DNA of 64,000 nucleotides. It comes from Scardovia wiggsiae F0424. GTDB lineage: Bacteria; Actinomycetota; Actinomycetes; Actinomycetales; Bifidobacteriaceae. The stretch lies in the NCBI RefSeq assembly GCF_000269605.1, contig NZ_AKCI01000001.1, positions 806,001 to 870,000 on the forward strand, written 5' to 3'. Below the pieces are notes generated by a model. That model was not told where the DNA came from. It was given only the letters and a program-made list of their open reading frames with translations, and did no database searches. This document shows, one piece after another, positions 1 through 64,000 of the stretch; the first letter of the stretch is position 1; each line of letters starts with the position of its first letter. The translations under genes were made by a program, and so were the position numbers.

Positions 1-2
1 GC

Positions 3-1877
3 CACGGATCTGTACAGTATGACGGTCCGGCAGAAAACTACTGCACCCCCTGCCCCCAGGATAGAACGGGAGGGGAAATACCGGTCAGGACTGGGCGTCC
101 GCCGTATAGAGCACAGGGCGCTGACCCCTGTACCGCTGACGGCGATGAAGAGATAACGGATGAAGCACTAAAACCGTACGGCATTCCCGTAACCCATATC
201 TTTACGCATAATAATACTGTCTCCTACGGCAGGCATAGCATTCCGAGGGGTACTGCCCTGCCATGCAAATCCGCCTCCTTTTCAAATGGCGCCTCCGACA
301 TTTCAAATAATCCCGCTCCTGCAGTTGGGCTCTCGCATATCAGCTACAGGTATGCGGGCAGCAGCACTGATATCATAAACGGGCTGTCGCTCAGCATCCG
401 TAAGGGTGAATTCGTTGCCTTATGCGGGGAAAACGGTACAGGGAAATCTACCCTCGCCATGCTTATGTGTGCTCTGGAGAAACCCCAGTCCGGGAGCGTG
501 GCTATAGACGGTATGGATGCTTTTGCGCGCAAAAACCGTATAAAAGTCCGTTCACACATCGGGTATGTCATGCAGCATCCGGAGAACCAGCTGTTTGCCG
601 ATACTGTAGCTGATGATATCGCATACGGCCCAGCATGCCTGGGGCTTCCTTCCGATGAGGCAGATAGGCGCGTGGACGAAATGCTGAAGCTTGTGGGGAT
701 CGAACATCTCAGGCAGCGTTCGCCATGGGACCTCTCCGGGGGGGAACGCCGGCTCGCGGCCATAGCAGGGGTACTCGCCAATAAACCTGATATCATCGTG
801 CTTGACGAACCGACAGTGGGCCTGGACACCCATGCGCGGGAACACATCCTTTCGATCCTGCGGAAGCTCCACAAAGAAGGAGCCACTATTGTCATCATCA
901 CGCATTCCCTGCATGTGGCAGCCGGGAATGCTGAACGCGTAGTGCTCCTCCATCCCGGTACCGGGCCTGGGCATAGTACCGATACGGACAGGGGCACAAC
1001 GGATACGGGTACACATACACAACAGCCGCAGCCTTCAGATACCGGCCAAAAAACCGATCCGCCGCCCGGGACAGCTGCCCGCTGCACCCCGCAGGGCTCC
1101 CCTCTGTCGCGACTTGATCCTCGAACACTGATCTTATGCGCCATGGCGGTAATGGTCAGTTATTTTGCGGTCTCCAATGGTGCCATGCTGCTGTGGTCAG
1201 CAGTGGTCACGCTATCCGCAGCCGTCCTGCTGCGCGCGAATATCCGCGATCTGTGGGCAAGGCTCAAAGGGTTTATCGCCCTTTTCATTGTTATGGGAGT
1301 GCTCAATGCCCTGTTCACGCGCACAGGGCAGCCCCTTATCCGCTGGGGGGATTTCCTTATTACCACTGCCGGCGTATGGACGGCGCTGATCTATTCCATG
1401 CGGCTTATACTGATGGTCTGTATTGGCGCTCTGCTCCTTATGGCCATCCCCCCTATGCGTATGTCTGACGCTTTTGAATCGCTTATATCGCCGCTGAAAC
1501 TGTTCAATGTCCCGACCCATGATGCAGCATTCACCCTCACGCTAGGGATGCGTTTTATGCCTGTTCTCTCAAGGGAATTCCGCCACCTTCGCCATGCTCA
1601 GGCTGCACGCGGGGCATCTATAGGGTACGGGAGCCTGCGCACACAGGCAAAATCCCTGTCTTCCCTTGTTATACCGGTACTGGCTGCAGCTATCAGGCAC
1701 GCGCACCACCTGTCCGATGCACTGGATGCGCGGTGCTACACCGGCACAGCCCGCCGCTCCACGTGGCATCCGATGCATTTTACAGCCCGCGATATAACCG
1801 CAGCCGCCATCACCGCCTGTATGATCGCGGTACTGGTGCTTCTGCGCTTTGTTCCCGGCGGCATTTTCCAGATCTGA
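3..1877 (+). CDS. ECF transporter fusion: EcfA-type ATPase plus EcfT transmembrane protein (5' partial)
   Basis: The frame is open from the first bases of the window, so the gene starts upstream. About 110 residues of low-complexity linker come first. An ABC ATPase domain follows: Walker A GENGTGKST near nt 427-452, a Q-loop MQHPENQLF, signature LSGGERR, Walker B IIVLDEP and H-loop ITHS. After a second Pro/Thr/Gln-rich linker (nt 960-1090) comes an EcfT domain with several membrane segments and the coupling-helix motifs AARGAS and ALDARCY. Energy-coupling-factor transporters import vitamins or metal ions through a separate substrate-binding S protein. The long leading linker suggests another ATPase domain lies upstream, which would make an A-A-T fusion; that part is inference. 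The first in-frame ATG inside the window, at 459, lies after Walker A and cannot be the true start. The substrate cannot be told. Confidence 0.85.
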   Translation, partial: HGSVQYDGPAENYCTPCPQDRTGGEIPVRTGRPPYRAQGADPCTADGDEEITDEALKPYGIPVTHIFTHNNTVSYGRHSIPRGTALPCKSASFSNGASDISNNPAPAVGLSHISYRYAGSSTDIINGLSLSIRKGEFVALCGENGTGKSTLAMLMCALEKPQSGSVAIDGMDAFARKNRIKVRSHIGYVMQHPENQLFADTVADDIAYGPACLGLPSDEADRRVDEMLKLVGIEHLRQRSPWDLSGGERRLAAIAGVLANKPDIIVLDEPTVGLDTHAREHILSILRKLHKEGATIVIITHSLHVAAGNAERVVLLHPGTGPGHSTDTDRGTTDTGTHTQQPQPSDTGQKTDPPPGTAARCTPQGSPLSRLDPRTLILCAMAVMVSYFAVSNGAMLLWSAVVTLSAAVLLRANIRDLWARLKGFIALFIVMGVLNALFTRTGQPLIRWGDFLITTAGVWTALIYSMRLILMVCIGALLLMAIPPMRMSDAFESLISPLKLFNVPTHDAAFTLTLGMRFMPVLSREFRHLRHAQAARGASIGYGSLRTQAKSLSSLVIPVLAAAIRHAHHLSDALDARCYTGTARRSTWHPMHFTARDITAAAITACMIAVLVLLRFVPGGIFQI

Positions 1878-1887
1878 TTGGGGTATT

Positions 1888-1899
1888 CCCCCCCCCCCC
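1888..1899. repeat. 12-nt poly-C tract
   Basis: An uninterrupted run of twelve C residues starts ten bases after the stop codon of the ECF fusion gene. Such tracts slip during replication. This one is outside any supported coding frame, so an effect could only be on the 3' UTR. Confidence 0.9.
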
Positions 1900-2093
1900 A
1901 TGAACCTAAATGTCAATAGATTTTTAGTAGGTTTTCAAGATTTTTCCGATTCCGACCAGGAAAGCCGCTCGGAGCACTACCAGAATTGATTAACAACGGA
2001 CAGGACAGATTTTTGAGTTCCTTTGAAAAATTCCCATAGCTGCTTCTACCGATAATTGTAAGTCTGAAATTTATAAATTTTTCGTGCGCTGTA

Positions 2094-2122
2094 TTGCATT
2101 CCTCGTGCAAATAGCATACAAT
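2094..2122 (+). promoter_or_regulatory. Promoter and possible autoregulatory operator of the toxin-antitoxin operon
   Basis: A -35 TTGCAT (2094-2099) and a -10 TACAAT (2117-2122) are separated by 17 bp. The inverted repeat TTGCA/TGCAA (2094-2098 and 2106-2110) covers the -35 and spacer, where a RelB/DinJ-type antitoxin would bind to repress its own operon. The SD GGAAAGGG at 2135-2142 stands nine bases before the antitoxin ATG. Confidence 0.6.
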
Positions 2123-2151
2123 ATAGATGACAGTGGAAAGGGATTGAACGC

Positions 2152-2424
2152 ATGGCTACAACAAATATCAGTATTCGTATGGATTCCGATGTTAAGGCAA
2201 GAGCCGATGCCTTATTCGCAGAGCTCGGCATGAACTTAACGACCGCCTTCAATATTTTTGTGCGCCAGTCGCTCCGTGAAGGCGGCATTCCCTTTGAAGT
2301 CAAAGTAGGGCAGCCCAGCAAGGAAACGATTGCCGCCATGGTGGAAGCGGAAAGGATTGCAAAAGATCCGTCTGTAAAAGGTTACACCGACATTGACGAG
2401 CTTTTTGCTGACCTGAAGAAGTGA
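2152..2424 (+). CDS. dinJ: RelB/DinJ family antitoxin
   Basis: 90 residues. The N-terminus TTNISIRMDSDVKARADALF is the ribbon-helix-helix DNA-binding domain typical of RelB/DinJ antitoxins, and NLTTAFNIFVRQSLREGGIP follows closely the DinJ pattern. The C-terminal 40 residues, rich in Glu, Asp and Lys, would wrap the toxin. The gene has a strong SD and a near-consensus promoter. Its stop overlaps the toxin's GTG start by four bases, which makes the two translationally coupled. By family, the antitoxin neutralises the ribonuclease and, with it, represses the operon. Confidence 0.9.
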   Translation: MATTNISIRMDSDVKARADALFAELGMNLTTAFNIFVRQSLREGGIPFEVKVGQPSKETIAAMVEAERIAKDPSVKGYTDIDELFADLKK

Positions 2425-2711
2425 GAAAAACCAAATATACAGTCAAATCTACCACACAGTTCAGAAAAAATTACAAGTTGGTAATGAAGCGGGGACTGAA
2501 GATTACGCTTCTTGATGAGATCATCGCGAAACTCGCACTCGGTGAGCCACTCGACAAAAGCAACCATGATCACCCTTTATCCGGGAACTGGGCTAGACAT
2601 CGGGAATGTCATATTCTTCCTGACTGGCTGCTCATATACCGGATTGAAGAAGATGTGCTGGTGCTGGTGCTGTCCCGCACCGGTTCACACAGTGACCTGT
2701 TTGGGAAATGA
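2421..2711 (+). CDS. yafQ: YafQ-type mRNA interferase toxin (RelE superfamily)
   Basis: 96 residues starting at GTG 2421, which overlaps the antitoxin stop (GTGA). YafQ cleaves mRNA in the ribosomal A site. The catalytic set known from E. coli YafQ (His50, His63, Asp67, His87) has clear counterparts: His51 in DHPLSG, His64 and Asp68 in CHILPDW, and His90 in GSHSDLF. The full length and intact residues suggest an active toxin. With the upstream antitoxin it forms a two-gene module between unrelated housekeeping genes, as expected of a mobile toxin-antitoxin cassette. No recombinase is nearby. Confidence 0.9.
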   Translation: MRKTKYTVKSTTQFRKNYKLVMKRGLKITLLDEIIAKLALGEPLDKSNHDHPLSGNWARHRECHILPDWLLIYRIEEDVLVLVLSRTGSHSDLFGK

Positions 2712-2823
2712 GTCTAACCGCTGCGTGGAAACCATTTCATACAATAGTCATTTCTATCGTGCAGAAATTCTTCCGCTCTCTAGACGCTGCGAAGATCCGC
2801 TGTATTTTCCGCTGTAGAGTCTC

Positions 2824-2851
2824 CCCGGCATCGGGTCATGTTTCTGCCGGG
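2824..2851 (+). terminator. Hairpin after the toxin-antitoxin operon
   Basis: CCCGGCA (2824-2830) pairs perfectly with TGCCGGG (2845-2851) across a 14-base loop. No U-run follows, so factor-independent termination is uncertain. Confidence 0.35.
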
Positions 2852-2932
2852 CCCGCTGACGGTTTGGCCTGCAGGAAGATACAATAGCAGTAAACGGTAC
2901 GGAAAGTACACGATCTGATGAGGCAGGTGCGC

Positions 2933-3763
2933 ATGCTCGTTGCAGTAGATATCGGCAATACAAATATCGTTACGGGGTTCCTTGATACCCCCTCAGAGGG
3001 GAAGGCCCCCGCCGTACAGAAGCATGCACCTGCACGGCAGATCATCAATACGTACCGTATGGCTACCCATATTTCCCGAACCGGCGATGAATACGGCATA
3101 GTGCTCCTCCAGTTCCTGGCGCTGAGCTCCTACAAGCCTTCCGACGTTGAAGGCGTTATTATCTCCAGCGTCGTCCCTCAGATCATGCACTCCTTCCGCG
3201 CAGGCATTATCAAGTTTTTAGGCCGCTCCCCCGTTATCGTTGGCCCCGGTGTCAAAACCGGCATCAATGTAAAAATGGATGACCCTAAGAGCATGGGTGC
3301 CGATTGTCTGGCTGACTGCGTTGCGGCATACCATCTGTACTCCCGTCCGGTACTGGTCATTGATATAGGGACGGCCACAACATATAATATCGTTGACCCT
3401 CAAGGTTCGATCATTATGGGTGCGATCAGCCCGGGGCTGCAGGCTTCGGCGCACGCCCTCGCCGGGGATACGGCACAGCTGCCGAATGTGGAGATCACCC
3501 GTCCGGATACTATACTTGCCAAAAACACCAGTGATGCTATCCGGGCAGGGCTGTATTACACCTTCCTCGGCGGCCTGGGGCATATCGTCAGCCGCTGCAG
3601 GGAAGAATATTCAGAAGATCTGACCGTCATCATGACGGGCGGCCTGGGGCATGTTGTCGAAGAAGATGCCCGGCGTTCAGGTCTTATTGATATATACGAT
3701 CCCGACCTTATATTCAAAGGAATGGATATTATTTATACACGCACGGCACAGGGCAGGAAATAG
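2933..3763 (+). CDS. coaX: Type III pantothenate kinase
   Basis: 276 residues. It phosphorylates pantothenate in the first step of coenzyme A synthesis. Motifs follow the type III (CoaX) pattern: phosphate-binding DIGNTN at residues 6-11, GADC at 122-125, and DIGTATT at 144-150. I chose ATG 2933 because CoaX proteins begin with MLxAVDIGNTN and GAGG lies about nine bases upstream. An in-frame ATG at 2918 would add MRQVR but has no SD. The gene stands alone on the plus strand, convergent with the MFS gene. Confidence 0.93.
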   Translation: MLVAVDIGNTNIVTGFLDTPSEGKAPAVQKHAPARQIINTYRMATHISRTGDEYGIVLLQFLALSSYKPSDVEGVIISSVVPQIMHSFRAGIIKFLGRSPVIVGPGVKTGINVKMDDPKSMGADCLADCVAAYHLYSRPVLVIDIGTATTYNIVDPQGSIIMGAISPGLQASAHALAGDTAQLPNVEITRPDTILAKNTSDAIRAGLYYTFLGGLGHIVSRCREEYSEDLTVIMTGGLGHVVEEDARRSGLIDIYDPDLIFKGMDIIYTRTAQGRK

Positions 3764-3823
3764 GCTGTCCATGCCCGTACCGCGCCAATACTGTTGCTGG
3801 TGCAGGCCGTAGTCCGGATATAT

Positions 3824-5575
3824 TCACATTGTGTGCAGGACGGGAAGATGATGCTTCGCCAGCTCACGGTTCATCCGTGCGATAGCCCGATGCGCTACAT
3901 CATGCGATGACCCTGCACCTGACCCTTTGATACCGAACAGCACCAGCATCACCATAATAAATGCAATAACTGCCGATATCCTCAAAACCCATTTAACAGC
4001 AAAAATGCTGGAAATAATGCGCAGGGACTGCGCGGGGGCGCTTCCCGACAGGAAGGCAAAACGCGCTTTCGCCACTATATCCATAAGGATCACCAGTACT
4101 GGCGCCCCTACAGCCCCGGCTATCTGCCTGGCAGTATTAGTGACTGCCGACCCCGCAGATACCTCCTGAGGCTCCAGGCAGTTCAGCGACCACGTTGTTA
4201 CCGGCATCAGGGTGAATCCCATGCCGATCTGGCGTATAAACTGGCAGACAGAGACCCACCATATCCCCGTGCGAAGGTCTATCATACTCATCATGACGGT
4301 CCCTATGCATAAAATGCCGGTACCCAGGAGAGCCACAGGGCGCGCCCCGAAACGGTCAAGCAGACGCCCGCCGAAAAACTGGGCGATGCACTGCCCCAAA
4401 GCGCCCGGCAGCATGATAAGCCCGCTCATCGTAGCTGTAAATCCGCGGTCATCCTGGATATACAGCGGGATAATAACTGTAATAGAGCTGAACGCAAAGA
4501 AGCTCAGAGCAGCAACGATTGTCCCTACACAGAAGCTGCGGTTCTTCAGCACGCTCAGGTCGAGCAGAGGCGGCTGCACAGTATTATGATTTTGGCGCAG
4601 GGCCTTGGGATCGCTGCCGTGCCCCGCTGCTGCGCCGACCTTTCCAGTGACATCTGCCGCTGCCCCAGATACGCCGGAGAGCCCGGCAGATACGGCATCC
4701 CCTTCCGCCGGCTCCCCTGCTGCAACAGCCTGCTTATACTTCTTCGCAGCATGGAGCTGCCTTGCGATAAACCATATGATCCCAATAATCCCTATACTGG
4801 CCGGGATCCAGACCTGCGGATGGGACGGAGGATATGCTTCGATATTCGTAAAACCGAACATCAGGCCGCCAAAGCCAAAAACGGAAAGCACCACAGAAAA
4901 GAAATCCGTTTTGGCAGAAGCATCATTTTCGCTGAAATTCCTCAGCCAGACAAAGGCAAGGATGAAAGCGATAATACCTGCAGCCGCAAGGGTAAAGAAT
5001 ATGGAACGCCACCCTGAATTATCTGTCTGGAGCCCGCCCAGAGTAGGCCCCAGAGCCGGGGCAACACTCATAGCCATCCCTACCGTCCCCATGGCAACCC
5101 CGCGGCGCGACATCGGGATAACTGAAAATACTGCAATCTGCAGTACAGGCCATAAAACGCCTGTACCAATCGCCTCAAGTATACGCCCCGAAAGTACAGC
5201 GGCAAAAGTGGGGCCGGCCCATGCAAGCACCGAACCTGCAATAAATATGGCCATAGATGCCAGCACTATCTGCCTGGTCGTGAACCTCCGTGTCAGGAAA
5301 GCGGTCAGCGGCACCATAACACCCATAACGAGCTGGAATACTGATGTCATCCACTGCCCTGTTGTTACGCTTATATGGAACTCATGGACTATAGTGGGCA
5401 GCGCGGAGGAAAGCTGGAGCTGGGTAAAATTGCCCAGGAACGTGATTGTTGTCAGGACTGCGAGGGAGATAAAAGCCTCATGGGTAAGATGGCCGTTACT
5501 GTAAGTCTCTTTGGCTGACAGGCTGCGGCCCAGCCTCCGGACGGAGAACTTCATGCGACCTTTCTGCGCTGCCAT
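3824..5575 (-). CDS. MFS multidrug exporter, DHA2 (14-TM) family
   Basis: 583 residues with about fourteen hydrophobic segments. Family features are the motif-C-like GPTLGG near residue 176, LTRRFTTRQ after the second helix, and GGRLLDRFGARPV in the second half. Members such as EmrB, LfrA and QacA are proton-coupled drug exporters of the cytoplasmic membrane. The central cytoplasmic loop (about 290-340) is enlarged by an Ala/Gly/Asp-rich stretch. GGAGG lies about ten bases before the start. No TetR or MarR gene is adjacent. The substrate is unknown. Confidence 0.85.
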   Translation of the reverse strand: MAAQKGRMKFSVRRLGRSLSAKETYSNGHLTHEAFISLAVLTTITFLGNFTQLQLSSALPTIVHEFHISVTTGQWMTSVFQLVMGVMVPLTAFLTRRFTTRQIVLASMAIFIAGSVLAWAGPTFAAVLSGRILEAIGTGVLWPVLQIAVFSVIPMSRRGVAMGTVGMAMSVAPALGPTLGGLQTDNSGWRSIFFTLAAAGIIAFILAFVWLRNFSENDASAKTDFFSVVLSVFGFGGLMFGFTNIEAYPPSHPQVWIPASIGIIGIIWFIARQLHAAKKYKQAVAAGEPAEGDAVSAGLSGVSGAAADVTGKVGAAAGHGSDPKALRQNHNTVQPPLLDLSVLKNRSFCVGTIVAALSFFAFSSITVIIPLYIQDDRGFTATMSGLIMLPGALGQCIAQFFGGRLLDRFGARPVALLGTGILCIGTVMMSMIDLRTGIWWVSVCQFIRQIGMGFTLMPVTTWSLNCLEPQEVSAGSAVTNTARQIAGAVGAPVLVILMDIVAKARFAFLSGSAPAQSLRIISSIFAVKWVLRISAVIAFIMVMLVLFGIKGSGAGSSHDVAHRAIARMNRELAKHHLPVLHTM

Positions 5576-5648
5576 ATCTTCGCGACCTCCACTATGGATG
5601 CTACACCGGATCCCAAACCTTTTTCAGGCTTTTATCTGGTCCCCGTTT

Positions 5649-6485
5649 CTATTCCGGGATATAAAGCGTGTCGGCAGAAAGGGGGTACCGTGATCTGAAA
5701 ACCCGTATTTCATGGGTAACAGGATCGGTAAAGCTGAGCTGCCGCGCTACAAGCTGCAGCGGATGGCTGAAATCATCATATTCCTGCTCCCGCACCTGCG
5801 GATACCACATATCATTCATGATTGGCAGGCCTATGCTGTTCATATGCACACGAAGCTGATGTGTTTTGCCGGTAAAAGGGTACAGCGTATAGGCACGGAA
5901 GCCGCGGCGGACGGCTTCAGCCGGCTGCCCTGCACTAAGCGTCATAAGCGTGCGTGCATTGACAGTGCCCGGGACCTCATATGCCTGCAGGGTCCCGCGG
6001 TCTTTAACGATGCGCGAGCAGCGCAGAAGGGGGAAAGGGCAGGCCCGGCTGTGACGCGTATAACGCCTGGAACAGCCAGTGCAGACATCATGCCCAGGTT
6101 GGGCAGGATAGCCGGGAGATCCGCAGCAGGGGCGCAAAGTACCAAAACTTGGGACCGCTGCAGGCTTCATCGGAGCAAGGCATTCGTATACCTTATCTGC
6201 TTCATGGTTCTGGAAAAGCATCTGGTACGCGCGTCTGTACCTGGGGTCGCGGACGAATACCATCACCCCCGCAGTCATCCTGTCCAGCCTGTGCGCCGGG
6301 ATAATATCATCACTGTTGTAGAGTTTCCGGAGCCGTATGACTGCCGTTGACCTGTACCACATGCCCCGCGGCATTGTCGGCAGGAAATGGGGCTTGTCCA
6401 CAACGATAATGGCGTTGTTTTCATATAGTACAGGCAGGTCAAAAGGGATATCCGGCTCTTCAGTGACCCAGCGGTGCTGTTTCAT
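5649..6485 (-). CDS. RluA-family RNA pseudouridine synthase
   Basis: 278 residues from ATG 6485. The catalytic motif HRLDRMTAGVMVF is present, with the aspartate that attacks the uracil ring, as are the downstream KVYECLAP and TGKTHQLRVHM blocks. The family isomerises uridines in rRNA or tRNA, and the exact target cannot be assigned. The start overlaps the nnrD stop (ATGA), implying translational coupling. A longer frame to 6542 would only duplicate nnrD coding sequence in another frame. The middle (about 135-175) holds a Cys/Arg-rich insert (CCGSPGYPAQ, CTGCSRRYTRHSRAC) not usual in RluA proteins and possibly metal-binding. Confidence 0.85.
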   Translation of the reverse strand: MKQHRWVTEEPDIPFDLPVLYENNAIIVVDKPHFLPTMPRGMWYRSTAVIRLRKLYNSDDIIPAHRLDRMTAGVMVFVRDPRYRRAYQMLFQNHEADKVYECLAPMKPAAVPSFGTLRPCCGSPGYPAQPGHDVCTGCSRRYTRHSRACPFPLLRCSRIVKDRGTLQAYEVPGTVNARTLMTLSAGQPAEAVRRGFRAYTLYPFTGKTHQLRVHMNSIGLPIMNDMWYPQVREQEYDDFSHPLQLVARQLSFTDPVTHEIRVFRSRYPLSADTLYIPE

Positions 6486-7516
6486 CCCCTGCCCTGTTTC
6501 CGGGAGAGCACCAGGCCGACAGCAGAAGGTATTTGTGCGCATAGATCCATTGCAGTGATAGGATGCCCCTCACGGGCGCTCTGCCCGCTTTTCCTGCCCT
6601 GTGTATCCTGCCTGATATCATTCTGTATTCCCTTCATATCTTCGGCAAAAAGCCTTTCCACGCTCAGGCCATCCTCTGAGGCAAGGCCGGCGGCAAGGCT
6701 ATGGATGAATACGGCGGCAGCAGCAACAGTCTGAATATCCTTCCCGCCTCTGTTTATAGCCTCACTGTTCTGAGCGAGAAGGGTTCCCATGATCCCGGCC
6801 AGCACATCCCCTGTGCCCGCAGTTGCAAGCCAGTGTGTTGAATTGAGGCAGACGGGATAAGGCGCATCTGGGCTGCAGATGACCGTGGGGGACCCCTTCA
6901 GCACAACACCGCATGCAAGCTTTTGTGCAAGCAGTACCGCATATTTCTCAGGATCACCTTCCACTTCTGTCCGGTCCACATCATAACCGCATATTCCCAG
7001 CATCGAAACAGCCTCCCCCGCATGAGGCGTAACAACAGCGTTCCGCACACTGCCGGTACCGGGAACAGCATAGCGTACCGCTGCCTGTGTGAAATAGGGC
7101 AAAGCGCCCGCATCAACAACACAGTATCCGCTGGTGCCTGCACCGCTGCCTCCCGACCCGGCACAGGCATCAAGCACAGCTTCCGCCGCTTCATGCCTGG
7201 CTTCCCCTACAGATGCGCTGCCGGTATCTGCCATACCGGAGCCTATGACCCATGCATCGATATGCGACCCGGGGCCGATCCCCATAACCGGCTCAGGCCT
7301 TGACTGGAGAACTAGCTGCTGCGTATATTCCGTACCCATATACCGGATATATCCGGCGCCGGCCTTTGCCGCTGCAGTGACGCCAAGCACAGCAGCCCCG
7401 GGATATTTATCCGAGCCGGTGATAAGCCCTACTACCCCGCGTGTGTATTTGGAATCTCCGGGCCCGGGGTAAGCAACCGCACCGCTTATATCCGCTAACG
7501 TTACAGATCTCAGCAT
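6482..7516 (-). CDS. nnrD: ADP-dependent NAD(P)H-hydrate dehydratase
   Basis: 344 residues of the YjeF C-terminal / ribokinase-like fold. The enzyme repairs NADHX and NADPHX, the hydrated damaged forms of the nicotinamide cofactors, using ADP. Visible motifs are VVTPHAGE (161-168), VLKGSPTVI (205-213) and TAGTGDVLAG (232-241, with the catalytic aspartate). A Gly/Ser/Ala-rich insert sits at about 98-130. The N-terminal epimerase domain (NnrE) found fused in many bacteria is absent. The SD AGGAGAGG precedes the ATG. It lies 24 bp after glmS and overlaps the rluA-like gene by four bases. Confidence 0.9.
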   Translation of the reverse strand: MLRSVTLADISGAVAYPGPGDSKYTRGVVGLITGSDKYPGAAVLGVTAAAKAGAGYIRYMGTEYTQQLVLQSRPEPVMGIGPGSHIDAWVIGSGMADTGSASVGEARHEAAEAVLDACAGSGGSGAGTSGYCVVDAGALPYFTQAAVRYAVPGTGSVRNAVVTPHAGEAVSMLGICGYDVDRTEVEGDPEKYAVLLAQKLACGVVLKGSPTVICSPDAPYPVCLNSTHWLATAGTGDVLAGIMGTLLAQNSEAINRGGKDIQTVAAAAVFIHSLAAGLASEDGLSVERLFAEDMKGIQNDIRQDTQGRKSGQSAREGHPITAMDLCAQIPSAVGLVLSRKQGRG

Positions 7517-7540
7517 AACCTCTCCTTGCCGGGGACACAG

Positions 7541-9427
7541 CTATTCTACGGTCACCGATTTGGCCAGATTCCTGGGCTTATCAACATCGTAGCCTTTCAG
7601 TTTTGCCATATCCATTGCGAACAGCTGCAAAGGCACTACGTCCACCAGCGGGCTCATCAGCGTCGGGCACTGCGGACGCCAGAACACTACATCAGCATAA
7701 TCCCTGACATCATCATCGCCTTCCTCCGCGACTGCAATGCAGTAGGCCCCGCGGGCACGCACTTCCTGGATAGATGAAATGACCTTTGAGTGGAGGATAT
7801 TGCGCCCGCGTGCAGGCGGCACGATAACGACTATCGGCTCGCCTTCTTCCACCAGGGCAATCGGCCCGTGCTTAAGCTCGCCGGCGGCGAAACCTTCAGT
7901 GAACGTATAGGCGATCTCCTTCAGCTTGAGCGCACCTTCAAGCGCAACAGGATATCCCACATGGCGGCCCAGGAAAAGGAAAGACCGCGCACCGGCGAGC
8001 CTCCGTGCAGCCTGTTCAATAACATCAGCCTGGGTATCAAGTATTTCCTGGATCTTTGCAGGCATATCCTTCAGGGACCGGATCACTTCGCGGATCTCAT
8101 CCCGGTACATTGTCCCTTTTATCTGTGCCAGGTACAGCCCGACCAGATAAGCTGCAGTGATCTGGGCAACAAAAGCTTTTGTAGAAGCCACAGCGATCTC
8201 CGGACCTGCATGGGTATACAGTACCGCATCTGATTCCCTCGGGATAGTCGCACCCTGCGTGTTGCAGATAGCGAGGACGCGCGACCCCTGTTCCCTCGCA
8301 TGCCGCAGCGCCATCAGGGTATCCATAGTTTCTCCTGACTGTGAGATCGCTACCACTAAAGTATGCGGGGTCAGAATAGGGTCCCTGTACCGGAATTCGT
8401 GGGCCAGCTCCACTTCGACCGGTATGCGGACCCAATGCTCAATGGCATATTTTGCCACAAGGCCTGCGTAAGAAGCCGTGCCGCACGCCACAACGATTAT
8501 TTTGTCGACAGACCGGAAAACATCTTCACTGATATGGACTTCATCAAGATCAAGGCTGTTCTCCATATCGAAACGCCCCAGAAGGGTATTCTGTACAGAC
8601 GCAGGCTCCTCATGGATCTCCTTGTCCATGAAGGAATCCCAGCCCCCCTTTTCGGAAGCCGACATATCCCAGTCCACAGTGTATTCTCTCGGCTGCGCCG
8701 GGTTGCCGTCAAAATCAGTGACCGTAACAGCATCTGCGCTGATCATGACGGCTTCGTCCTGCCCAAGTTCAAGGGCTTTCTTCGTATACGCAACAAAAGC
8801 TGCAACATCAGACCCGAGGAAGTTCTCCCCGTCCCCGATCCCCACGACGAGAGGGGAATCATGGCGCGCGCCGACTACTATATCAGGCTGGCGCACATCT
8901 ACCGCCAGAAGGGTAAAGGTGCCGGTGACCATACGCGCTGTGCGGCGCATAGCCTTGAAAAGGTCCGGCTTGCCTTCCTCGCTGATGATCTGGTCCTGGA
9001 TCTTGCCCAGAAGCTTTGCAGCCACCTCGGTATCTGTACTCGACGCAAAATGGTATCCCTCAGACTGAAGCTCGAATTTAAGCTGGGGCGCATTTTCAAT
9101 AATGCCATTGTGGATAAGGGCAATACGCCCGTCTTCACTGGTATGGGGATGCGAATTCGTATCGCTGGGTACGCCGTTCGTCGCCCATCGCGTATGCCCA
9201 ATACCAACAGTCGCATCCTGAAGAGGATGCCTCTCTATATCATCGACAAGGTTATTGAGCCTGCCTTCTTTTTTACGTACAGCGGCTTTGCCCATACCGG
9301 GGGCCGCCAGGGCTACTCCCGCTGAATCATACCCTCGGTATTCCAGCCTCTTCAGGCCCTGCAAGCATACTTCCAGCGGCTTCCCGCATGCAATGCCTCT
9401 ACCGGCATATCCCACAATTCCACACAT
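7541..9427 (-). CDS. glmS: Glutamine--fructose-6-phosphate aminotransferase (isomerizing)
   Basis: 628 residues. It makes glucosamine-6-phosphate from fructose-6-phosphate and glutamine, the entry to UDP-GlcNAc and peptidoglycan. The N-terminal class II amidotransferase starts MCGIVGYAGRG with nucleophile Cys2, and contains GHTRWATNG and LIHNGIIEN. Two SIS sugar-binding domains follow (ACGTASYAG, SQSGETMDT, CNTQGATI, ASTKAF), and the C-terminus is KSVTVE as in the family. No SD precedes the ATG. Instead TAGAAT lies seven bases upstream, suggesting a leaderless mRNA. No glmS ribozyme is visible. Confidence 0.97.
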   Translation of the reverse strand: MCGIVGYAGRGIACGKPLEVCLQGLKRLEYRGYDSAGVALAAPGMGKAAVRKKEGRLNNLVDDIERHPLQDATVGIGHTRWATNGVPSDTNSHPHTSEDGRIALIHNGIIENAPQLKFELQSEGYHFASSTDTEVAAKLLGKIQDQIISEEGKPDLFKAMRRTARMVTGTFTLLAVDVRQPDIVVGARHDSPLVVGIGDGENFLGSDVAAFVAYTKKALELGQDEAVMISADAVTVTDFDGNPAQPREYTVDWDMSASEKGGWDSFMDKEIHEEPASVQNTLLGRFDMENSLDLDEVHISEDVFRSVDKIIVVACGTASYAGLVAKYAIEHWVRIPVEVELAHEFRYRDPILTPHTLVVAISQSGETMDTLMALRHAREQGSRVLAICNTQGATIPRESDAVLYTHAGPEIAVASTKAFVAQITAAYLVGLYLAQIKGTMYRDEIREVIRSLKDMPAKIQEILDTQADVIEQAARRLAGARSFLFLGRHVGYPVALEGALKLKEIAYTFTEGFAAGELKHGPIALVEEGEPIVVIVPPARGRNILHSKVISSIQEVRARGAYCIAVAEEGDDDVRDYADVVFWRPQCPTLMSPLVDVVPLQLFAMDMAKLKGYDVDKPRNLAKSVTVE

Positions 9428-9448
9428 GGTTCCAATTCTAACGGAACC
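9428..9448 (-). promoter_or_regulatory. glmS start region: -10 box at leaderless spacing, inside a short inverted repeat
   Basis: On the minus strand TAGAAT (9440-9435) ends seven bases before the ATG, the spacing of a leaderless actinobacterial promoter. The same bases form GGTTCC-N9-GGAACC, a 6-bp hairpin abutting the start codon. A second possible -10, GATAAT (9458-9453), would give a leader of about 19 bases without an SD. Confidence 0.45.
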
Positions 9449-9484
9449 CTGTATTATCTGCCCTCATACGCGCCGAATATACAC

Positions 9485-9520
9485 AAAAGCCGCAGAGCGC
9501 CTTATACGGTACCCTGCGGC
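9485..9520 (-). terminator. Rho-independent terminator of the flavin reductase gene
   Basis: GCCGCAG (9489-9495) pairs with CTGCGGC (9514-9520). On the minus strand the stem is followed directly by TTTTGTGT. It lies between the end of the reductase gene and the glmS promoter region. A further imperfect stem (CAGGCCTGTC with GACAGGCCCTG) lies at 9564-9611. Confidence 0.6.
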
Positions 9521-9624
9521 ATAGCACGACATCGCTGTAAAATGTGCAGGACAGATTCTGCACCAGGCCTGTCTGACCTCTGATACCAGTCCGGCCGGAC
9601 AGGCCCTGCGCCATGCCCCCGTAC

Positions 9625-10197
9625 CTAATGCCGGGGATTCTGTTCTACAAGCCTGACGAAACCGTCGATATAGCCTTTGACAAAATTGCGGGTAGATTCA
9701 CTGGCGAATTCCCCGCTGCCGTTGACCATATCTGCTGACTTGCCCAGGAACACTTCAGGCTGCCCCATCAGCGGCATATCAAAATATGATAATGCCAGGC
9801 GCAGGGACTTCTGTGAGCTGTAACCGCCCATTGCGCCTACAGAATGGCTGATTATCCCTGCAGGCAGGCCTTTCCACGCTACATCGCCGTTAGGCTTGGA
9901 AGCCACATCAATAGCATTCTTCATTACTGCAGGGACGAGACGGTTGTTCTCAGCAGTCACAAAAAGTACACCATCACTGGCCTTGACAGTATTGCGGAAA
10001 TCAGTATAGCTCTGCGGGAGGGGGGCATAATCCTCTTCAGGATTATCATAATCCGCGTTATACAGAGGCAGACCGCCAATCTCTGCTATCCGCGCGTTAT
10101 ACCCTTCAGGGAACATGGGGATAACTGCCCTGGCAATTTTACGGGCAATCGAGCCCCTGCGAAGGCTTCCTACAAGTACGGTAATTTCTTTTGCCAC
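9625..10197 (-). CDS. NADPH-dependent FMN reductase family protein
   Basis: 190 residues from GTG 10197, chosen because GAGGAGG lies five bases before it; the ATG at 10215 has no SD. The flavodoxin-like FMN_red fold is shown by the phosphate-binding loop VGSLRRGSIARKIA, the flavin-contact segment TAENNRLVPAVMKNAIDVAS, and GAMGGYSSQKSLR. Members (ChrR, YieF, azoreductase-like) reduce FMN, quinones or azo compounds with NAD(P)H. It is a single-gene unit with its own terminator. The physiological substrate is unknown. Confidence 0.85.
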   Translation of the reverse strand: MAKEITVLVGSLRRGSIARKIARAVIPMFPEGYNARIAEIGGLPLYNADYDNPEEDYAPLPQSYTDFRNTVKASDGVLFVTAENNRLVPAVMKNAIDVASKPNGDVAWKGLPAGIISHSVGAMGGYSSQKSLRLALSYFDMPLMGQPEVFLGKSADMVNGSGEFASESTRNFVKGYIDGFVRLVEQNPRH

Positions 10198-10326
10198 TAT
10201 GGCCTCCTCAATCATTCAGATACATGCTGTATGCCTCTGGCACATAAGTATGCGCCTCTATCAACAATACAGCAGGCAGCATGCGGTATTCCACAAACGT
10301 GAGAAAAGCCACAGCACGTAAAATGT

Positions 10327-10812
10327 TCAGGCAGCCCCTAAATTATGCAGACGCATCTGCCGCTGGGCATCGCGCTTGTCCTGCTGCTCACGCAGGGCCT
10401 GGCGTTTATCGTACTCATGTTTGCCTTTTGCAAGCGCAATCTCGACTTTTGCCCTGCCGTCCTTAAAGTACAATGACAGCGGCACGATCGTATACCCTTT
10501 GGCCTCAACGCCGCGTTCAAAACGCATGATCTGGTCAGCATGGAGAAGCAGTTTGCGTTTGCGTTTCGGGACATGGTTCGTCCATGTGCCATTAAGGTAT
10601 TCAGGGATATTCGCCCCTTCAAGCCACATCTCATGATGCAGGTCAATGCTGACAAAAGACTGGGTCAATGATGCCCTGCCTTCGCGCAGGCTCTTTACCT
10701 CAGTTCCCTGCAGGACAAGCCCGGCCTCAACCGTGCTGTCAATAGTGTAATCATGTCGGGCGCGCCTGTTCACTGCTATTGTCTGTGTGCCGGCACTGTT
10801 ATTCTTCGGCAT
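10327..10812 (-). CDS. smpB: SsrA (tmRNA)-binding protein
   Basis: 161 residues from ATG 10812. SmpB carries tmRNA to stalled ribosomes in trans-translation. It has the N-terminal VNRRARHDYTIDSTVEAGLV, GTEVKSLREGRASL, EGANIPEYLNGTWTNHVPKR-type blocks, and the C-terminal basic tail KGKHEYDKRQALREQQDKRD that enters the mRNA channel. A longer in-frame upstream extension is ignored because homologues start at this methionine. The tmRNA gene itself is not visible nearby. Confidence 0.96.
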   Translation of the reverse strand: MPKNNSAGTQTIAVNRRARHDYTIDSTVEAGLVLQGTEVKSLREGRASLTQSFVSIDLHHEMWLEGANIPEYLNGTWTNHVPKRKRKLLLHADQIMRFERGVEAKGYTIVPLSLYFKDGRAKVEIALAKGKHEYDKRQALREQQDKRDAQRQMRLHNLGAA

Positions 10813-10928
10813 ACCGATACCCCTTGTTTTATAGAGAAATACAGATATGAATATATGAATATATGGCCACTGCCTGCTGCCTGCCGCGCCTGCCGGCACC
10901 CCGGGATGCCTTGAGCCTGCGCACAGGC

Positions 10929-12383
10929 CTAGTAATGGATATAGCGGTAGGAACCTGCATTTCCCAGTATGCGGGTTAATATCCTTCCATGGTTCTTGGC
11001 TCCGCATTCGGAAATAAGGATCGTCCCGTTCGCATTCACACGTTCGACAACAGCCACATGCCCGTAAACCGGCGATGAGCCCGCCTGCCCGGGAAGGAAG
11101 GATACTGCCGCACCCACGTGCGGGGTATTATTCACATAATATCCTAAAGCCGCAGCCTTAGATGCCCATTCCCCGCCGTTGCCAAGATACGACCCTACCG
11201 GCAGCGCAAGCTGAGTACGGCGTATATACGCCCACCATGTGCACTGGCTCCACGGATAGGCCCCGCCCAGAACAGACGTGCGCCCGGTGGCATGGCCGTA
11301 ACATGTGGTGGCAGTTGCAGAGCAGTTACCCGGCACGGAATAATTCATACCCCGTGCGGTAGCACCTGGGTTCGCCGGTGCCGGGATCACTGCCGGGGCT
11401 GTATTCCTGCCTCGGGAAGATGATCCTGATGTATTCCTTTGCGCAGCTGCCCTTCTGGCCGCTTCGGCGTTATACTGCTGGGCAGCCAGCTGTGCAGCCC
11501 GGGCCTGCTCGGCAGCCCTTTGCGCAGCAAGCTGCCTGTTATACTGCTCAACTGCCTGCTGGGCCTGGAGCACAGCCACAGCTTCCCTGGCTTCCTGCGT
11601 AGTAAGCTGGCTCTGCATCGCAGTAAGCTCAGCCTGCTTCTGCTGGGACTGTTCCTGCAGCCGTGCAAGGCCTGCTGCCTTCTGCTGCGCCTGGTCAGCC
11701 GCAGACTGTGCAGCTGCCGACGCAGAATCAGCCTGCTGTTTCAGAGAGGAAACACGCTGTTCTATAGCCTCAAGTCGCTGGCGCCGGTTCAGCGACGCAC
11801 TCAGGGTATGTGCGGCATCGTCTGCCTCATTGGCTTCCACACGTGCCACAGCTGAATTTGTCTGCATGTTTTCAATAAAGCTGTCCGCACTTTTCGATTT
11901 GGTCACTACATTCATGATCTGGCCGGAAGCGGAACTGTGGAAGCTTTCCCGCGCTGACTGGGCAACCGCAGCTTTTGAATCATCATAGTCTATGCCGGTC
12001 TGGCGGATACGTTCTTCAAGGGCGGCCCTGTCATTTTTAGCTGCGGCCAGGCGCTGGGCAGCTTCCTGGGCTGTCTGCTGCGCCTTTGAAGCCGTATCCT
12101 GTGCTGAATTTGATGCATCTTCCGCAGCAGGTATCTGATTGTTCACCAGGTCATTAAGCTGCAGCACAGTCTGCTGGAGGTCTGAGTTGACCCCGGCAAG
12201 TTTTTTCCTGACATTTGCCTGGCTCGTCTGGGCCGCAGTCAGATCTTTATACGGGTCGGCATAAGCGCGCGGAACACCTGCCCCTGACAGCGACGCCGCA
12301 GCCATACCGCTGATAAGTACAGCGGATACAGCCAGCCCTACAGCCGGCCGGAACCGGGATACTCTGCTCCATATAGTCGTCAT
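10929..12383 (-). CDS. Secreted CHAP-domain peptidoglycan hydrolase (PcsB/RipC-like partner of FtsEX)
   Basis: 484 residues. A signal peptide ends around AYADPYKD (about 42-46). A long Ala/Gln-rich coiled coil follows (about 47-300), then a Ser/Gly/Pro linker, then a C-terminal CHAP amidase/endopeptidase domain (about 370-484) with catalytic Cys in WSQCTWWAY and His in VYGHVAVVE. This coiled-coil plus Cys-hydrolase build matches PcsB/RipC, whose coiled coil is gated by FtsX. The gene lies directly downstream of ftsE-ftsX, which supports that job in septal wall splitting. A 192-bp gap to ftsX with an inverted repeat allows its own promoter. SD GGAAGG. Confidence 0.88.
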   Translation of the reverse strand: MTTIWSRVSRFRPAVGLAVSAVLISGMAAASLSGAGVPRAYADPYKDLTAAQTSQANVRKKLAGVNSDLQQTVLQLNDLVNNQIPAAEDASNSAQDTASKAQQTAQEAAQRLAAAKNDRAALEERIRQTGIDYDDSKAAVAQSARESFHSSASGQIMNVVTKSKSADSFIENMQTNSAVARVEANEADDAAHTLSASLNRRQRLEAIEQRVSSLKQQADSASAAAQSAADQAQQKAAGLARLQEQSQQKQAELTAMQSQLTTQEAREAVAVLQAQQAVEQYNRQLAAQRAAEQARAAQLAAQQYNAEAARRAAAQRNTSGSSSRGRNTAPAVIPAPANPGATARGMNYSVPGNCSATATTCYGHATGRTSVLGGAYPWSQCTWWAYIRRTQLALPVGSYLGNGGEWASKAAALGYYVNNTPHVGAAVSFLPGQAGSSPVYGHVAVVERVNANGTILISECGAKNHGRILTRILGNAGSYRYIHY

Positions 12384-12452
12384 ACCAGTCCTTCCATCCT
12401 TCGCAACAACAGCTTTTGCCTGTCATCCATACGAACCTGCTTATCTATCCTA

Positions 12453-12518
12453 TGCGATATGGCCGTACAATAGCAAAAATACGGGCACCTTATCCTGCAT
12501 ATCCAAGCCTATATCGCA
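12453..12518. repeat. Inverted repeat between ftsX and the CHAP gene
   Basis: TGCGATATGGC (12453-12463) pairs with GCCTATATCGCA (12507-12518) with a one-base bulge. It lies in the 192-bp gap upstream of the CHAP gene and may be an operator or an mRNA hairpin. Confidence 0.4.
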
Positions 12519-12550
12519 CATAACACCTTATTTTCCAATGTTTTCAGCTC

Positions 12551-12566
12551 AACGCATATATGCGTT
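12551..12566. repeat. 16-bp perfect palindrome after ftsX
   Basis: AACGCATATATGCGTT begins ten bases downstream of the ftsX stop. It could fold as a 6-bp stem with a TATA loop, but there is no U-run. A protein-binding site for control of the CHAP gene is equally possible. Confidence 0.5.
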
Positions 12567-12575
12567 CATATGCAC

Positions 12576-13499
12576 CTATACCTTCAGATACCTGCGGAGG
12601 GAAACAGATGAGGCAATAATCGACAGGAGCACCGCACCGGCGATGAGGAACGGCGACATCATAAGCACCGTATTGATATTGACCATCGTCATCCATGCCA
12701 CATTCTGCGCAGCCCAGTCTGTGATGAACACTTTGACGATCACCCCGAGGGCGGCGCATGACAGGGCTACCCCAATAAGGGTAACGATTATCCCCTCAAG
12801 TATGAACGGCATGCGGATCGTCCAGTTCGACGCCCCGACAAGCCGCATAATCTCAGTCTGGGTCCTGCGTGAAGCCGCGGACAGCCTGATAGTAGTACTG
12901 GTAAGCAGGATCGCCACAAGGACCATAACTGCAGCCAGGACTATGACAACAACAGTCACATTATTCATGACCCGAAGGATCGGGTCGAAAACATCGCGCT
13001 GGTCCTCGACGCTTTCCACATACTTCTTATTGGCCAGGACTTCGGAAACGATCTTATACTTATTAGGGTCTTTCAGCTTGAGATGGATAGAGTCCTGCAT
13101 ATCCCCGGCTGTCAGGGTCCTCCCCTTGTAGACGCCGCCCGGATACCTTTTAAGGAACGTATTCTTATAAAAATCCTCTTTGCTGACGAAAGACATATGT
13201 GCTACAGCGCCATCCGTATCATCGGAGATCGAATTCTCAATATCGACTATCTGATCCTGAGTTGGGGATTTCCCCGCAGAACAGTTCGCAGACTGGCTTG
13301 AGCCGTCGGGGCACAGCCATACGACAACTTCCACCTGCGAATACCAGTCGTTTTTCGCCTGCTGCACCTGCACCTGGGTAAGCACAGAAGCGCCGATGAA
13401 CAGGAACGAGATAAAGGTCACAAGCATAAGCGACACTACCATGATCCCGTTATGCTTCAGGCTTGACCATGTTTCAGAAAGGATCAATCGTAAACGCAT
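12576..13499 (-). CDS. ftsX: Cell division protein FtsX
   Basis: 307 residues with the FtsX topology: a cytoplasmic start, TM1 (about 20-42), a large extracellular loop (about 43-175) that contacts the wall hydrolase, and three more TM segments toward the C-terminus. The loop contains a Cys pair (CPDGSSQSANC). With FtsE it forms an ABC-type mechanotransmitter that activates cell-wall hydrolysis at the septum. Its ATG overlaps the ftsE stop by one base (TGATG). Confidence 0.93.
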   Translation of the reverse strand: MRLRLILSETWSSLKHNGIMVVSLMLVTFISFLFIGASVLTQVQVQQAKNDWYSQVEVVVWLCPDGSSQSANCSAGKSPTQDQIVDIENSISDDTDGAVAHMSFVSKEDFYKNTFLKRYPGGVYKGRTLTAGDMQDSIHLKLKDPNKYKIVSEVLANKKYVESVEDQRDVFDPILRVMNNVTVVVIVLAAVMVLVAILLTSTTIRLSAASRRTQTEIMRLVGASNWTIRMPFILEGIIVTLIGVALSCAALGVIVKVFITDWAAQNVAWMTMVNINTVLMMSPFLIAGAVLLSIIASSVSLRRYLKV

Positions 13500-14545
13500 C
13501 AGTTGCCGCCTTCCTCGTGCGTATCATGTCCCGGATCGTCAGGCTGGTCCGGGCTGCCGCTGTTTTCAGGCAGCAGGCCTTTGCCCCATGTCAGCGTATC
13601 TTCTGCAGACTGGAAAGTATCGGCATACCGTCCGGTACGGCCGGAATGCACACTATTGGCAAGCCGTTTCAGGCCGTCGTCCTCAGCCTCATCGCCGGCC
13701 GGGACGCTTCCCTCCTTGTACCCCTTATCCGCTGCCCGATCCATACTGCCGGCAGGCTTATCATCTCTGCCTTCACTGTTCTGCCTGTCATCCTCAGCCT
13801 GGCTGCCCTGCCCTGAAGATGCCTGTGCCTCGGTTTCCTTGTCGGGGAAATAAACGGAGGAATCATACCCTCCTTTGCGTTCATCACGCACGATCTCCCC
13901 TGTATGGAGTTCAACTACACGCCGCCTCATGGAATTGACGATCTCTTCATTGTGCGTAGCCATAACAACTGTTGTCCCGGTACGGTTGATAGCATCAAGG
14001 ACCTCCATGATCCCCACTGAAGTCGTAGGGTCAAGATTGCCTGTAGGCTCATCTGCAAGGATGATCTGGGGATGGTTCACGTATGCGCGCGCAATAGCCA
14101 CACGCTGGACTTCCCCGCCGGAAAGCTCATGCGGAAGCCTGTCTTCCTTGCCCTTCAGCCCAACAGCTTCCAGCACCTGAGGGACAAGGGTCCTGATAGT
14201 GGAACGTTTGGTGCCGATCACTTCAAGGGCAAATGCTACATTCTGGTAAACCGTCCTGTTCGGCAGGAGTTTATAATCCTGGAAAACAAAACCGATCGTA
14301 CGGCGGTACCGCGGGACATGGCGGTCAGGCATGCGCCGAAGGTCATTGCCCGCAACACGGATATCGCCGCCAGTAGCTTCCTCCTCACGCAGAAGAAGGC
14401 TGAGAAGCGTGCTCTTGCCCGCACCTGATGCCCCCACGAGGAAAACGAATTCGCCCCTGCTGATAGTGAGGCTGATATCATCCAGCGCAGGCCGCGAAGC
14501 GCGGGGGTATATTTTGCTGACATTCTTTAATGAGATCAGTGCCAT
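13499..14545 (-). CDS. ftsE: Cell division ATP-binding protein FtsE with long C-terminal tail
   Basis: 348 residues against about 220-230 usual for FtsE. The ABC domain has Walker [14 protein letters not shown]-loop [16 protein letters not shown], signature ELSGGEVQR, Walker [13 protein letters not shown] and ATHNEE. Residues from about 230 on form an extra tail rich in Asp, Glu, Gly and Ser, predicted disordered. It may recruit other division proteins; that is inference. GGTGGA lies upstream of the ATG. It is co-transcribed with ftsX and follows prfB by 48 bp. Confidence 0.95.
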
Positions 14546-14593
14546 GGTTGTTCCACCCCAGCTTTCCGCAACATGTATACAGTATTAAAATTT

Positions 14594-15715
14594 CTAAGCA
14601 TTACCGGATCCTTTGCGCTGCTGATGCCTCCACCGGATACCCGCATCAATGAGCCCGTCGATGTCGCCGTCAAATACATTCTGGGTATTTGACGTTTCAT
14701 AGCCCGTGCGAAGGTCTTTGACCATCTGATAGGGGTGCAGCACATAGGACCGCATCTGATCCCCCCAGCTGGCCTTGATATCGCCGGCAAGCTCCTTCTT
14801 TTTAGCCGCCTCTTCCTCCTGTTTGATGACCAGAAGGCGGGACTGGAGGACAGACATGGCTGCAGCCCTGTTCTGGATCTGGCTGCGTTCGTCCTGCATC
14901 GTGACCACTATCCCTGTAGGAAGATGGGTGATGCGTACAGCTGAATACGTTGTATTGACACCCTGCCCTCCCGGGCCATGCGACATATACGTATCCACAC
15001 GGATATCAGAGTCCGGGATATCAATGTGGTCTGTCGGCTCAACAAGCGGGATAACTTCCACAGCAGCAAAACTTGTCTGACGGCGTGAATTATTGTCGAA
15101 CGGCGAAATGCGCACCAGCCTGTGCGTGCCGCCTTCTACTGAAAGCTTTCCATACGCATAAGGCGCATCGATCTCAAATGTCGCTGATTTGATGCCTGCT
15201 TCTTCGGCATATGATGTATCCATGACCTGAAGCCTGTACCCATGGCGTTCCGCCCACCGCACATACATGCGCATAAGCATCTGGGCCCAGTCTGCGGCGT
15301 CCACCCCGCCGGCTCCGGAACGGATAGTCACCACTGCAGCACGGTTATCGTATTCACCGTCAAGGAGTGTCTGTATCTCTACATCTGACAGCTCTCTGCT
15401 CACGGCTTTCAGCTCCTCACGGGCCTCATCCCTGCTGTCTGCGTCTTCTTCTTCGCTGCCGAGGCTGTACAGCACCTCAATATCGTCAAGCCTGCTGCCG
15501 ATATCTTCGAGCTGCTTCAGCTCATTCTGCGCCTGTGCCAGCTGGCTTGTCACCCTCTGGGCATTATCCTGGTCATCCCACAGGCCGGGGGCTGCCGCTT
15601 CCTTTTCCAGTCCGGCGATTTTACGGCGCAGGGAATCCAGGCCTACCGCCCGGGTGATCGTAGTGAATTTAGTGCGAGCTTCGCCTAAGTCCTGGGTAAA
15701 GTCATAGTCAGCCAC
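14594..15715 (-). CDS. prfB: Peptide chain release factor 2
   Basis: 373 residues starting at GTG 15715. RF2 terminates translation at UGA and UAA. The stop-codon tripeptide SPF is at 204-206 and the catalytic GGQ at 249-251. The gene is one continuous frame, so the programmed +1 frameshift that autoregulates prfB in many bacteria is absent. It heads the prfB-ftsE-ftsX set. No SD is obvious before the GTG. Confidence 0.97.
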
Positions 15716-15898
15716 ACATATAAGACTAGCGTTATGCCGATAACACGCCCCATAATAGCCGATTTTTTAACAGGCTCCGCACAAAACTGCCTGCATGCTG
15801 CCTGAAATATACACTAAAACACGCAAATCTACGGATTCCATGCCCGGCTGTATTTCTGTTCTTACCGTTATACCGTAAAGCCTATCTGAGAAAATCTC

Positions 15899-16696
15899 CT
15901 ATCTGAGAAAATCTTTTTCATTCGGCCGCCGCGTGAGGACAATCGGCCCGTCTTCCGTAACCGCAATAGTATGCTCGCTGTGAGCCCCGCGCGACCCGTC
16001 AACAGATTTAAGGGTCCAGCCGTCGCGTTCATCCTGGTAAAGCTCATCAGTCGTTTCAAAGAACCAGGGTTCAATAGCGATGACCAGCCCGGGGCGCAGC
16101 CTGAATCCGCGGCCTGCACGGCCGTCATTGGCAACGTACGGCTCGCCATGCATAATATGGCCGACGCCATGCCCGCCGAACTCAAGGTTGACAGGGTATC
16201 CGTAGCCGGCAGCGATCTCGCCGATAGTCGCTGAGATATCTCCCAGACGGTTGCCCGGAACGGCTTTGCGTATAGCTGCGTGCAGTGCTTCTTCCGTGCA
16301 CTGGATAAGGCGGAGGTCTTCAGGCCTCTTGTTTTCACCGACAACGAAGCTTATGGCCGAATCGCCTACCCAGCCGCCAACATTGATAGCCAGGTCAAGG
16401 CTGACCAGATCCCCGTCTTTGAGATCGTAATCATAGGGCATCCCATGCAGCACGGCATCATTGACCGAAGTGCAGATGTAGTGTTTGAACGGCCCTGTGC
16501 CGAAATCCGGGGCATAGTCTACATAGCATGACTGCGCGTCAGGCCGGGATTCGATCTGCCCTTTAACATAGTTGTCTATATCAAGCAGATTCGTGCCAAC
16601 AGTCGTCGTTTCACGCAAGTGTTCCAGTATCTTCCCTACAAATGCGCCTGCTGGACGCATGGCTTCGATCTCTTCAGCCGATTTCAGTTCAATCAC
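15899..16696 (-). CDS. map: Methionine aminopeptidase, type I
   Basis: 265 residues from GTG 16696, with GAAAGG seven bases upstream. It removes N-terminal Met from nascent proteins using a two-metal site. Metal ligands of the pita-bread fold are visible: Asp in DLVSLDLAINVGGWVGDSA, His in GHGVGHIMH, and Glu in VIAIEPW and GAHSEHT. No N-terminal zinc-finger extension is present. It is divergent from pepO. Confidence 0.95.
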   Translation of the reverse strand: MIELKSAEEIEAMRPAGAFVGKILEHLRETTTVGTNLLDIDNYVKGQIESRPDAQSCYVDYAPDFGTGPFKHYICTSVNDAVLHGMPYDYDLKDGDLVSLDLAINVGGWVGDSAISFVVGENKRPEDLRLIQCTEEALHAAIRKAVPGNRLGDISATIGEIAAGYGYPVNLEFGGHGVGHIMHGEPYVANDGRAGRGFRLRPGLVIAIEPWFFETTDELYQDERDGWTLKSVDGSRGAHSEHTIAVTEDGPIVLTRRPNEKDFLR

Positions 16697-16843
16697 AACA
16701 GTGCCTTTCCATCGTTCCCTGCCGGAGCATACAGGTTCGCATACGCAGGATGCTTTATACCCTTACTAAGGGTACGGTCTCAGGATACAGACATATTCCG
16801 CACTCCCCTGGATATTGACCGTTCCATACGCTACCGTATAGGT

Positions 16844-18937
16844 ATGTCACAAAATAATAATATAACACCTCATGATGCCGAATTAGACGGCATCCTCAGT
16901 TCACTGTCGGACAGCGTGCGCCCGCAGGACGATTTCTTCCGTTATGTCAACGGTCCGTGGATCGACTCCTATGAGCTCCCGGCTGATAAACCTGCATACG
17001 GGGCTTTCGCAAAGCTGGTTGATGAAGCTGAAGAGCATATCCGCGATATCCTGGAGAATTCGCCTGAAACTTCACCCAAATCTGCTGCCCTGTACAACGC
17101 CTATCTTGATAAGGAAACACGTGAAAAAGCGGGCCTGGACCCTATCCGGGAAGACCTTGGCCTGATCGATACTGCGCAGACTAAGGAAGACCTTACCCGC
17201 GCGCTGGCAGTCCTTAACGTTGCCGGCGGGCCGGTGCCTTTCAGCAGCTTTGTTTACGCTGATTCCAAGAACCCTGAGGCCAATATACTCACTATTGGCC
17301 AGGGCGGCCTTGGGCTTCCTGATGAAGCGTACTACCGTGAGGATAATTTTGAACCCGTCCGTCAGGCATACAGCCAGATGGTCGGCAGGCTCCTTGCTGC
17401 TGCCGGCTACACGAAAGGCGATTCTGATGCCCAGAAGCAGGGACGGGCGCTCCTTAATTTCGAGACACGTATCGCTTCACACCATTGGGATAATGTGAAG
17501 ACCCGCGACGTCAATAAGACATATAACCGCTATTCGATCTCCCAGGCTGAAGAATCCCTGCCCCATTTCAATCTCAGTGCATGGCTTGATTCATGGCAGG
17601 AGGCTTATGACAATACCCCTGCCGCTGCCGCCCTGCCGGTGGATATCCGTCAGGTTTTCGCTGAGGTCGTAGTTTCGGAACCTGATTTCCTTACCGGGCT
17701 GGATATGGAATGGGATAAGGCCTCCCTGGAAGACCTCAGGCTGTGGTCGCGTGTGCACGTGCTTCTGCATTGGGCTGATTCGCTTACTGAAGAGCTGGAT
17801 GACATCCAGTTTGATTTCTTCGGCAAAACCTTGATGGGGACATCCGAGAAAAAGGAACCATGGCGCCGTGCCGTCCGCCTTGTTGATACCTTGTGCGGTG
17901 AAGAGGTCGGGCAGGAATATGTTAAGCGCTATTTCCCGGCTTCCAGCAAAGCGCGCATGGAGAAACTGGTCTCGAATCTTATTGCAGCTTACCGCGTGTC
18001 CATTTCGCACAGTACCTGGCTGGGCGAAGGCACCAGGGAAAAAGCGCTTGAGAAGCTGTCGCTTTTCACTCCGATGATAGGATACACGGAACACTGGCGT
18101 GATTACACTGCTATGGATATTTCCACAGGATACAGCCTTGTCCGCAATTTAAGGAGTGCAGCTTACTGGCTTAACGGCTATGAACTTGGCAAGGCCGGCA
18201 GGCCTGTTGACAAGACTGAATGGGAAATGACCCCGCAGACAGTCAATGCGTATTACTCGCCTAATACCAATGTTATCGTGTTCCCAGCTGCTATCCTGCA
18301 GCCCCCGTTCTTTAACCCGGATGCTGATGATGCAACGAATTACGGCGGCATCGGTGCTGTGATCGGCCATGAGATAGGCCACGGTTTCGATGACCAGGGA
18401 AGTGAATTCGATGGGCACGGCAGGCTGACAAGCTGGTGGACAGAGCAGGACCACAACAACTTCACTGAGCGCACCAGGCAGCTGATTGCAGAATACGACA
18501 GGTTCACCCCGGCAGCAGTAGCTGAGAAGTATAAGGCCGAGGGCAAAACCGATAGTATGCCCCACGTGAGCGGCGCCCTTACTACCGGGGAAAATATCGG
18601 CGACCTCAGCGGCGTCAATATTGCCCTTAAAGCTCTGGCGATCTCACTTGGCGCCAGCGATGATTCCGCAGAGGAAATGGATAAGGCTCTGGATTCGGCA
18701 ACTGTTATCAGCGGGAAGAGTGCCCTGGAACGTTTCTTCCTTTCTTATGGGCATATCTGGCGCGAAAAGGCAACAGAAAACTTTGAAGAACAGATGCTGC
18801 AGATCGACCCGCATTCCCCTGCGGAATTCCGGGTCAACGGCATCCTCCCTAATGTTGACCGTTTCTACGAAGTTTTCAATGTGCAGCCTGAAGATGCCAT
18901 GTATATTGAACCGGGCAAGCGTGTCCATATCTGGTAG
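16844..18937 (+). CDS. pepO: M13 family endopeptidase (PepO/neprilysin-like)
   Basis: 697 residues from ATG 16844; the longer upstream frame has no support. A zinc metallopeptidase that cuts oligopeptides. The active site is HEIGHG at about 509-514, the third ligand Glu lies in GENIGDLSG about 70 residues on, and the substrate-binding VNAYYSPNTN plus the C-terminal segment near W697 are conserved. No signal peptide is seen, so a cytosolic role in peptide use is likely. No clear SD precedes it. A strong terminator follows. Confidence 0.93.
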   Translation: MSQNNNITPHDAELDGILSSLSDSVRPQDDFFRYVNGPWIDSYELPADKPAYGAFAKLVDEAEEHIRDILENSPETSPKSAALYNAYLDKETREKAGLDPIREDLGLIDTAQTKEDLTRALAVLNVAGGPVPFSSFVYADSKNPEANILTIGQGGLGLPDEAYYREDNFEPVRQAYSQMVGRLLAAAGYTKGDSDAQKQGRALLNFETRIASHHWDNVKTRDVNKTYNRYSISQAEESLPHFNLSAWLDSWQEAYDNTPAAAALPVDIRQVFAEVVVSEPDFLTGLDMEWDKASLEDLRLWSRVHVLLHWADSLTEELDDIQFDFFGKTLMGTSEKKEPWRRAVRLVDTLCGEEVGQEYVKRYFPASSKARMEKLVSNLIAAYRVSISHSTWLGEGTREKALEKLSLFTPMIGYTEHWRDYTAMDISTGYSLVRNLRSAAYWLNGYELGKAGRPVDKTEWEMTPQTVNAYYSPNTNVIVFPAAILQPPFFNPDADDATNYGGIGAVIGHEIGHGFDDQGSEFDGHGRLTSWWTEQDHNNFTERTRQLIAEYDRFTPAAVAEKYKAEGKTDSMPHVSGALTTGENIGDLSGVNIALKALAISLGASDDSAEEMDKALDSATVISGKSALERFFLSYGHIWREKATENFEEQMLQIDPHSPAEFRVNGILPNVDRFYEVFNVQPEDAMYIEPGKRVHIW

Positions 18938-18981
18938 GCTTCAGGCCTCTGGCTCAGGGTACTGAGTCTCTATGGTCTGGC

Positions 18982-19014
18982 AAGAGGGGGATGGCAGTCT
19001 GCCATCCCCCTCTT
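18982..19014 (+). terminator. Terminator of pepO, 15-bp perfect stem
   Basis: The arm at 18982-18996 pairs perfectly with 19000-19014 around a GTC loop. The lower stem is AAGAGGGGG with CCCCCTCTT. It lies between the convergent pepO and SSB genes and may act on both strands. The T-run is weak on the plus side. Confidence 0.75.
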
Positions 19015-19058
19015 ATGTATCACTCGCATACGAAAAGACGAATTACCTTCATGTATTG

Positions 19059-19628
19059 TTATACTGCTGTTCCCACCTCCTCCAGCTCATCAGAGACAGA
19101 AAACTCACCGGATGTATCTTCTGAAGGGCCGACGTTGGCCTTCCCGGATACGTTTCCGCTGCCATCCTGATCATCTATGCCATGGTCCTGCTCAGGGTCC
19201 GGTGTTCCGCGGTCCCCATCCTGCAGCCCGTCAGCTGCTGCATCATGTGCAGGGTCATTATCCGACCGCTTTATCCTGACAAAAGCGGAACGTCCCAAAG
19301 CCAGATCATGCCCTATGCTTGCAGCATCAAGGACAGTTGCCGAATGGCGCTGCCCATCCTTTTCCCACTGGTCAGTGGTCAGGCTTCCGGTAACGATTAC
19401 CGGATCCCCTACATGCACAGATGTCAAAACGTTGCCGGCCAGCTCCCGGTAGCACCTTACATCCATCCACGTTGTTGAGGATTCCTGCCATTTCTGGGCT
19501 TTACGGTTCCAGTAATTGCGGGTGGATGCTACCCGGAACCTGCAGATAGGCGGCGTATCATCTGCTGATACCTGCCTGGGTTCCTGCCCTACATATCCGA
19601 CGATCGTCACAGCGGTTTGCTGTACCAT
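19059..19628 (-). CDS. Second single-stranded DNA-binding protein (SSB-like)
   Basis: 189 residues. The OB-fold core spans about 5-110 with VTIVGYVGQEPR, FRVASTRNYWN, TWMDVRCYRELAGNV and VGDPVIVTGSL. The remainder is an Asp/Gly/Glu-rich tail. It ends DELEEVGTAV and lacks the DDDIPF-like tip that recruits partner proteins in canonical SSB. It is therefore probably a paralogue of the main SSB, which in actinobacteria usually sits with rpsF and rpsR, perhaps acting in recombination or competence. SD GGAGATGG lies just upstream. Confidence 0.85.
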   Translation of the reverse strand: MVQQTAVTIVGYVGQEPRQVSADDTPPICRFRVASTRNYWNRKAQKWQESSTTWMDVRCYRELAGNVLTSVHVGDPVIVTGSLTTDQWEKDGQRHSATVLDAASIGHDLALGRSAFVRIKRSDNDPAHDAAADGLQDGDRGTPDPEQDHGIDDQDGSGNVSGKANVGPSEDTSGEFSVSDELEEVGTAV

Positions 19629-19730
19629 ACCATCTCCAATCCTGATGTTTTATTACCGCCGGCAGAAGTCTCATTATCTGCCCTTGCGGTGCGGTAACTC
19701 CACTATCTCTCAGAAAGCAGCAGGAAGGCA

Positions 19731-19788
19731 AAAAAGAAAAGGGGATGTGGTCGAATGGTCCATCACATTCGGGTTTTCCACATCCCCT
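19731..19788 (-). terminator. Rho-independent terminator of proS
   Basis: On the minus strand an 11-bp perfect outer stem (19778-19788 with 19740-19750, AGGGGATGTGG) encloses a further GAATG/CATTC pairing and is followed by a TTTTCTTTTT tract. It lies about 90 bases after the proS stop and upstream of the SSB gene. Confidence 0.85.
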
Positions 19789-19880
19789 GTGTACAAAAGG
19801 TATGCACATATTGTATATATGTGTATGTATATACCTAAGCGTATACCGCGTATACCTGCCGCATGGGGCAGATCCTGCCG

Positions 19881-21674
19881 TCACGCATCAGCAAGGATAT
19901 CTGATATCACGCCTAAAGCATCTTCCGCCGGGACAACAGCCTTTTCACCGGTTGCACGGTCCCGGATCTCCACAGTGCCATTATCTGCTGTGTCCCTGCC
20001 GGCAACAACGATAAGCGGTATGCCGAGAAGTTCGGAATCTTTGAACTTGACACCGGGGGAAACTTTAGGCCGGTCATCGTACAGCACTTCAATATCTGCC
20101 TCTTCCAGCTTCTTTGTCAGTGAATCAGCAACAGCGAATGCCCTATCATCTTTGCCTGTTGCAACTATATGCACCTGTGCCGGCGCCACAGACCGGGGCC
20201 ATATAAGGCCTTTATCGTCATGATGCAATTCTGCGATACAGCTCATAACCCGGGAAACACCAATACCATAGCAGCCCATCCACACAGGGACGGCTTTGCC
20301 GTCCCGGTTGAGGACATTGAGGCCCATTGCCTTAGAATACTTCAGGCCAAGCTGGAATACCTGCCCGATCTCAACTCCGCGCTCAAAGCTCAGCGGCCCG
20401 CTTCCGTCAGGGCTCATATCCCCATGGCGCACTTCCACTGCCTCAACAGTACCGTCAGCTTCAAAGTCGCGGCCGTATACAAGGTCCTGCACATGCATGC
20501 CTTCGCTGTCAGCACCGGTAATCCACACAGAACCCCGCACAATATGGGGGTCGATCAGATACCGCACCGCATCCTTATTGCCGGCAGCCCTGCCCTGCGG
20601 TCCAAGCGCACCCGGGCCTATATACCCCTTCACGAGTTCGGGGTGCCCCTGCAGGTCTTCAGCCGTAGCTTCCTCTATCTCAGCCGGGGAGAAACTTGCT
20701 TCGAGCCGTTTCATATCGACCTGCCGGTCCCCCGGGACGCCCACTGCAACGAGCTCCCGCTCACCTTCAGGATGTTTGACCGCAATAATAACGTTCTTCA
20801 GCGTATCAGCTGCTTCCCAGCCTCTGCCGTCCGGGCGCGGGTACAGGGTATTGAACTGGCTGACCAGTGCATCGATAGTTGCCGAATCGGGGGTATCCCT
20901 GATCTGGGCTGCAGGCACGGAGCTGAAATCAAGGTCCTCCATATGCGGGGTGGTCAATGCCTCCACATTCCATGCTTTGCCGGAAGGGGCAAGGGCAAAG
21001 GTATCTTCGCCGATGCCCATAGGGGCAAGGAATTCTTCAGATTCGGAACCTCCCATCGGACCCGACACTGCATGCACGATCACATAATCTACGCCGAGGC
21101 GCCTGAATATCCTTTCGTAGGCAGCGCGTTCCTCCGCGTACGACTGCTTCAGCCCTTCCTCATCGATATTGAAAGAATACCCGTCTTTCATAATAAACTG
21201 CCTCCCGCGGATCATACCTGCGCGGGGGCGGAATTCGTCACGGTATTTGCCCTGTATCTGGTACAGGGTCACCGGCAGATCCTTGTAAGATGTGTACATA
21301 TCTTTGACCATAAGGGTAAACATCTCTTCATGCGTGGGCGCAAGAAGGTAGTCGGCCTGGTGCCTGTCCTTGAAGCGGAAAATATTGTCGCCGTATTCTT
21401 CCCAGCGGCGGGACATCTCATATGGTTCACGCGGCATCATCGCGGGGAAATGGACTTCCTGGGCACCTATGCCGTTTATCTCTTCCCGGATAATAGCCTC
21501 GATCCTGTTCAGCACACGGAGTCCCAGCGGCAGCCAGGAATACAGCCCCGGCCCGATTTTGCGCACGTATCCTGCACGTATGAGGAGTTTCGCCGAATCA
21601 ACGTCAGCGTCGGAAGGGTCGTCGCGCAAAGTGCGCAGGAACAGCGTAGACATACGTAATGCTTGAGAACTCAT
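19881..21674 (-). CDS. proS: Prolyl-tRNA synthetase, bacterial type
   Basis: 597 residues from ATG 21674. It charges tRNA-Pro. Class II motifs are present: motif 1 around GAQEVHFPAMMPREPY, motif 2 YQIQGKYRDEFRPRAGMIRGR, motif 3 GCYGIGVSRVM. The editing insertion (YbaK-like) lies between motifs 2 and 3 (about 220-390), and a C-terminal anticodon domain follows. An in-frame ATG at 21686 has TATAAA eight bases upstream and could be a leaderless start adding MCGT; family alignment favours MSSQALRMS. No T-box leader is visible. Confidence 0.96.
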   Translation of the reverse strand: MSSQALRMSTLFLRTLRDDPSDADVDSAKLLIRAGYVRKIGPGLYSWLPLGLRVLNRIEAIIREEINGIGAQEVHFPAMMPREPYEMSRRWEEYGDNIFRFKDRHQADYLLAPTHEEMFTLMVKDMYTSYKDLPVTLYQIQGKYRDEFRPRAGMIRGRQFIMKDGYSFNIDEEGLKQSYAEERAAYERIFRRLGVDYVIVHAVSGPMGGSESEEFLAPMGIGEDTFALAPSGKAWNVEALTTPHMEDLDFSSVPAAQIRDTPDSATIDALVSQFNTLYPRPDGRGWEAADTLKNVIIAVKHPEGERELVAVGVPGDRQVDMKRLEASFSPAEIEEATAEDLQGHPELVKGYIGPGALGPQGRAAGNKDAVRYLIDPHIVRGSVWITGADSEGMHVQDLVYGRDFEADGTVEAVEVRHGDMSPDGSGPLSFERGVEIGQVFQLGLKYSKAMGLNVLNRDGKAVPVWMGCYGIGVSRVMSCIAELHHDDKGLIWPRSVAPAQVHIVATGKDDRAFAVADSLTKKLEEADIEVLYDDRPKVSPGVKFKDSELLGIPLIVVAGRDTADNGTVEIRDRATGEKAVVPAEDALGVISDILADA

Positions 21675-21793
21675 AGTTCCACACATTACGGAGGTTTATA
21701 GACAATTTTGAGGTTCCGGTTCCCGGTTTTACAGCGGACCCGTATTCGGCAGTCCCCAAAACAGCGCTCGATACTGCGCTGCTTTGCTGAAGC

Positions 21794-23188
21794 TTAAAAC
21801 AGCTCCCCCTGGCCAGATCCGCTGCCTATCCTGTCCTGGGATGACATATCTGCTGCAGCCCGGGCATACTGCCGCGCAAAACCCTCTGCACCCTCTTTCC
21901 CCAGCAGTGCAGATGCCTCCGTGGACTCCTGTCTGAGCCGGGAATCCGCATAGACAGCCTGTTCAGATACATAAAATGCCCTGCTGCTGATCCCCATCAG
22001 ATAAAGCCCGCCCAGTGATTCAACACGTGACAGGGCTACATATCCCATTCCCGGGGCAAAAGTATTCCGCAGGTCCATTACTGCACCATCAAGCGTCATC
22101 CCCTGGGATTTATGGATAGTTATCCCCCATGCCAGGCGCAGGGGAACCTGCGTAACAACTGCCAAAACAGCTTCCCCGTCAGCGATCTCCCAGTTTGCCG
22201 GCGCCATCACTGCGCTGTGCCCATTCTCAAATTCAACTAAGGGATATCCGCCCTTTTTCTTATCCGCAAACCCAACTACTTCCCCTAATGAGCCGTTGAC
22301 GAACCGCCGGTCGGCATCATTACGCAGCGCCATCACTGCAGCACCTTTTTTCAATACCAGCCTTTCAGGTGCCAGCATATTCATTTTCAGCTGCCGCACA
22401 AGCTGCGCAGAACCGCCTGACTCCGCGATAAACGTATGCTCCTGCCCGTCAATATGCGCCAGCTTGCTCATATTCAGGGTATCTGCCGCCCTGTTGACAG
22501 GGAAAAGGTGGACGGCGCTGCGGTCCGGTGGAGGCATCACCCCTACACGGGAACTGAGCATATCACAGTCTTCCTGGCTGACCTCCGCCCGACGGATATC
22601 TGTCAGCACAGACAGCAGCTGGCCGTCATCCTGGCGGTACTGACCGGTCAGATAGCAGACTGCCGGATGCAGCGTATCCCAGCACAGCGCCTCAGTGATA
22701 AAACCTTCCGGATCTTTTCCCGCAGCAGCATAACGCTGGCACTGCCTCATAAAAACTTCATCTTCGGCAACGGGATCAGTCCGGTATTTTCCCCTGCTTA
22801 CCGGCGGCAGCTGGTACAGATCCCCGGCAAGGACTACCTGTATGCCGCCAAATGGCTCATTAACGCGCCTGACTGCCCTGCAGACTTCATCGACCATATC
22901 CAGCAGCCACGCATGCAGCATGGAGACCTCATCAATGACCAGGATATCTGTCTCTTTGATGGCTCTGCGCCTTCGGGTCCTGATCCGTTTAAGGACTTCA
23001 GGGGTCAGCACAGTATCTATCCCTATACCGCTCCAGGAATGGACCGTCTGCCCGTTGATATGGGTAGATGCGATACCTGTTGACGCCGTCATGGCAACGT
23101 TTTTGCCAGCCTGCCTGCTTATCTCCACAAAACGGTTGAGCACATATGTTTTGCCGGATCCCGGCGCACCAGTGAGAAACACCGGCAC
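21794..23188 (-). CDS. Pif1/RecD-like ATP-dependent DNA helicase
   Basis: At least 464 residues, SF1B helicase. Motif I FLTGAPGSGKTYVLN, Ia ASTGIASTHINGQTVHSW, II LVIDEVSMLH, III VLAGDLYQLPPV, and the late motifs ITIHKSQGMTLDGAV and GMGYVALSRVESLGGLYL closely match Pif1. It unwinds DNA 5' to 3' and may remove G-quadruplexes or R-loops. The GTG at 23188 has no SD. The frame continues 20 codons further without ATG or GTG and reads as a helicase Q-motif (LEQSEALTILSSG), so the real start is probably a CTG at 23227 behind GAGGG, or a frameshift separates it from an upstream ATG. Confidence 0.88.
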   Translation of the reverse strand: MPVFLTGAPGSGKTYVLNRFVEISRQAGKNVAMTASTGIASTHINGQTVHSWSGIGIDTVLTPEVLKRIRTRRRRAIKETDILVIDEVSMLHAWLLDMVDEVCRAVRRVNEPFGGIQVVLAGDLYQLPPVSRGKYRTDPVAEDEVFMRQCQRYAAAGKDPEGFITEALCWDTLHPAVCYLTGQYRQDDGQLLSVLTDIRRAEVSQEDCDMLSSRVGVMPPPDRSAVHLFPVNRAADTLNMSKLAHIDGQEHTFIAESGGSAQLVRQLKMNMLAPERLVLKKGAAVMALRNDADRRFVNGSLGEVVGFADKKKGGYPLVEFENGHSAVMAPANWEIADGEAVLAVVTQVPLRLAWGITIHKSQGMTLDGAVMDLRNTFAPGMGYVALSRVESLGGLYLMGISSRAFYVSEQAVYADSRLRQESTEASALLGKEGAEGFARQYARAAADMSSQDRIGSGSGQGELF

Positions 23189-23299
23189 ACCAGACGAAAG
23201 GATCGTTAGCGCTTCTGACTGTTCCAGTTTGCCGCCCTCTGTTCCGTTTTACCGTATGCCGGGCGCGTAAAACCCCGCGTTCCAGCAACCCGGATGATC

Positions 23300-24025
23300 T
23301 TAATAATCTTTCTTTTCAGCTGATGACCGGTCCGTGAGCGGATCGCCCTCCTGCTCATATTCCCGCAGGAGGCTTGTCCCCTCAACGTGTGCGCATCCCT
23401 GCGCGGCCTGGTCGAATGTCGGGCCGGGATCAGGCACGAACATCATCTCGCGGTAGTACCGCAGCTCATCAATAGATTCAATGATATCTGCAAGCGCACG
23501 GTGCCCCCCGTGCTTGACAGGACGGTTGGAATACACATACGGATACCATCTGCGGGAAAGCTCTTTAAGCGTACTGACATCAATAGTACGGTAATGCAGC
23601 AGTTCCATAAGGCCAGGCATGAAACGGTCAAGGAATTTCTTATCTGACCCGATAGTGTTGCCTGCCAGATGCGCTTTGCCCTGCCCTTCGGCAGGAAGGA
23701 ACTGCCGGACATATTCAATCACCTGTTCCTGTGCCGATTCAAGGGGCAGCCCCGTTTCCATCTCGGCGATAAGCCCCGATGACGTATGCATTTCGCGCAC
23801 AAAATCATCCATATGGTCAATGGCTTCCTGGGACGGCTTTATCACCAGGTCGATTCCCCTGTCGAGGACTTTCATATTAAAATCTGTGGGCACAACAGAG
23901 ACCTCGCACAGCTCATCATGGCCAATATCCAGCCCTGTCATCTCGCAGTCTATCCATATAAGCCTGGAGCCTTCCGGCGTGAATATCTGGTTATCACTGT
24001 GTACTGCATGGCTGATTACTGCCAT
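23300..24025 (-). CDS. orn: Oligoribonuclease
   Basis: 241 residues from ATG 24025, with GGGAGG upstream. It degrades RNA fragments of 2-5 nucleotides in the last step of mRNA decay. The DEDDh exonuclease signature is visible: Asp and Glu in [10 protein letters not shown], Asp in [16 protein letters not shown], and the late His/Asp in [11 protein letters not shown]. The C-terminal 50 residues are longer and more acidic than in E. coli Orn. Adjacent to the Pif1-like helicase on the same strand. Confidence 0.95.
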
Positions 24026-24218
24026 TATGCACCTCCCGTTCCTTACCTTTCTGCTGATAAAAGCGTAACAGGCCATTTTAGCATATACCGCTAAACACAC
24101 TGCGGTGCAGGCATACGGCTGATTCCGCAGATGTACTGGGAAGGGCTGCCGTTACGGTATCCTTAGTATCTGTATTTATTGATCCATTATAAACAGGCCG
24201 GCAGCACAGGGCAGAGCT

Positions 24219-24254
24219 AAGGCAGACAAGGCAGACAAGGCAGACAAGGCAGAC
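24219..24254 (+). repeat. Four tandem copies of a 9-bp unit before the alpha-glucosidase gene
   Basis: AAGGCAGAC is repeated four times without error, ending 12 bases before the ATG at 24267. Each copy carries an SD-like AAGG core. The unit is three codons long and the frame upstream is open, but no start codon lies before the repeats, so they sit in the 5' UTR. Confidence 0.9.
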
Positions 24255-24266
24255 AGGACAGGCAGG

Positions 24267-26033
24267 ATGGCAGAGCAGGCAGGCAGCAGCCGGTATATAC
24301 GCGGCGAACAGATCGACATGTCGGATCCTGATAACTGGTGGAAGCAGGCGGTGATCTATCAGATATATCCGCGGTCTTTTTCTGACAGTACCGGCAGCGG
24401 TATCGGCGATCTGCGCGGGATCGCGGAGCGTATGGGATATCTGGGATCCCTTGGTGTGGATGCCATCTGGCTCAGCCCTTTTTATCCATCACAGCTTGCG
24501 GACGGCGGGTATGACGTAGATGATTACCGTGATGTTGACCCCCGCCTGGGGACTGTCGCAGATTTCGATGACATGGCACAGGCTGCGCACAGGCACGGTA
24601 TCAAAGTGATCGTTGATATAGTGCCTAACCATTCATCCAATCGCCATCCATGGTTCGTAGAGGCCCTCCAGTCCCCGCCCGGGTCGGAGCAGAGGGACAG
24701 ATATATTTTCCGTGACGGCAGGGGTGACCATGGGCAGCTGCCGCCCACCGGCTGGCAGTCCCATTTTGGAGGGTCGGCTTGGACCCGTGTACCGGACGGA
24801 CAGTGGTACCTGCATCTTTTTACTGAACAGCAGCCGGACTGGAACTGGAATAACCCCGATGTCCACGAGGATTTCATAAAAACTATCAGGTTCTGGAGCA
24901 GCCACGGAGCTGACGGGTTCCGCATAGATGTAGCGCACGGGCTCGCGAAAGACCTTGACAGGGACGACCTCGATGATTACCCGGTCCTTATGCAGCTGCC
25001 CGCGGACGGTTCGCACCCGCTGTTCGACCGCAACGAAGTGCATGATATCTACCGCGAGTGGCGCACAGTATTCAACGAATATACCCCTCACCGTTTCGCT
25101 GTGGCCGAAGCATGGGTCAATCCCGACCGCCAGTATTTATATGCAAGCGAGGATGAGCTTGGGCAGATATTCAATTTTGAGTTTGCTAAAGCCGACTGGT
25201 CACGGAACCAGTTCCACACAGCTATTGAGGAGGGGCTGGCTGCATCCCGGCGTGCACACTCGCCGGCCACATGGGTCCTGAGCAATCATGATATCCCCCG
25301 CCATGCTACACGGTTTGCACTGCCCCAGGTGCCTTCAGCCAACTACCATCAGTTTGCTGCTGACTGGATACTGCGCGGCGGCAAAACGTACGCGGAAAAC
25401 CGTGAAGCCGGGACGCAGCGTTCCCGGGCAGCCATCATGATGGAAATGGCCCTGCCGGGATCGGCATATATCTATCAGGGTGAAGAGCTTGGCCTGTTCG
25501 AAGTGCCCGATATCCCCTGGGACCGCCTGGAAGACCCGGTAGCCTTCAATACCCGTCATTCAGAGCTGAATAAAGGGCGCGACGGATGCCGTGTCCCCCT
25601 TCCATGGACCGCTGACAGGCTCCCCGGCAGCAAGGACCCTTTCGGCTTTTCCCCCGCACACAGCGCCGCAGCCCCTCATCTGCCCCAGCCCGCATGGTTC
25701 AAGGATTTTGCTGTGGACCGCGAGGAACACGACAGCACATCAATGCTCAATTTCTACCGCCGTGTGCTCCGCCTCCGCCATAAGCTGCAATGCCCAGATA
25801 CCTCCCTGGAATGGTTTGATGAAGATATGCCGAGCGGGCAGCCTGACGGCGCAGGCGGGCTTGAGGGAGGCGTCATCGCCTACAGACGCGCAAACGGCTG
25901 GGCATCGGTGACTAACTTCAGCAGCAGCCCTGTAAAACTCCCCCCGGGGGATATTATCCTTACCTCATCGCGGCTTGAAGATGACGGAAGCCTCCCGCAA
26001 GATACCACAGCCTGGGTTATGCTGAAACAGTAA
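24267..26033 (+). CDS. GH13 alpha-glucosidase
   Basis: 588 residues. It hydrolyses terminal alpha-glucosidic bonds of maltose- or isomaltose-type sugars in the cytosol. The (beta/alpha)8 regions are clear: VDIVPNHSS, DGFRIDVAHG (nucleophile Asp), FAVAEAW (acid/base Glu) and LSNHDIPRHATR (transition-state Asp). QIYPRSFSDSTGSGIGDL near the start is typical of the oligo-1,6-/alpha-glucosidase branch, close to bifidobacterial AglA/AglB. It precedes a cyclophilin by 25 bp. Four tandem repeats lie in its leader. No AACGTT operator is seen here, unlike the sugar block at 31-41 kb. Confidence 0.9.
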   Translation: MAEQAGSSRYIRGEQIDMSDPDNWWKQAVIYQIYPRSFSDSTGSGIGDLRGIAERMGYLGSLGVDAIWLSPFYPSQLADGGYDVDDYRDVDPRLGTVADFDDMAQAAHRHGIKVIVDIVPNHSSNRHPWFVEALQSPPGSEQRDRYIFRDGRGDHGQLPPTGWQSHFGGSAWTRVPDGQWYLHLFTEQQPDWNWNNPDVHEDFIKTIRFWSSHGADGFRIDVAHGLAKDLDRDDLDDYPVLMQLPADGSHPLFDRNEVHDIYREWRTVFNEYTPHRFAVAEAWVNPDRQYLYASEDELGQIFNFEFAKADWSRNQFHTAIEEGLAASRRAHSPATWVLSNHDIPRHATRFALPQVPSANYHQFAADWILRGGKTYAENREAGTQRSRAAIMMEMALPGSAYIYQGEELGLFEVPDIPWDRLEDPVAFNTRHSELNKGRDGCRVPLPWTADRLPGSKDPFGFSPAHSAAAPHLPQPAWFKDFAVDREEHDSTSMLNFYRRVLRLRHKLQCPDTSLEWFDEDMPSGQPDGAGGLEGGVIAYRRANGWASVTNFSSSPVKLPPGDIILTSSRLEDDGSLPQDTTAWVMLKQ

Positions 26034-26058
26034 TATCAAAACTACACAAAGGATCACT

Positions 26059-26592
26059 ATGAAAGCTGTACTCCATACTTCCCTCGGCGATATCACTGTT
26101 GAGCTCTTCAACGATGATGCGCCGAAGACAGTTGCCAATTTCGCCGGCCTTGCCGCAGGCACCAAAGAATGGACTGACCCTATTGATGGCATGAAGCACA
26201 CTGAGCCTTTCTATAACGGCCTGACATTCCACCGTATCATCAAGGATTTCATGATCCAGGGCGGATGCCCTCTGGGGAACGGCACAGGCGGCCCCGGATA
26301 CGAATTTGACGACGAGATCAACAGCCATAAATTCGATAAGCCATATATCCTCGCTATGGCTAATGCCGGACGCAGGCGCAGCCCTGATGGCGCTGTCCAC
26401 GGCACCAATGGTTCCCAGTTCTTTATAACAACTGTCCCAACCCCATGGCTGGATGGGCATCACACTATTTTCGGCGAGATCACCGATGCTGATTCCCAGA
26501 AAACTGTCGACGCGATCAATTCAGTTGAGACTGATGCCGGCGACGCCCCGCTGGAACCTGTATTCATTGAAAGTGTTGATATTATCGAATAG
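26059..26592 (+). CDS. Peptidyl-prolyl cis-trans isomerase, cyclophilin type
   Basis: 177 residues, cytosolic. It speeds proline isomerisation in folding proteins. The cyclophilin core has FHRIIKDFMIQGGCPLGNGTGGPGY-type sequence, the Arg in FHRII, and NGSQFFITTVPTPWLDGHHT, which hold the catalytic and cyclosporin-contact residues. No signal peptide, so it is the PpiA/PpiB cytosolic type. The SD AAAGGA lies six bases upstream. A terminator follows at 26613. Confidence 0.94.
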   Translation: MKAVLHTSLGDITVELFNDDAPKTVANFAGLAAGTKEWTDPIDGMKHTEPFYNGLTFHRIIKDFMIQGGCPLGNGTGGPGYEFDDEINSHKFDKPYILAMANAGRRRSPDGAVHGTNGSQFFITTVPTPWLDGHHTIFGEITDADSQKTVDAINSVETDAGDAPLEPVFIESVDIIE

Positions 26593-26608
26593 TTTTACAG
26601 GTACCGGA

Positions 26609-26654
26609 TACAGACGGGGGTGCTGCACACTTTATGGCGCGCGGCACCCCTGTT
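26609..26654 (+). terminator. Terminator of the cyclophilin gene
   Basis: GGGGTGC (26617-26623) pairs with GCACCCC (26644-26650), extended by ACAG/CTGT across a bulge, followed by TGTTTT. It separates the plus-strand pair from convergent guaB. Confidence 0.7.
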
Positions 26655-26700
26655 TTCAGCGCAGTTTATGCGCATTCATCCTGACTGGCCCAACCCGCAT

Positions 26701-28260
<1,560 letters not shown>

Positions 28261-28345
28261 TTAGAAAAGCGGTATGACGAAACAGCATACGGTATTTCGT
28301 CCATTTCGCATGGTGAGACCTGCCCGGGTGCCTTCCGCTTCCTGC

Positions 28346-28897
28346 CTAACCGTCCGCGCCTGAATGCGGGTCAACATAAGGCACCCTGGCGCGGGCCACC
28401 CCGAAAACATTGATGGGGGTAACCAGTGCGGCACATATAAGGATAGTAAGCGCAAACACCTGTGTATCCAGAGGGGCAAGGCGCAGCATAATAAAACAGA
28501 GAAGGACGGTTGTTATAACTTTGAACACCCATATAATGATGAACCCGGCAGTGAATGCCCGGCCCTTCAGGCCTATCCTTTCCAGCAGTATCACGCTTGC
28601 AGGGGTCATCTCACTGAAAACGGCAACGATGGCGGCCCCGCATATGGCACCCCACAGGCCTGTCGTACCTTTCACAGTGAATGATACAGCAGCGCATATA
28701 GCTGATGCAGCCAAGAAAACGCCGGCTGACCATTTCATCACAGGAATAAGCGCATGGGATAAAGGGTACCTGAAACTGCTGCCATCGGGGATGCTGATAC
28801 CGGTTTCCGATCCCGGTGCCGTACCGTCCTGAGGAATATGCCCGTGAGGGGCGGCTATGCCCTCCGACCTGCTGGCATCATTATCTGTCTGAACCAT
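28346..28897 (-). CDS. AtpI-like membrane protein (ATP synthase protein I family)
   Basis: 183 residues from ATG 28897, with GGAGG ten bases upstream. A polar N-terminal 50 residues is followed by four TM segments in two hairpins, as in AtpI/Rv1303-type proteins. The assignment rests on the topology and on its position directly after wecA, where this gene sits in actinobacteria. AtpI assists assembly of the ATP synthase c-ring. It overlaps wecA by 17 bases. The ATP synthase genes do not follow it here. Confidence 0.6.
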   Translation of the reverse strand: MVQTDNDASRSEGIAAPHGHIPQDGTAPGSETGISIPDGSSFRYPLSHALIPVMKWSAGVFLAASAICAAVSFTVKGTTGLWGAICGAAIVAVFSEMTPASVILLERIGLKGRAFTAGFIIIWVFKVITTVLLCFIMLRLAPLDTQVFALTILICAALVTPINVFGVARARVPYVDPHSGADG

Positions 28898-30227
28898 AGT
28901 ATGAATACCTCCGTGTCCCCGCAGCAGGAACGCTTTCATCTGCCACCGTACGGGCAATATCCCCGATGCCGGCATGCCTTCCATTACCGCTATTATTATC
29001 CGGACGCCCATGCAGGCCGTAAACAGCATGTCCCCTGTCCCCTCGCCCGGCGCGGCGGAGCTGCCGGCCACCTCCATGGCCGAGTTTGCCATCCGCAGCC
29101 GTGTCCCCAGCTTTATCCGGGCTATTGCTGCCCCCTTCACGCCGCTTCTGTTTATAATATGGTGCCAGCGTAGCGGCTGTCAGGAGTACCGCAGCAATAC
29201 CTGCACCAATAAGCACGTACCGGACCCGGACAAAAATAGTCATTACTGAGCTGAATGAAATGAGCGCAGCCCACGCCCACAGGATAAGCACTGCAGACTG
29301 GACGCTGTGCCCTATGCGAAGCATGCGGTGATGCAGATGCATGCGGTCAGGATGCATGGGGGACTGCCCTCTGCTCACCCGCCGCACTATAGCCAGGACC
29401 ATGTCCAGCACAGGGAGGAACAGTACGAGTATGGGCAAAAGAATAGGCATGAACAAAGGCAGATAAAGGCTGGCATGGACGGCTGACGGGTCAAGCCGGC
29501 CTGTCATCATAATGGACGCACAGGTGATCAGATACCCCAGGAGCATTGAGCCGGCGTCGCCCATAAAAAGCTTTGCAGGATGCCAGTTATGCAGCAGAAA
29601 ACCCGTGCATATGCCCACAAGGGCAACATCCAGAAGGGTCGCCACTGAAGCATAGCTCGCTGAGTTCCTGCCAAGGATATAAGAATACGCGCCGAAAGCA
29701 ATGCCGCCGATAGCCACGATCCCTGAGGCCAGCCCGTCCAGCCCGTCCACAAAGTTCACCGCATTGATCGATGCCACAAGCAGGAATGCAGTGATTGCCA
29801 TAGACAGGCTTGGGGATGCTGTCAGCAGGCTGTTGCCGAACGGCAATATTACTATCTGCAGTCCGCCAACAGAAACAAGGACTGAGATAAGGAGCTGGCC
29901 GGCCATTTTAAGCATCCAGTCCAGGTCGGCAATATCATCGATGATCCCGAGAAGGCAAACGAGGAAAGCCCCCAGAAGCACTACCCAGATAACATTATTA
30001 TCCTGGAACAGGCTGGATACAAAAGGGAGCCTGCTGGCAAAAAGAAGTGCCGCAGCCAGCCCGATAAGCATCGCCAGCCCGCCCATCCGGGGTGTCGGTA
30101 CTGTATGCACATCACGGGAACGGACTTCGCCGACTGCCCCCCAGCGGATGGCTATATGGCGGACCAGGGGGGTCACCAGCCATGTGACACCGCCTGCGAT
30201 AGCAGCTATAAAAATATATACGCGCAT
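28881..30227 (-). CDS. wecA: UDP-GlcNAc:undecaprenyl-phosphate GlcNAc-1-phosphate transferase (WecA/TagO family)
   Basis: 448 residues with about eleven TM segments in the first 360. MraY/WecA superfamily motifs: LLGIIDDIADLDW (metal Asp pair), NAVNFVDGLDGLASG, LFMGDAGSMLLGY, and the HPDRMHLHHRML loop that marks the GlcNAc-specific WecA/TagO branch. It attaches GlcNAc-1-P to undecaprenyl phosphate on the inner membrane face, starting synthesis of wall polysaccharide. The C-terminal 85 residues are Gly/Arg/Asp-rich and predicted disordered. AGGAGG precedes the ATG. It sits between tsaC and the AtpI-like gene as in mycobacteria (Rv1301-Rv1303). Confidence 0.92.
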   Translation of the reverse strand: MRVYIFIAAIAGGVTWLVTPLVRHIAIRWGAVGEVRSRDVHTVPTPRMGGLAMLIGLAAALLFASRLPFVSSLFQDNNVIWVVLLGAFLVCLLGIIDDIADLDWMLKMAGQLLISVLVSVGGLQIVILPFGNSLLTASPSLSMAITAFLLVASINAVNFVDGLDGLASGIVAIGGIAFGAYSYILGRNSASYASVATLLDVALVGICTGFLLHNWHPAKLFMGDAGSMLLGYLITCASIMMTGRLDPSAVHASLYLPLFMPILLPILVLFLPVLDMVLAIVRRVSRGQSPMHPDRMHLHHRMLRIGHSVQSAVLILWAWAALISFSSVMTIFVRVRYVLIGAGIAAVLLTAATLAPYYKQKRREGGSNSPDKAGDTAADGKLGHGGGRQLRRAGRGDRGHAVYGLHGRPDNNSGNGRHAGIGDIARTVADESVPAAGTRRYSYYGSDR

Positions 30228-30265
30228 CGGGGCGGACCTCCTGAAAGATGACGGACGTTATAATT

Positions 30266-30964
30266 TTACTGTGACCTCATTACAGTGTGCATGGCCGCGG
30301 CCACATCTTCCGCGCTGATAACGCCTTCCCGCAGTACGTCAAGCTTTGCCTGGGAAGTATCGGCATCCTTCCCTTCTGCGATCCGCAGCATAGTCGCCCT
30401 GTCCAGGGATACAACCGTACTGGCTGCAGCTCCCGGGGTGCTCCCCCCGTCTACATACAGCGATACAGCCTCGCCCAGTTCATCTTCCGCCTGTTCCGCA
30501 TCTGTTGCCGATGCTTCCCCTGAACGGTTGGCACTTGATGCGGCTACAGGGCCGGCTGTTTCCAGCAGGTACTGCAGGGTTCTGCCGGCAGGGAAACGGA
30601 CAGCCTGTGTACGCATACCGCCTTCCTCCCTTGCTGTCGCAAGCCTGCATCCATCCGAAGCAGGGCAGACGATGCATAAGGACCCGGCCGGGAAGCAGGC
30701 CAGCAGGCGTGTATACAGAGGGGGTATGATAATGTCGCAATCCTGCGCCTGACGGATATCCGAGCATAATATCTGTACGCTTTTCTGCACCGGCCGGTGC
30801 TTTGCAGCAAAGATCCCCTCCACTGCAGCGGCCGACCACGGATCGGCGATGATCCCGTACACCGTATCCGTCGGTATTACGGCAGTTTCCCCTTTACACA
30901 GGACTTCCCTGATCCGCCGGGCCGCCTCATGGGGGTCATCTTTTATACTGATATGTCCGCTCAT
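30266..30964 (-). CDS. tsaC: L-threonylcarbamoyladenylate synthase (Sua5/YrdC/TsaC)
   Basis: 232 residues. It makes threonylcarbamoyl-AMP from threonine, bicarbonate and ATP for the t6A37 modification of ANN-decoding tRNAs. The YrdC fold shows GETAVIPTDTVYGI near residue 24 and the SSANRSGE block near 143. A full-length Sua5 has an extra C-terminal domain, absent here, so this is the short TsaC form with an extended tail. It precedes wecA by 38 bp. Its usual partner prmC lies 12 kb upstream, beyond the sugar block. Confidence 0.9.
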   Translation of the reverse strand: MSGHISIKDDPHEAARRIREVLCKGETAVIPTDTVYGIIADPWSAAAVEGIFAAKHRPVQKSVQILCSDIRQAQDCDIIIPPLYTRLLACFPAGSLCIVCPASDGCRLATAREEGGMRTQAVRFPAGRTLQYLLETAGPVAASSANRSGEASATDAEQAEDELGEAVSLYVDGGSTPGAAASTVVSLDRATMLRIAEGKDADTSQAKLDVLREGVISAEDVAAAMHTVMRSQ

Positions 30965-31030
30965 CCTTCACTGCACTTTCATAGGTCCCGCACTTACACT
31001 GCACTGCACAAATACCTCAGTACAAATACT

Positions 31031-31669
31031 TCAGCCGGCCTGCGTCTGCGCACTTTTGCCGGTATACGCACGCAATGCCCTCTCAATAAGCGGCACATGC
31101 AGTGCGACCATCATCCCAGGCCCCATCACCATAAGGAAGAACAGCGACTGTATCCAGTACATATACGACACATACACCAGAATCAGGCACGCGGTATCGA
31201 TGAGAAGGATGGCCACTGTTGTTATGATATGCGAAATGCCGAAAATAAAGGAATTGGAAACCGTCCTTCCTACAGGGTTCTCAAAACGCGACTGCACAGG
31301 GAAGACCCACCAGAAAAGGAGCAGCCACAGGAATGCTGCCAGTATTTTGAAAGGCAGAAGCAGGGGTATCTGCAAGGATATCCACGAATAGCCCAGCAGC
31401 GCACCCGCAGCTGCCATAGGGATCCATATAGCTGTTGACTGTACGAAATTCTTCCTGAACGATGTAAAGTAATTCCTCGTCAGGTTCCCTCTGGATTCCT
31501 GGGAACGGCGCGCAGCATCATATGCTGCTGTTACTGAAGCACCAACAGTTATTATCGGGATCGATGTAATGATCAGGTAGATATTGATAAGCACGATATC
31601 CGTAAACCACCACAGTCCCCGCATAAAAACAGAATCCTGGCTGAAAATACGACCCATATATCCCAGCAT
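31031..31669 (-). CDS. YesL family membrane protein (DUF624)
   Basis: 212 residues with six TM segments and the YesL-type start MLGYMGRIFSQDSVFMRGLWWFTD. YesL proteins accompany carbohydrate ABC importers of the CUT1 class and their function is unknown; an accessory role in transport or regulation is assumed from context. It is the last gene of the downstream sugar operon, 143 bp after the binding-protein gene, with a strong hairpin in between that could lower its expression. Confidence 0.85.
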   Translation of the reverse strand: MLGYMGRIFSQDSVFMRGLWWFTDIVLINIYLIITSIPIITVGASVTAAYDAARRSQESRGNLTRNYFTSFRKNFVQSTAIWIPMAAAGALLGYSWISLQIPLLLPFKILAAFLWLLLFWWVFPVQSRFENPVGRTVSNSFIFGISHIITTVAILLIDTACLILVYVSYMYWIQSLFFLMVMGPGMMVALHVPLIERALRAYTGKSAQTQAG

Positions 31670-31762
31670 ATACCGTCCGCTTTACCGCCAGCCCCTGTAT
31701 CTGCCTTCTCCCCTCCCCTCCTGCCCTCAGACAGCCCTGCCGGATGGCATGCAAATATGCAT

Positions 31763-31792
31763 AAGGCGCCCGGACCGGGATCCGGACGCCTT
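31763..31792 (-). terminator. Intercistronic hairpin after the binding-protein gene
   Basis: A 12-bp stem with one mismatch: AAGGCGCCCGGA (31763-31774) and TCCGGACGCCTT (31781-31792), loop of six. No clear U-run, so it may act as a partial terminator or mRNA-stabilising hairpin, which would favour the abundant binding protein over YesL. Confidence 0.5.
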
Positions 31793-31812
31793 GAGTTCAG
31801 TTTTCAGCAGTT

Positions 31813-33141
31813 CTAGTGTGTAGCGTCGTATTCGGTCTTCCAACCGTCTACGAATGCCTTCTTGACACTATCCCACGTCCCGGTGCCCTGGGCGTAAGCA
31901 AGCAGTGCTGAGCCGAGGTCATCCTTCCACTTGGTCGAAGGGATAATAGTGAAGTTCCACGTTACATCCTTCTTGCCGGATTTAGCATCTTCCTGGGCGA
32001 TCTGGGTCAGAGGGTTTTCAGATTTGATGTTTTCCATGGACTTGAAGGGGGTCACGAAGCCCATATCCTTGGCAAGGGCGTCCTGGCCTTTCTTATTGGT
32101 GACCATCCACTTGAGGAATGCCTCGGTAGCCTTCTGGTCAGCCGCAGAAACCTTGGAATTGATGCACCAGTAATTCTCAGACCCTGTAGTCAGGCCCTGG
32201 TTCTTTTCATCGCCTGCACCAATATACAGAGGCATCATACCGAGGTCACCAGCCTTGAAGCCGGATTTCTGCAGATCGGACCATGCCCATGTACCGTTCT
32301 GGTAGAATACGGCCTTCCCCGTAGCAAACTCTGAATTCGCATCATCAGCAGTCTTGCCGGACAGCTGTGTTCTCGGAGTTGTGGAATCATTGAGGTAAAG
32401 GTCAAAGATATTCTTGTACTGGTTGAGGTAAGTCCCTTTCAGTGTCTTGGGCTGGCCTGTGATATGGCCGGCAAGCATTTCAAAATACAGAGGCATATTC
32501 GCCAGATGGGTCTTGAAACGCCAGTCAGAGCTGGAGTCGAAACCTGCAGAAGTGAATGCGCCGTCTACCCCAAGATCCGACTTGTGCTCCTGGATGCTGT
32601 CGGCAACAGCCTTGAGCTTTTCAAAAGAGTTGATCTCATCTGCAGACTTGACAACCGCATAGGATTTCTCACAATACTTGTTCAGTATCGCCTTGTTATA
32701 GATGATGCCGTAGGTTTCCATTGCATACGGGACCGCTTTCACTACACCGTCTGATTTCAGGGCGAGATCAGGGTTCTGCAGCTGTTTGTAGACCTCGCTC
32801 TTGCTCATATCGGCAAGATACGGCTTCAGCCATGATGAGTCCTGTATCGGCCCGCCGACCTGGAACAGTGTTGGTGCATTGGACTTGGCCATTTCGGACT
32901 TCAGTGTCTGCTCATAAGTGCCTGACGCCGCAGTGCGGATATTTACTTTAACACCTGTCTCCTTGGTGTAGGTCTCCGCGATCTTTTTCCACTGGTCAGC
33001 GGCTTCCGGCTTAAAGTTCAGGTAATATACCTTGCCTTTCCCATTCGACCCGCTGCTGCTGCCGCATGCAGCAAGGCCCCCGATAGCCAGCACCGACGCT
33101 GCCAGCGCGCCGATTACCCGTGTAACTGTACGATTCATCAT
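31813..33141 (-). CDS. Carbohydrate ABC transporter substrate-binding lipoprotein
   Basis: 442 residues, CUT1-type (bacterial extracellular solute-binding family 1). The lipoprotein signal ends with lipobox GGLAAC and a Ser/Gly-rich spacer; the protein would be anchored outside the membrane. It captures an oligosaccharide and hands it to the permease pair encoded upstream. SD AAGGAAGG favours the second ATG (33138) slightly. An AACGTT palindrome lies about 150 bp upstream. The ligand is not readable from sequence; the nearby alpha-glucosidases suggest an alpha-glucoside. Confidence 0.88.
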   Translation of the reverse strand: MMNRTVTRVIGALAASVLAIGGLAACGSSSGSNGKGKVYYLNFKPEAADQWKKIAETYTKETGVKVNIRTAASGTYEQTLKSEMAKSNAPTLFQVGGPIQDSSWLKPYLADMSKSEVYKQLQNPDLALKSDGVVKAVPYAMETYGIIYNKAILNKYCEKSYAVVKSADEINSFEKLKAVADSIQEHKSDLGVDGAFTSAGFDSSSDWRFKTHLANMPLYFEMLAGHITGQPKTLKGTYLNQYKNIFDLYLNDSTTPRTQLSGKTADDANSEFATGKAVFYQNGTWAWSDLQKSGFKAGDLGMMPLYIGAGDEKNQGLTTGSENYWCINSKVSAADQKATEAFLKWMVTNKKGQDALAKDMGFVTPFKSMENIKSENPLTQIAQEDAKSGKKDVTWNFTIIPSTKWKDDLGSALLAYAQGTGTWDSVKKAFVDGWKTEYDATH

Positions 33142-33286
33142 CGAGCCTTCCTTTTACTTGTACTGTTACCTAAATGAAAGGATACTGGCGGGAACTGCCG
33201 TATCCGGGCTGCACAGGGTTGTGAGGCCCCCGCAGGCAGGACCGGTATCATCCCCTCCGGCATTGCTTCATTTATACCTTTATTTA

Positions 33287-33300
33287 TTTGAACGTTCAAA
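33287..33300. promoter_or_regulatory. LacI-type operator candidate (perfect 14-bp palindrome)
   Basis: TTTGAACGTTCAAA is perfectly palindromic with the central CG of LacI/GalR-family operators. It lies between the second permease gene and the binding-protein gene. On the minus strand TTTGAA could itself serve as a -35 to TATAAA 18 bases on, so a bound repressor would block transcription of the binding-protein gene. Confidence 0.65.
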
Positions 33301-33340
33301 CCGCTGTAATACCATAAGCGCAAACAGCCCCTGAACATCC

Positions 33341-34210
33341 CTAACCTTTCACCGCACCGGCCGTAACACCACTGATGATGTACTTCTGGCAAATGAGGTA
33401 AAAAACTATGATCGGCGCTATAGCGAGGACCAGGCAGGCCATCATCGCGCCCATATCTGCCGAACCGTATCCGCCCTTAAGGTATTGGACGGCAATTGGA
33501 ATTGTCTGGATTTCCCGCGGAAGGATAAGGTATGGGAGAAGATAATCGTTCCATATCCACATGGTCTCCAGGATACCCACGCTGATAATACTGGGTCGCA
33601 TCAGCGGCACAACGATGCCGAAGAATGTATAGGGAACGCTTGCACCATCTATCATGGCAGCTTCCTCGATCTCGGAGGGGAGGCTTTTTATCACCCCTGT
33701 GAACATGAACACAGCAAGGCCTGCGCCGAAGCCAAGATAAATAAACCACAGCCCGTACGGCTGGTTCAGCCCTATCCTGCCGCCGTCATCCGGAAGGTCG
33801 AAGCCAATAACATCCGCTATTTTGACCAGGGGGAACATGACCATCTGGAACGGGACGATCATATTGAACAGGAAAAGGGTATAAATAAATTTGGCAAACC
33901 AGTTATTCACCCGCACTATCCACCACGCGCACATGCTGGTGCACAGAAGGATAAGGAACACAGACCCTACAGTAATGAACGCAGTCCATCCGAAGGATTC
34001 CATGAATCCCGTGCGTGCAACACCCAGCGTATAGTTGTCCAGCCCCGCAAAGGATTTGGAGTTGGGAAGCTGGAAGGTATATGTTGATGAAATATAGGCT
34101 TTCGTCTTAAAAGAGTTATACAGAATAACAGCTATGGGAAAAAGCCATGCCAGCGACAGGATACCGAAGAATATAGTCCATAATGGGGCATGTTTGACTT
34201 TCCGGTTCAT
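33341..34210 (-). CDS. Carbohydrate ABC transporter permease (MsmG/MalG type)
   Basis: 289 residues, six TM segments. The EAA coupling loop is EIEEAAMIDGASVPYTFFGI with the following PLMRPSII, typical of CUT1 permeases. It pairs with the upstream permease. ATG overlaps that gene's stop (ATGA), with GGGAGGTG upstream. No ATPase gene is present in the operon, so a shared MsmK-type ATPase encoded elsewhere must energise it. Confidence 0.92.
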   Translation of the reverse strand: MNRKVKHAPLWTIFFGILSLAWLFPIAVILYNSFKTKAYISSTYTFQLPNSKSFAGLDNYTLGVARTGFMESFGWTAFITVGSVFLILLCTSMCAWWIVRVNNWFAKFIYTLFLFNMIVPFQMVMFPLVKIADVIGFDLPDDGGRIGLNQPYGLWFIYLGFGAGLAVFMFTGVIKSLPSEIEEAAMIDGASVPYTFFGIVVPLMRPSIISVGILETMWIWNDYLLPYLILPREIQTIPIAVQYLKGGYGSADMGAMMACLVLAIAPIIVFYLICQKYIISGVTAGAVKG

Positions 34211-35061
34211 GCCTGCACCTCCCTGCTTGTTGTGAGATGGTTCTGCAGGAGCGCAATAGCAGCAACGATAATGAAGAAGACCACTGCCTTAGCCTGCCCT
34301 ACGCCTTCGAATCCCGGGCGCCCGTAAATCGTATTGTATATATTCAGGGCCAGCATCTCGCTCTGGCGCCCGGGCCCCCCGTTAGTCAGCGCAAGATTCT
34401 GGTCAAAAAGCTTGAAACCGCCTGTCACCGTAAGGAATGTGCAGACCGTAATGCTGGGCATCATCAGCGGGATAATGACCCTGAACATGGTCTGAGGGGG
34501 GGTTGCCCCGTCCACCTGCGCTGCTTCAAGCACGTCCGTAGGCAGGCTCTGCAGGCCTGCTATATAGATGATCATCATATAGCCGATCTGCTGCCAGCAC
34601 ACAAGGATAACAAGCCCCCAGAAGCCGTATGCCGGCGAAAACGTGAGCGACTTGCCCCAATGCGCAAGTACGCCATTGAGGATAAGCTGCCACACCCATC
34701 CCAGGATGATACCGCCAATAAGGTTCGGCATGAAAAATACAGAGCGGAAGAATGTTGCACCTTTCATTGCTTTAGTGAACATATAGGCAACAGCAAAAGC
34801 CAGGACATTGATAATAACCGTTGTTACTACGGTGAACGCTATAGTGAACAGGAGCGCATGGAGGAACGTCCCGTCAGCGAAAATGCCCTGATAATTCTTC
34901 AGCCCCGTGAACCGTGCGTCAGCTACTGTCCCAAACTTGCAGAAGCTTAACCAGATGCCCATAATAAACGGGGCAATGAACCCTATAATAAAAGCGATAA
35001 ATGTTGGCATTGCAAACAGCCACCAGTACCGCCTGATGGATTTCCCCATCATAGTGATCAT
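34207..35061 (-). CDS. Carbohydrate ABC transporter permease (MsmF/MalF type)
   Basis: 284 residues, six TM segments. The EAA loop DVLEAAQVDGATPPQTMFRV followed by IPLMMPSI marks the ABC coupling helix. First gene of the four-gene sugar operon (permease, permease, binding protein, YesL). Its promoter region has TATAAT (minus strand, 35105-35100) directly beside an imperfect AACGTT-type operator. Confidence 0.92.
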   Translation of the reverse strand: MITMMGKSIRRYWWLFAMPTFIAFIIGFIAPFIMGIWLSFCKFGTVADARFTGLKNYQGIFADGTFLHALLFTIAFTVVTTVIINVLAFAVAYMFTKAMKGATFFRSVFFMPNLIGGIILGWVWQLILNGVLAHWGKSLTFSPAYGFWGLVILVCWQQIGYMMIIYIAGLQSLPTDVLEAAQVDGATPPQTMFRVIIPLMMPSITVCTFLTVTGGFKLFDQNLALTNGGPGRQSEMLALNIYNTIYGRPGFEGVGQAKAVVFFIIVAAIALLQNHLTTSREVQA

Positions 35062-35099
35062 AGAAACCTCACTCAGCTCTGAGTCAATAAGATATACCT

Positions 35100-35119
35100 A
35101 TTATACGCACGTTCTAATA
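35100..35119 (-). promoter_or_regulatory. Promoter -10 with adjoining LacI-type operator candidate
   Basis: On the minus strand TATTAGAACGTGCG (35119-35106) is followed at once by a consensus -10 TATAAT (35105-35100), about 40 bases before the first permease ATG. The core differs by one base from the GAACGTTC of the other two sites. A repressor here would sit between -35 and -10. Confidence 0.55.
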
Positions 35120-35177
35120 ATCTGCTGGCAAGCGTGTTGCCTTCAAACTGCGCCGGTCTTATGCAGCAGGCCTGATG

Positions 35178-35939
35178 CTAATACACCAGATACCTGACGG
35201 CAGCAAAAGCCGCCAGCAGCAGCGGGTATGCGGCAACAAGCATCCAGCGGAACGGAGGGGCCGGATACTTCTCCTCATCATTGCGCGCATGGAGGAACAG
35301 CACCCCAATCCCCGGGGCAAGGAGGAACAGTGCGCCCCATGCCCCCGCAATGTAAACCATGGTGTTTTCTTTAGATTTCAGTGCATGGAAAATGACAACA
35401 AAACCTATAAGGGCAATACCCTGGTAAAGGATATGCTCGCGCAGGCCCAGGCGGAATACATAGGCCCATGTCAGCGCACCGATGATGGCTATGATACGCC
35501 AGATCCAGCGGGTAAATTCTTCGAAGCGCCCCAGCCAGTCCCATGCAGCGAGGACAACGGAACATACTGCAAGTGCCCACAGGGGGTTCTGCGTTTCCCA
35601 CGTGACCCACTGGCCCGTAGAAACGAAATCATACGGTACTTCAGACAGCGCCGCAACAGCCAGGAGTATAAGCGAATATTGCAGCTTCATACCCCATGTC
35701 TCAAAATGTTTGACAAACAGCCATGCTGCTATCGGCAGAGCCATCCACGATAAAGCTTCACAGAGGACAGCAACGGTCAGCGTAAACATATCCATTTTTG
35801 AAGGGTCTATGGATCCGGTCCGCACAAGGCTTGAGCCAAGCATGGAAAGAACCATGAACAAAATAACAAAACAGCTCAGGCGGTAATCGCTGTTCCCCCT
35901 GTGTCTGCGCTTTTTCTTAAGTTCGCTGCTTGTTGGCAT
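35178..35939 (-). CDS. TraX-like multi-pass membrane protein
   Basis: 253 residues, about eight TM segments after a basic start (KKKRRHR). The region FVKHFETWGMKLQYSLILLA to AALSEVPYDFVSTG resembles the conserved centre of the TraX family, named after the F-pilin acetylase and related to membrane acyltransferases. Nothing conjugative is nearby; many TraX-like proteins in Gram-positive genomes probably modify surface glycans, which is inference. It lies between a HAD gene and the sugar importer, same strand. Confidence 0.6.
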   Translation of the reverse strand: MPTSSELKKKRRHRGNSDYRLSCFVILFMVLSMLGSSLVRTGSIDPSKMDMFTLTVAVLCEALSWMALPIAAWLFVKHFETWGMKLQYSLILLAVAALSEVPYDFVSTGQWVTWETQNPLWALAVCSVVLAAWDWLGRFEEFTRWIWRIIAIIGALTWAYVFRLGLREHILYQGIALIGFVVIFHALKSKENTMVYIAGAWGALFLLAPGIGVLFLHARNDEEKYPAPPFRWMLVAAYPLLLAAFAAVRYLVY

Positions 35940-35991
35940 ATCAGTTCAACCCACTTATCCTGTTCCTGATCTGTTGATGGATGCGTCCTCA

Positions 35992-36936
35992 TTATAAACT
36001 GCGGCCTGCTATAAAATCATAAACAGCCTGATAGTCTGCACCATGAACGGATAACACCGCCTGCGGCTCCTGTGCAGAGGAACGGCAGGTGCCGTTATCC
36101 GTTCCGGCAGTTCCTGCAGTATCTGCTGCGCCAGCTGTACTATCGGCATTACCGGGACCACCGGTGCCGCCTGTATCAAGGTATATCCCGTCAATGCCCA
36201 CACCGGCTGCTCCCCTGATATCACATACGCTGTCGTTGCCTATCATAACCGTTTCGGCCGGAGCAGCGCCCGTGCACTGCAGAATATGCTCGAAAAAGGC
36301 GGGGGACGGTTTTTTATACCCTATCCGGGATGAGAGGAATACCCTGTCCAGGAAGGGTTTAAGCCCCTCTAGTTCCTTATCCGTATACAGCTCCTGGGCA
36401 TTGGATGCGAGCACTGTGGTCAGTCCCTTCTTCCTCAGTGCCGTGAGGAAGTCAGCAGCCCCAGGGAATATGCGGATCCACTGGCGCGACGCCTCCCTGA
36501 AAACGGTAGGTGCACGCACAAGCAGATGTTCCCCGCTCACAGTTTCCGCGCTGATGCCCATGTCGGAGAATATCCCTGTATACACCTCAGCAATATCTAT
36601 CTCGACCTGCGAAGCATCCTTCCCGTCCCGTAACGCTGCTTCCGGGTGTCCCGCAGCGCCGTCCGCCGGGACAGCGCCGCCAGGCAAGCTGCCGTTGCCC
36701 GTACCGGCAAGCGCCAGCTCGGTTTCACGCTGTTCCCTGGCCATAAACCTCTGCCTGAGGTTTTCCGGCGAATGTATACCGGCACCGCTGTCCTCTGCAT
36801 CCGCCCCGGAGCTGTGATTCCCTCCAGAGTATGGAAGCAGATAAGCATACAGGGCCTCCCACGGCTCCGGGGACGCTTCATCTGTATGGATATCAAGCAA
36901 AGTACCGTACAGGTCAAGAAAAACGAATTTATACAT
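35992..36936 (-). CDS. HAD-superfamily hydrolase
   Basis: 314 residues from ATG 36936, preceded by GAGG; an alternative ATG at 36960 has none. Motif I DLYGTLLDI (nucleophile Asp), motif II VLASNAQE, motif III Lys in GYKKPSP and motif IV MIGNDSVCDIRGA are complete. The family dephosphorylates small phosphorylated metabolites. Two low-complexity segments are unusual: an Ala/Gly/Pro-rich cap insert (about 30-120) and a Gly/Thr/Ala/Asp-rich stretch near 265-295. It lies between malG and the TraX-like gene. Its substrate might be a sugar phosphate, judging only from the neighbourhood. Confidence 0.82.
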   Translation of the reverse strand: MYKFVFLDLYGTLLDIHTDEASPEPWEALYAYLLPYSGGNHSSGADAEDSGAGIHSPENLRQRFMAREQRETELALAGTGNGSLPGGAVPADGAAGHPEAALRDGKDASQVEIDIAEVYTGIFSDMGISAETVSGEHLLVRAPTVFREASRQWIRIFPGAADFLTALRKKGLTTVLASNAQELYTDKELEGLKPFLDRVFLSSRIGYKKPSPAFFEHILQCTGAAPAETVMIGNDSVCDIRGAAGVGIDGIYLDTGGTGGPGNADSTAGAADTAGTAGTDNGTCRSSAQEPQAVLSVHGADYQAVYDFIAGRSL

Positions 36937-36976
36937 CACACCTCGTTTCCCCGGAAACACCCCCGAAACATAACAG

Positions 36977-37006
36977 ATGCCCGCCTGCGGAACCGTAAGC
37001 GGGCAT
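36977..37006 (-). terminator. Hairpin after malG
   Basis: ATGCCCGC (36977-36984) pairs with GCGGGCAT (36999-37006). It lies between the malG stop and the HAD gene and is the likely end of the malEFG transcript. The following minus-strand sequence is only moderately T-rich. Confidence 0.5.
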
Positions 37007-37065
37007 TGTCCAATGTGTCCGGCTGCATATATCCCTTGCAGCCTCTGTCATTATCCTGCGATATG

Positions 37066-37980
37066 TCAGCCCTTGACGGAGCCTGACATTGCTTCCTGGT
37101 AGAAGCGCTGCATAAGGATGAAGAGGATAGCGATAGGGACCGATACGCATACCGCACCCGCAGCAAAGCGGGTGTACCACTGGTAGATATACTCTTTCTG
37201 AAGCATATTCCACAGGCCCAGAGCCACCGTCCAGCCATGCTGGTCGCGGGCAATCACCCCTGCCATGACGAAATCAAGCCACGGGGCAAGGAAGCCGACA
37301 ATAGCCTGGTATACGATCATAGGCTTGCAGATAGGGACGATGATCTTCCAGAACACCTGCCATTTGGTGCAGCCGTCCAGGTAAGCAGCCTCATCCAGGG
37401 AGGCCGGGATCGTATCCATATAGCCTTTCATCACGTAGAAACCTGCACCGGAACCTGCAGAATAGACAATGATCAGCGCAATCAAAGTGCCGGAACTGCT
37501 GGTCAGACCCATAGCCTTAAGGATGAAGTAGATAGCCACAACAGCCATGATCCCCGGGAACATGCCTAGGATAAGGGCAATATTCATGAAGGTCTTGCGG
37601 AAATGGAAGCGCAGGCGGCTCATGCAGAATGCTACCGACAGCACAAAGAACAGGCTGATAAGGCAGACAAAAACTGCAATAATGAATGTGTTGAGGAACA
37701 TCCTCGGGAAGTTCATCACATCCGTTTCCGTAAACAGCTTCACATAATTGTTTACCGTATATTTAGTCGGGAAGAAGGTATTCTGGGTAGCCCCCTGGTC
37801 TGCGTTGAAGCTTTCCAGGAATACCCAGACTATCGGCAGTATCCAGATGATCCCCATCACTGCGAGGAACAGATGCGTGAGGATATCAAGGATGATCCGT
37901 CGCGTCCTCTGGTTCTTCAGCCCTGAGGCGCCATTCTGATACTGGCGTTCTTCCTGTGCAACTGCTGTACTGTTACTCAC
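37066..37980 (-). CDS. malG: Maltose/maltodextrin ABC transporter permease MalG
   Basis: 304 residues, six TM segments; the EAA loop IPASLDEAAYLDGCTKWQVF with PICKPMIVYQ is close to MalG. It forms the translocation channel with MalF. GTG start overlapping the malF stop by four bases (GTGA), with GGAGGG upstream. Third gene of malEFG. No malK ATPase is present in the window. Confidence 0.92.
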   Translation of the reverse strand: MSNSTAVAQEERQYQNGASGLKNQRTRRIILDILTHLFLAVMGIIWILPIVWVFLESFNADQGATQNTFFPTKYTVNNYVKLFTETDVMNFPRMFLNTFIIAVFVCLISLFFVLSVAFCMSRLRFHFRKTFMNIALILGMFPGIMAVVAIYFILKAMGLTSSSGTLIALIIVYSAGSGAGFYVMKGYMDTIPASLDEAAYLDGCTKWQVFWKIIVPICKPMIVYQAIVGFLAPWLDFVMAGVIARDQHGWTVALGLWNMLQKEYIYQWYTRFAAGAVCVSVPIAILFILMQRFYQEAMSGSVKG

Positions 37981-39383
37981 TGGAATCCCTCCTCATTCTT
38001 GTAGGAGCCGGAGTTGCGATACGTTATCAGTGAAACTACGGCAAGGACGATGAACGTCATAATACCTATGACTGCGCCAAGGCTGTAATTCTGTTTATCT
38101 ACAGTCAGCTTGTACAGCCACGTGATAAACAGGTCCGTCTTGCCCGCGGACGCGCCGACAGGGGTCGGGTCGCCGTTCGTAAGAAGGTAAATAACGTTAA
38201 AGTTATTGACGTTGCCGGTAAATGTCGTGATCAGGTAAGGCGTCATGACGAAGAACAGGTACGGCATGGTGATCTTGCGGAATATCTGCCACCAGTTCGC
38301 ACCGTCTATCCTTGCTGCCTCATACAGGTCAGCGGGGATATTCTGAAGGATGCCGGTAACCTGCATGATCGTGTACGGGATACCCACCCACAGGTTGATG
38401 ACGATAACAGTCACACGAGCCCATGTCGCGTCGGACAGCCACGGCAGCGGTCCGCTGATCCATCCCCAGCTTTCAAGCAGGCGGTTTATTGCGCCGTTCT
38501 GCTGCAGCATCGTACGCATAACAAGGAGCGAGACGAACTGCGGGACAGCAATAGACATTGAGAATACTGCGCGCCAGAACCCCTTCAGGCGGGTCGTCTT
38601 ACGGTTGATGATCATAGCCATGAACAGCCCGAAGAAATAATTGAGGAATGTAGCAAAGAATGCCCATACCAGGGTCCAGACGAGGACACTGGCAAACAGC
38701 CCGATATTGATAGTGGAACCGGTAGTCGAGAAGACCCGCTTAAAGCTGTCAAACCCTACCCATGTGAACTGGTCGGTATGGCCTTCATCATAATTTGTAA
38801 ACGCCATGGAAATCATGAAGACCAATGGCAGGATAGTGAAGATGAAGATGCCCAACGTCGGCAGGAACATCAGCGATACTGAAGCATTCTCATTGGTAAG
38901 GCTCTTCAGGTCATCGATGATCCCTGGGGCATGCCCGTTCTCCCTGGCAAGGGTCTCTGCCTTGTACGCCGAAGACATCGATATGGACATCAGCCATACG
39001 AAAATCAGGATAAGGACAACGGTTATGACCCCATAGAGGAGTACTTCAACTGAAGGGTCCGGATTAATATAGTTCCAGACACCATCGATTTTGACCCGCC
39101 GCTGTGTGCCTCCGCCAAGGCTGGGAAGCCGTGACAAATTGTGGATACCTGCAGTAACGAAGAAATAGATAAAAGCCGCTTCTACAGCGAGGAAAGCTAT
39201 CCCCTTGACGAACTGTTTATGGATCAGATTGCCTAAACCAAATATGAAGAAAGAAAGCTTAGAAATAACGCTTCCGTGTTTCAAAGCGTGTATAAAAGAG
39301 AAACGGGACGGGGCAACATAATCTTTGCTTACCTTTTTTTGCTTCTTCTTACTGACTGCCGGCGTCTGTGCCGTCGCTGTCAC
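37977..39383 (-). CDS. malF: Maltose/maltodextrin ABC transporter permease MalF
   Basis: 468 residues, larger than the MsmF-type permease at 34.2 kb, with eight TM segments as in MalF: an N-terminal pair with an extracellular loop (about 65-105), then the core of six. The EAA loop IPADLYEAARIDGANWWQIF and the start VLVWTLVWAFFATFLNYFFG of the core are MalF-like. GTG start behind a near-perfect SD (AGGAGGTG). It follows malE by 121 bp with a large hairpin between. Confidence 0.92.
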   Translation of the reverse strand: MTATAQTPAVSKKKQKKVSKDYVAPSRFSFIHALKHGSVISKLSFFIFGLGNLIHKQFVKGIAFLAVEAAFIYFFVTAGIHNLSRLPSLGGGTQRRVKIDGVWNYINPDPSVEVLLYGVITVVLILIFVWLMSISMSSAYKAETLARENGHAPGIIDDLKSLTNENASVSLMFLPTLGIFIFTILPLVFMISMAFTNYDEGHTDQFTWVGFDSFKRVFSTTGSTINIGLFASVLVWTLVWAFFATFLNYFFGLFMAMIINRKTTRLKGFWRAVFSMSIAVPQFVSLLVMRTMLQQNGAINRLLESWGWISGPLPWLSDATWARVTVIVINLWVGIPYTIMQVTGILQNIPADLYEAARIDGANWWQIFRKITMPYLFFVMTPYLITTFTGNVNNFNVIYLLTNGDPTPVGASAGKTDLFITWLYKLTVDKQNYSLGAVIGIMTFIVLAVVSLITYRNSGSYKNEEGFQ

Positions 39384-39425
39384 GATCCACCTCCTTTTAT
39401 TGTGTGGAATGAATATGGAATAATG

Positions 39426-39462
39426 ATGGGTGCCCGCTGCACAATCTGCTACGGGCCCCCAT
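39426..39462 (-). terminator. malE-malF intercistronic hairpin
   Basis: A 15-bp stem with two mismatches and one wobble pair (39426-39440 with 39448-39462) around a 7-base loop. Such hairpins after binding-protein genes stabilise the upstream mRNA and reduce read-through, giving more MalE than MalFG. No U-run follows. Confidence 0.55.
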
Positions 39463-39504
39463 TCACACTAATGTGGACTTTTCAGCCCTGTGTAGTTATA
39501 TGAA

Positions 39505-40731
39505 CTACTTCTTATAGGAGTTCAGCCATGACGTGGTCTGAGCTTCAGCATTGGACTCAGTCACGGTCTTGCCTGAAAGTGCCTTGCCGAAAGTCGTTGC
39601 CGGCTCCCAGAAGTTATTCATAGCAGAAATCGTAGGCTGGTTCACAGAGTACTTCTCAATGGTCTCAATCTGAGCAATAGCGGCAGGATCAGACTTGATA
39701 TCGGCCTGATCCGCAAGGGTCTTGTCAGACGGGACAACATTGCTCATTGTGTAATGTGCCTTCTGTGCCTCCTTGCTGCCAAGGTATGCAGCAAACTTCG
39801 AAGCCCACTTCGGGTTCTTGGAGTTAGGGTTGGAAGCGATTGCCTTGGAACCGGAGAATGGCTTGATCTGTACAGACTTGCCGTTCAGGGTGTAGGAAGG
39901 CGCCGGGGCAGCAGCATAGTTGTCGCCGAGGGCTTCTTTAGCATTGGAAGCATCCCATGTACCGGAGAAGAAGACATCAGCCTTCCCTGCCTTGACAGCA
40001 GCGATACCTGAACCGTCAGCATCATCTGAGAAGTTCGGGTTTGCAACGAGCTTAGCAAGGTATGCGGTTACAGCAGCAGCATCCGGGAAGTTTACGCCGG
40101 CCTTTGCATCTGTGCCCTTCGCGCCAAACATGGTACCGCCATTGCCCATGTAGAATGCAGGGAAATACCATGAGTTGGAAACGGGGAAAGTCACCTTGCC
40201 CTTCTGAAGCATGGTGTCAAGGCTCTTAATGTCCTCGGAAGTGAACTTTGACTTGTTGTAATACATGAACCATGTATTGCCGGTGAACGGCACGCCATAA
40301 AGCTTGCCGTCAGAACCGGTTACAGACTGGATAACAGAATCGGAATTCTGCTCCTTTACCTGCTTTACAGCATCATCAGAAAGCTCTGAGATAGCATTGG
40401 ATTCTTTCAAAGTACCGAGCTGGTCGTTAGCAAACATGTATACGTCTGCTGCAGCCTTGGCATCTGTCTTTACCTTCTTGCCGGCATCCCCTTCAGACAC
40501 TACAGCGTTCTTCCATGTGAACTTGGTATTCGGATTGGCCTTCTCAAAGTTCTTTTCCATGGTCTGAAGCCATGAATCGGACTTGGCCTGATCCTCGGAA
40601 GGACCCCAAACAGTGAGCGTCACATTGCTGTCATTTGAGCCGCCGCCATTGTTGCTGTTACCGCATGCGGACATACCAAACAGCACGGCACCGGCAGCTG
40701 CAATGCTCATTACTTTTGTGAGTTTTTTCAT
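39505..40731 (-). CDS. malE: Maltose/maltodextrin-binding lipoprotein MalE
   Basis: 408 residues. Lipoprotein signal with lipobox GMSACG and an Asn/Gly/Ser spacer. The mature part begins VTLTVWGPSEDQAK and includes KLYGVPFTGNTWFMYYNKSKF and VFFSGTWD, characteristic of maltooligosaccharide-binding MalE/MalX. It delivers maltodextrins to MalFG. A good SD (AAGGAGAG) is present. The promoter overlaps an AACGTT operator. The divergent neighbour is an alpha-glucosidase that would cleave the imported sugar. Confidence 0.92.
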   Translation of the reverse strand: MKKLTKVMSIAAAGAVLFGMSACGNSNNGGGSNDSNVTLTVWGPSEDQAKSDSWLQTMEKNFEKANPNTKFTWKNAVVSEGDAGKKVKTDAKAAADVYMFANDQLGTLKESNAISELSDDAVKQVKEQNSDSVIQSVTGSDGKLYGVPFTGNTWFMYYNKSKFTSEDIKSLDTMLQKGKVTFPVSNSWYFPAFYMGNGGTMFGAKGTDAKAGVNFPDAAAVTAYLAKLVANPNFSDDADGSGIAAVKAGKADVFFSGTWDASNAKEALGDNYAAAPAPSYTLNGKSVQIKPFSGSKAIASNPNSKNPKWASKFAAYLGSKEAQKAHYTMSNVVPSDKTLADQADIKSDPAAIAQIETIEKYSVNQPTISAMNNFWEPATTFGKALSGKTVTESNAEAQTTSWLNSYKK

Positions 40732-40811
40732 AAATAACTCTCCTTAAACCCCCACTGCTTCGCGGGGACTATTCCTTTTTCCGCGTTCCTCATATACCTA
40801 CTGCGGTATCA

Positions 40812-40859
40812 ATTAGAACGTTCACTTTTGATGGTAGCAGAAATGTATTTTGCGTACAA
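40812..40859 (-). promoter_or_regulatory. malE promoter with LacI-type operator over the transcription start
   Basis: On the minus strand -35 TTGTAC (40859-40854) and -10 TACCAT (40836-40831) are 17 bp apart. The palindrome AGTGAACGTTCTAAT (about 40826-40812) lies over the predicted +1. The core GAACGTTC is shared with the site at 33287. Repression relieved by maltose, as by bifidobacterial MalR-type regulators, is the simplest reading; the regulator gene is not in the window. Confidence 0.6.
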
Positions 40860-40995
40860 ATCAGACACGCGAATAATGCGGACCAAAATCCAATAATATT
40901 TTTAACTGGTATTTTCAGCAGGCCGCAGGAAACGGGCACAGAAGGACTCTCTGCAGTTCCCCGACGGGTACCTATGATGCATTAAAGTATCCTTC

Positions 40996-42762
40996 ATGAC
41001 CAGTACTAAAGAAAAACCGGCAGCACGGCAGAACCGGCAGATGAGTACAGAGGGCGGCAGCTGCCCCGCATCCCCAGATGCAGGCAGCGGGCCGATCCCT
41101 ATTGCGGAAAGTACAGCCCCATGGCACAAAGACAGCCCGCAGTGGCTGCAGGATGCAGTGTTCTATGAGATATACCCCCAAAGCTTTTACGATTCCAACG
41201 GTGACGGGATCGGTGACATCCCCGGCATCACACAGAAGCTGGGCTATATACAGTCGCTGGGATGCAATGCCCTGTGGATCAACCCCTGCTTCGATTCGCC
41301 TTTCAAGGATGCCGGTTATGATGTGCGCAACTATAAACTGGTTGCGCCGCGGTACGGCACTAATGATGATCTTATCGGGCTGTTCAGTGAAGCTCACAGG
41401 CGGGGGATGCATGTGCTGCTGGACCTTGTCCCGGGGCATACCAGCGAGGAGCACGAATGGTTCACACGCAGCTCGTCTGCAGATCCTGGGGAATTCGCCG
41501 ACCGGTATATATGGACCGACAGCGCCTTCAGCAACGGCGATTCACTCCCATTCATAGGAGGCGAAAGCGAGCGTGATGCTACGTATATACTGAATTTCTT
41601 CAAATGCCAGCCTGCCCTCAATTACGGGTTCGCCCATACGCGCAAGCCCTGGCAGCAGTCGGCGGGAAGCAGGCATGCTGCGGAAACCGAAGCCGCAATG
41701 GTTGATATCATGCAGTTCTGGCTTTCACGCGGATGCGACGGCTTCCGTGTTGATATGGCCGATTCGCTGGTGAAATTCGATCCTGACGACAAGCCGTATA
41801 CAACCGCAGCATGGAAACGGATGCTTGCACCTGTCAGGGAAGAGTTCCCGCAGGCTGCTTTCGTATCGGAATGGGGGCGCCCGTGGCTTTCCCTCAAGGC
41901 AGGCTTCGATATGGACTTCTATCTCGACTGGCGCTGGGGAAACCCTAACGGGTACAACCAGCTGCTGCGGGATACGGATACACCTCTTGTACGCGATGAT
42001 GACAAAAGCTATTTCAACGCCGATTCAGGAACATCACCTGTAGGGTTCCTCAAAGATTATCTGCCCCAGTATGAGAGGTCACACTTGCTCGGCAGCTTCA
42101 GCTTCCTGACCTGCAACCATGACACCCCGCGTATTGCACCCCGCCTGACAGCGCGTGAGATAAGCCTGGCCTACGGGATGGTCTTCACTATGCCCGGGAT
42201 ACCTTTCCTTTATTATGGCGATGAGATCGGGATGCATTACCGCGATATCCCTACAAAAGAAGGAGGATACCGGCGGACCGGCAGCAGGACCCCCATGCAG
42301 TGGGCGCCGTATAATGCCGGAGCGTCGCCCTCATGCGGCTTCTCTTCTGCCGATCCCTCACGCCTTTATCTGCCCGTAGACACTTCCGGCGCGGATGACG
42401 GCATAAACGTGGAATCACAGGATGCTGACCCGCATTCACTCCTCAGCATCATCCGGGATATCATAAGCCTGCGCCGCGCACATCCTGCGCTTTCGCCGTC
42501 TTCAGGGCTGTCAGCAGTTTTTGCACAGGAGGACATGCGGAGCCTTGCCTATACCAGGACAGACCCGAAGTCCGGTGAGTCTGTCCTTATTGCCGTCAAT
42601 CCGGGGACATCCGAAGAAGCATTCGACATTGGGACTGGCCCTGCTGCCGGCCTGCTCCTGCATATCGGCGGTATGCCCCGTTGGGAAACAGCCGGAGGGG
42701 ATGCCTCCCGATGCCGCCTGCACTTGCCGCCGCAGGCATTTGCAGCTTATCTGATGCAGTAA
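40996..42762 (+). CDS. GH13 alpha-glucosidase / alpha-amylase family glycosidase
   Basis: 588 residues. Regions of the GH13 barrel: LDLVPGHTSEEH, DGFRVDMADSLVKF (nucleophile), FVSEWGRPW (acid/base) and TCNHDTPRIAPR. It differs clearly from the 24.3-kb enzyme in having VSEWG in place of VAEAW, so a different linkage or chain length is likely. Divergent from malE, implying action on imported maltodextrins. No SD; TAAAGT lies seven bases before the ATG. The first 35-45 residues are polar and not part of the barrel; ATG 41041 is an alternative. It ends one base from the convergent prmC stop. Confidence 0.88.
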   Translation: MTSTKEKPAARQNRQMSTEGGSCPASPDAGSGPIPIAESTAPWHKDSPQWLQDAVFYEIYPQSFYDSNGDGIGDIPGITQKLGYIQSLGCNALWINPCFDSPFKDAGYDVRNYKLVAPRYGTNDDLIGLFSEAHRRGMHVLLDLVPGHTSEEHEWFTRSSSADPGEFADRYIWTDSAFSNGDSLPFIGGESERDATYILNFFKCQPALNYGFAHTRKPWQQSAGSRHAAETEAAMVDIMQFWLSRGCDGFRVDMADSLVKFDPDDKPYTTAAWKRMLAPVREEFPQAAFVSEWGRPWLSLKAGFDMDFYLDWRWGNPNGYNQLLRDTDTPLVRDDDKSYFNADSGTSPVGFLKDYLPQYERSHLLGSFSFLTCNHDTPRIAPRLTAREISLAYGMVFTMPGIPFLYYGDEIGMHYRDIPTKEGGYRRTGSRTPMQWAPYNAGASPSCGFSSADPSRLYLPVDTSGADDGINVESQDADPHSLLSIIRDIISLRRAHPALSPSSGLSAVFAQEDMRSLAYTRTDPKSGESVLIAVNPGTSEEAFDIGTGPAAGLLLHIGGMPRWETAGGDASRCRLHLPPQAFAAYLMQ

Positions 42763-42763
42763 C

Positions 42764-43852
42764 TCACCGCTTTATTGCTGTCAGGAAGCGGTCCCTGCCT
42801 GTAAGGTCCCGGCGGGTCCGGACGTCACTGAACCCATTCCGCGATGCAAAGCTCCGCAATGCCGCTGCCTGGGAAATATCATGCTCCATAACAAACAGGC
42901 CGCCGGGACGCAAAAGCCGGGAACTGCTGATGATGATTTTCTGCGGGATCTCCAGCCCGTCTGCCGAGCCGCCGTATAAAGCGATGTCAGGGTCATATTC
43001 ACGGACTTCAGGCTGCTGAGGTATCCGGCTGAGGGGCACATACGGCGGATTGCTCAGGACAGCGTCGAACCGGCCTGTGCCGAGGGTACCAGCGATTGCG
43101 GGATCCGCAGCATCGCCGTGGACAAGGTGATAGCGGTTTTTAGCTGACGGGTCAGCCCGGCAGATTTTATCCGCATTTTTATGCGCCCATTCCAGCGCAT
43201 CACCGCTAATCTCAACGGCATATACTTCGGTACCGGGGCACTCTGTTAACACTGAAAGCCCTACTGCCCCGCTGCCTGCGCACAGGTCGGCAATACGCGG
43301 GCGGGCTGGGGGCCTGCCCCGGCCGTTCCCATTATCCGGCCCCAGCTCTGCCTTGCTGCCTTTTCCTGTACTGTCGGTCCCCTCTCCGGTGCTGCTGTCC
43401 CCTGCTCCGGCACTGTGCCCTTCCGCGCTGACACTTTGCCCTTTATCCCGCAGCCAGTCAAGGCCTATCTGGACGAGGGTCTCTGTTTCAGGGCGGGGGA
43501 TAAAAACCCCCGGTCCCACGGATATCTTCAGGAACCTGAAAGGGGCATATCCTACTATATATTGCAAAGGTTCCCGGGCCTGCCTGCGCATAACACGCTG
43601 CCTTAAGAGCCGGAAATTCTCTTCCTGGGCGCCCGCAGCGCTGATCGGGCAATGCCCGGCAGACTGCAGATCTTTCAGGCTTATCCCCATAATAACTGCA
43701 AGGGTGATATCTGACGAAGACACCCCAAACGTAGAGCTGAGAAGGAGCCGCGCCTCATTATCCGCATGTTCTATGCCTGCCTGCCCCAGAGCCTGCGCAA
43801 TCCCGCTGAGGGCATCCCCGACCTGGGAATTGAAAGAAAAACCAATATCCAT
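42764..43852 (-). CDS. prmC: Peptide chain release factor N5-glutamine methyltransferase
   Basis: 362 residues from ATG 43852; a frame to 43951, overlapping prfA, is also open and the start is uncertain. PrmC methylates the GGQ glutamine of RF1 and RF2, both encoded in this window. The N-terminal helical domain (NEARLLLS, REPLQYIVGYAPF) is followed by the methyltransferase domain with ADLCAGSGAVGLSV (SAM loop) and the catalytic LSNPPYVPLS. Between them is an unusual low-complexity insert of about 45 residues rich in Gly, Ser, Thr and Asp. It follows prfA as in most bacteria. Confidence 0.92.
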   Translation of the reverse strand: MDIGFSFNSQVGDALSGIAQALGQAGIEHADNEARLLLSSTFGVSSSDITLAVIMGISLKDLQSAGHCPISAAGAQEENFRLLRQRVMRRQAREPLQYIVGYAPFRFLKISVGPGVFIPRPETETLVQIGLDWLRDKGQSVSAEGHSAGAGDSSTGEGTDSTGKGSKAELGPDNGNGRGRPPARPRIADLCAGSGAVGLSVLTECPGTEVYAVEISGDALEWAHKNADKICRADPSAKNRYHLVHGDAADPAIAGTLGTGRFDAVLSNPPYVPLSRIPQQPEVREYDPDIALYGGSADGLEIPQKIIISSSRLLRPGGLFVMEHDISQAAALRSFASRNGFSDVRTRRDLTGRDRFLTAIKR

Positions 43853-43916
43853 CGTAGTGACCCGCAACCCTGCCGTAGCCTTGCCGCCGTACTGTGTCTG
43901 CAGCTGCTGCTCCCCG

Positions 43917-45011
43917 CTACTGGCTCTGCCGGGCAAGGCGGGCTTCCTCATCAGCCTGTATATCGGAATCGATCACAGCCTGGAGGTCGCCGTCAAGGAC
44001 AGCGTCAAGATTGTATGCCTTATAATTCGTGCGGTGGTCTACGATGCGGTTCTCGGGGAAGTTGTATGTGCGGATACGCTCCGAACGGTCAAGGGAGCGG
44101 ACCTGGGAGTGGCGCATATCAGCGGCCTCCTGGGCTTCCTCCTCATGCTTCATTGCCAGAAGCCGCGATTTGAGGACACGCAGCGCTGCCTGCCGGTTCT
44201 GTATCTGGGATTTTTCATCCTGCATACTTACTACGATCCCCGTAGGGATATGCGTCATACGCACAGCAGAATACGTAGTATTTACTGACTGTCCGCCGGG
44301 GCCGGAACTCATGAATATGTCGATCTTCAGATCTTTAGGATCAATGGTAATCTCATCATCGTCATCATCGGCCTCAGGGAACACGATCACGCCGGCGGCG
44401 GAAGTCTGGATACGCCCCTGGGATTCAGTCACGGGGATACGCTGCACACGGTGCACGCCGCCCTCATATTTGAGCGATGCCCACACACCGTCGGCAGGCG
44501 CCACCGCCCCTTTAGTGCGGAATGCGATCTGGAGGTCTTTTACGCCGCCGAGCTCAGTCATATTCTGGCTCATGACCTCGGTGGACCACCCGCGCTTTTC
44601 GGCGTACCGGGTATACATACGCAGCAGGTCGCCCGCAAAAAGCGCCGCTTCTTCGCCGCCGGCGCCTGCTTTGATCTCCATGATCGTATCGCGGGCATCG
44701 TCGGGGTCGCGTGGGATCAGCGCTGTACGCAGCTTTTCTTCCAGCTGCGGCAGCTGCGCCTCCAGCCGGGCAGCTTCCGCGGCGAAGCCTTCATCCTCGG
44801 CGGCAAACTCCTGTGCCGCTTCAAGGTCGCCTGCAACGCGCCTGTACTCCTCGTATATGGAGACGATCTGTGCCAGCTCGGCGTGGCGCCGGCCGAGCTT
44901 ACGTATCTTATCCGGATCCGATGCCACCTCCGGAGTGCTCATCTGCTGCTCAATATCATGGTACTCATCCAGTGCCAGCTGTGCTGCCGGAAAATCTTCA
45001 ACCTGTGCCAT
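43917..45011 (-). CDS. prfA: Peptide chain release factor 1
   Basis: 364 residues. RF1 terminates at UAA and UAG. The stop-codon tripeptide PVT is at 193-195 and the catalytic GGQ at 239-241. The N-terminal helical domain and the acidic [14 protein letters not shown] strand typical of RF1 are present. SD-like AAGGAA about ten bases upstream. Lies between rpmE and prmC as in mycobacteria. Confidence 0.97.
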
Positions 45012-45184
45012 TCGTATATTCCTTATTTGATATTGTGCGGGATATTATGAGGGACCGCCAGTATCCTTCTGCTGCCGGCGCCCTCAACGCCTGTTGCCAG
45101 GCGCATGGGTTATGCCTGTTTATATCTGTTTATGCCTGCCTGTTTTGTGCAGAGCCAACTCAGCGGAAGATACAATGTAGAATA

Positions 45185-45221
45185 CAAAAACGCCAGCCCC
45201 AGCGTATGCCGGGCCTGGCGT
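45185..45221 (-). terminator. Rho-independent terminator of rpmE
   Basis: On the minus strand ACGCCAG (45221-45215) pairs with CTGGCGT (45196-45190), followed by TTTTTGTATT. It starts 11 bases after the rpmE stop and separates rpmE from prfA, so prfA must have its own promoter. Confidence 0.85.
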
Positions 45222-45232
45222 CAAACGTATAG

Positions 45233-45445
45233 CTACTTGTTCTTCTTGCCGTAGCGTGCCTCGAAGCGGGCAACGCGGCCGCCGGTATCAAGGATCTTCT
45301 GCTTACCGGTGTAGAAAGGATGGCAGTTAGAGCATACATCTACGGTCATATGTCCGGATGTGACAGTTGAACGGGTAACGAAGTGGTTACCGCATGAGCA
45401 GGTTACCTCGGTAGGTACGTACTCCGGATGGATATCCTTTTTCAT
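45233..45445 (-). CDS. rpmE: 50S ribosomal protein L31, zinc-binding type
   Basis: 70 residues. It keeps the four zinc cysteines Cys16, Cys18, Cys38 and Cys41 (TCSCGN and [13 protein letters not shown]), so it is the C+ form replaced by the Cys-less form under zinc limitation. The basic C-terminus [15 protein letters not shown] is typical. SD AGGAGAA. It has a near-perfect promoter and its own terminator, fitting a highly expressed ribosomal protein. Confidence 0.96.
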
Positions 45446-45517
45446 ATTTCTCCTAGGGACTTAGGGGAACCGGGTCGCCATGCCCCTTTAGCAGGCGTGA
45501 ACCGGAAACCTTGAGTG

Positions 45518-45545
45518 ATTATACGCTTTGCGGGCGACGTGTCAA
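45518..45545 (-). promoter_or_regulatory. Consensus housekeeping promoter of rpmE
   Basis: Minus strand: -35 TTGACA (45545-45540) and -10 TATAAT (45523-45518), both perfect, separated by 16 bp. The start of transcription would be near 45511, about 65 bases before the rpmE ATG. It is the best sigma-70-type promoter in the window. Confidence 0.8.
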
Positions 45546-45638
45546 GTCCTGGGAGAATTCCTCTACAAGCGGATCGGAACAAATCAGAGCGGATCCCGGC
45601 TATTTGCAGTTCATATCCGATGCTCTAGAAGCAGTACG

Positions 45639-45712
45639 TGGGGATGCAGGGGCTTGAACCCTGGACCGAACGATTATGAGTCGTTTGCTCTAACCGACTG
45701 AGCTACATCCCC
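45639..45712 (-). tRNA. tRNA-Met (anticodon CAU)
   Basis: A 74-nt cloverleaf on the minus strand. The acceptor arms GGGGATG and CATCCCC pair fully, the D-arm is GCTCAGTCGGTTAGAGC, the anticodon stem AACGA/TCGTT encloses loop CTCATAA (anticodon CAT), and the T-arm is CAGGGTTCAAGCCCCTG. CCA is not encoded. Elongator Met is more likely than the lysidine-modified Ile2 because the stem resembles elongator tRNA-Met; the initiator is excluded by the paired first acceptor position and the absence of three G-C pairs in the anticodon stem. Confidence 0.9.
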
Positions 45713-45844
45713 AAGTCGCTACGCAGTACATAGTAGCAGCCGCCGCGTAAAACCCGCCGCACTGATGTGTCTCATAATAATTCTTCTATACCAACACTAA
45801 TCGCGTATATTCCACTATTGCTCGAAGCGTAGCAATTATGTAAA

Positions 45845-47161
45845 TTAATCAGTTTTCGTTTTTCTATAACCAAATACTAGATATTCTGTCGGATTTAGTT
45901 TTCCTATTAATGATGGTGGGAGGTTTGGATGTTTCTGTATATAATCAATATTAAGAAATTCAACACTCTCTAGCTTATTTTCTATATTAATTAGTTCTTC
46001 ACGATTCTTAGTTTCTCTAATTTCTTTTGTTCCAATGAACAATTCCCCGTCGGGTTTAAGAAAAGAGACTATTTCTTTTTCTTTCAGTTCTTCCAGTACT
46101 CCACTACTAATATCCCCCTCATCAGTGGTCCAAGTGCTAAAGTCCATAATGATAGTACCATAGGAGCTTTCTTTCAAATCTTTCTTTTCGTTTTCGAAAT
46201 CCTCTTTATTCATATATTTACTACCAGTACTTACAAGATCAATATAATGCGAAGGGACGCTACCCTCTACATCCGCGGATCCAATATATAATACAGAATC
46301 CCTAGACTGTGCTATATATTTAACTAGCTTATAAAAATATTCTTTTTTACCTTTATTCTCACACCATTCCTCATTCTCACTTTCGACAGTCTTAATCTTT
46401 GGCAGCTCGCCCATTTTAGGACAGAAGGCAAAGCACCATAGTAGGATGAGCACCGATGCTGTCAATAATACGAATGATAATGTGCTCCACGGGTGTGACA
46501 ATGATTCCGTACACAATACTCCTATACTATTCGCTATTCCCAACGTGAAAAAACCAACCTTCCACCACTTACGTTGCATATCACGTAATCTAATAAGTTT
46601 GAATGAGTTCTCGAAGGAGTTTTCCTTACATCTGCCTAAAACCTCTTCATAATAATGATCGCGATAAAGGTATGGTTTTGCTATATCCGTCCTAAAACTT
46701 CTGTGCCAAAAGCACCATCGATACAAATAAACACTAATCAAAGCCATAAAAGGTACAAGTACAATCACAATAAAGAAACATAATAGACTAAATTCTATTT
46801 TTGTTTCCCTCGTAATTCTATCGTCTATGAACCAACAATAAATAATAAAACTTAGACATAATGATAATAAAATACCGGAAAAATAACAAAATATATAGCC
46901 TAGCCAGGGCTGATATCTAGCATTCTTCTTCCTTATATTCCTATAATATGAATCTTTAGAGTAACCAAGCAACTTATAAGCTAGTACTTTTTTTCTCCGT
47001 TCCTCTAGAAGTTCCTTTTCTACACCGTTAGAACTCTTAATCCTCCTTTCAATTCGCTCAAGCTCATCAAGCACATTAATATTATCGTTACTATGGAGTG
47101 GTGTAAGTTTTAAGAGTGGTGTAAGTTTTAATAAAAACTCGACTAATTTCCCATTAACCAT
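45845..47161 (-). CDS. AT-rich membrane protein with possible degenerate methyltransferase-like C-terminal domain
   Basis: 438 residues, not recognised. Layout: a charged N-terminal helix region (about 30-80), a TM pair at about 87-111 and 124-148, a cytosolic stretch (150-198) rich in Arg and Tyr, a second TM pair at about 201-219 and 228-247, then a soluble domain (263-438). In that domain VLYIGSADVEG (290-300), IDLVSTGSKYM (307-317), YGTIIMDFSTWT (334-345) and LKPDGELFIGT (368-378) fall in the order and spacing of class I SAM-methyltransferase motifs I, II, IV and V, though the glycine loop is imperfect. Base composition is far richer in AT than all neighbours, a sign of transfer. SD GGAGG. 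The N-terminus carries a six-residue repeat LLKLTP from an 18-bp duplication. Confidence 0.75.
   Translation of the reverse strand: MVNGKLVEFLLKLTPLLKLTPLHSNDNINVLDELERIERRIKSSNGVEKELLEERRKKVLAYKLLGYSKDSYYRNIRKKNARYQPWLGYIFCYFSGILLSLCLSFIIYCWFIDDRITRETKIEFSLLCFFIVIVLVPFMALISVYLYRWCFWHRSFRTDIAKPYLYRDHYYEEVLGRCKENSFENSFKLIRLRDMQRKWWKVGFFTLGIANSIGVLCTESLSHPWSTLSFVLLTASVLILLWCFAFCPKMGELPKIKTVESENEEWCENKGKKEYFYKLVKYIAQSRDSVLYIGSADVEGSVPSHYIDLVSTGSKYMNKEDFENEKKDLKESSYGTIIMDFSTWTTDEGDISSGVLEELKEKEIVSFLKPDGELFIGTKEIRETKNREELINIENKLESVEFLNIDYIQKHPNLPPSLIGKLNPTEYLVFGYRKTKTD
47096..47131. repeat. 18-bp perfect tandem duplication
   Basis: Two adjacent identical copies of GAGTGGTGTAAGTTTTAA (plus-strand reading) at 47096-47113 and 47114-47131. 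It is in frame within the first 25 codons of the AT-rich membrane gene and repeats LLKLTP. Copy-number change by slippage would add or remove six residues without breaking the frame. Confidence 0.95.
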
Positions 47162-47187
47162 ACCTTGCCGACCTCCATCTTAAAATG

Positions 47188-47228
47188 ACCCACCGCATTT
47201 CAGGACGAAAACGTAGCCTTGGGTGGGT
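47188..47228. repeat. Hairpin upstream of the AT-rich membrane gene
   Basis: ACCCACC (47188-47194) pairs perfectly with GGTGGGT (47222-47228). It lies 27 bases upstream of the start codon on the minus strand, in a 285-bp AT-rich gap with no other feature, and could be a leader hairpin or the terminator of the gene further up. Confidence 0.4.
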
Positions 47229-47446
47229 GCTGATAGCTTTATTCTAGCATAACTGCACGCCTAATTCTCCGCATGAAATACGGATTAAGTGTTAACAATA
47301 AATCGCCGGCTACTCCCTAAAAATTGGATAGTTTTATCGTGCTTTTATCACGTATCAACAGCTGTATCTTCATGATCTTTTAATATTCACACTGTAACGC
47401 CAACCCTAAAAGGACTGCTTCTATACGTGTCAGCCGGCAAACCAAC

Positions 47447-48127
47447 CTACCGGATAGACACATTCCCAACGTCGCATGTGATTTTGAAAAATGGGGTGCC
47501 TTTTTTAGTATCCGCAGCGGTCAGGGCGCTGATCTGCCGGGAGCCCAGGGACAGCTTCCCGACACGCAGTTTTGCATCATACCCGAAATCTTCCGGGATG
47601 CCTTCAAACGTCGCGTTGCCGGCAGAGCACGCCAGTTCTATGGATTCGCGGAGCACGCCGCTGCGCCACTTCACGTTCCCGGCCTCAATACTGACTTTAG
47701 CAGTCCCGATATCAACATTGTCCAAATCAATATTCGCCGCTCTGTTCCTGATAGTCAGTTTCTTTGAATTCAAGCCGTTTACAGTACAGGCAGCCCCATT
47801 CAGCTTGATTTTAGTGCTTTTGAGGACACGGTCAGGAAGGGTGATCTTCACCCGCGGTATATCAGCGTCAGTAAGGACAAAAATATTCTTGAGCAGCGGC
47901 TTCTTGCGCCTGACAGTCAGGATCGAATCAGCATATTCAATAAAGAAATCCGACTTCTTGCAATTCTCAAACTCAAGCGATTCAGCCTCACCCACATCGA
48001 CGCTGCAGCTAACACCTGCAAGGTTGAGTTTCAGCCCCACCATCGTTTTCCCGTTAAAACTGGCATGATGCTCATCCCTGCCGTCTTCGGCGCCTTTATT
48101 ATCTTTTTTGCTGTCTTTGTCGCTCAT
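47447..48127 (-). CDS. DUF4097-like beta-repeat protein
   Basis: 226 residues from ATG 48127, with AAGGA upstream. After a polar start (about 1-35) the protein consists of short repeating beta-strand units (SIEAGNVKWRSG, IRNRAANIDLDNVD, KITCDVGNVSIR), the pattern of DUF4097/adhesin-like beta-helix proteins. No signal peptide or membrane segment is visible, so it is probably cytosolic; function unknown. In other bacteria such proteins often lie near membrane-stress regulators. Nothing of that kind is adjacent. Confidence 0.65.
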   Translation of the reverse strand: MSDKDSKKDNKGAEDGRDEHHASFNGKTMVGLKLNLAGVSCSVDVGEAESLEFENCKKSDFFIEYADSILTVRRKKPLLKNIFVLTDADIPRVKITLPDRVLKSTKIKLNGAACTVNGLNSKKLTIRNRAANIDLDNVDIGTAKVSIEAGNVKWRSGVLRESIELACSAGNATFEGIPEDFGYDAKLRVGKLSLGSRQISALTAADTKKGTPFFKITCDVGNVSIR

Positions 48128-48165
48128 CGTGTTTCCTTTCACACATGTACCTCTATTATAGCCGC

Positions 48166-48426
48166 TCATCTGAACCCTGAGCCGGGTTCCATGCCAATAA
48201 GCCAGTCAAGCTGACGGGCTATAGGCAGGCTATCTATCTGCTGATTATCCGCTAAAAACAGGCTGTATTTTAATTTTATTTTCTGTATTTTTGCCGTACT
48301 ATTCATCCCCGGTGGTAAAACACGCAGATATAAAATCCGATTCGACGGTTTTTCAGCGATTCCTATTTTTATATCTGCGTGTTTTACCACCGGCATAGGG
48401 GAAAGTGGAAAACAGACGCTTTCCAT
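48166..48426 (-). CDS. Small hypothetical protein overlapping the inverted repeat
   Basis: 86 codons from ATG 48426, preceded by an excellent SD (GGAGGTGA) at proper spacing and followed 38 bases later by the DUF4097-like gene, so it could be its operon leader gene. Against it, residues 12-39 are encoded by the perfect inverted repeat at 48309-48393, giving VVKHADIK on one arm and LYLRVLPPG on the other, and no family is recognised. It may be a small gene interrupted by the repeat element. If it is not real, the 447-bp gap 48128-48574 holds only that repeat and two divergent promoters. Confidence 0.4.
   Translation of the reverse strand: MESVCFPLSPMPVVKHADIKIGIAEKPSNRILYLRVLPPGMNSTAKIQKIKLKYSLFLADNQQIDSLPIARQLDWLIGMEPGSGFR
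48309..48393. repeat. 27-bp perfect inverted repeat with 31-bp loop
   Basis: The arm 48309-48335 (starting CCGGTGGTAAAACACGCAG) is exactly complementary to 48367-48393. The 85-bp element lies between divergently transcribed genes, where a terminator is not needed. It could be a miniature inverted-repeat element, a cruciform-forming regulatory site, or encode a long RNA hairpin. No target-site duplication or second copy is visible in the window. Confidence 0.95.
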
Positions 48427-48574
48427 CGCCTCACCTCCGCAATACGCGCATCGTCACACATATCCAGTATTATTGGAGCCGTTGTAAAACCTTGGAAATA
48501 ACCGCGGAAACTAAGGGCTGAGGACCTTCAAAGCCCTGAGCGGCCAGAACTGCAGACAGAGAACAGGACATACG

Positions 48575-50254
48575 TTGGCTGAATTTATTTATCAGATGAT
48601 AAACGCCCGCAAGGCTTTCGGAGACCGCGTCATCCTTGATGACGTGACGCTGAGCTTCCTCCCCGGCGCCAAAATCGGCGTCGTCGGCCCTAACGGCATG
48701 GGCAAATCCACGCTGCTGAAGATCATGGCAGGGCTTGACACGGTATCAAACGGCGAATCAACGCTGACGCCCGGCTATACGGTAGGCATACTCCAGCAGG
48801 AACCGCCGCTTGACGAAGACAAAACAGTCGGCGAAAACATTGAAATGGCGTTCGGCGATATCCAGAAGAAAGTCCGCCGCTTCAATGAGATCGGCGAAGA
48901 AATGGCTTCTCCAGATGCTGATTTTGACGCTCTTATGGCAGAAATGGGCGAACTGCAGACTGAGATCGACGCGGCAAACGGCTGGGACCTGGAAAGCCAG
49001 CTGTCCCAGGCGATGGACGCCCTGCAGTGCCCTGATCCGGATACCCCGGTGGAAGTGCTGTCAGGAGGCGAACGCCGCCGCGTAGCACTGTGCAAACTCC
49101 TGCTTGAAGCCCCTGACCTTCTGCTGCTTGACGAGCCGACCAACCACCTGGATGCGGAATCGATCCTGTGGCTGGAGCAGTTCCTCCACACGTATAAGGG
49201 TGCCGTGCTCGCAGTGACCCATGACCGGTACTTCCTTGACAACGTTGCGGAATGGATCTGCGAAGTTGACCGCGGGCATCTGTATCCGTACAAGGGGAAC
49301 TACACCACGTATCTGGAGACCAAGGCCAAGCGCCTTGAAGTCCAGGGGCAGAAAGATGCCAAACTCGCCAGGCGGCTCAACAGCGAGCTCGAGTGGGTGC
49401 GGAGTTCGCCGAAAGCGCGCCAGGCAAAGAACAAGGCACGCCTCGAACGGTATGAACAAATGGAAGCTGAGGCCAGGAACTCCAGGAAGCTTGATTTCTC
49501 AGAGATCCAGATCCCGCCGGGGCCGCGGATGGGTTCCAAAGTCCTTGAGGCTTCACATATCCATAAGGCTTTCGGCGACCGGGTGCTTATTGATGATCTG
49601 AGCTTCACCCTGCCGCGCAACGGCATCGTCGGCGTCATAGGCCCTAACGGTGTCGGTAAGTCTACACTGTTCAAGACTATTGTAGGCCTGGAACCGCTGA
49701 CAGGCGGGAACCTGGAAATTGGCGATACCGTAAAGGTCTCTTATGTTGATCAGAACCGCGAAGGGCTGGACCCCAATAAGAATTTATGGGAAGCAGTTTC
49801 CGACGGTAATGATTTCATTGAAGTGGGCGGCATTGAAGTACCCACCCGCGCATATGTTGCCAGTTTCGGCTTCAAAGGGTCAGACCAGCAGAAGCCGACG
49901 GGCGTGCTTTCCGGGGGCGAGCGCAACCGCCTGAACCTGGCGCTTACCTTGAAACAGGGCGGGAACCTTCTGCTTCTTGATGAGCCGACGAACGATCTGG
50001 ATGTGGAAACACTGGAAAGTCTGGAAAATGCGCTTATCGCATTCCCCGGATGCGCTGTAGTCGTTTCCCATGACCGCTGGTTCCTTGACCGTATTGCGAC
50101 CCACATCCTCGCATGGGAGGGCGATGACGAAAACCCTGCCAACTGGTACTGGTTTGAAGGCAACTTCCAGTCATACCAGGAGAACAAAGTACAGCGCCTG
50201 GGCGAAGAGGCCTCCAAGCCGCACCGCCTGCACCGCAAACTTACCCGTGAATAG
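48575..50254 (+). CDS. ettA: Energy-dependent translational throttle protein EttA (ABC-F)
   Basis: 559 residues from TTG 48575, with AGGA at suitable spacing. EttA binds the ribosomal E site and gates elongation according to ATP/ADP. Two ABC domains with Walker A GPNGMGKST (38-46) and GPNGVGKST, signatures LSGGERRRVAL and LSGGERNRLNL, and Walker B LLLLDEPTNHLD and LLLLDEPTNDLD. The linker between domains carries the charged P-site-tRNA-interaction motif region (SPKARQAKNKARLERYEQM). No membrane domain. Length and start MAEFIYQM match EttA rather than resistance-type ABC-F proteins. Confidence 0.95.
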   Translation: MAEFIYQMINARKAFGDRVILDDVTLSFLPGAKIGVVGPNGMGKSTLLKIMAGLDTVSNGESTLTPGYTVGILQQEPPLDEDKTVGENIEMAFGDIQKKVRRFNEIGEEMASPDADFDALMAEMGELQTEIDAANGWDLESQLSQAMDALQCPDPDTPVEVLSGGERRRVALCKLLLEAPDLLLLDEPTNHLDAESILWLEQFLHTYKGAVLAVTHDRYFLDNVAEWICEVDRGHLYPYKGNYTTYLETKAKRLEVQGQKDAKLARRLNSELEWVRSSPKARQAKNKARLERYEQMEAEARNSRKLDFSEIQIPPGPRMGSKVLEASHIHKAFGDRVLIDDLSFTLPRNGIVGVIGPNGVGKSTLFKTIVGLEPLTGGNLEIGDTVKVSYVDQNREGLDPNKNLWEAVSDGNDFIEVGGIEVPTRAYVASFGFKGSDQQKPTGVLSGGERNRLNLALTLKQGGNLLLLDEPTNDLDVETLESLENALIAFPGCAVVVSHDRWFLDRIATHILAWEGDDENPANWYWFEGNFQSYQENKVQRLGEEASKPHRLHRKLTRE

Positions 50255-50334
50255 CAGGTGTATACGAGTAACAGCTGCACATAACGGACAGGCGGTTCCC
50301 AGCTTTTTATCACGCCAGCGAATACAATAAAGCT

Positions 50335-51348
50335 ATGTCCGAAAATATGCCTGGCCGCAGTACACCTGCAGGATCTGCGCAATCGCCTGTCAACCGTCTC
50401 ATAGATGTCCTGTCGCTGGGAGAGCCGGCGGCAAGCCTTCAGCATACGTATATCAAGGGCGAGAGCCTCTACTTCCCTACCGGCCATGTTTATGGCGGAC
50501 AGGTGATTGCACAGTCTGTTGTCGCTGCATCGGAAACTGTGCCTGAAGGCCGCCTCCCCCAGTCTATCCACGGATATTTCATAGCGGCAGGCGATATCCA
50601 TCAGGATGTCCTGTTTGATGTGGAAAACCTCCGCGACGGCAGGTCTTTCTCCTCCAGGCGGGTGAATGCTACTCAGCGCGACGGGGCAATATTCACTGCG
50701 ATCACAAGCTTCCAAGAGTACGGGCAGGACGGGTTCCAGTTCCATGATCCAGCGCCGGATGCGGCCGTGCAGCCTGAAGACCTTCCCAGCGTCAAAGAGC
50801 TTATGAAGCCTTATGAGAAAGTTTCTCCTCTTGCGGCGTATTATGCTAAGGAATCACCGTTCGACATCAGGCATGTTACGCCGACAGTCCTGCTCGGGAA
50901 CAGCAACAGCAGCGGTAATAACGGCGGGAAAGGCAAAAATGACAGCAAAACCAGGGACCAGGGCCGCAGCCAGAACAGCACGGCAGGCAGCGCACATGCA
51001 GAGGGCGGGCATCAGCTCGTATGGATGAAAGCGGACGGGAATGTGGACGCAAGCCAGACCATACACCGCGCACTGCTGGCTCTGGGATGCGACCAGATCA
51101 TGATGGAGCCGATACTGAGACGCGCGGGGATAAGCTTTACGACTAAAGGGATATCATTCGCTTCCATAGACCACTCCATGTGGTGGTACGACAATATTGA
51201 CATGAATGACTGGACCCTTTTTGAGCAGGATACACCGGTTGCAGGCCACGGCCGCGGGCTTGCCACGGCAAAGGTTTACAGCCGTGACGGGAAACTTGTA
51301 GCGGCTATGGTCCAGGAAGCTATGATCCGGGTGCCGCAGGCCGAGTAA
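50335..51348 (+). CDS. tesB: Acyl-CoA thioesterase II
   Basis: 337 residues, double hot-dog fold. It hydrolyses acyl-CoA to free acid and CoA. FPTGHVYGGQVIAQS and LPQSIHGYFIAAGD are the N-terminal TesB signature, and FASIDHSMWWY with the catalytic Asp, plus the end GLATAKVYSRDGKLVAAMVQE, mark the second half. A low-complexity insert (about 185-220, Asn/Gly/Ser/Lys-rich) is not usual in the family. TACAAT lies six bases before the ATG and no SD is present, so the mRNA may be leaderless. Orphan gene after ettA. Confidence 0.93.
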   Translation: MSENMPGRSTPAGSAQSPVNRLIDVLSLGEPAASLQHTYIKGESLYFPTGHVYGGQVIAQSVVAASETVPEGRLPQSIHGYFIAAGDIHQDVLFDVENLRDGRSFSSRRVNATQRDGAIFTAITSFQEYGQDGFQFHDPAPDAAVQPEDLPSVKELMKPYEKVSPLAAYYAKESPFDIRHVTPTVLLGNSNSSGNNGGKGKNDSKTRDQGRSQNSTAGSAHAEGGHQLVWMKADGNVDASQTIHRALLALGCDQIMMEPILRRAGISFTTKGISFASIDHSMWWYDNIDMNDWTLFEQDTPVAGHGRGLATAKVYSRDGKLVAAMVQEAMIRVPQAE

Positions 51349-51401
51349 ATATTTTATACCTTCATAGGTATCTTATAACTTCAGTCCGCAGGATAAGCCA
51401 G

Positions 51402-52325
51402 CTAAGAACGGAGATCCTGCTTCGGGGCGATGATATTAGCAAAATGCCCTGCAGCAGAAAGCAGCTGTGCCGGAAGGTACCGCGGATCATCCTTATCAAG
51501 GCTTTTATCAGGGACAGTATAAACTTCTACAGGGGTATCCGGGAAAACCGCATCGTGCTGCCCCGCTTCAGAACGCAGCCACTGGGCAAGGGACTCGGCA
51601 TTATGAAAAACAAGCATATTAGAATCCCCAAGAAGGGCAGCGATTTCCCCATAATACGGATAATCAAGGTTTTCTGCAATAGCTTCACGGATCTGCCCTG
51701 CTGATGAAGAAACGTCCCCAGTACCCTCAGCACGCAGCAGGGCTTCGAAAACAGCATTGATCCCGCGATACGCCTTCACCGCATCTTTCCGGGGGTTAGA
51801 CCGCGAATATACTTCTGTGACGAACCACGCATCAGGGTTCGCAGGGATATCTTTATAAGGCTGGTTTTTCTTCCAGTTATGCGAGCGCCTTACATCCGTT
51901 ATCGGCTGCGCTTCAGGCGTAACAATACGCGCCAGGACATGCTTTTCAATCTTGTCCCACAATGTCCGGGCATCCTTAAAACGGCGGGCATTGCCCGACC
52001 CGTCAGCAGCACGCCTGGCGGCATGGGTGCACAGGGACCTCAGATGTACCACGGAACCGGGGGTCCCGGGGAGTGATCCCGCATCAGCAGTATCTACAGC
52101 ATGGTAATCATCGGCATTACCGTCAAGGATGTCAATGATATCAAGGAAAAGGTCCGAGGCATCATTGATATACCGGCCGTTCGCCAAAGGGTACTGTTCC
52201 TGCGGAGGATACACATGGATAAGTTTCAGCGCGTCTATGCCGCGCAGCCCTGCCTCCTTCCGATAAAGGGCGATACCCTCCCCATCCTCATGGCTGCGTA
52301 CCATCTTCATCTCGTAATGCGTCAT
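51402..52325 (-). CDS. Conserved-type hypothetical protein at the end of the folate operon
   Basis: 307 residues, not recognised. It is soluble, with no signal peptide or TM segment, mixed alpha/beta in character, rich in charged residues, and has a Gly/Asp/Ser-rich stretch at about 85-115. The start codon follows the DUF3180 stop directly (TAA-ATG) with GAGGAGG inside the DUF3180 gene, so it is translationally coupled to the folate and membrane genes. That coupling argues for a real gene with a steady expression level, but nothing shows its reaction. Confidence 0.7.
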   Translation of the reverse strand: MTHYEMKMVRSHEDGEGIALYRKEAGLRGIDALKLIHVYPPQEQYPLANGRYINDASDLFLDIIDILDGNADDYHAVDTADAGSLPGTPGSVVHLRSLCTHAARRAADGSGNARRFKDARTLWDKIEKHVLARIVTPEAQPITDVRRSHNWKKNQPYKDIPANPDAWFVTEVYSRSNPRKDAVKAYRGINAVFEALLRAEGTGDVSSSAGQIREAIAENLDYPYYGEIAALLGDSNMLVFHNAESLAQWLRSEAGQHDAVFPDTPVEVYTVPDKSLDKDDPRYLPAQLLSAAGHFANIIAPKQDLRS

Positions 52326-52859
52326 TTATGCCCTCCTCACGTTCGATTCGCCTGCAGCACGGGCACGGCGTTTTTTATGGGCAGCCTTACGTTTAGTTTC
52401 AGGATGTTCAGGCCCTGGGGACGGAGGCCTCCTGCACCACCTCTCGCCGACGATGCCAAAAATAACATCGGCTATGCATACTGCTATTGCTATGGCACAC
52501 TGGATAACAGCGGACCTGTAATATTCGATCTGCACATGCGGCAGGCTCAGCAGCAGCTGGCCGCCATACCAGCCCGTAAGCGCCGAACAGGCAAGGGATA
52601 ACGCCTTGCTCATGATCAGGGTATTGACCGCCTGCTGCGGGTTGATCTCTTTGCGGTCCCCTTTCGCATACCTTCTCACCTGCCATGCAAACCAGAGGAT
52701 AATGCAGCCTACAAGGAGCAGGATAACGGAAATGAACCACGGCACACCAAGCAGATAGATGTTTGCCTGCTCTGTAAGGAATTCCAGGAAGCCGCCTGCG
52801 AGCAGCCCCAGCAGAAGGGCGACAGCAAGATGCCACCACGGCGTGAATCGTGCTTTCAT
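52326..52859 (-). CDS. DUF3180 family membrane protein
   Basis: 177 residues: four TM segments in two pairs (about 10-50 and 80-135) and a basic C-terminal tail (KRKAAHKKRRARA). DUF3180 proteins occur in actinobacteria directly after folK (Rv3605c in M. tuberculosis) and have no known function. ATG overlaps the folBK stop (ATGA), and the SD GGAGG is part of the last folBK codons. Confidence 0.88.
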   Translation of the reverse strand: MKARFTPWWHLAVALLLGLLAGGFLEFLTEQANIYLLGVPWFISVILLLVGCIILWFAWQVRRYAKGDRKEINPQQAVNTLIMSKALSLACSALTGWYGGQLLLSLPHVQIEYYRSAVIQCAIAIAVCIADVIFGIVGERWCRRPPSPGPEHPETKRKAAHKKRRARAAGESNVRRA

Positions 52860-53914
52860 GCTAAACCTCCCAGTATCCAGTCATCAGAAACTTTGTTGAC
52901 AGCATCCCTGTCGGGCGCCTGAAGGATGAGCTCGCCAACCGGCCCGCCATGCTTGCCACGGAGCACCGCATCAGGTTCAATATCACGCCAGGGGGAAAGA
53001 ACAAAGGCCCTCTGCCATGCACGCGGATGGGGCAAAGTCAGATGGGGGCTTTCACTCACTATACTATCAAAATCTATAATATCCAGATCCAGAGGGCGCG
53101 ACCCCCAGTGCACTTCACGGGACCGCCCATGCGCGGATTCGATCATATGCAGGCTGTCAAGGAGCTCTTCAGCACTATGCGTCGTGTCCACCTGGACTAC
53201 AGCATTGAAGAAATCAGGGGTACCATCCGGCATCCCCCAGGGAGCAGTCCTGTACAGCGGGGATATGCCGGTCACCTGGTTCCCGGGTATGGCATCAATC
53301 GATACCACTGCACTTCGCAAAGCCTGTTCGCAGTTGCCCAGGTTTGCACCCATCGCAATAACAGCATGATGCACAGCAGGTGATTGCGGTGCGCCGGGCA
53401 CGCCGGCATCACCCACAGAGCGGCTGTCCGGCGGCATACGGTTTCCATCCCCGTACGCGGTAAACGCTCCGCTGGCTGCTGACCCCGCATTCCCTTTCCC
53501 GGCGCTCTCGGCTGTTTCGGCGGACAGCTCAGCCTGCACATTATAATCCTGTGACTGGCGCTCAATAGATACGCTTACATCATCAAACAGTGCCCCAGAG
53601 GATCCCGCGGCAGTTTTATGCACTGTTACAGCAACTTTCTGTACACGGTATGACAGAAGGACAGCATCGGCGATTTTCTGGGCAAGCCTTTCGAGCAGAT
53701 CAACATGGTCTCCTCCGACCACTGATATGACCCGGGAAGCTATCTGATCATAATTGACTGTGTCTACAAGCTCATCGCTGCGGACAGCATCAAACAGATC
53801 CAGATACATGATGACATCCACGGAAAACAGCTGCCGGGCCTGCGGACTGCTGCCGGTGCCGTACAAACCATGGGTACCGTATGCATGGATGCCTGTAAGT
53901 GTTATCCTGTCCAT
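52856..53914 (-). CDS. folBK: Bifunctional dihydroneopterin aldolase / HPPK (FolB-FolK fusion)
   Basis: 352 residues. FolB domain (about 1-118; ITLTGIHAYGTHGLYG, GDHVDLLERLAQKIAD) cleaves dihydroneopterin. FolK domain (about 187-340; AVIAMGANLGNCEQAL, DFFNAVVQVDT, WGSRPLDLDIIDFD, LPHPRAWQRAFVLSPW) pyrophosphorylates the product. They are joined by a Gly/Ala/Ser-rich linker of about 60 residues. In mycobacteria these are separate neighbouring genes. Follows folP by nine bases. Confidence 0.95.
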   Translation of the reverse strand: MDRITLTGIHAYGTHGLYGTGSSPQARQLFSVDVIMYLDLFDAVRSDELVDTVNYDQIASRVISVVGGDHVDLLERLAQKIADAVLLSYRVQKVAVTVHKTAAGSSGALFDDVSVSIERQSQDYNVQAELSAETAESAGKGNAGSAASGAFTAYGDGNRMPPDSRSVGDAGVPGAPQSPAVHHAVIAMGANLGNCEQALRSAVVSIDAIPGNQVTGISPLYRTAPWGMPDGTPDFFNAVVQVDTTHSAEELLDSLHMIESAHGRSREVHWGSRPLDLDIIDFDSIVSESPHLTLPHPRAWQRAFVLSPWRDIEPDAVLRGKHGGPVGELILQAPDRDAVNKVSDDWILGGLA

Positions 53915-53923
53915 CCTTCACCG

Positions 53924-54883
53924 TCACTTCCCCATATAGTGCCGCAGAATATCCCCCGCAGCGACCGCACATACATTCCTGCGCACATCATGCACCCGTA
54001 CCGCCCACGCCCCGCGCTCGGCGATAAGTGCGCTCAGCCCTGCCGTTACAGCATCTTTATCATCAAGGCTCACATCATCCTGCTGTGGCACAGGCTTCCC
54101 CTTCACGGTGCTGCCCTGGCCCCTACGCGCAGGATCAGGATAAGGGCCGGAGGCGATACTGCCAATAAACCTTTTGCGGGAATGGCCTATGAGCACCGGA
54201 TACCCTGCTGCCTGGAATCTGGCAAGAGAACTGATAAGCGGCAGGTTGTGGGATATCTCAGGCTTGGAAAAGCCGAGCCCCGGGTCAATAATGATCCTTT
54301 CGTCGCTGACCCCTGCAGCGCGGACAGCATCCACCTGATGCATAAGTTCTGCATACACGTCATTGACAACGCCATTCCCGTATATCTCAGAGCCGCCGGC
54401 AGCGCCGGGATCCAGCCAGCCGCGCCAGTGCTGCACAATATAGGGGCAGCCGTATGCGGCAGCAACATGAGGAAGTTCCGGGTCAAGCTGCCCGCCGGAC
54501 ACATCATTGATGATTGCAGCCCCATGCTTCAAGGCAGAATCGGCGACTTTTGACCGTGTCGTATCAACAGAAACAGGCACCATGTGCCTGCCGCTATCAG
54601 ATCCGGCTAAGGCAGCCAGTACCCCAAGCACACGCTGTTCCTCTACATCTTCAGGGACCCGGCGGGCACCGGGGCGGGTCGATTCGGCACCGATATCAAT
54701 AATATCAGCGCCTTGTTCAGCCATATCATGCGCATGCCGGACCGCGTCTTCAGTACGCAGCCATATACCGCCATCAGAAAATGAGTCTTCAGTAACATTC
54801 AGCACACCCATAACAAGCGTACGCGATACGGGTATCCCAATTACCGCATTGATACGCCCGTTTATGGCCAGCACAGTTTCCAT
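53924..54883 (-). CDS. folP: Dihydropteroate synthase
   Basis: 319 residues from ATG 54883, chosen for the AAAGAG six bases upstream; GTG 54943 and ATG 54916 are in frame and possible. It joins the pterin pyrophosphate to p-aminobenzoate and is the sulfonamide target. VMGVLNVTEDSFSDGG (phosphate and pterin loop), IIDIGAESTRPGA, IINDVSGG, DPGLGFSKP and GHSRKRFIG are all present. The region between the last two carries normal helices plus a longer loop. folE, usually between ftsH and folP in actinobacteria, is missing. Confidence 0.95.
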   Translation of the reverse strand: METVLAINGRINAVIGIPVSRTLVMGVLNVTEDSFSDGGIWLRTEDAVRHAHDMAEQGADIIDIGAESTRPGARRVPEDVEEQRVLGVLAALAGSDSGRHMVPVSVDTTRSKVADSALKHGAAIINDVSGGQLDPELPHVAAAYGCPYIVQHWRGWLDPGAAGGSEIYGNGVVNDVYAELMHQVDAVRAAGVSDERIIIDPGLGFSKPEISHNLPLISSLARFQAAGYPVLIGHSRKRFIGSIASGPYPDPARRGQGSTVKGKPVPQQDDVSLDDKDAVTAGLSALIAERGAWAVRVHDVRRNVCAVAAGDILRHYMGK

Positions 54884-54945
54884 ATCAGGCTCTTTCCCAT
54901 TTTCTAATATCCTCATACAGCTACAGACCAAGCAGCAGTTCACAG

Positions 54946-57540
54946 TTACCTGGTAGGCTGTTGCCCGCCTTCTTCGGATGCACCGCTTTCCCGGTTTTCC
55001 GGATCATGCTGCTGGGTATCCGGATAGGGGCCATCCCCATTATTCCCGTTATCCCCGTTATTATCGGGCTGGGCTTCCCCTGCCTGCTGCTGGCTCCCCC
55101 ATGGTGCCTGGCCTGGCTGAGGCAGAGGCGGCATCTGGAGTGATGGAGCCGGCTGCACAGGTGTACCGGCCCCTGTATTGGGGTATTGCCCATCCTGGAC
55201 AGGAGCCTGCCCCTGCATCGATCCCCCTCCTGGAAGCTGCTGACCCTGACCCTGCTGCCCCTGAGCCGGGTCCTGGAATCCCTGTACCCCCTGGGCATGG
55301 CCTGCAGACGGCTCCGTCCCCTGTGCAGGGGCAGGGGTATCCGTACCTGCACCGTTGCTGCTGCCATCAGTGCCGGCACTGCCTGAAGTAGCATCTACAG
55401 CAACTGAACTCCGCAAGTTCTCAGGGATGGGGACGGGAGGCAAATCTGAATCAGGGCGGCTGCTGTCTGAAAGCCACAGCTCCCGTTCCGGAGCCTTCTT
55501 CAAGCCCTTGAACACTTCATCAAGCTCTTCACGGTTGAGGGTCTCCTTGACCAGCAGCTGGCGGACAAGCTCATCAAGTACATCACGGTTCTCGGAAATG
55601 ATTTTCCACGCCTCCGTGTGCGCTGTTTCAATAAGCTGGCGGACTTCTTCATCAATAGTGCGCGCGGTCTCGTCAGAGAGACGCCTGTCCTTGAGGTCTT
55701 CCAGGCCGCCTTCCTGCTGGCTGTCTTCCCATTTCACAGATCCCAGCTTCGAAGAGAAACCATACTCCAGTACCATTGCGCGTGCTATCTGCGTGGCATG
55801 CTCAATATCATTGGAAGCCCCTGTACTGGGATCGTGGAAAACCACTTCTTCAGCGGCACGCCCGCCCATCGCATAAGCCAGCTGGTCGAGAAGCTCATTG
55901 CGCGTCTGGGAATAACGGTCTTCTGTAGGCATAACAGCTGTGTATCCAAGCGCACGCCCGCGCGGAAGGATAGTCACTTTAGTGACAGGGTCTGTATGGT
56001 GCAGAGCAGCCGCAACCATAGCATGCCCGCCCTCATGGTACGCGGTGTTGCGCAGCTCGCGCAGCGCCATGCCGTTCGACCTGCGCCGCGGGCCGGACAT
56101 CACACGGTCGATCGCCTCATCGATAGCCCTGTTGTCGATAAGGTCCGCGTTGGAACGGGCTGTAAGCAAAGCAGCTTCATTAAGCACATTTGCCAGATCG
56201 GCACCGGTAAAACCGGGGGTGCGTACGGCAACTGTATGCAGATCAACATCAGGGACAAAAGGCTTGCCCTTGGCATGGACTTTCAGGATCGCTTCACGCC
56301 CGGCAAGATCAGGGGCCTCCACGGCTACCTGGCGGTCGAAACGCCCCGGGCGCATAAGCGCAGGATCCAGGACATCCGGCCGGTTGGTGGCAGCGATAAC
56401 GATCAGGTCTGTATCGTTCTTGAAACCGTCCATTTCCACCAGAAGCTGGTTGAGGGTCTGTTCACGCTCATCCACTCCGCCTGAAGCGCTTGAACCGCGG
56501 CGGCGTCCAACAGCATCGATCTCATCAATGAAGATGATCGCGGGCGCAGTCTTCTTGGCTTCCTCGAACAGGTCACGGACACGCGAAGCTCCAAGCCCCA
56601 CAAACATCTCAACGAAATCTGATCCGGCCATGGAATAGAACGGCGCCCCCGCCTCGCCTGCGATTGCACGGGCCAGAAGGGTTTTACCCGTACCCGGCTG
56701 CCCGTACAGGAGCACGCCCCGCGGTATCCGAGCCCCGAGCTTGCGGTATTTGCCCGGGTCCTTCAGGAAATCACGTATCTCTTCAACTTCCTGGACGGCA
56801 GCCTCTTCACCCGCAACATCGGAGAACCTCGTCTGCGGCACTTCGCCTTCAAGCAGTTTTTTATTCTTAGGGCTTCCCAGACCAAACATCTCGCCTGTCC
56901 CGTCGCCCATCCTTCTGAACAGCCACCACATGGCGACAAACAGAAGGACAAGCGGGAGGACACTTGTAATAAGGACAGCCCAGAAATTATTTTCCGTTAC
57001 CGTTGTGGAATCAAACCCGTGCTGTGCTTTCGCATTCTGCACGATGTCCAGTATCTGCTGCGTCTGACCGCTGACAAAATAGAACTTGACGGTTTTCCCG
57101 TAATTCTTGTTCCTGATACTTCTGTCAGGTGAATTAGGGTTATAAACGTTAACTTTATAGTCCTGGTCAAGCCATATCTCAACATTCGGCGATATCCCGT
57201 TGGATACTTTTACATACCGTATAGTATATTTCGGAGCATTTTTTGAAGTACCTTTAGCAGATTTCCCCTGAAGGAGGGCTATCCCCTGCTCGGTAGTGAT
57301 AACAGGGGTATTCCTGTTGTTCCGGTTGACAAAAAAGAAAACCCCCGCTACAAGGACTGCCAGCATCAGTACCCAGATAACAGTATTCCTCCACCATGGG
57401 CGCCCGGCATTAGGACCGTTCCCCTTATTCCCATTGGGGTTGCTGCTGTTGCCCTGCCCGTCCCCCTTATCAGCCGGGTCCTGCTGGAATGGGTTTCCTG
57501 ATAACGGGTTGCGGCGCTGCGGATCACGTCCGTAAGTCAT
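54946..57540 (-). CDS. ftsH: ATP-dependent zinc metalloprotease FtsH
   Basis: 864 residues from ATG 57540, which overlaps the hpt stop (ATGA) with AAGGAG at good spacing. Membrane-anchored AAA+ protease for membrane and regulatory proteins. TM1 (about 52-72), an external domain, TM2 (about 187-208), Walker A GQPGTGKT, Walker [13 protein letters not shown], and zinc site HEGGHAM near 500. The C-terminal 140 residues are an unusual Pro/Gln/Gly-rich tail beyond the protease domain. The N-terminus before TM1 is also longer than in E. coli (about 50 Asn/Gly-rich residues). Confidence 0.97.
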
Positions 57541-58103
57541 GCGCATTCTCCTTCTATGTATACCGATGGTTTAAGCACTGCTATGGAATTAAGGTTACGG
57601 TAATACTCGTTATAATCCAGGCCATATCCCACAACAAATTTATCGGGGATCTCAAACCCCCTGTATTTAACATCAACATGATATTTCCTGCGTGCAGGCT
57701 TCTCCAGCATCGCAAAGATCTCGACAGACGCTGCACCGCGCCTGTTCAGTTCCCCCACAAGCCAGTTCAGAGTGTATCCGGAATCCACAATATCTTCGAC
57801 TATCAGCACATGACGGCCTGCCACATCAGTAGTCAGGTCTTCGCGTACGGTGATCTTCCCGCTCGATTCTGTCCCGGAACCATAACTTGATAAGCTCATA
57901 TAGTCGATTTCAAGGGGGATGCTCATAGCCTGGGAAAAAGTAACCATAACGTTGGCAGCACCTTTGAGCACCGCTATAAGGAGCGGATTTTTCCCTTCAT
58001 AATCACGGCTTACGGCGGCAGCCACATCAACTATCCTTCTCTCAAGAGCATCATGCGATATCAGTTCTTCATCAATATCGTCTTGTATGTCTTTGATTTG
58101 CAT
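57537..58103 (-). CDS. hpt: Hypoxanthine phosphoribosyltransferase
   Basis: 188 residues. It salvages hypoxanthine and guanine with PRPP. The PRPP loop VLIVEDIVDSGYTL, the early LIAVLKGAANVMVTF and MSLSSYGSGTESSG, and the late FVVGYGLDYNEYYRN, which stacks on the base, are all family-typical. Overlaps ftsH by four bases. The tilS-hpt-ftsH order is common in Gram-positive bacteria. Confidence 0.96.
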   Translation of the reverse strand: MQIKDIQDDIDEELISHDALERRIVDVAAAVSRDYEGKNPLLIAVLKGAANVMVTFSQAMSIPLEIDYMSLSSYGSGTESSGKITVREDLTTDVAGRHVLIVEDIVDSGYTLNWLVGELNRRGAASVEIFAMLEKPARRKYHVDVKYRGFEIPDKFVVGYGLDYNEYYRNLNSIAVLKPSVYIEGECA

Positions 58104-58160
58104 AGGTATTATTCTGTCATAAATGAATGACGTTAGAAACGGCTTTCGCTGAAAGGTTCC

Positions 58161-59435
58161 TTAGGTTTTATCCAAAGTTCTGCGATTTTTTCCGATAATA
58201 TATATCCAGAAACGCTTATCACGGGTTTTTGCTGCGAAAACATCGGCCCCATATGGATGTCCGTTTTCTGCCGATATCCGCGGGAAGGGACCCGAAACCC
58301 GTTTATACGCCAGGAAATCATCATATTCTGATACGAGTTTCTCCACAGGGTGGATCCCCCAGGATTCCAGAATTTTTATGAGGATGCGCGACCGTATAGC
58401 CGGATGCAGGCTGCTGTAGCCCAGCAGCTCGTAGACGGAAATATCTGCCCGGCTTTCCAGCCCATATTGCCGGAGGTATCCCCCAAGTGCCGCAAGATCC
58501 TGGGGGCTGCAGCCATCCTGCGTATCAGCTCCGCCTGCTCCGCCTGCCCCGCCAGCCCGGACCAGCCGGTGCCCGTCCCATACTGCAGGATATTCACGGA
58601 CCGACTGCCTGTATGCCGCTGCAGCATGGCTGTCGATATAATCACGGTCCTGCCGGTTGACGTCTGTATAGTGCGACCAGAGGCCCGAAATATCTTTCCT
58701 CGCAAAACCGGCCAGATACGGCATAAGGTCCTGCCGGATACGGGATCTCAACGGGAACTGCCCGCTGCTGAGCTCATCAGGGGACAGCGCTTCGGCATTT
58801 GTGGGATCATCCCACCATGAAATGCCCGCGTTTTCGCATATGCGGGTAGTATCCTGCCGGGCCAGGCCTTTGAGGAAGGGCCGCAGGAATGTAACACCGC
58901 CTTTTTCAATGCTGGAGGGCATCCCGGCAAGCGCTGAAACAGTTGGTGCCCTTAGCAGCCCGATGGCAACCGTCTCCGCCTGGTCCGTGGATGTATGGGC
59001 AAGCAGCACTACAGCAGAGCTGTGCTTATGGGCTGCAGCGATAAGCTCATCGAACCGCGCATCCCGGGCATCAGACTCCTCCCCTAAGCCCGTAGCCTGC
59101 ACCTGGGCATCAGCAATGATCACCGGGTCCAGGCCCAGTTCCGTGCACTGCCGGGCTGCAGTGCACGCTGCCTGAGCGGAGCCTTCCTGAAGATGGTGGT
59201 CTACGACCACCGCACCGCACCGCACGCCAATGCTGGAGCAGACGATACGGGAAATATAAGCCAGCGCCATGGAATCGCGCCCGCCTGAACATGCCACCAG
59301 GACCAGAGGGGAATCAGCGTGCGGAGTGTGGTTCCCATGCTCACGGAATTCGCCGGACTGCAGGGTGACGCCGCTGTTCCCCAGAGCCTCACGGACAAGG
59401 CCGACAGCACGTTTTATCTCTGCGGAATATACCAT
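58161..59435 (-). CDS. tilS: tRNA(Ile)-lysidine synthase
   Basis: 424 residues. It converts C34 of the CAU-anticodon tRNA-Ile2 to lysidine so that it reads AUA. The PP-loop VACSGGRDSMALAY near residue 47 binds ATP. The SDARDARFDELIAAAHKHSS and LLAHTSTDQAETVAIGLLRAP blocks are typical, followed by a C-terminal domain with a small Gly/Ala insert (about 305-312). SD AGGA. It starts six bases after the glycosyltransferase stop. Confidence 0.94.
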   Translation of the reverse strand: MVYSAEIKRAVGLVREALGNSGVTLQSGEFREHGNHTPHADSPLVLVACSGGRDSMALAYISRIVCSSIGVRCGAVVVDHHLQEGSAQAACTAARQCTELGLDPVIIADAQVQATGLGEESDARDARFDELIAAAHKHSSAVVLLAHTSTDQAETVAIGLLRAPTVSALAGMPSSIEKGGVTFLRPFLKGLARQDTTRICENAGISWWDDPTNAEALSPDELSSGQFPLRSRIRQDLMPYLAGFARKDISGLWSHYTDVNRQDRDYIDSHAAAAYRQSVREYPAVWDGHRLVRAGGAGGAGGADTQDGCSPQDLAALGGYLRQYGLESRADISVYELLGYSSLHPAIRSRILIKILESWGIHPVEKLVSEYDDFLAYKRVSGPFPRISAENGHPYGADVFAAKTRDKRFWIYIIGKNRRTLDKT

Positions 59436-59441
59436 GGCATC

Positions 59442-60692
59442 CTACTTATCCTCTTTGCCTGCCGCACCTGTACCTTTATGCGTAATAGGCTTCCACTGGG
59501 ACTTGGAGAAAATCGCCACGAAGGAGATAGGGACATAGCTGAGCATAAACCAGGGGAAGCTCAGGCAGTAGGCGACAAGCTCCCGGTTTGTAGCGTTGAT
59601 CTTTTTCCGTTCAAGGATGCAGACGAAAACCGCCAGGACTGTGAACCCGACCACTGTGCCGACCAGCGACACCCAGTATGTCGAGAAATTCGCCAGCTGG
59701 CTTTCCCACGATACATACCCAAGTGCAGCGTAAAGGATGCTGAGGGCAAACCTGATCAGGGAGATCACCATGAAGGGGCAGATAATAAGCGTCAGATCCA
59801 TTGCAGACAGGTCGCGTTCACGGATCGACCAGCGGATCATGCTCAGCCCGTAGTACCGGAACACCTGAAGGAACCCTTTGCTCCAGCGCACCCTCTGGTT
59901 CCAGCTCTGTTTGAAGGATGCGGGCTGTTCGTCATAGAACACAGCTGTTGAGCAATATCCAATGTGGTCTCCGCTTAAGATGCAGTCCATGGTAAATTCC
60001 ACATCTTCGGTCAGCAGATGGAATTTCCAGCCGGCATTGCGTTCCATGATTTTTTTTGAAAACATAAAACCGGTGCCGCCGATCCAGCCGTTATTCCCCA
60101 GGATAGAGCGTCCGGCATTCAGCAGGCGGGACTGGAAGATGAACCATAGTGCCGAACCGGCAGATACCCAGTTCTCCGCAAGGTTCGTGGAATTCCTGTA
60201 GCTGGTAACGGCATCATAACCCTGCTGGAAAGCATTGTTCATTTCTTCAATGTACTTCGGATCAAGAAGGTTATCGGCATCAAAAATAAAGTACGCATCA
60301 TAAATATCGCTGAACTTCCTGTCGCGCATATAGTTGAACAGGAATTTCAATGCGTATCCCTTGCCCACCTGCTCCTGGTTGAACCTTTCAAGTACGCGGC
60401 ATCCCAGGCCCCGGCACACATCAGCCGTATCATCCGTGCAGTTATCGGCGACGACCCATATATCTACAAGCTCTGAGGGGTATGTCTGTTTATGCAGGGA
60501 CCCTATAAGGTTGCCGATGACCTGCGACTCATTCCGCGCTGAAATCAGGACCGCATAATGTTTATCCTGCGGTGCAGCTGCATACTTCTGCGGTTTGCCG
60601 AAAAACCCGGCAATAAAGTAAAGCACCTGATACCCGAAGCTCAGTATGCCAAGGATAAGGATAACAACATCAAGGAATTGCAGAAGGACCAT
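59442..60692 (-). CDS. Membrane glycosyltransferase, family 2 (processive type)
   Basis: 416 residues from ATG 60692, overlapping the upstream stop by one base (TAATG). One N-terminal TM, a GT2 catalytic domain with FDADN (136-141), TEDVE (228-232) and the QRVRW motif (266-270), and three or four C-terminal TM segments. D, DxD, TED and QxxRW together mark processive or cellulose-synthase-like enzymes that build a polysaccharide while exporting it. The product is unknown; a cell-surface glycan is likely. Confidence 0.87.
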   Translation of the reverse strand: MVLLQFLDVVILILGILSFGYQVLYFIAGFFGKPQKYAAAPQDKHYAVLISARNESQVIGNLIGSLHKQTYPSELVDIWVVADNCTDDTADVCRGLGCRVLERFNQEQVGKGYALKFLFNYMRDRKFSDIYDAYFIFDADNLLDPKYIEEMNNAFQQGYDAVTSYRNSTNLAENWVSAGSALWFIFQSRLLNAGRSILGNNGWIGGTGFMFSKKIMERNAGWKFHLLTEDVEFTMDCILSGDHIGYCSTAVFYDEQPASFKQSWNQRVRWSKGFLQVFRYYGLSMIRWSIRERDLSAMDLTLIICPFMVISLIRFALSILYAALGYVSWESQLANFSTYWVSLVGTVVGFTVLAVFVCILERKKINATNRELVAYCLSFPWFMLSYVPISFVAIFSKSQWKPITHKGTGAAGKEDK

Positions 60693-62353
60693 TATTTCCA
60701 CTGCCCCCGGGCGCCCCTGCCTCTGGAACGCTTATGCTGCTGCCTGCGGCTCCCTGTACCAGTTTTGGTACCAACTGCTTTTCCGGTATCTTTTCCGTCA
60801 GCTTCATCCTGGCCTTTACCGGTAGCGCTGCCAAGCACGTTACTGCTGACAGGGACTACTGCGGGCTGTTCGTCATCATCGTCCGGTCCCTGCGCGCCAA
60901 TAACAGGCCGCTTGCCCGATCCTCCTCTGCCATACCCTGCACTGCCCTTCTGCGGGATAGCAACTGTTTCTGATGCATCTTCCTCTTCGGAAGTACGGTA
61001 CGTGGCCGGATCCTGCTCCCCTGCGCGCCTTCGCAGGTCAGCAACACTGTCAGCCATAATATTTGCGGATGAGCCCCGGGAACTGCGCGGCATATGTTCA
61101 GCGATCGGCTGTATTACATTCTTTTCGATCATTTCAGCCCCGGAGACAATACCGGATTTTTTCACCGGCCTAGGATCATCAAGCAGATCAGAATCTATGA
61201 GGTCATAGCTGCGCGTATACGCGCTCAGAAGGGCCTGGAGGCTTGCAGTTATAGGCAGTGCAAGGAATGCGCCCAAAGCGCCGAACAGCCCGCCGAAGAA
61301 GAATACTGACAGGAATGCTATAGCCGGATTGATATCCATCGTATCTTTTGAGATACGCGGCGACAGGATCATATTCTCAATCTGCTGGTACACCGTTATG
61401 TAGATCAGCAGATAGACTGCATACGGCCAGCCGTTGGTGCTCCATGCCGAGACCATAGGGACTACAGCACCGATATATGTGCCGATAGTAGGGATAAACT
61501 GTGATACAAGCCCGCAGAAGATCGACAGCGGCAGCCAGTACGGGATCTTCAGGATGATCATAAAGATTGCCAGGAAAGTCCCGTTCAGGATAGCAAGGAT
61601 GAACCGGCTGTACAGGTAATTCGATATCTGGGTCTGTACCGTGGTCCATACAACAATGAATTTACGCTGGGATTTACGGGGAATCCACTTGCACAGGCCC
61701 CTTCTCATCTTAGGGCCTGCAGCACAGATATAGTATGTGACCAGAAGGATCGTCAGGACTGCGAACAGCCCGGAAATAAGCGAAGAAACGGTAGAGTAAG
61801 CCCGGGTCAGGTATTCCTGCATGCCGTTCGTATTGAAGAACGACATAATGCTGGAACTCAGATCCTTGATCTCCGGAAGACGGTACCCCGACATATCCAA
61901 AATACTCTGACGGATATTCCTGTACGTATCGGGAAGCCCCTCGATCATTGTTGTAAGCTGCTGTACAAGAAGCACGCCAAACATCGAGAAAAAAACTGCG
62001 CACAGCACCACAAAACCTATAAGCACAACGCCTGCGGCTGCACCACGCCTCCACCCATGCCTGATAAGCCGCAGGATCAGAGGCTCCAGTGCCAGCGCAA
62101 TAAAAAGCGCTACGATAACGTAAAAAACGACATTTTCGATTTTGGGCCATGAATTCCACACAAAGATAGCAAGATAAACTGCGATCACTGCATACAGCAA
62201 TGCGCGCCCCAGCCACTCAGGAGGCCTGCGCGGATCGCCCTTCGACGGGAAGATCGTAGCAAGGTCAATGCGCCGGATGGCGCTTGTATCAGAAATATTT
62301 ACTGTCCTGCTGCCATCATTACTGTTATTGTTCCCCGGCTGATCACTGCTCAT
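60692..62353 (-). CDS. AI-2E family transporter (PerM/YhhT type)
   Basis: 553 residues from ATG 62353, with AAAGG upstream. Seven to eight TM segments in the family arrangement, with the signature region IPYWLPLSIFCGLVSQFIPTIG and YQQIENMILSPRI. Members were named for autoinducer-2 export but include Na+/H+ antiporters, so the substrate is open. The C-terminal 150 residues are a charged, low-complexity cytosolic tail (Asp, Glu, Gly, Arg) absent in most members. First gene of the run down to 51402. Confidence 0.88.
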   Translation of the reverse strand: MSSDQPGNNNSNDGSRTVNISDTSAIRRIDLATIFPSKGDPRRPPEWLGRALLYAVIAVYLAIFVWNSWPKIENVVFYVIVALFIALALEPLILRLIRHGWRRGAAAGVVLIGFVVLCAVFFSMFGVLLVQQLTTMIEGLPDTYRNIRQSILDMSGYRLPEIKDLSSSIMSFFNTNGMQEYLTRAYSTVSSLISGLFAVLTILLVTYYICAAGPKMRRGLCKWIPRKSQRKFIVVWTTVQTQISNYLYSRFILAILNGTFLAIFMIILKIPYWLPLSIFCGLVSQFIPTIGTYIGAVVPMVSAWSTNGWPYAVYLLIYITVYQQIENMILSPRISKDTMDINPAIAFLSVFFFGGLFGALGAFLALPITASLQALLSAYTRSYDLIDSDLLDDPRPVKKSGIVSGAEMIEKNVIQPIAEHMPRSSRGSSANIMADSVADLRRRAGEQDPATYRTSEEEDASETVAIPQKGSAGYGRGGSGKRPVIGAQGPDDDDEQPAVVPVSSNVLGSATGKGQDEADGKDTGKAVGTKTGTGSRRQQHKRSRGRGARGQWK

Positions 62354-62519
62354 ATCTGTACCTTTTGCCAGCTCCTGTCCAATGTGCGTGCTTTTATAAC
62401 TGCCCCTATTATCGCACAGGCGATAGAACGATACTGCATAATCGTACAGAGTATATCCGGGATACAGAACACTTGGGGATAAAACGGCAGACGGGATCAT
62501 CCCATGGCATATATCTGCT

Positions 62520-62525
62520 TATAAT
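62520..62525 (+). promoter_or_regulatory. -10 box for a probable leaderless glycosyltransferase mRNA
   Basis: A perfect TATAAT ends seven bases before ATG 62533, placing +1 on the start codon. No SD is seen before this ATG or the alternative ATG at 62524. No matching -35 is evident. Confidence 0.55.
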
Positions 62526-62532
62526 GGAATCC

Positions 62533-63432
62533 ATGACCTCAGTTTCAATAATTATTCCTGCATGGAACGAATCTGACCGTATTGCGCAGTGCCTGCTCAA
62601 TGCTACGGCGCAGACGGTCCCTGCCCATGAAGTTATTGTTGTTGACAATAAGTCAACCGACGGTACCGGCCAGATTGTTGAACAGTTCATAAAAGACAAC
62701 CCTCACAGCAATGTGGTCCTGCTCCATCAGGATGAAGAGCAGGGGCTGATACCGACCCGCAACGCCGGTTTCACTTATGCAACGGGGGATGTGCTCGGAC
62801 GTTTTGATGCCGACTGCATGATAAAGCCTGACTGGGTAGAAGTGGTCAGCAAGCTCTTTGAAGAGAACCCTGAGGCCATGGGCGCCACGGGTCCCTGCAC
62901 TTATTATGATATGCCGGGGAAAAATATCAGCCTTGCCGGGGATAATTCCATCCGTAAGCGCATCTATATCGCCGACGGCAAACGACAACTGCTGTACGGC
63001 TCAAATATGGCCATCCGCAGGTCGGCATGGGAAGCGATAAAAGGCGAAGTATGCCGAGATAAGGAAGATATCATGCATGAAGATATCGATATTTCCCTGC
63101 ACATGTTCGACCATGATTTCGAGACTGTATACAGCCCCAGTATGATCGTAGCCTGCAGCGCGCGCCGTATGGATACCGAGCTGTCATCGTTCCTCGCTTA
63201 TATGAAGCGCTTCAAGAATACTTTCGCGGCGCATCCCCGGCACTGGCGCGAAAAACGGCCCGAATACACGCTGACTGCGCTGTATCCGGCGATCCGTGCC
63301 TTCTACTCCACCTATCAGAAGCATCTGGAACGGCATGATATTGACCCTGCGGAAGAAATGTGGATCAAAGAATGGATCGAACTTGCCGAAAAAGACAAGA
63401 TGGAATTCCCCGGGCAGGTGCTCAACCCTTAG
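62533..63432 (+). CDS. Glycosyltransferase family 2
   Basis: 299 residues; ATG 62524 would add three. GT-A fold: SVSIIIPAWNESDRIAQCLL nucleotide-binding start, VVDNKSTDGTGQIVEQF, and GRFDADCMIKPDW with the metal-binding DxD. After the catalytic half comes HEDIDISLHMFDHDF with a His/Asp acceptor-side motif. No TM segment, so it is probably a peripheral inner-membrane enzyme building a lipid-linked or surface glycan. The acceptor is unknown. It is a monocistronic unit divergent from the AI-2E family gene. Confidence 0.85.
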   Translation: MTSVSIIIPAWNESDRIAQCLLNATAQTVPAHEVIVVDNKSTDGTGQIVEQFIKDNPHSNVVLLHQDEEQGLIPTRNAGFTYATGDVLGRFDADCMIKPDWVEVVSKLFEENPEAMGATGPCTYYDMPGKNISLAGDNSIRKRIYIADGKRQLLYGSNMAIRRSAWEAIKGEVCRDKEDIMHEDIDISLHMFDHDFETVYSPSMIVACSARRMDTELSSFLAYMKRFKNTFAAHPRHWREKRPEYTLTALYPAIRAFYSTYQKHLERHDIDPAEEMWIKEWIELAEKDKMEFPGQVLNP

Positions 63433-63493
63433 CCCAGGCCATCGGCATCACCGCCCATGCCGGGCATGCCGATGTACACGCCCGCCGTACCGT

Positions 63494-64000
63494 TTATGCC
63501 TGTCGGGTTACCGGGCCCCTATCGCCAATATACTGTGTATAAAATCTCAGCTCACGCAAAATCCTGTGCGTGATATCTGAGGCTTCCAGCTTCATCCCGC
63601 CTTCCAGCCAGTAGAGGAGGACTGTCCATGTCCCGCCGATAACGATCAAGTTGACACAAGTCTCGTCTACGCCATGGATCCCATGCCAAGGAAGACTGGA
63701 ACCGGGCAGGGCCCTGAGGAATTTCTTTCTCTGTACATCGAAAACCATATCCAGAAGATGGTGCCGCTTCAGAAGGCCGATATACTTCCTCCGCTCTTTC
63801 CAGAATGTAAAATACAGTACCAGCAGGCTTTCAAAATCCATTACCCCCTGCCGCCTGACTTCAGCCAGATAACTGTCCAGCAGCCACTCCACAAAGAATT
63901 CGACCACAGAATATTTATCTGTAAAATGGCGATAGAACGTATTGCGGGATACATGGGCATGGGCTGTGATCTCAGAAACAGTCAAAGCGCTGAAATCATC
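63494..64000 (-). CDS. TetR/AcrR-family transcriptional regulator (5' partial)
   Basis: 168 codons are visible and the frame is open through the end of the window, so the first helices are missing. The DNA-recognition helix is clear: FSALTVSEITAHAHVSRNTF, then YRHFTDKYSVVEFFVEWLL. The C-terminal ligand domain includes WTVLLYWLEGG, as in the TetR_C_8-like regulators of Gram-positive bacteria. TTG 63985 is not a credible start since the preceding residues DDFSA also belong to the helix. Its target could be the neighbouring glycosyltransferase gene or a gene beyond the window. Confidence 0.85.
   Translation of the reverse strand, partial: DDFSALTVSEITAHAHVSRNTFYRHFTDKYSVVEFFVEWLLDSYLAEVRRQGVMDFESLLVLYFTFWKERRKYIGLLKRHHLLDMVFDVQRKKFLRALPGSSLPWHGIHGVDETCVNLIVIGGTWTVLLYWLEGGMKLEASDITHRILRELRFYTQYIGDRGPVTRQA

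Follow-up and report, generated by a model that had tools for sequence, protein, structure and literature searches.

Between a tRNA-Met gene and ettA in the genome of Scardovia wiggsiae F0424 (1.55 Mb, one contig), we found a real, intact gene of 438 codons that is far poorer in GC than its neighbours, and which is probably a lineage-specific ORFan acquired from an AT-rich source, with transfer as the probable cause of its composition. As to its function, we propose, with a probability of roughly 0.35, that it encodes a single-gene accessory membrane protein of the conflict or exclusion type, made of two membrane hairpins and a soluble domain, a role that we infer only from the build of the protein and from its genomic setting. 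In such a protein, the cytosolic domain would sense or bind something, and the membrane part would anchor the response or execute it. All positions given here are those of the window, that is, the whole stretch of 64,000 nucleotides that was analysed, and the features of the locus are as follows:

45638..45712, minus strand: tRNA-Met (CAT), between the ORFan and rpmE
45845..47161, minus strand: AT-rich ORFan gene, 438 amino acids (open frame, composition and simulation)
47447..48169, minus strand: DUF4097-like neighbour, 240 amino acids (22.5 bits, cut-off 22.9)
48575..50254, plus strand: ettA (ABC-F), closing the variable interval on the right

The minus-strand frame runs unbroken from ATG to stop, whereas among 1000 sequences simulated with its first-order composition the longest stop-free run in any of the six frames was 187 codons, and the ATG is closely preceded by GGAGG as a ribosome-binding site. 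The sequence-only reading had described a single AT-rich gene next to a tRNA gene in a genome of moderate GC, and the composition bears this out: the ORFan has a GC content of 34.2% (40, 32, and 31% by codon position, GC3 about 30%) against a mean of 53.8% (sd 4.2) and a GC3 of 58.6% for 46 window genes, listed by hand with the ORFan among them. It is the GC minimum of this list, in which the second-lowest gene stands at 46.6%, and among the eight genes of lowest GC its codon-adaptation index is 0.53 vs. at least 0.739 in the seven others. A perfect 18-nt tandem duplication (47096-47131) lies at the 5' end of the gene and repeats LKLTPL in the protein.

The homologue searches returned essentially the gene itself. 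Only the own genome was found among 59 relatives, and again among 396 genomes of the order at E ≤ 0.001, while in 189 genomes of the family, at E ≤ 0.1, the own gene was accompanied by six weak matches (E 0.0015-0.08), none of them convincing among the 188 other genomes; the best of these (L002), the sole one of the six that was inspected, is a low-complexity stretch with an internal stop. In 396 genomes of the phylum, the whole protein and its C-terminal 191 residues each gave four matches including the own one, and three of 40 genomes of one class were matched, none convincingly; these six draws, of 40-396 genomes from one phylum, overlap. Three candidates were, like L002, dismissed as chance: L009, which aligns at 23-24% identity with roughly 100 residues of a protein that looks PrmC-like by eye (L023 is the same place), L010, with 50% over 32 residues, and L011, with 25% over 90 residues. 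A further match, L024, contains two internal stops. In plasmids and phages, nothing matched the whole protein at E ≤ 1, the N-terminal part had no match in plasmids, and the C-terminal part gave at E ≤ 10 a single plasmid match at E 9 and none in phages. PHROGs gave no convincing homologue, and pattern scans of viral contigs and genome contigs gave none, these scans being seeded by exact short peptides or by a single exact motif, which limits them to close relatives. Beyond the own phylum, coverage came only from these pattern scans and from the collections of plasmids and phages, which a distant homologue, for example in Bacillota, would escape; the collections may also omit records of the S. 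wiggsiae F0424 genome or of very near ones. Literature listings, as far as they extend, contain nothing on the ORFan. Within the collections searched, then, the statement that the protein belongs to no known family holds. Given the lack of homologues, selection on the protein has no support.

The gene order at the locus is prfA, rpmE (both identified by eye), tRNA-Met, ORFan, DUF4097-like gene, and ettA. The distance from tRNA-Met to ettA is 2862 nt here vs. 519 nt and 311 nt in two congeners (G001 and G002, respectively), and these short intervals mean that neither congener has the ORFan or the DUF4097-like gene here; genome searches showed the ORFan to be absent elsewhere in both genomes as well. 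Since both sister species lack the gene, we consider it lineage-specific and probably acquired, and its description as transferred-looking is sustained by its low GC, by this absence, and by searches of the 188 other family genomes, which gave no convincing match. The DUF4097-like gene has matches in 14 of the 189 family genomes (own included, E ≤ 1e-5), the best other one being 30% identical; a distant relative lies elsewhere in G002, and none was found in G001 at E ≤ 1e-5.

The surrounding prfA-to-ettA interval was compared in six relatives with divergent prfA and ettA on one contig within 25 kb, leaving out G041, in which the two genes are 22 kb apart and not divergent, and others in which they are farther apart or split across contigs. 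The interval measures about 1.0 kb in G001, where one small frame looks HTH-like by eye; 16.4 kb in G002, which carries a type I-C CRISPR-Cas system; 14.1 kb in G016, which carries, among other genes, a type IIG restriction enzyme and its specificity subunit; 3.7 kb in G003; 4.0 kb in G012; and 23 kb in G014, where sugar-metabolism genes were seen by eye. Transporter or binding-protein genes were recognised by eye in G003, G012, and G016. PADLOC confirmed the defence genes in two of the six relatives (G002 and G016; six picked proteins), a point for the conflict role; against it, in both they lie beyond the tRNA, towards rpmE, and not on the side of the ORFan. The CRISPR-Cas I-C system of G002 (L026, C1:1333000-1349700) lies between rpmE and tRNA-Met with a long repeat array seen by eye, and the type IIG restriction enzyme-methyltransferase and specificity subunit of G016 are found at L027 8039-11129. 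In ten proteins picked from G012 and G014, the other two relatives scanned, PADLOC found nothing at E ≤ 1e-5. Near the ORFan, eight of ten window genes were without a PADLOC match, and the other two, a GlgB-like amylase and PrmC (mad2 model), are matches of a broad housekeeping type. We therefore do not regard the interval as a defence island as such, its cargo being mixed, and the ordinary genes that it also carries (sugar, transport, HTH-like) count against a conflict role of the ORFan. The interval is a usable place to search: depending on the relative, the six carry CRISPR-Cas there, or restriction-modification, metabolic or transport genes, or just one small gene. Integration at the 3' end of the tRNA was also considered and rejected, because this end (45638) points away from the ORFan; no repeat of it (repeats of at least 12 nt) occurs in 45200-48800, and the one match to the tRNA, of 14 nt (86%) at 48171-48184, corresponds to a stretch inside it.

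From its N-terminus, the predicted protein is built as follows:

46910..47161, minus strand: N-terminal stretch, residues 1-84, in part predicted to be helical (AlphaFold helices 30-42 and 47-64, low to fair confidence)
46709..46909, minus strand: first membrane hairpin, about residues 85-151 (hydropathy; block pLDDT 73-85 over residues 91-140)
46409..46564, minus strand: second membrane hairpin, about residues 200-251, with a marginal first helix (hydropathy)
45848..46399, minus strand: C-terminal soluble domain, residues 255-438, with a methyltransferase-like motif order (motif positions)

Hydropathy exceeds 1.6 at about residues 85-114, 118-151, and 223-251, which gives three clear membrane segments, whereas a fourth (about residues 200-218) is marginal, with a peak of only 1.25. 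Thus, of the four transmembrane helices that had been claimed, two hairpins followed by a soluble domain stand as a prediction in which three helices are clear and one is only marginal. The net charge is +6 ahead of TM1 and 0 in the TM1-TM2 loop (three K/R); the TM2-TM3 loop has 11 K/R and a net charge of +4, and the TM3-TM4 loop has no K/R and a net charge of -1. By the positive-inside rule, the N-terminus and the middle loop are placed in the cytosol, and a cytosolic C-terminal domain follows only if the marginal helix is real. The stretch past TM4, with five K/R yet a net charge of -2, is disfavoured as cytosolic by the same rule. Both ends of the protein are probably cytosolic, and the C-terminal domain is probably of the alpha/beta type. 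AlphaFold, run without relatives on the whole protein, reached a mean pLDDT of 48.5 overall; it gave helices for the N-terminal part and stayed below 50 for residues 264-438.

The weak family matches of the membrane part fall on the first hairpin: PycTM (PADLOC PDLC02365) at E 0.0059, a 2TM effector (PDLC00681) at E 0.1, and DUF2207_C at E 0.0067. The reversed N-terminus matched another PycTM model at E 0.012 and AgrC at E 0.0028 (16.9 bits), and these similar controls indicate that composition accounts for matches of about this strength; no defence model of PADLOC matched the ORFan itself beyond its reversed control. The Pycsar PycTM and CBASS 2TM effectors join a hairpin to a cytosolic part, as in the ORFan, but membership in either was rejected, with the reversed control being comparable and no nucleotide cyclase being found among the ten nearby window genes (PADLOC, E ≤ 1e-5). 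The MAG0130/MAG3770 family of membrane proteins (NCBIfam NF045993) resembles the ORFan by a weak match over this same hairpin, at 21.7 bits and E 0.00015 with a cut-off of 85 bits, somewhat above the reversed control. SLATT (SLATT_1, PF18181) gave no match at the ORFan and a sub-threshold one elsewhere in the genome only.

The sequence-only reading had seen a possible degenerate methyltransferase in the C-terminal domain, and we regard it as possible, although on balance doubtful, that this domain has the class I Rossmann fold in a contracted form, making the protein a membrane-tethered (pseudo-)methyltransferase with an altered SAM loop and maybe another ligand or partner. Such an identity would concern the domain only, and it is compatible with the conflict-type role. 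The proposal is a hypothesis drawn from motif order: VLYIG starts at residue 290, IDLVS at 307, IIMDF at 337, LKPDG at 368, FLNID at 402, and YLVFG at 427, so that the order and spacing of the six favour it. From IIMDF to LKPDG there are 31 residues, and the spacing from strand 4 onward looks normal for class I enzymes, with LKPDG at the usual distance. Strands 1 and 4 are only 47 residues apart, a short spacing that resembles that of a contracted Methyltransf_11-like group. The LKPDG-type motif alone appeared in 189 of 200000 shuffles and the full ordered set in none of 200000, a count that is not a probability, given that the patterns were written after viewing the sequence. The motifs that had been quoted are present (290, 307, about 334, and 368), including, as one short motif, LKPDG at the place of the LKPGG type before strand 5. 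The glycine motif I (of the D/E-h-G-x-G-x-G type) does not occur at 290-300, where VLYIGSADVEG has Y in place of the acid, and A and V in place of the second and third glycines. Compared with the class I SAM-dependent methyltransferases, and the contracted group in particular, the ORFan thus has in common the order of hydrophobic strands, LKPDG for KPGG, and the short strand 1-4 distance, but it differs in its altered loop (IGSADVEG), the lack of an LEH motif, and the membrane hairpins in front.

In contrast, no curated family supports a methyltransferase. Pfam, NCBIfam, and PADLOC gave no family at E ≤ 10 for the C-terminal 184 residues, a listing limited by the HMMER filters, which discard most matches above about E 0.1, whereas the same Pfam search assigned PrmC, a window gene taken as control, to several families, MTS and Methyltransf_12, _25, and _31 among them. 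These curated models are a better test than the home-made profile that we also built, for which a consensus of the contracted group retrieved 75 plasmid records; 10 of the 60 listed were fetched, picked for query coverage and spread, four of these stretches carrying a glycosyltransferase annotation and two lacking an annotated feature. On the full 10-instance profile, the C-terminal domain scored 1.3 bits (rank 16 of 763 scored among 1002 sequences), and on the core profile 1.2 bits, matched or exceeded by 68 of 3000 shuffles and by 9 of 173 windows of other genes, with -2.1 and -1.2 bits for the reversed domain on the two profiles. The domain has no significant score against the contracted group, in a test of low power, since PrmC as a true methyltransferase reached only 2.8 and 2.1 bits (2 of 9 windows). 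A PDB sequence search with the domain matched solely an unrelated carboxypeptidase inhibitor (E 1.2).

The structure prediction and fold search that had been suggested for this domain were run. AlphaFold modelled the domain alone with a mean pLDDT of 37.4 (176 of 184 residues below 50), and Foldseek found no match to this low-confidence model in the PDB at E ≤ 0.001; its top match was the EsaD/EsaG complex (E 0.16), and none of the best 50 of 140 matches was named as a methyltransferase. In both low-confidence models, of the domain and of the whole protein, VSFL-KPDG-ELFIGT forms two strands and not a helix-turn-strand, which also speaks against the methyltransferase. Neither a non-Rossmann fold nor membership in a well-described family, the two outcomes that the sequence-only reading had named as counting against it, was found. 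A bolder version, which we consider a long shot, would make the ORFan the first known member of a family of membrane-tethered pseudo-methyltransferases, in which a contracted Rossmann domain has lost SAM binding and senses another ligand, signalling to the hairpins in conflict with phages or plasmids, as a single gene in variable slots. Acquired ORFans are common, and by itself this one is ordinary; a ligand-sensing pseudo-enzyme wired to membrane helices, if true, would be a new build among single-gene membrane effectors.

The main alternative for the function of the gene is that it has none for the host: it may be a neutral passenger left over from a past mobile element or phage and intact only by its recency. 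This we consider rather unlikely, even though the lack of homologues, the AT-richness, the absence of any recognised partner gene, and the presence in one of three congeners all agree with it, given that the 438 codons are free of lesions and preceded by a ribosome-binding site, and that the neighbouring genes examined include nothing recognisable as an integrase or as the remains of an element. The unbroken frame with its ribosome-binding site is, in turn, a point for the accessory membrane protein as an acquired gene. We consider it very improbable that the gene is native to the lineage, an AT-rich membrane gene that evolves fast and that originated or diverged there without transfer. For this it can be said that no donor was identified and that hydrophobic residues favour U-rich codons; against it, the soluble C-terminal part (32.8% GC) is about as AT-rich as the membrane part (35.3%) and GC3 is 30% vs. 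59%, so that hydrophobicity fails as the cause of the composition.

Two further elements were noted. The one at 48309-48393 is a palindrome, about 81-85 nt long, whose arms of 26-27 nt are highly conserved and whose loop varies; it occurs nearly full-length at 21 distinct places of the 1.55 Mb genome (L043-L050, L064-L074, L076, and L077), besides one 24-nt partial match, with one copy in G001 (L061) and none in G002. No target-site duplication was obvious by eye at these copies, and some changes in one arm are mirrored on the opposite arm; the element may be either MITE-like or a protein-binding palindrome. Upstream of rpmE, an L31-Actinobacteria ribosomal protein leader was found at 45466-45512 on the minus strand (Rfam RF03158, 36 bits, cut-off 35).
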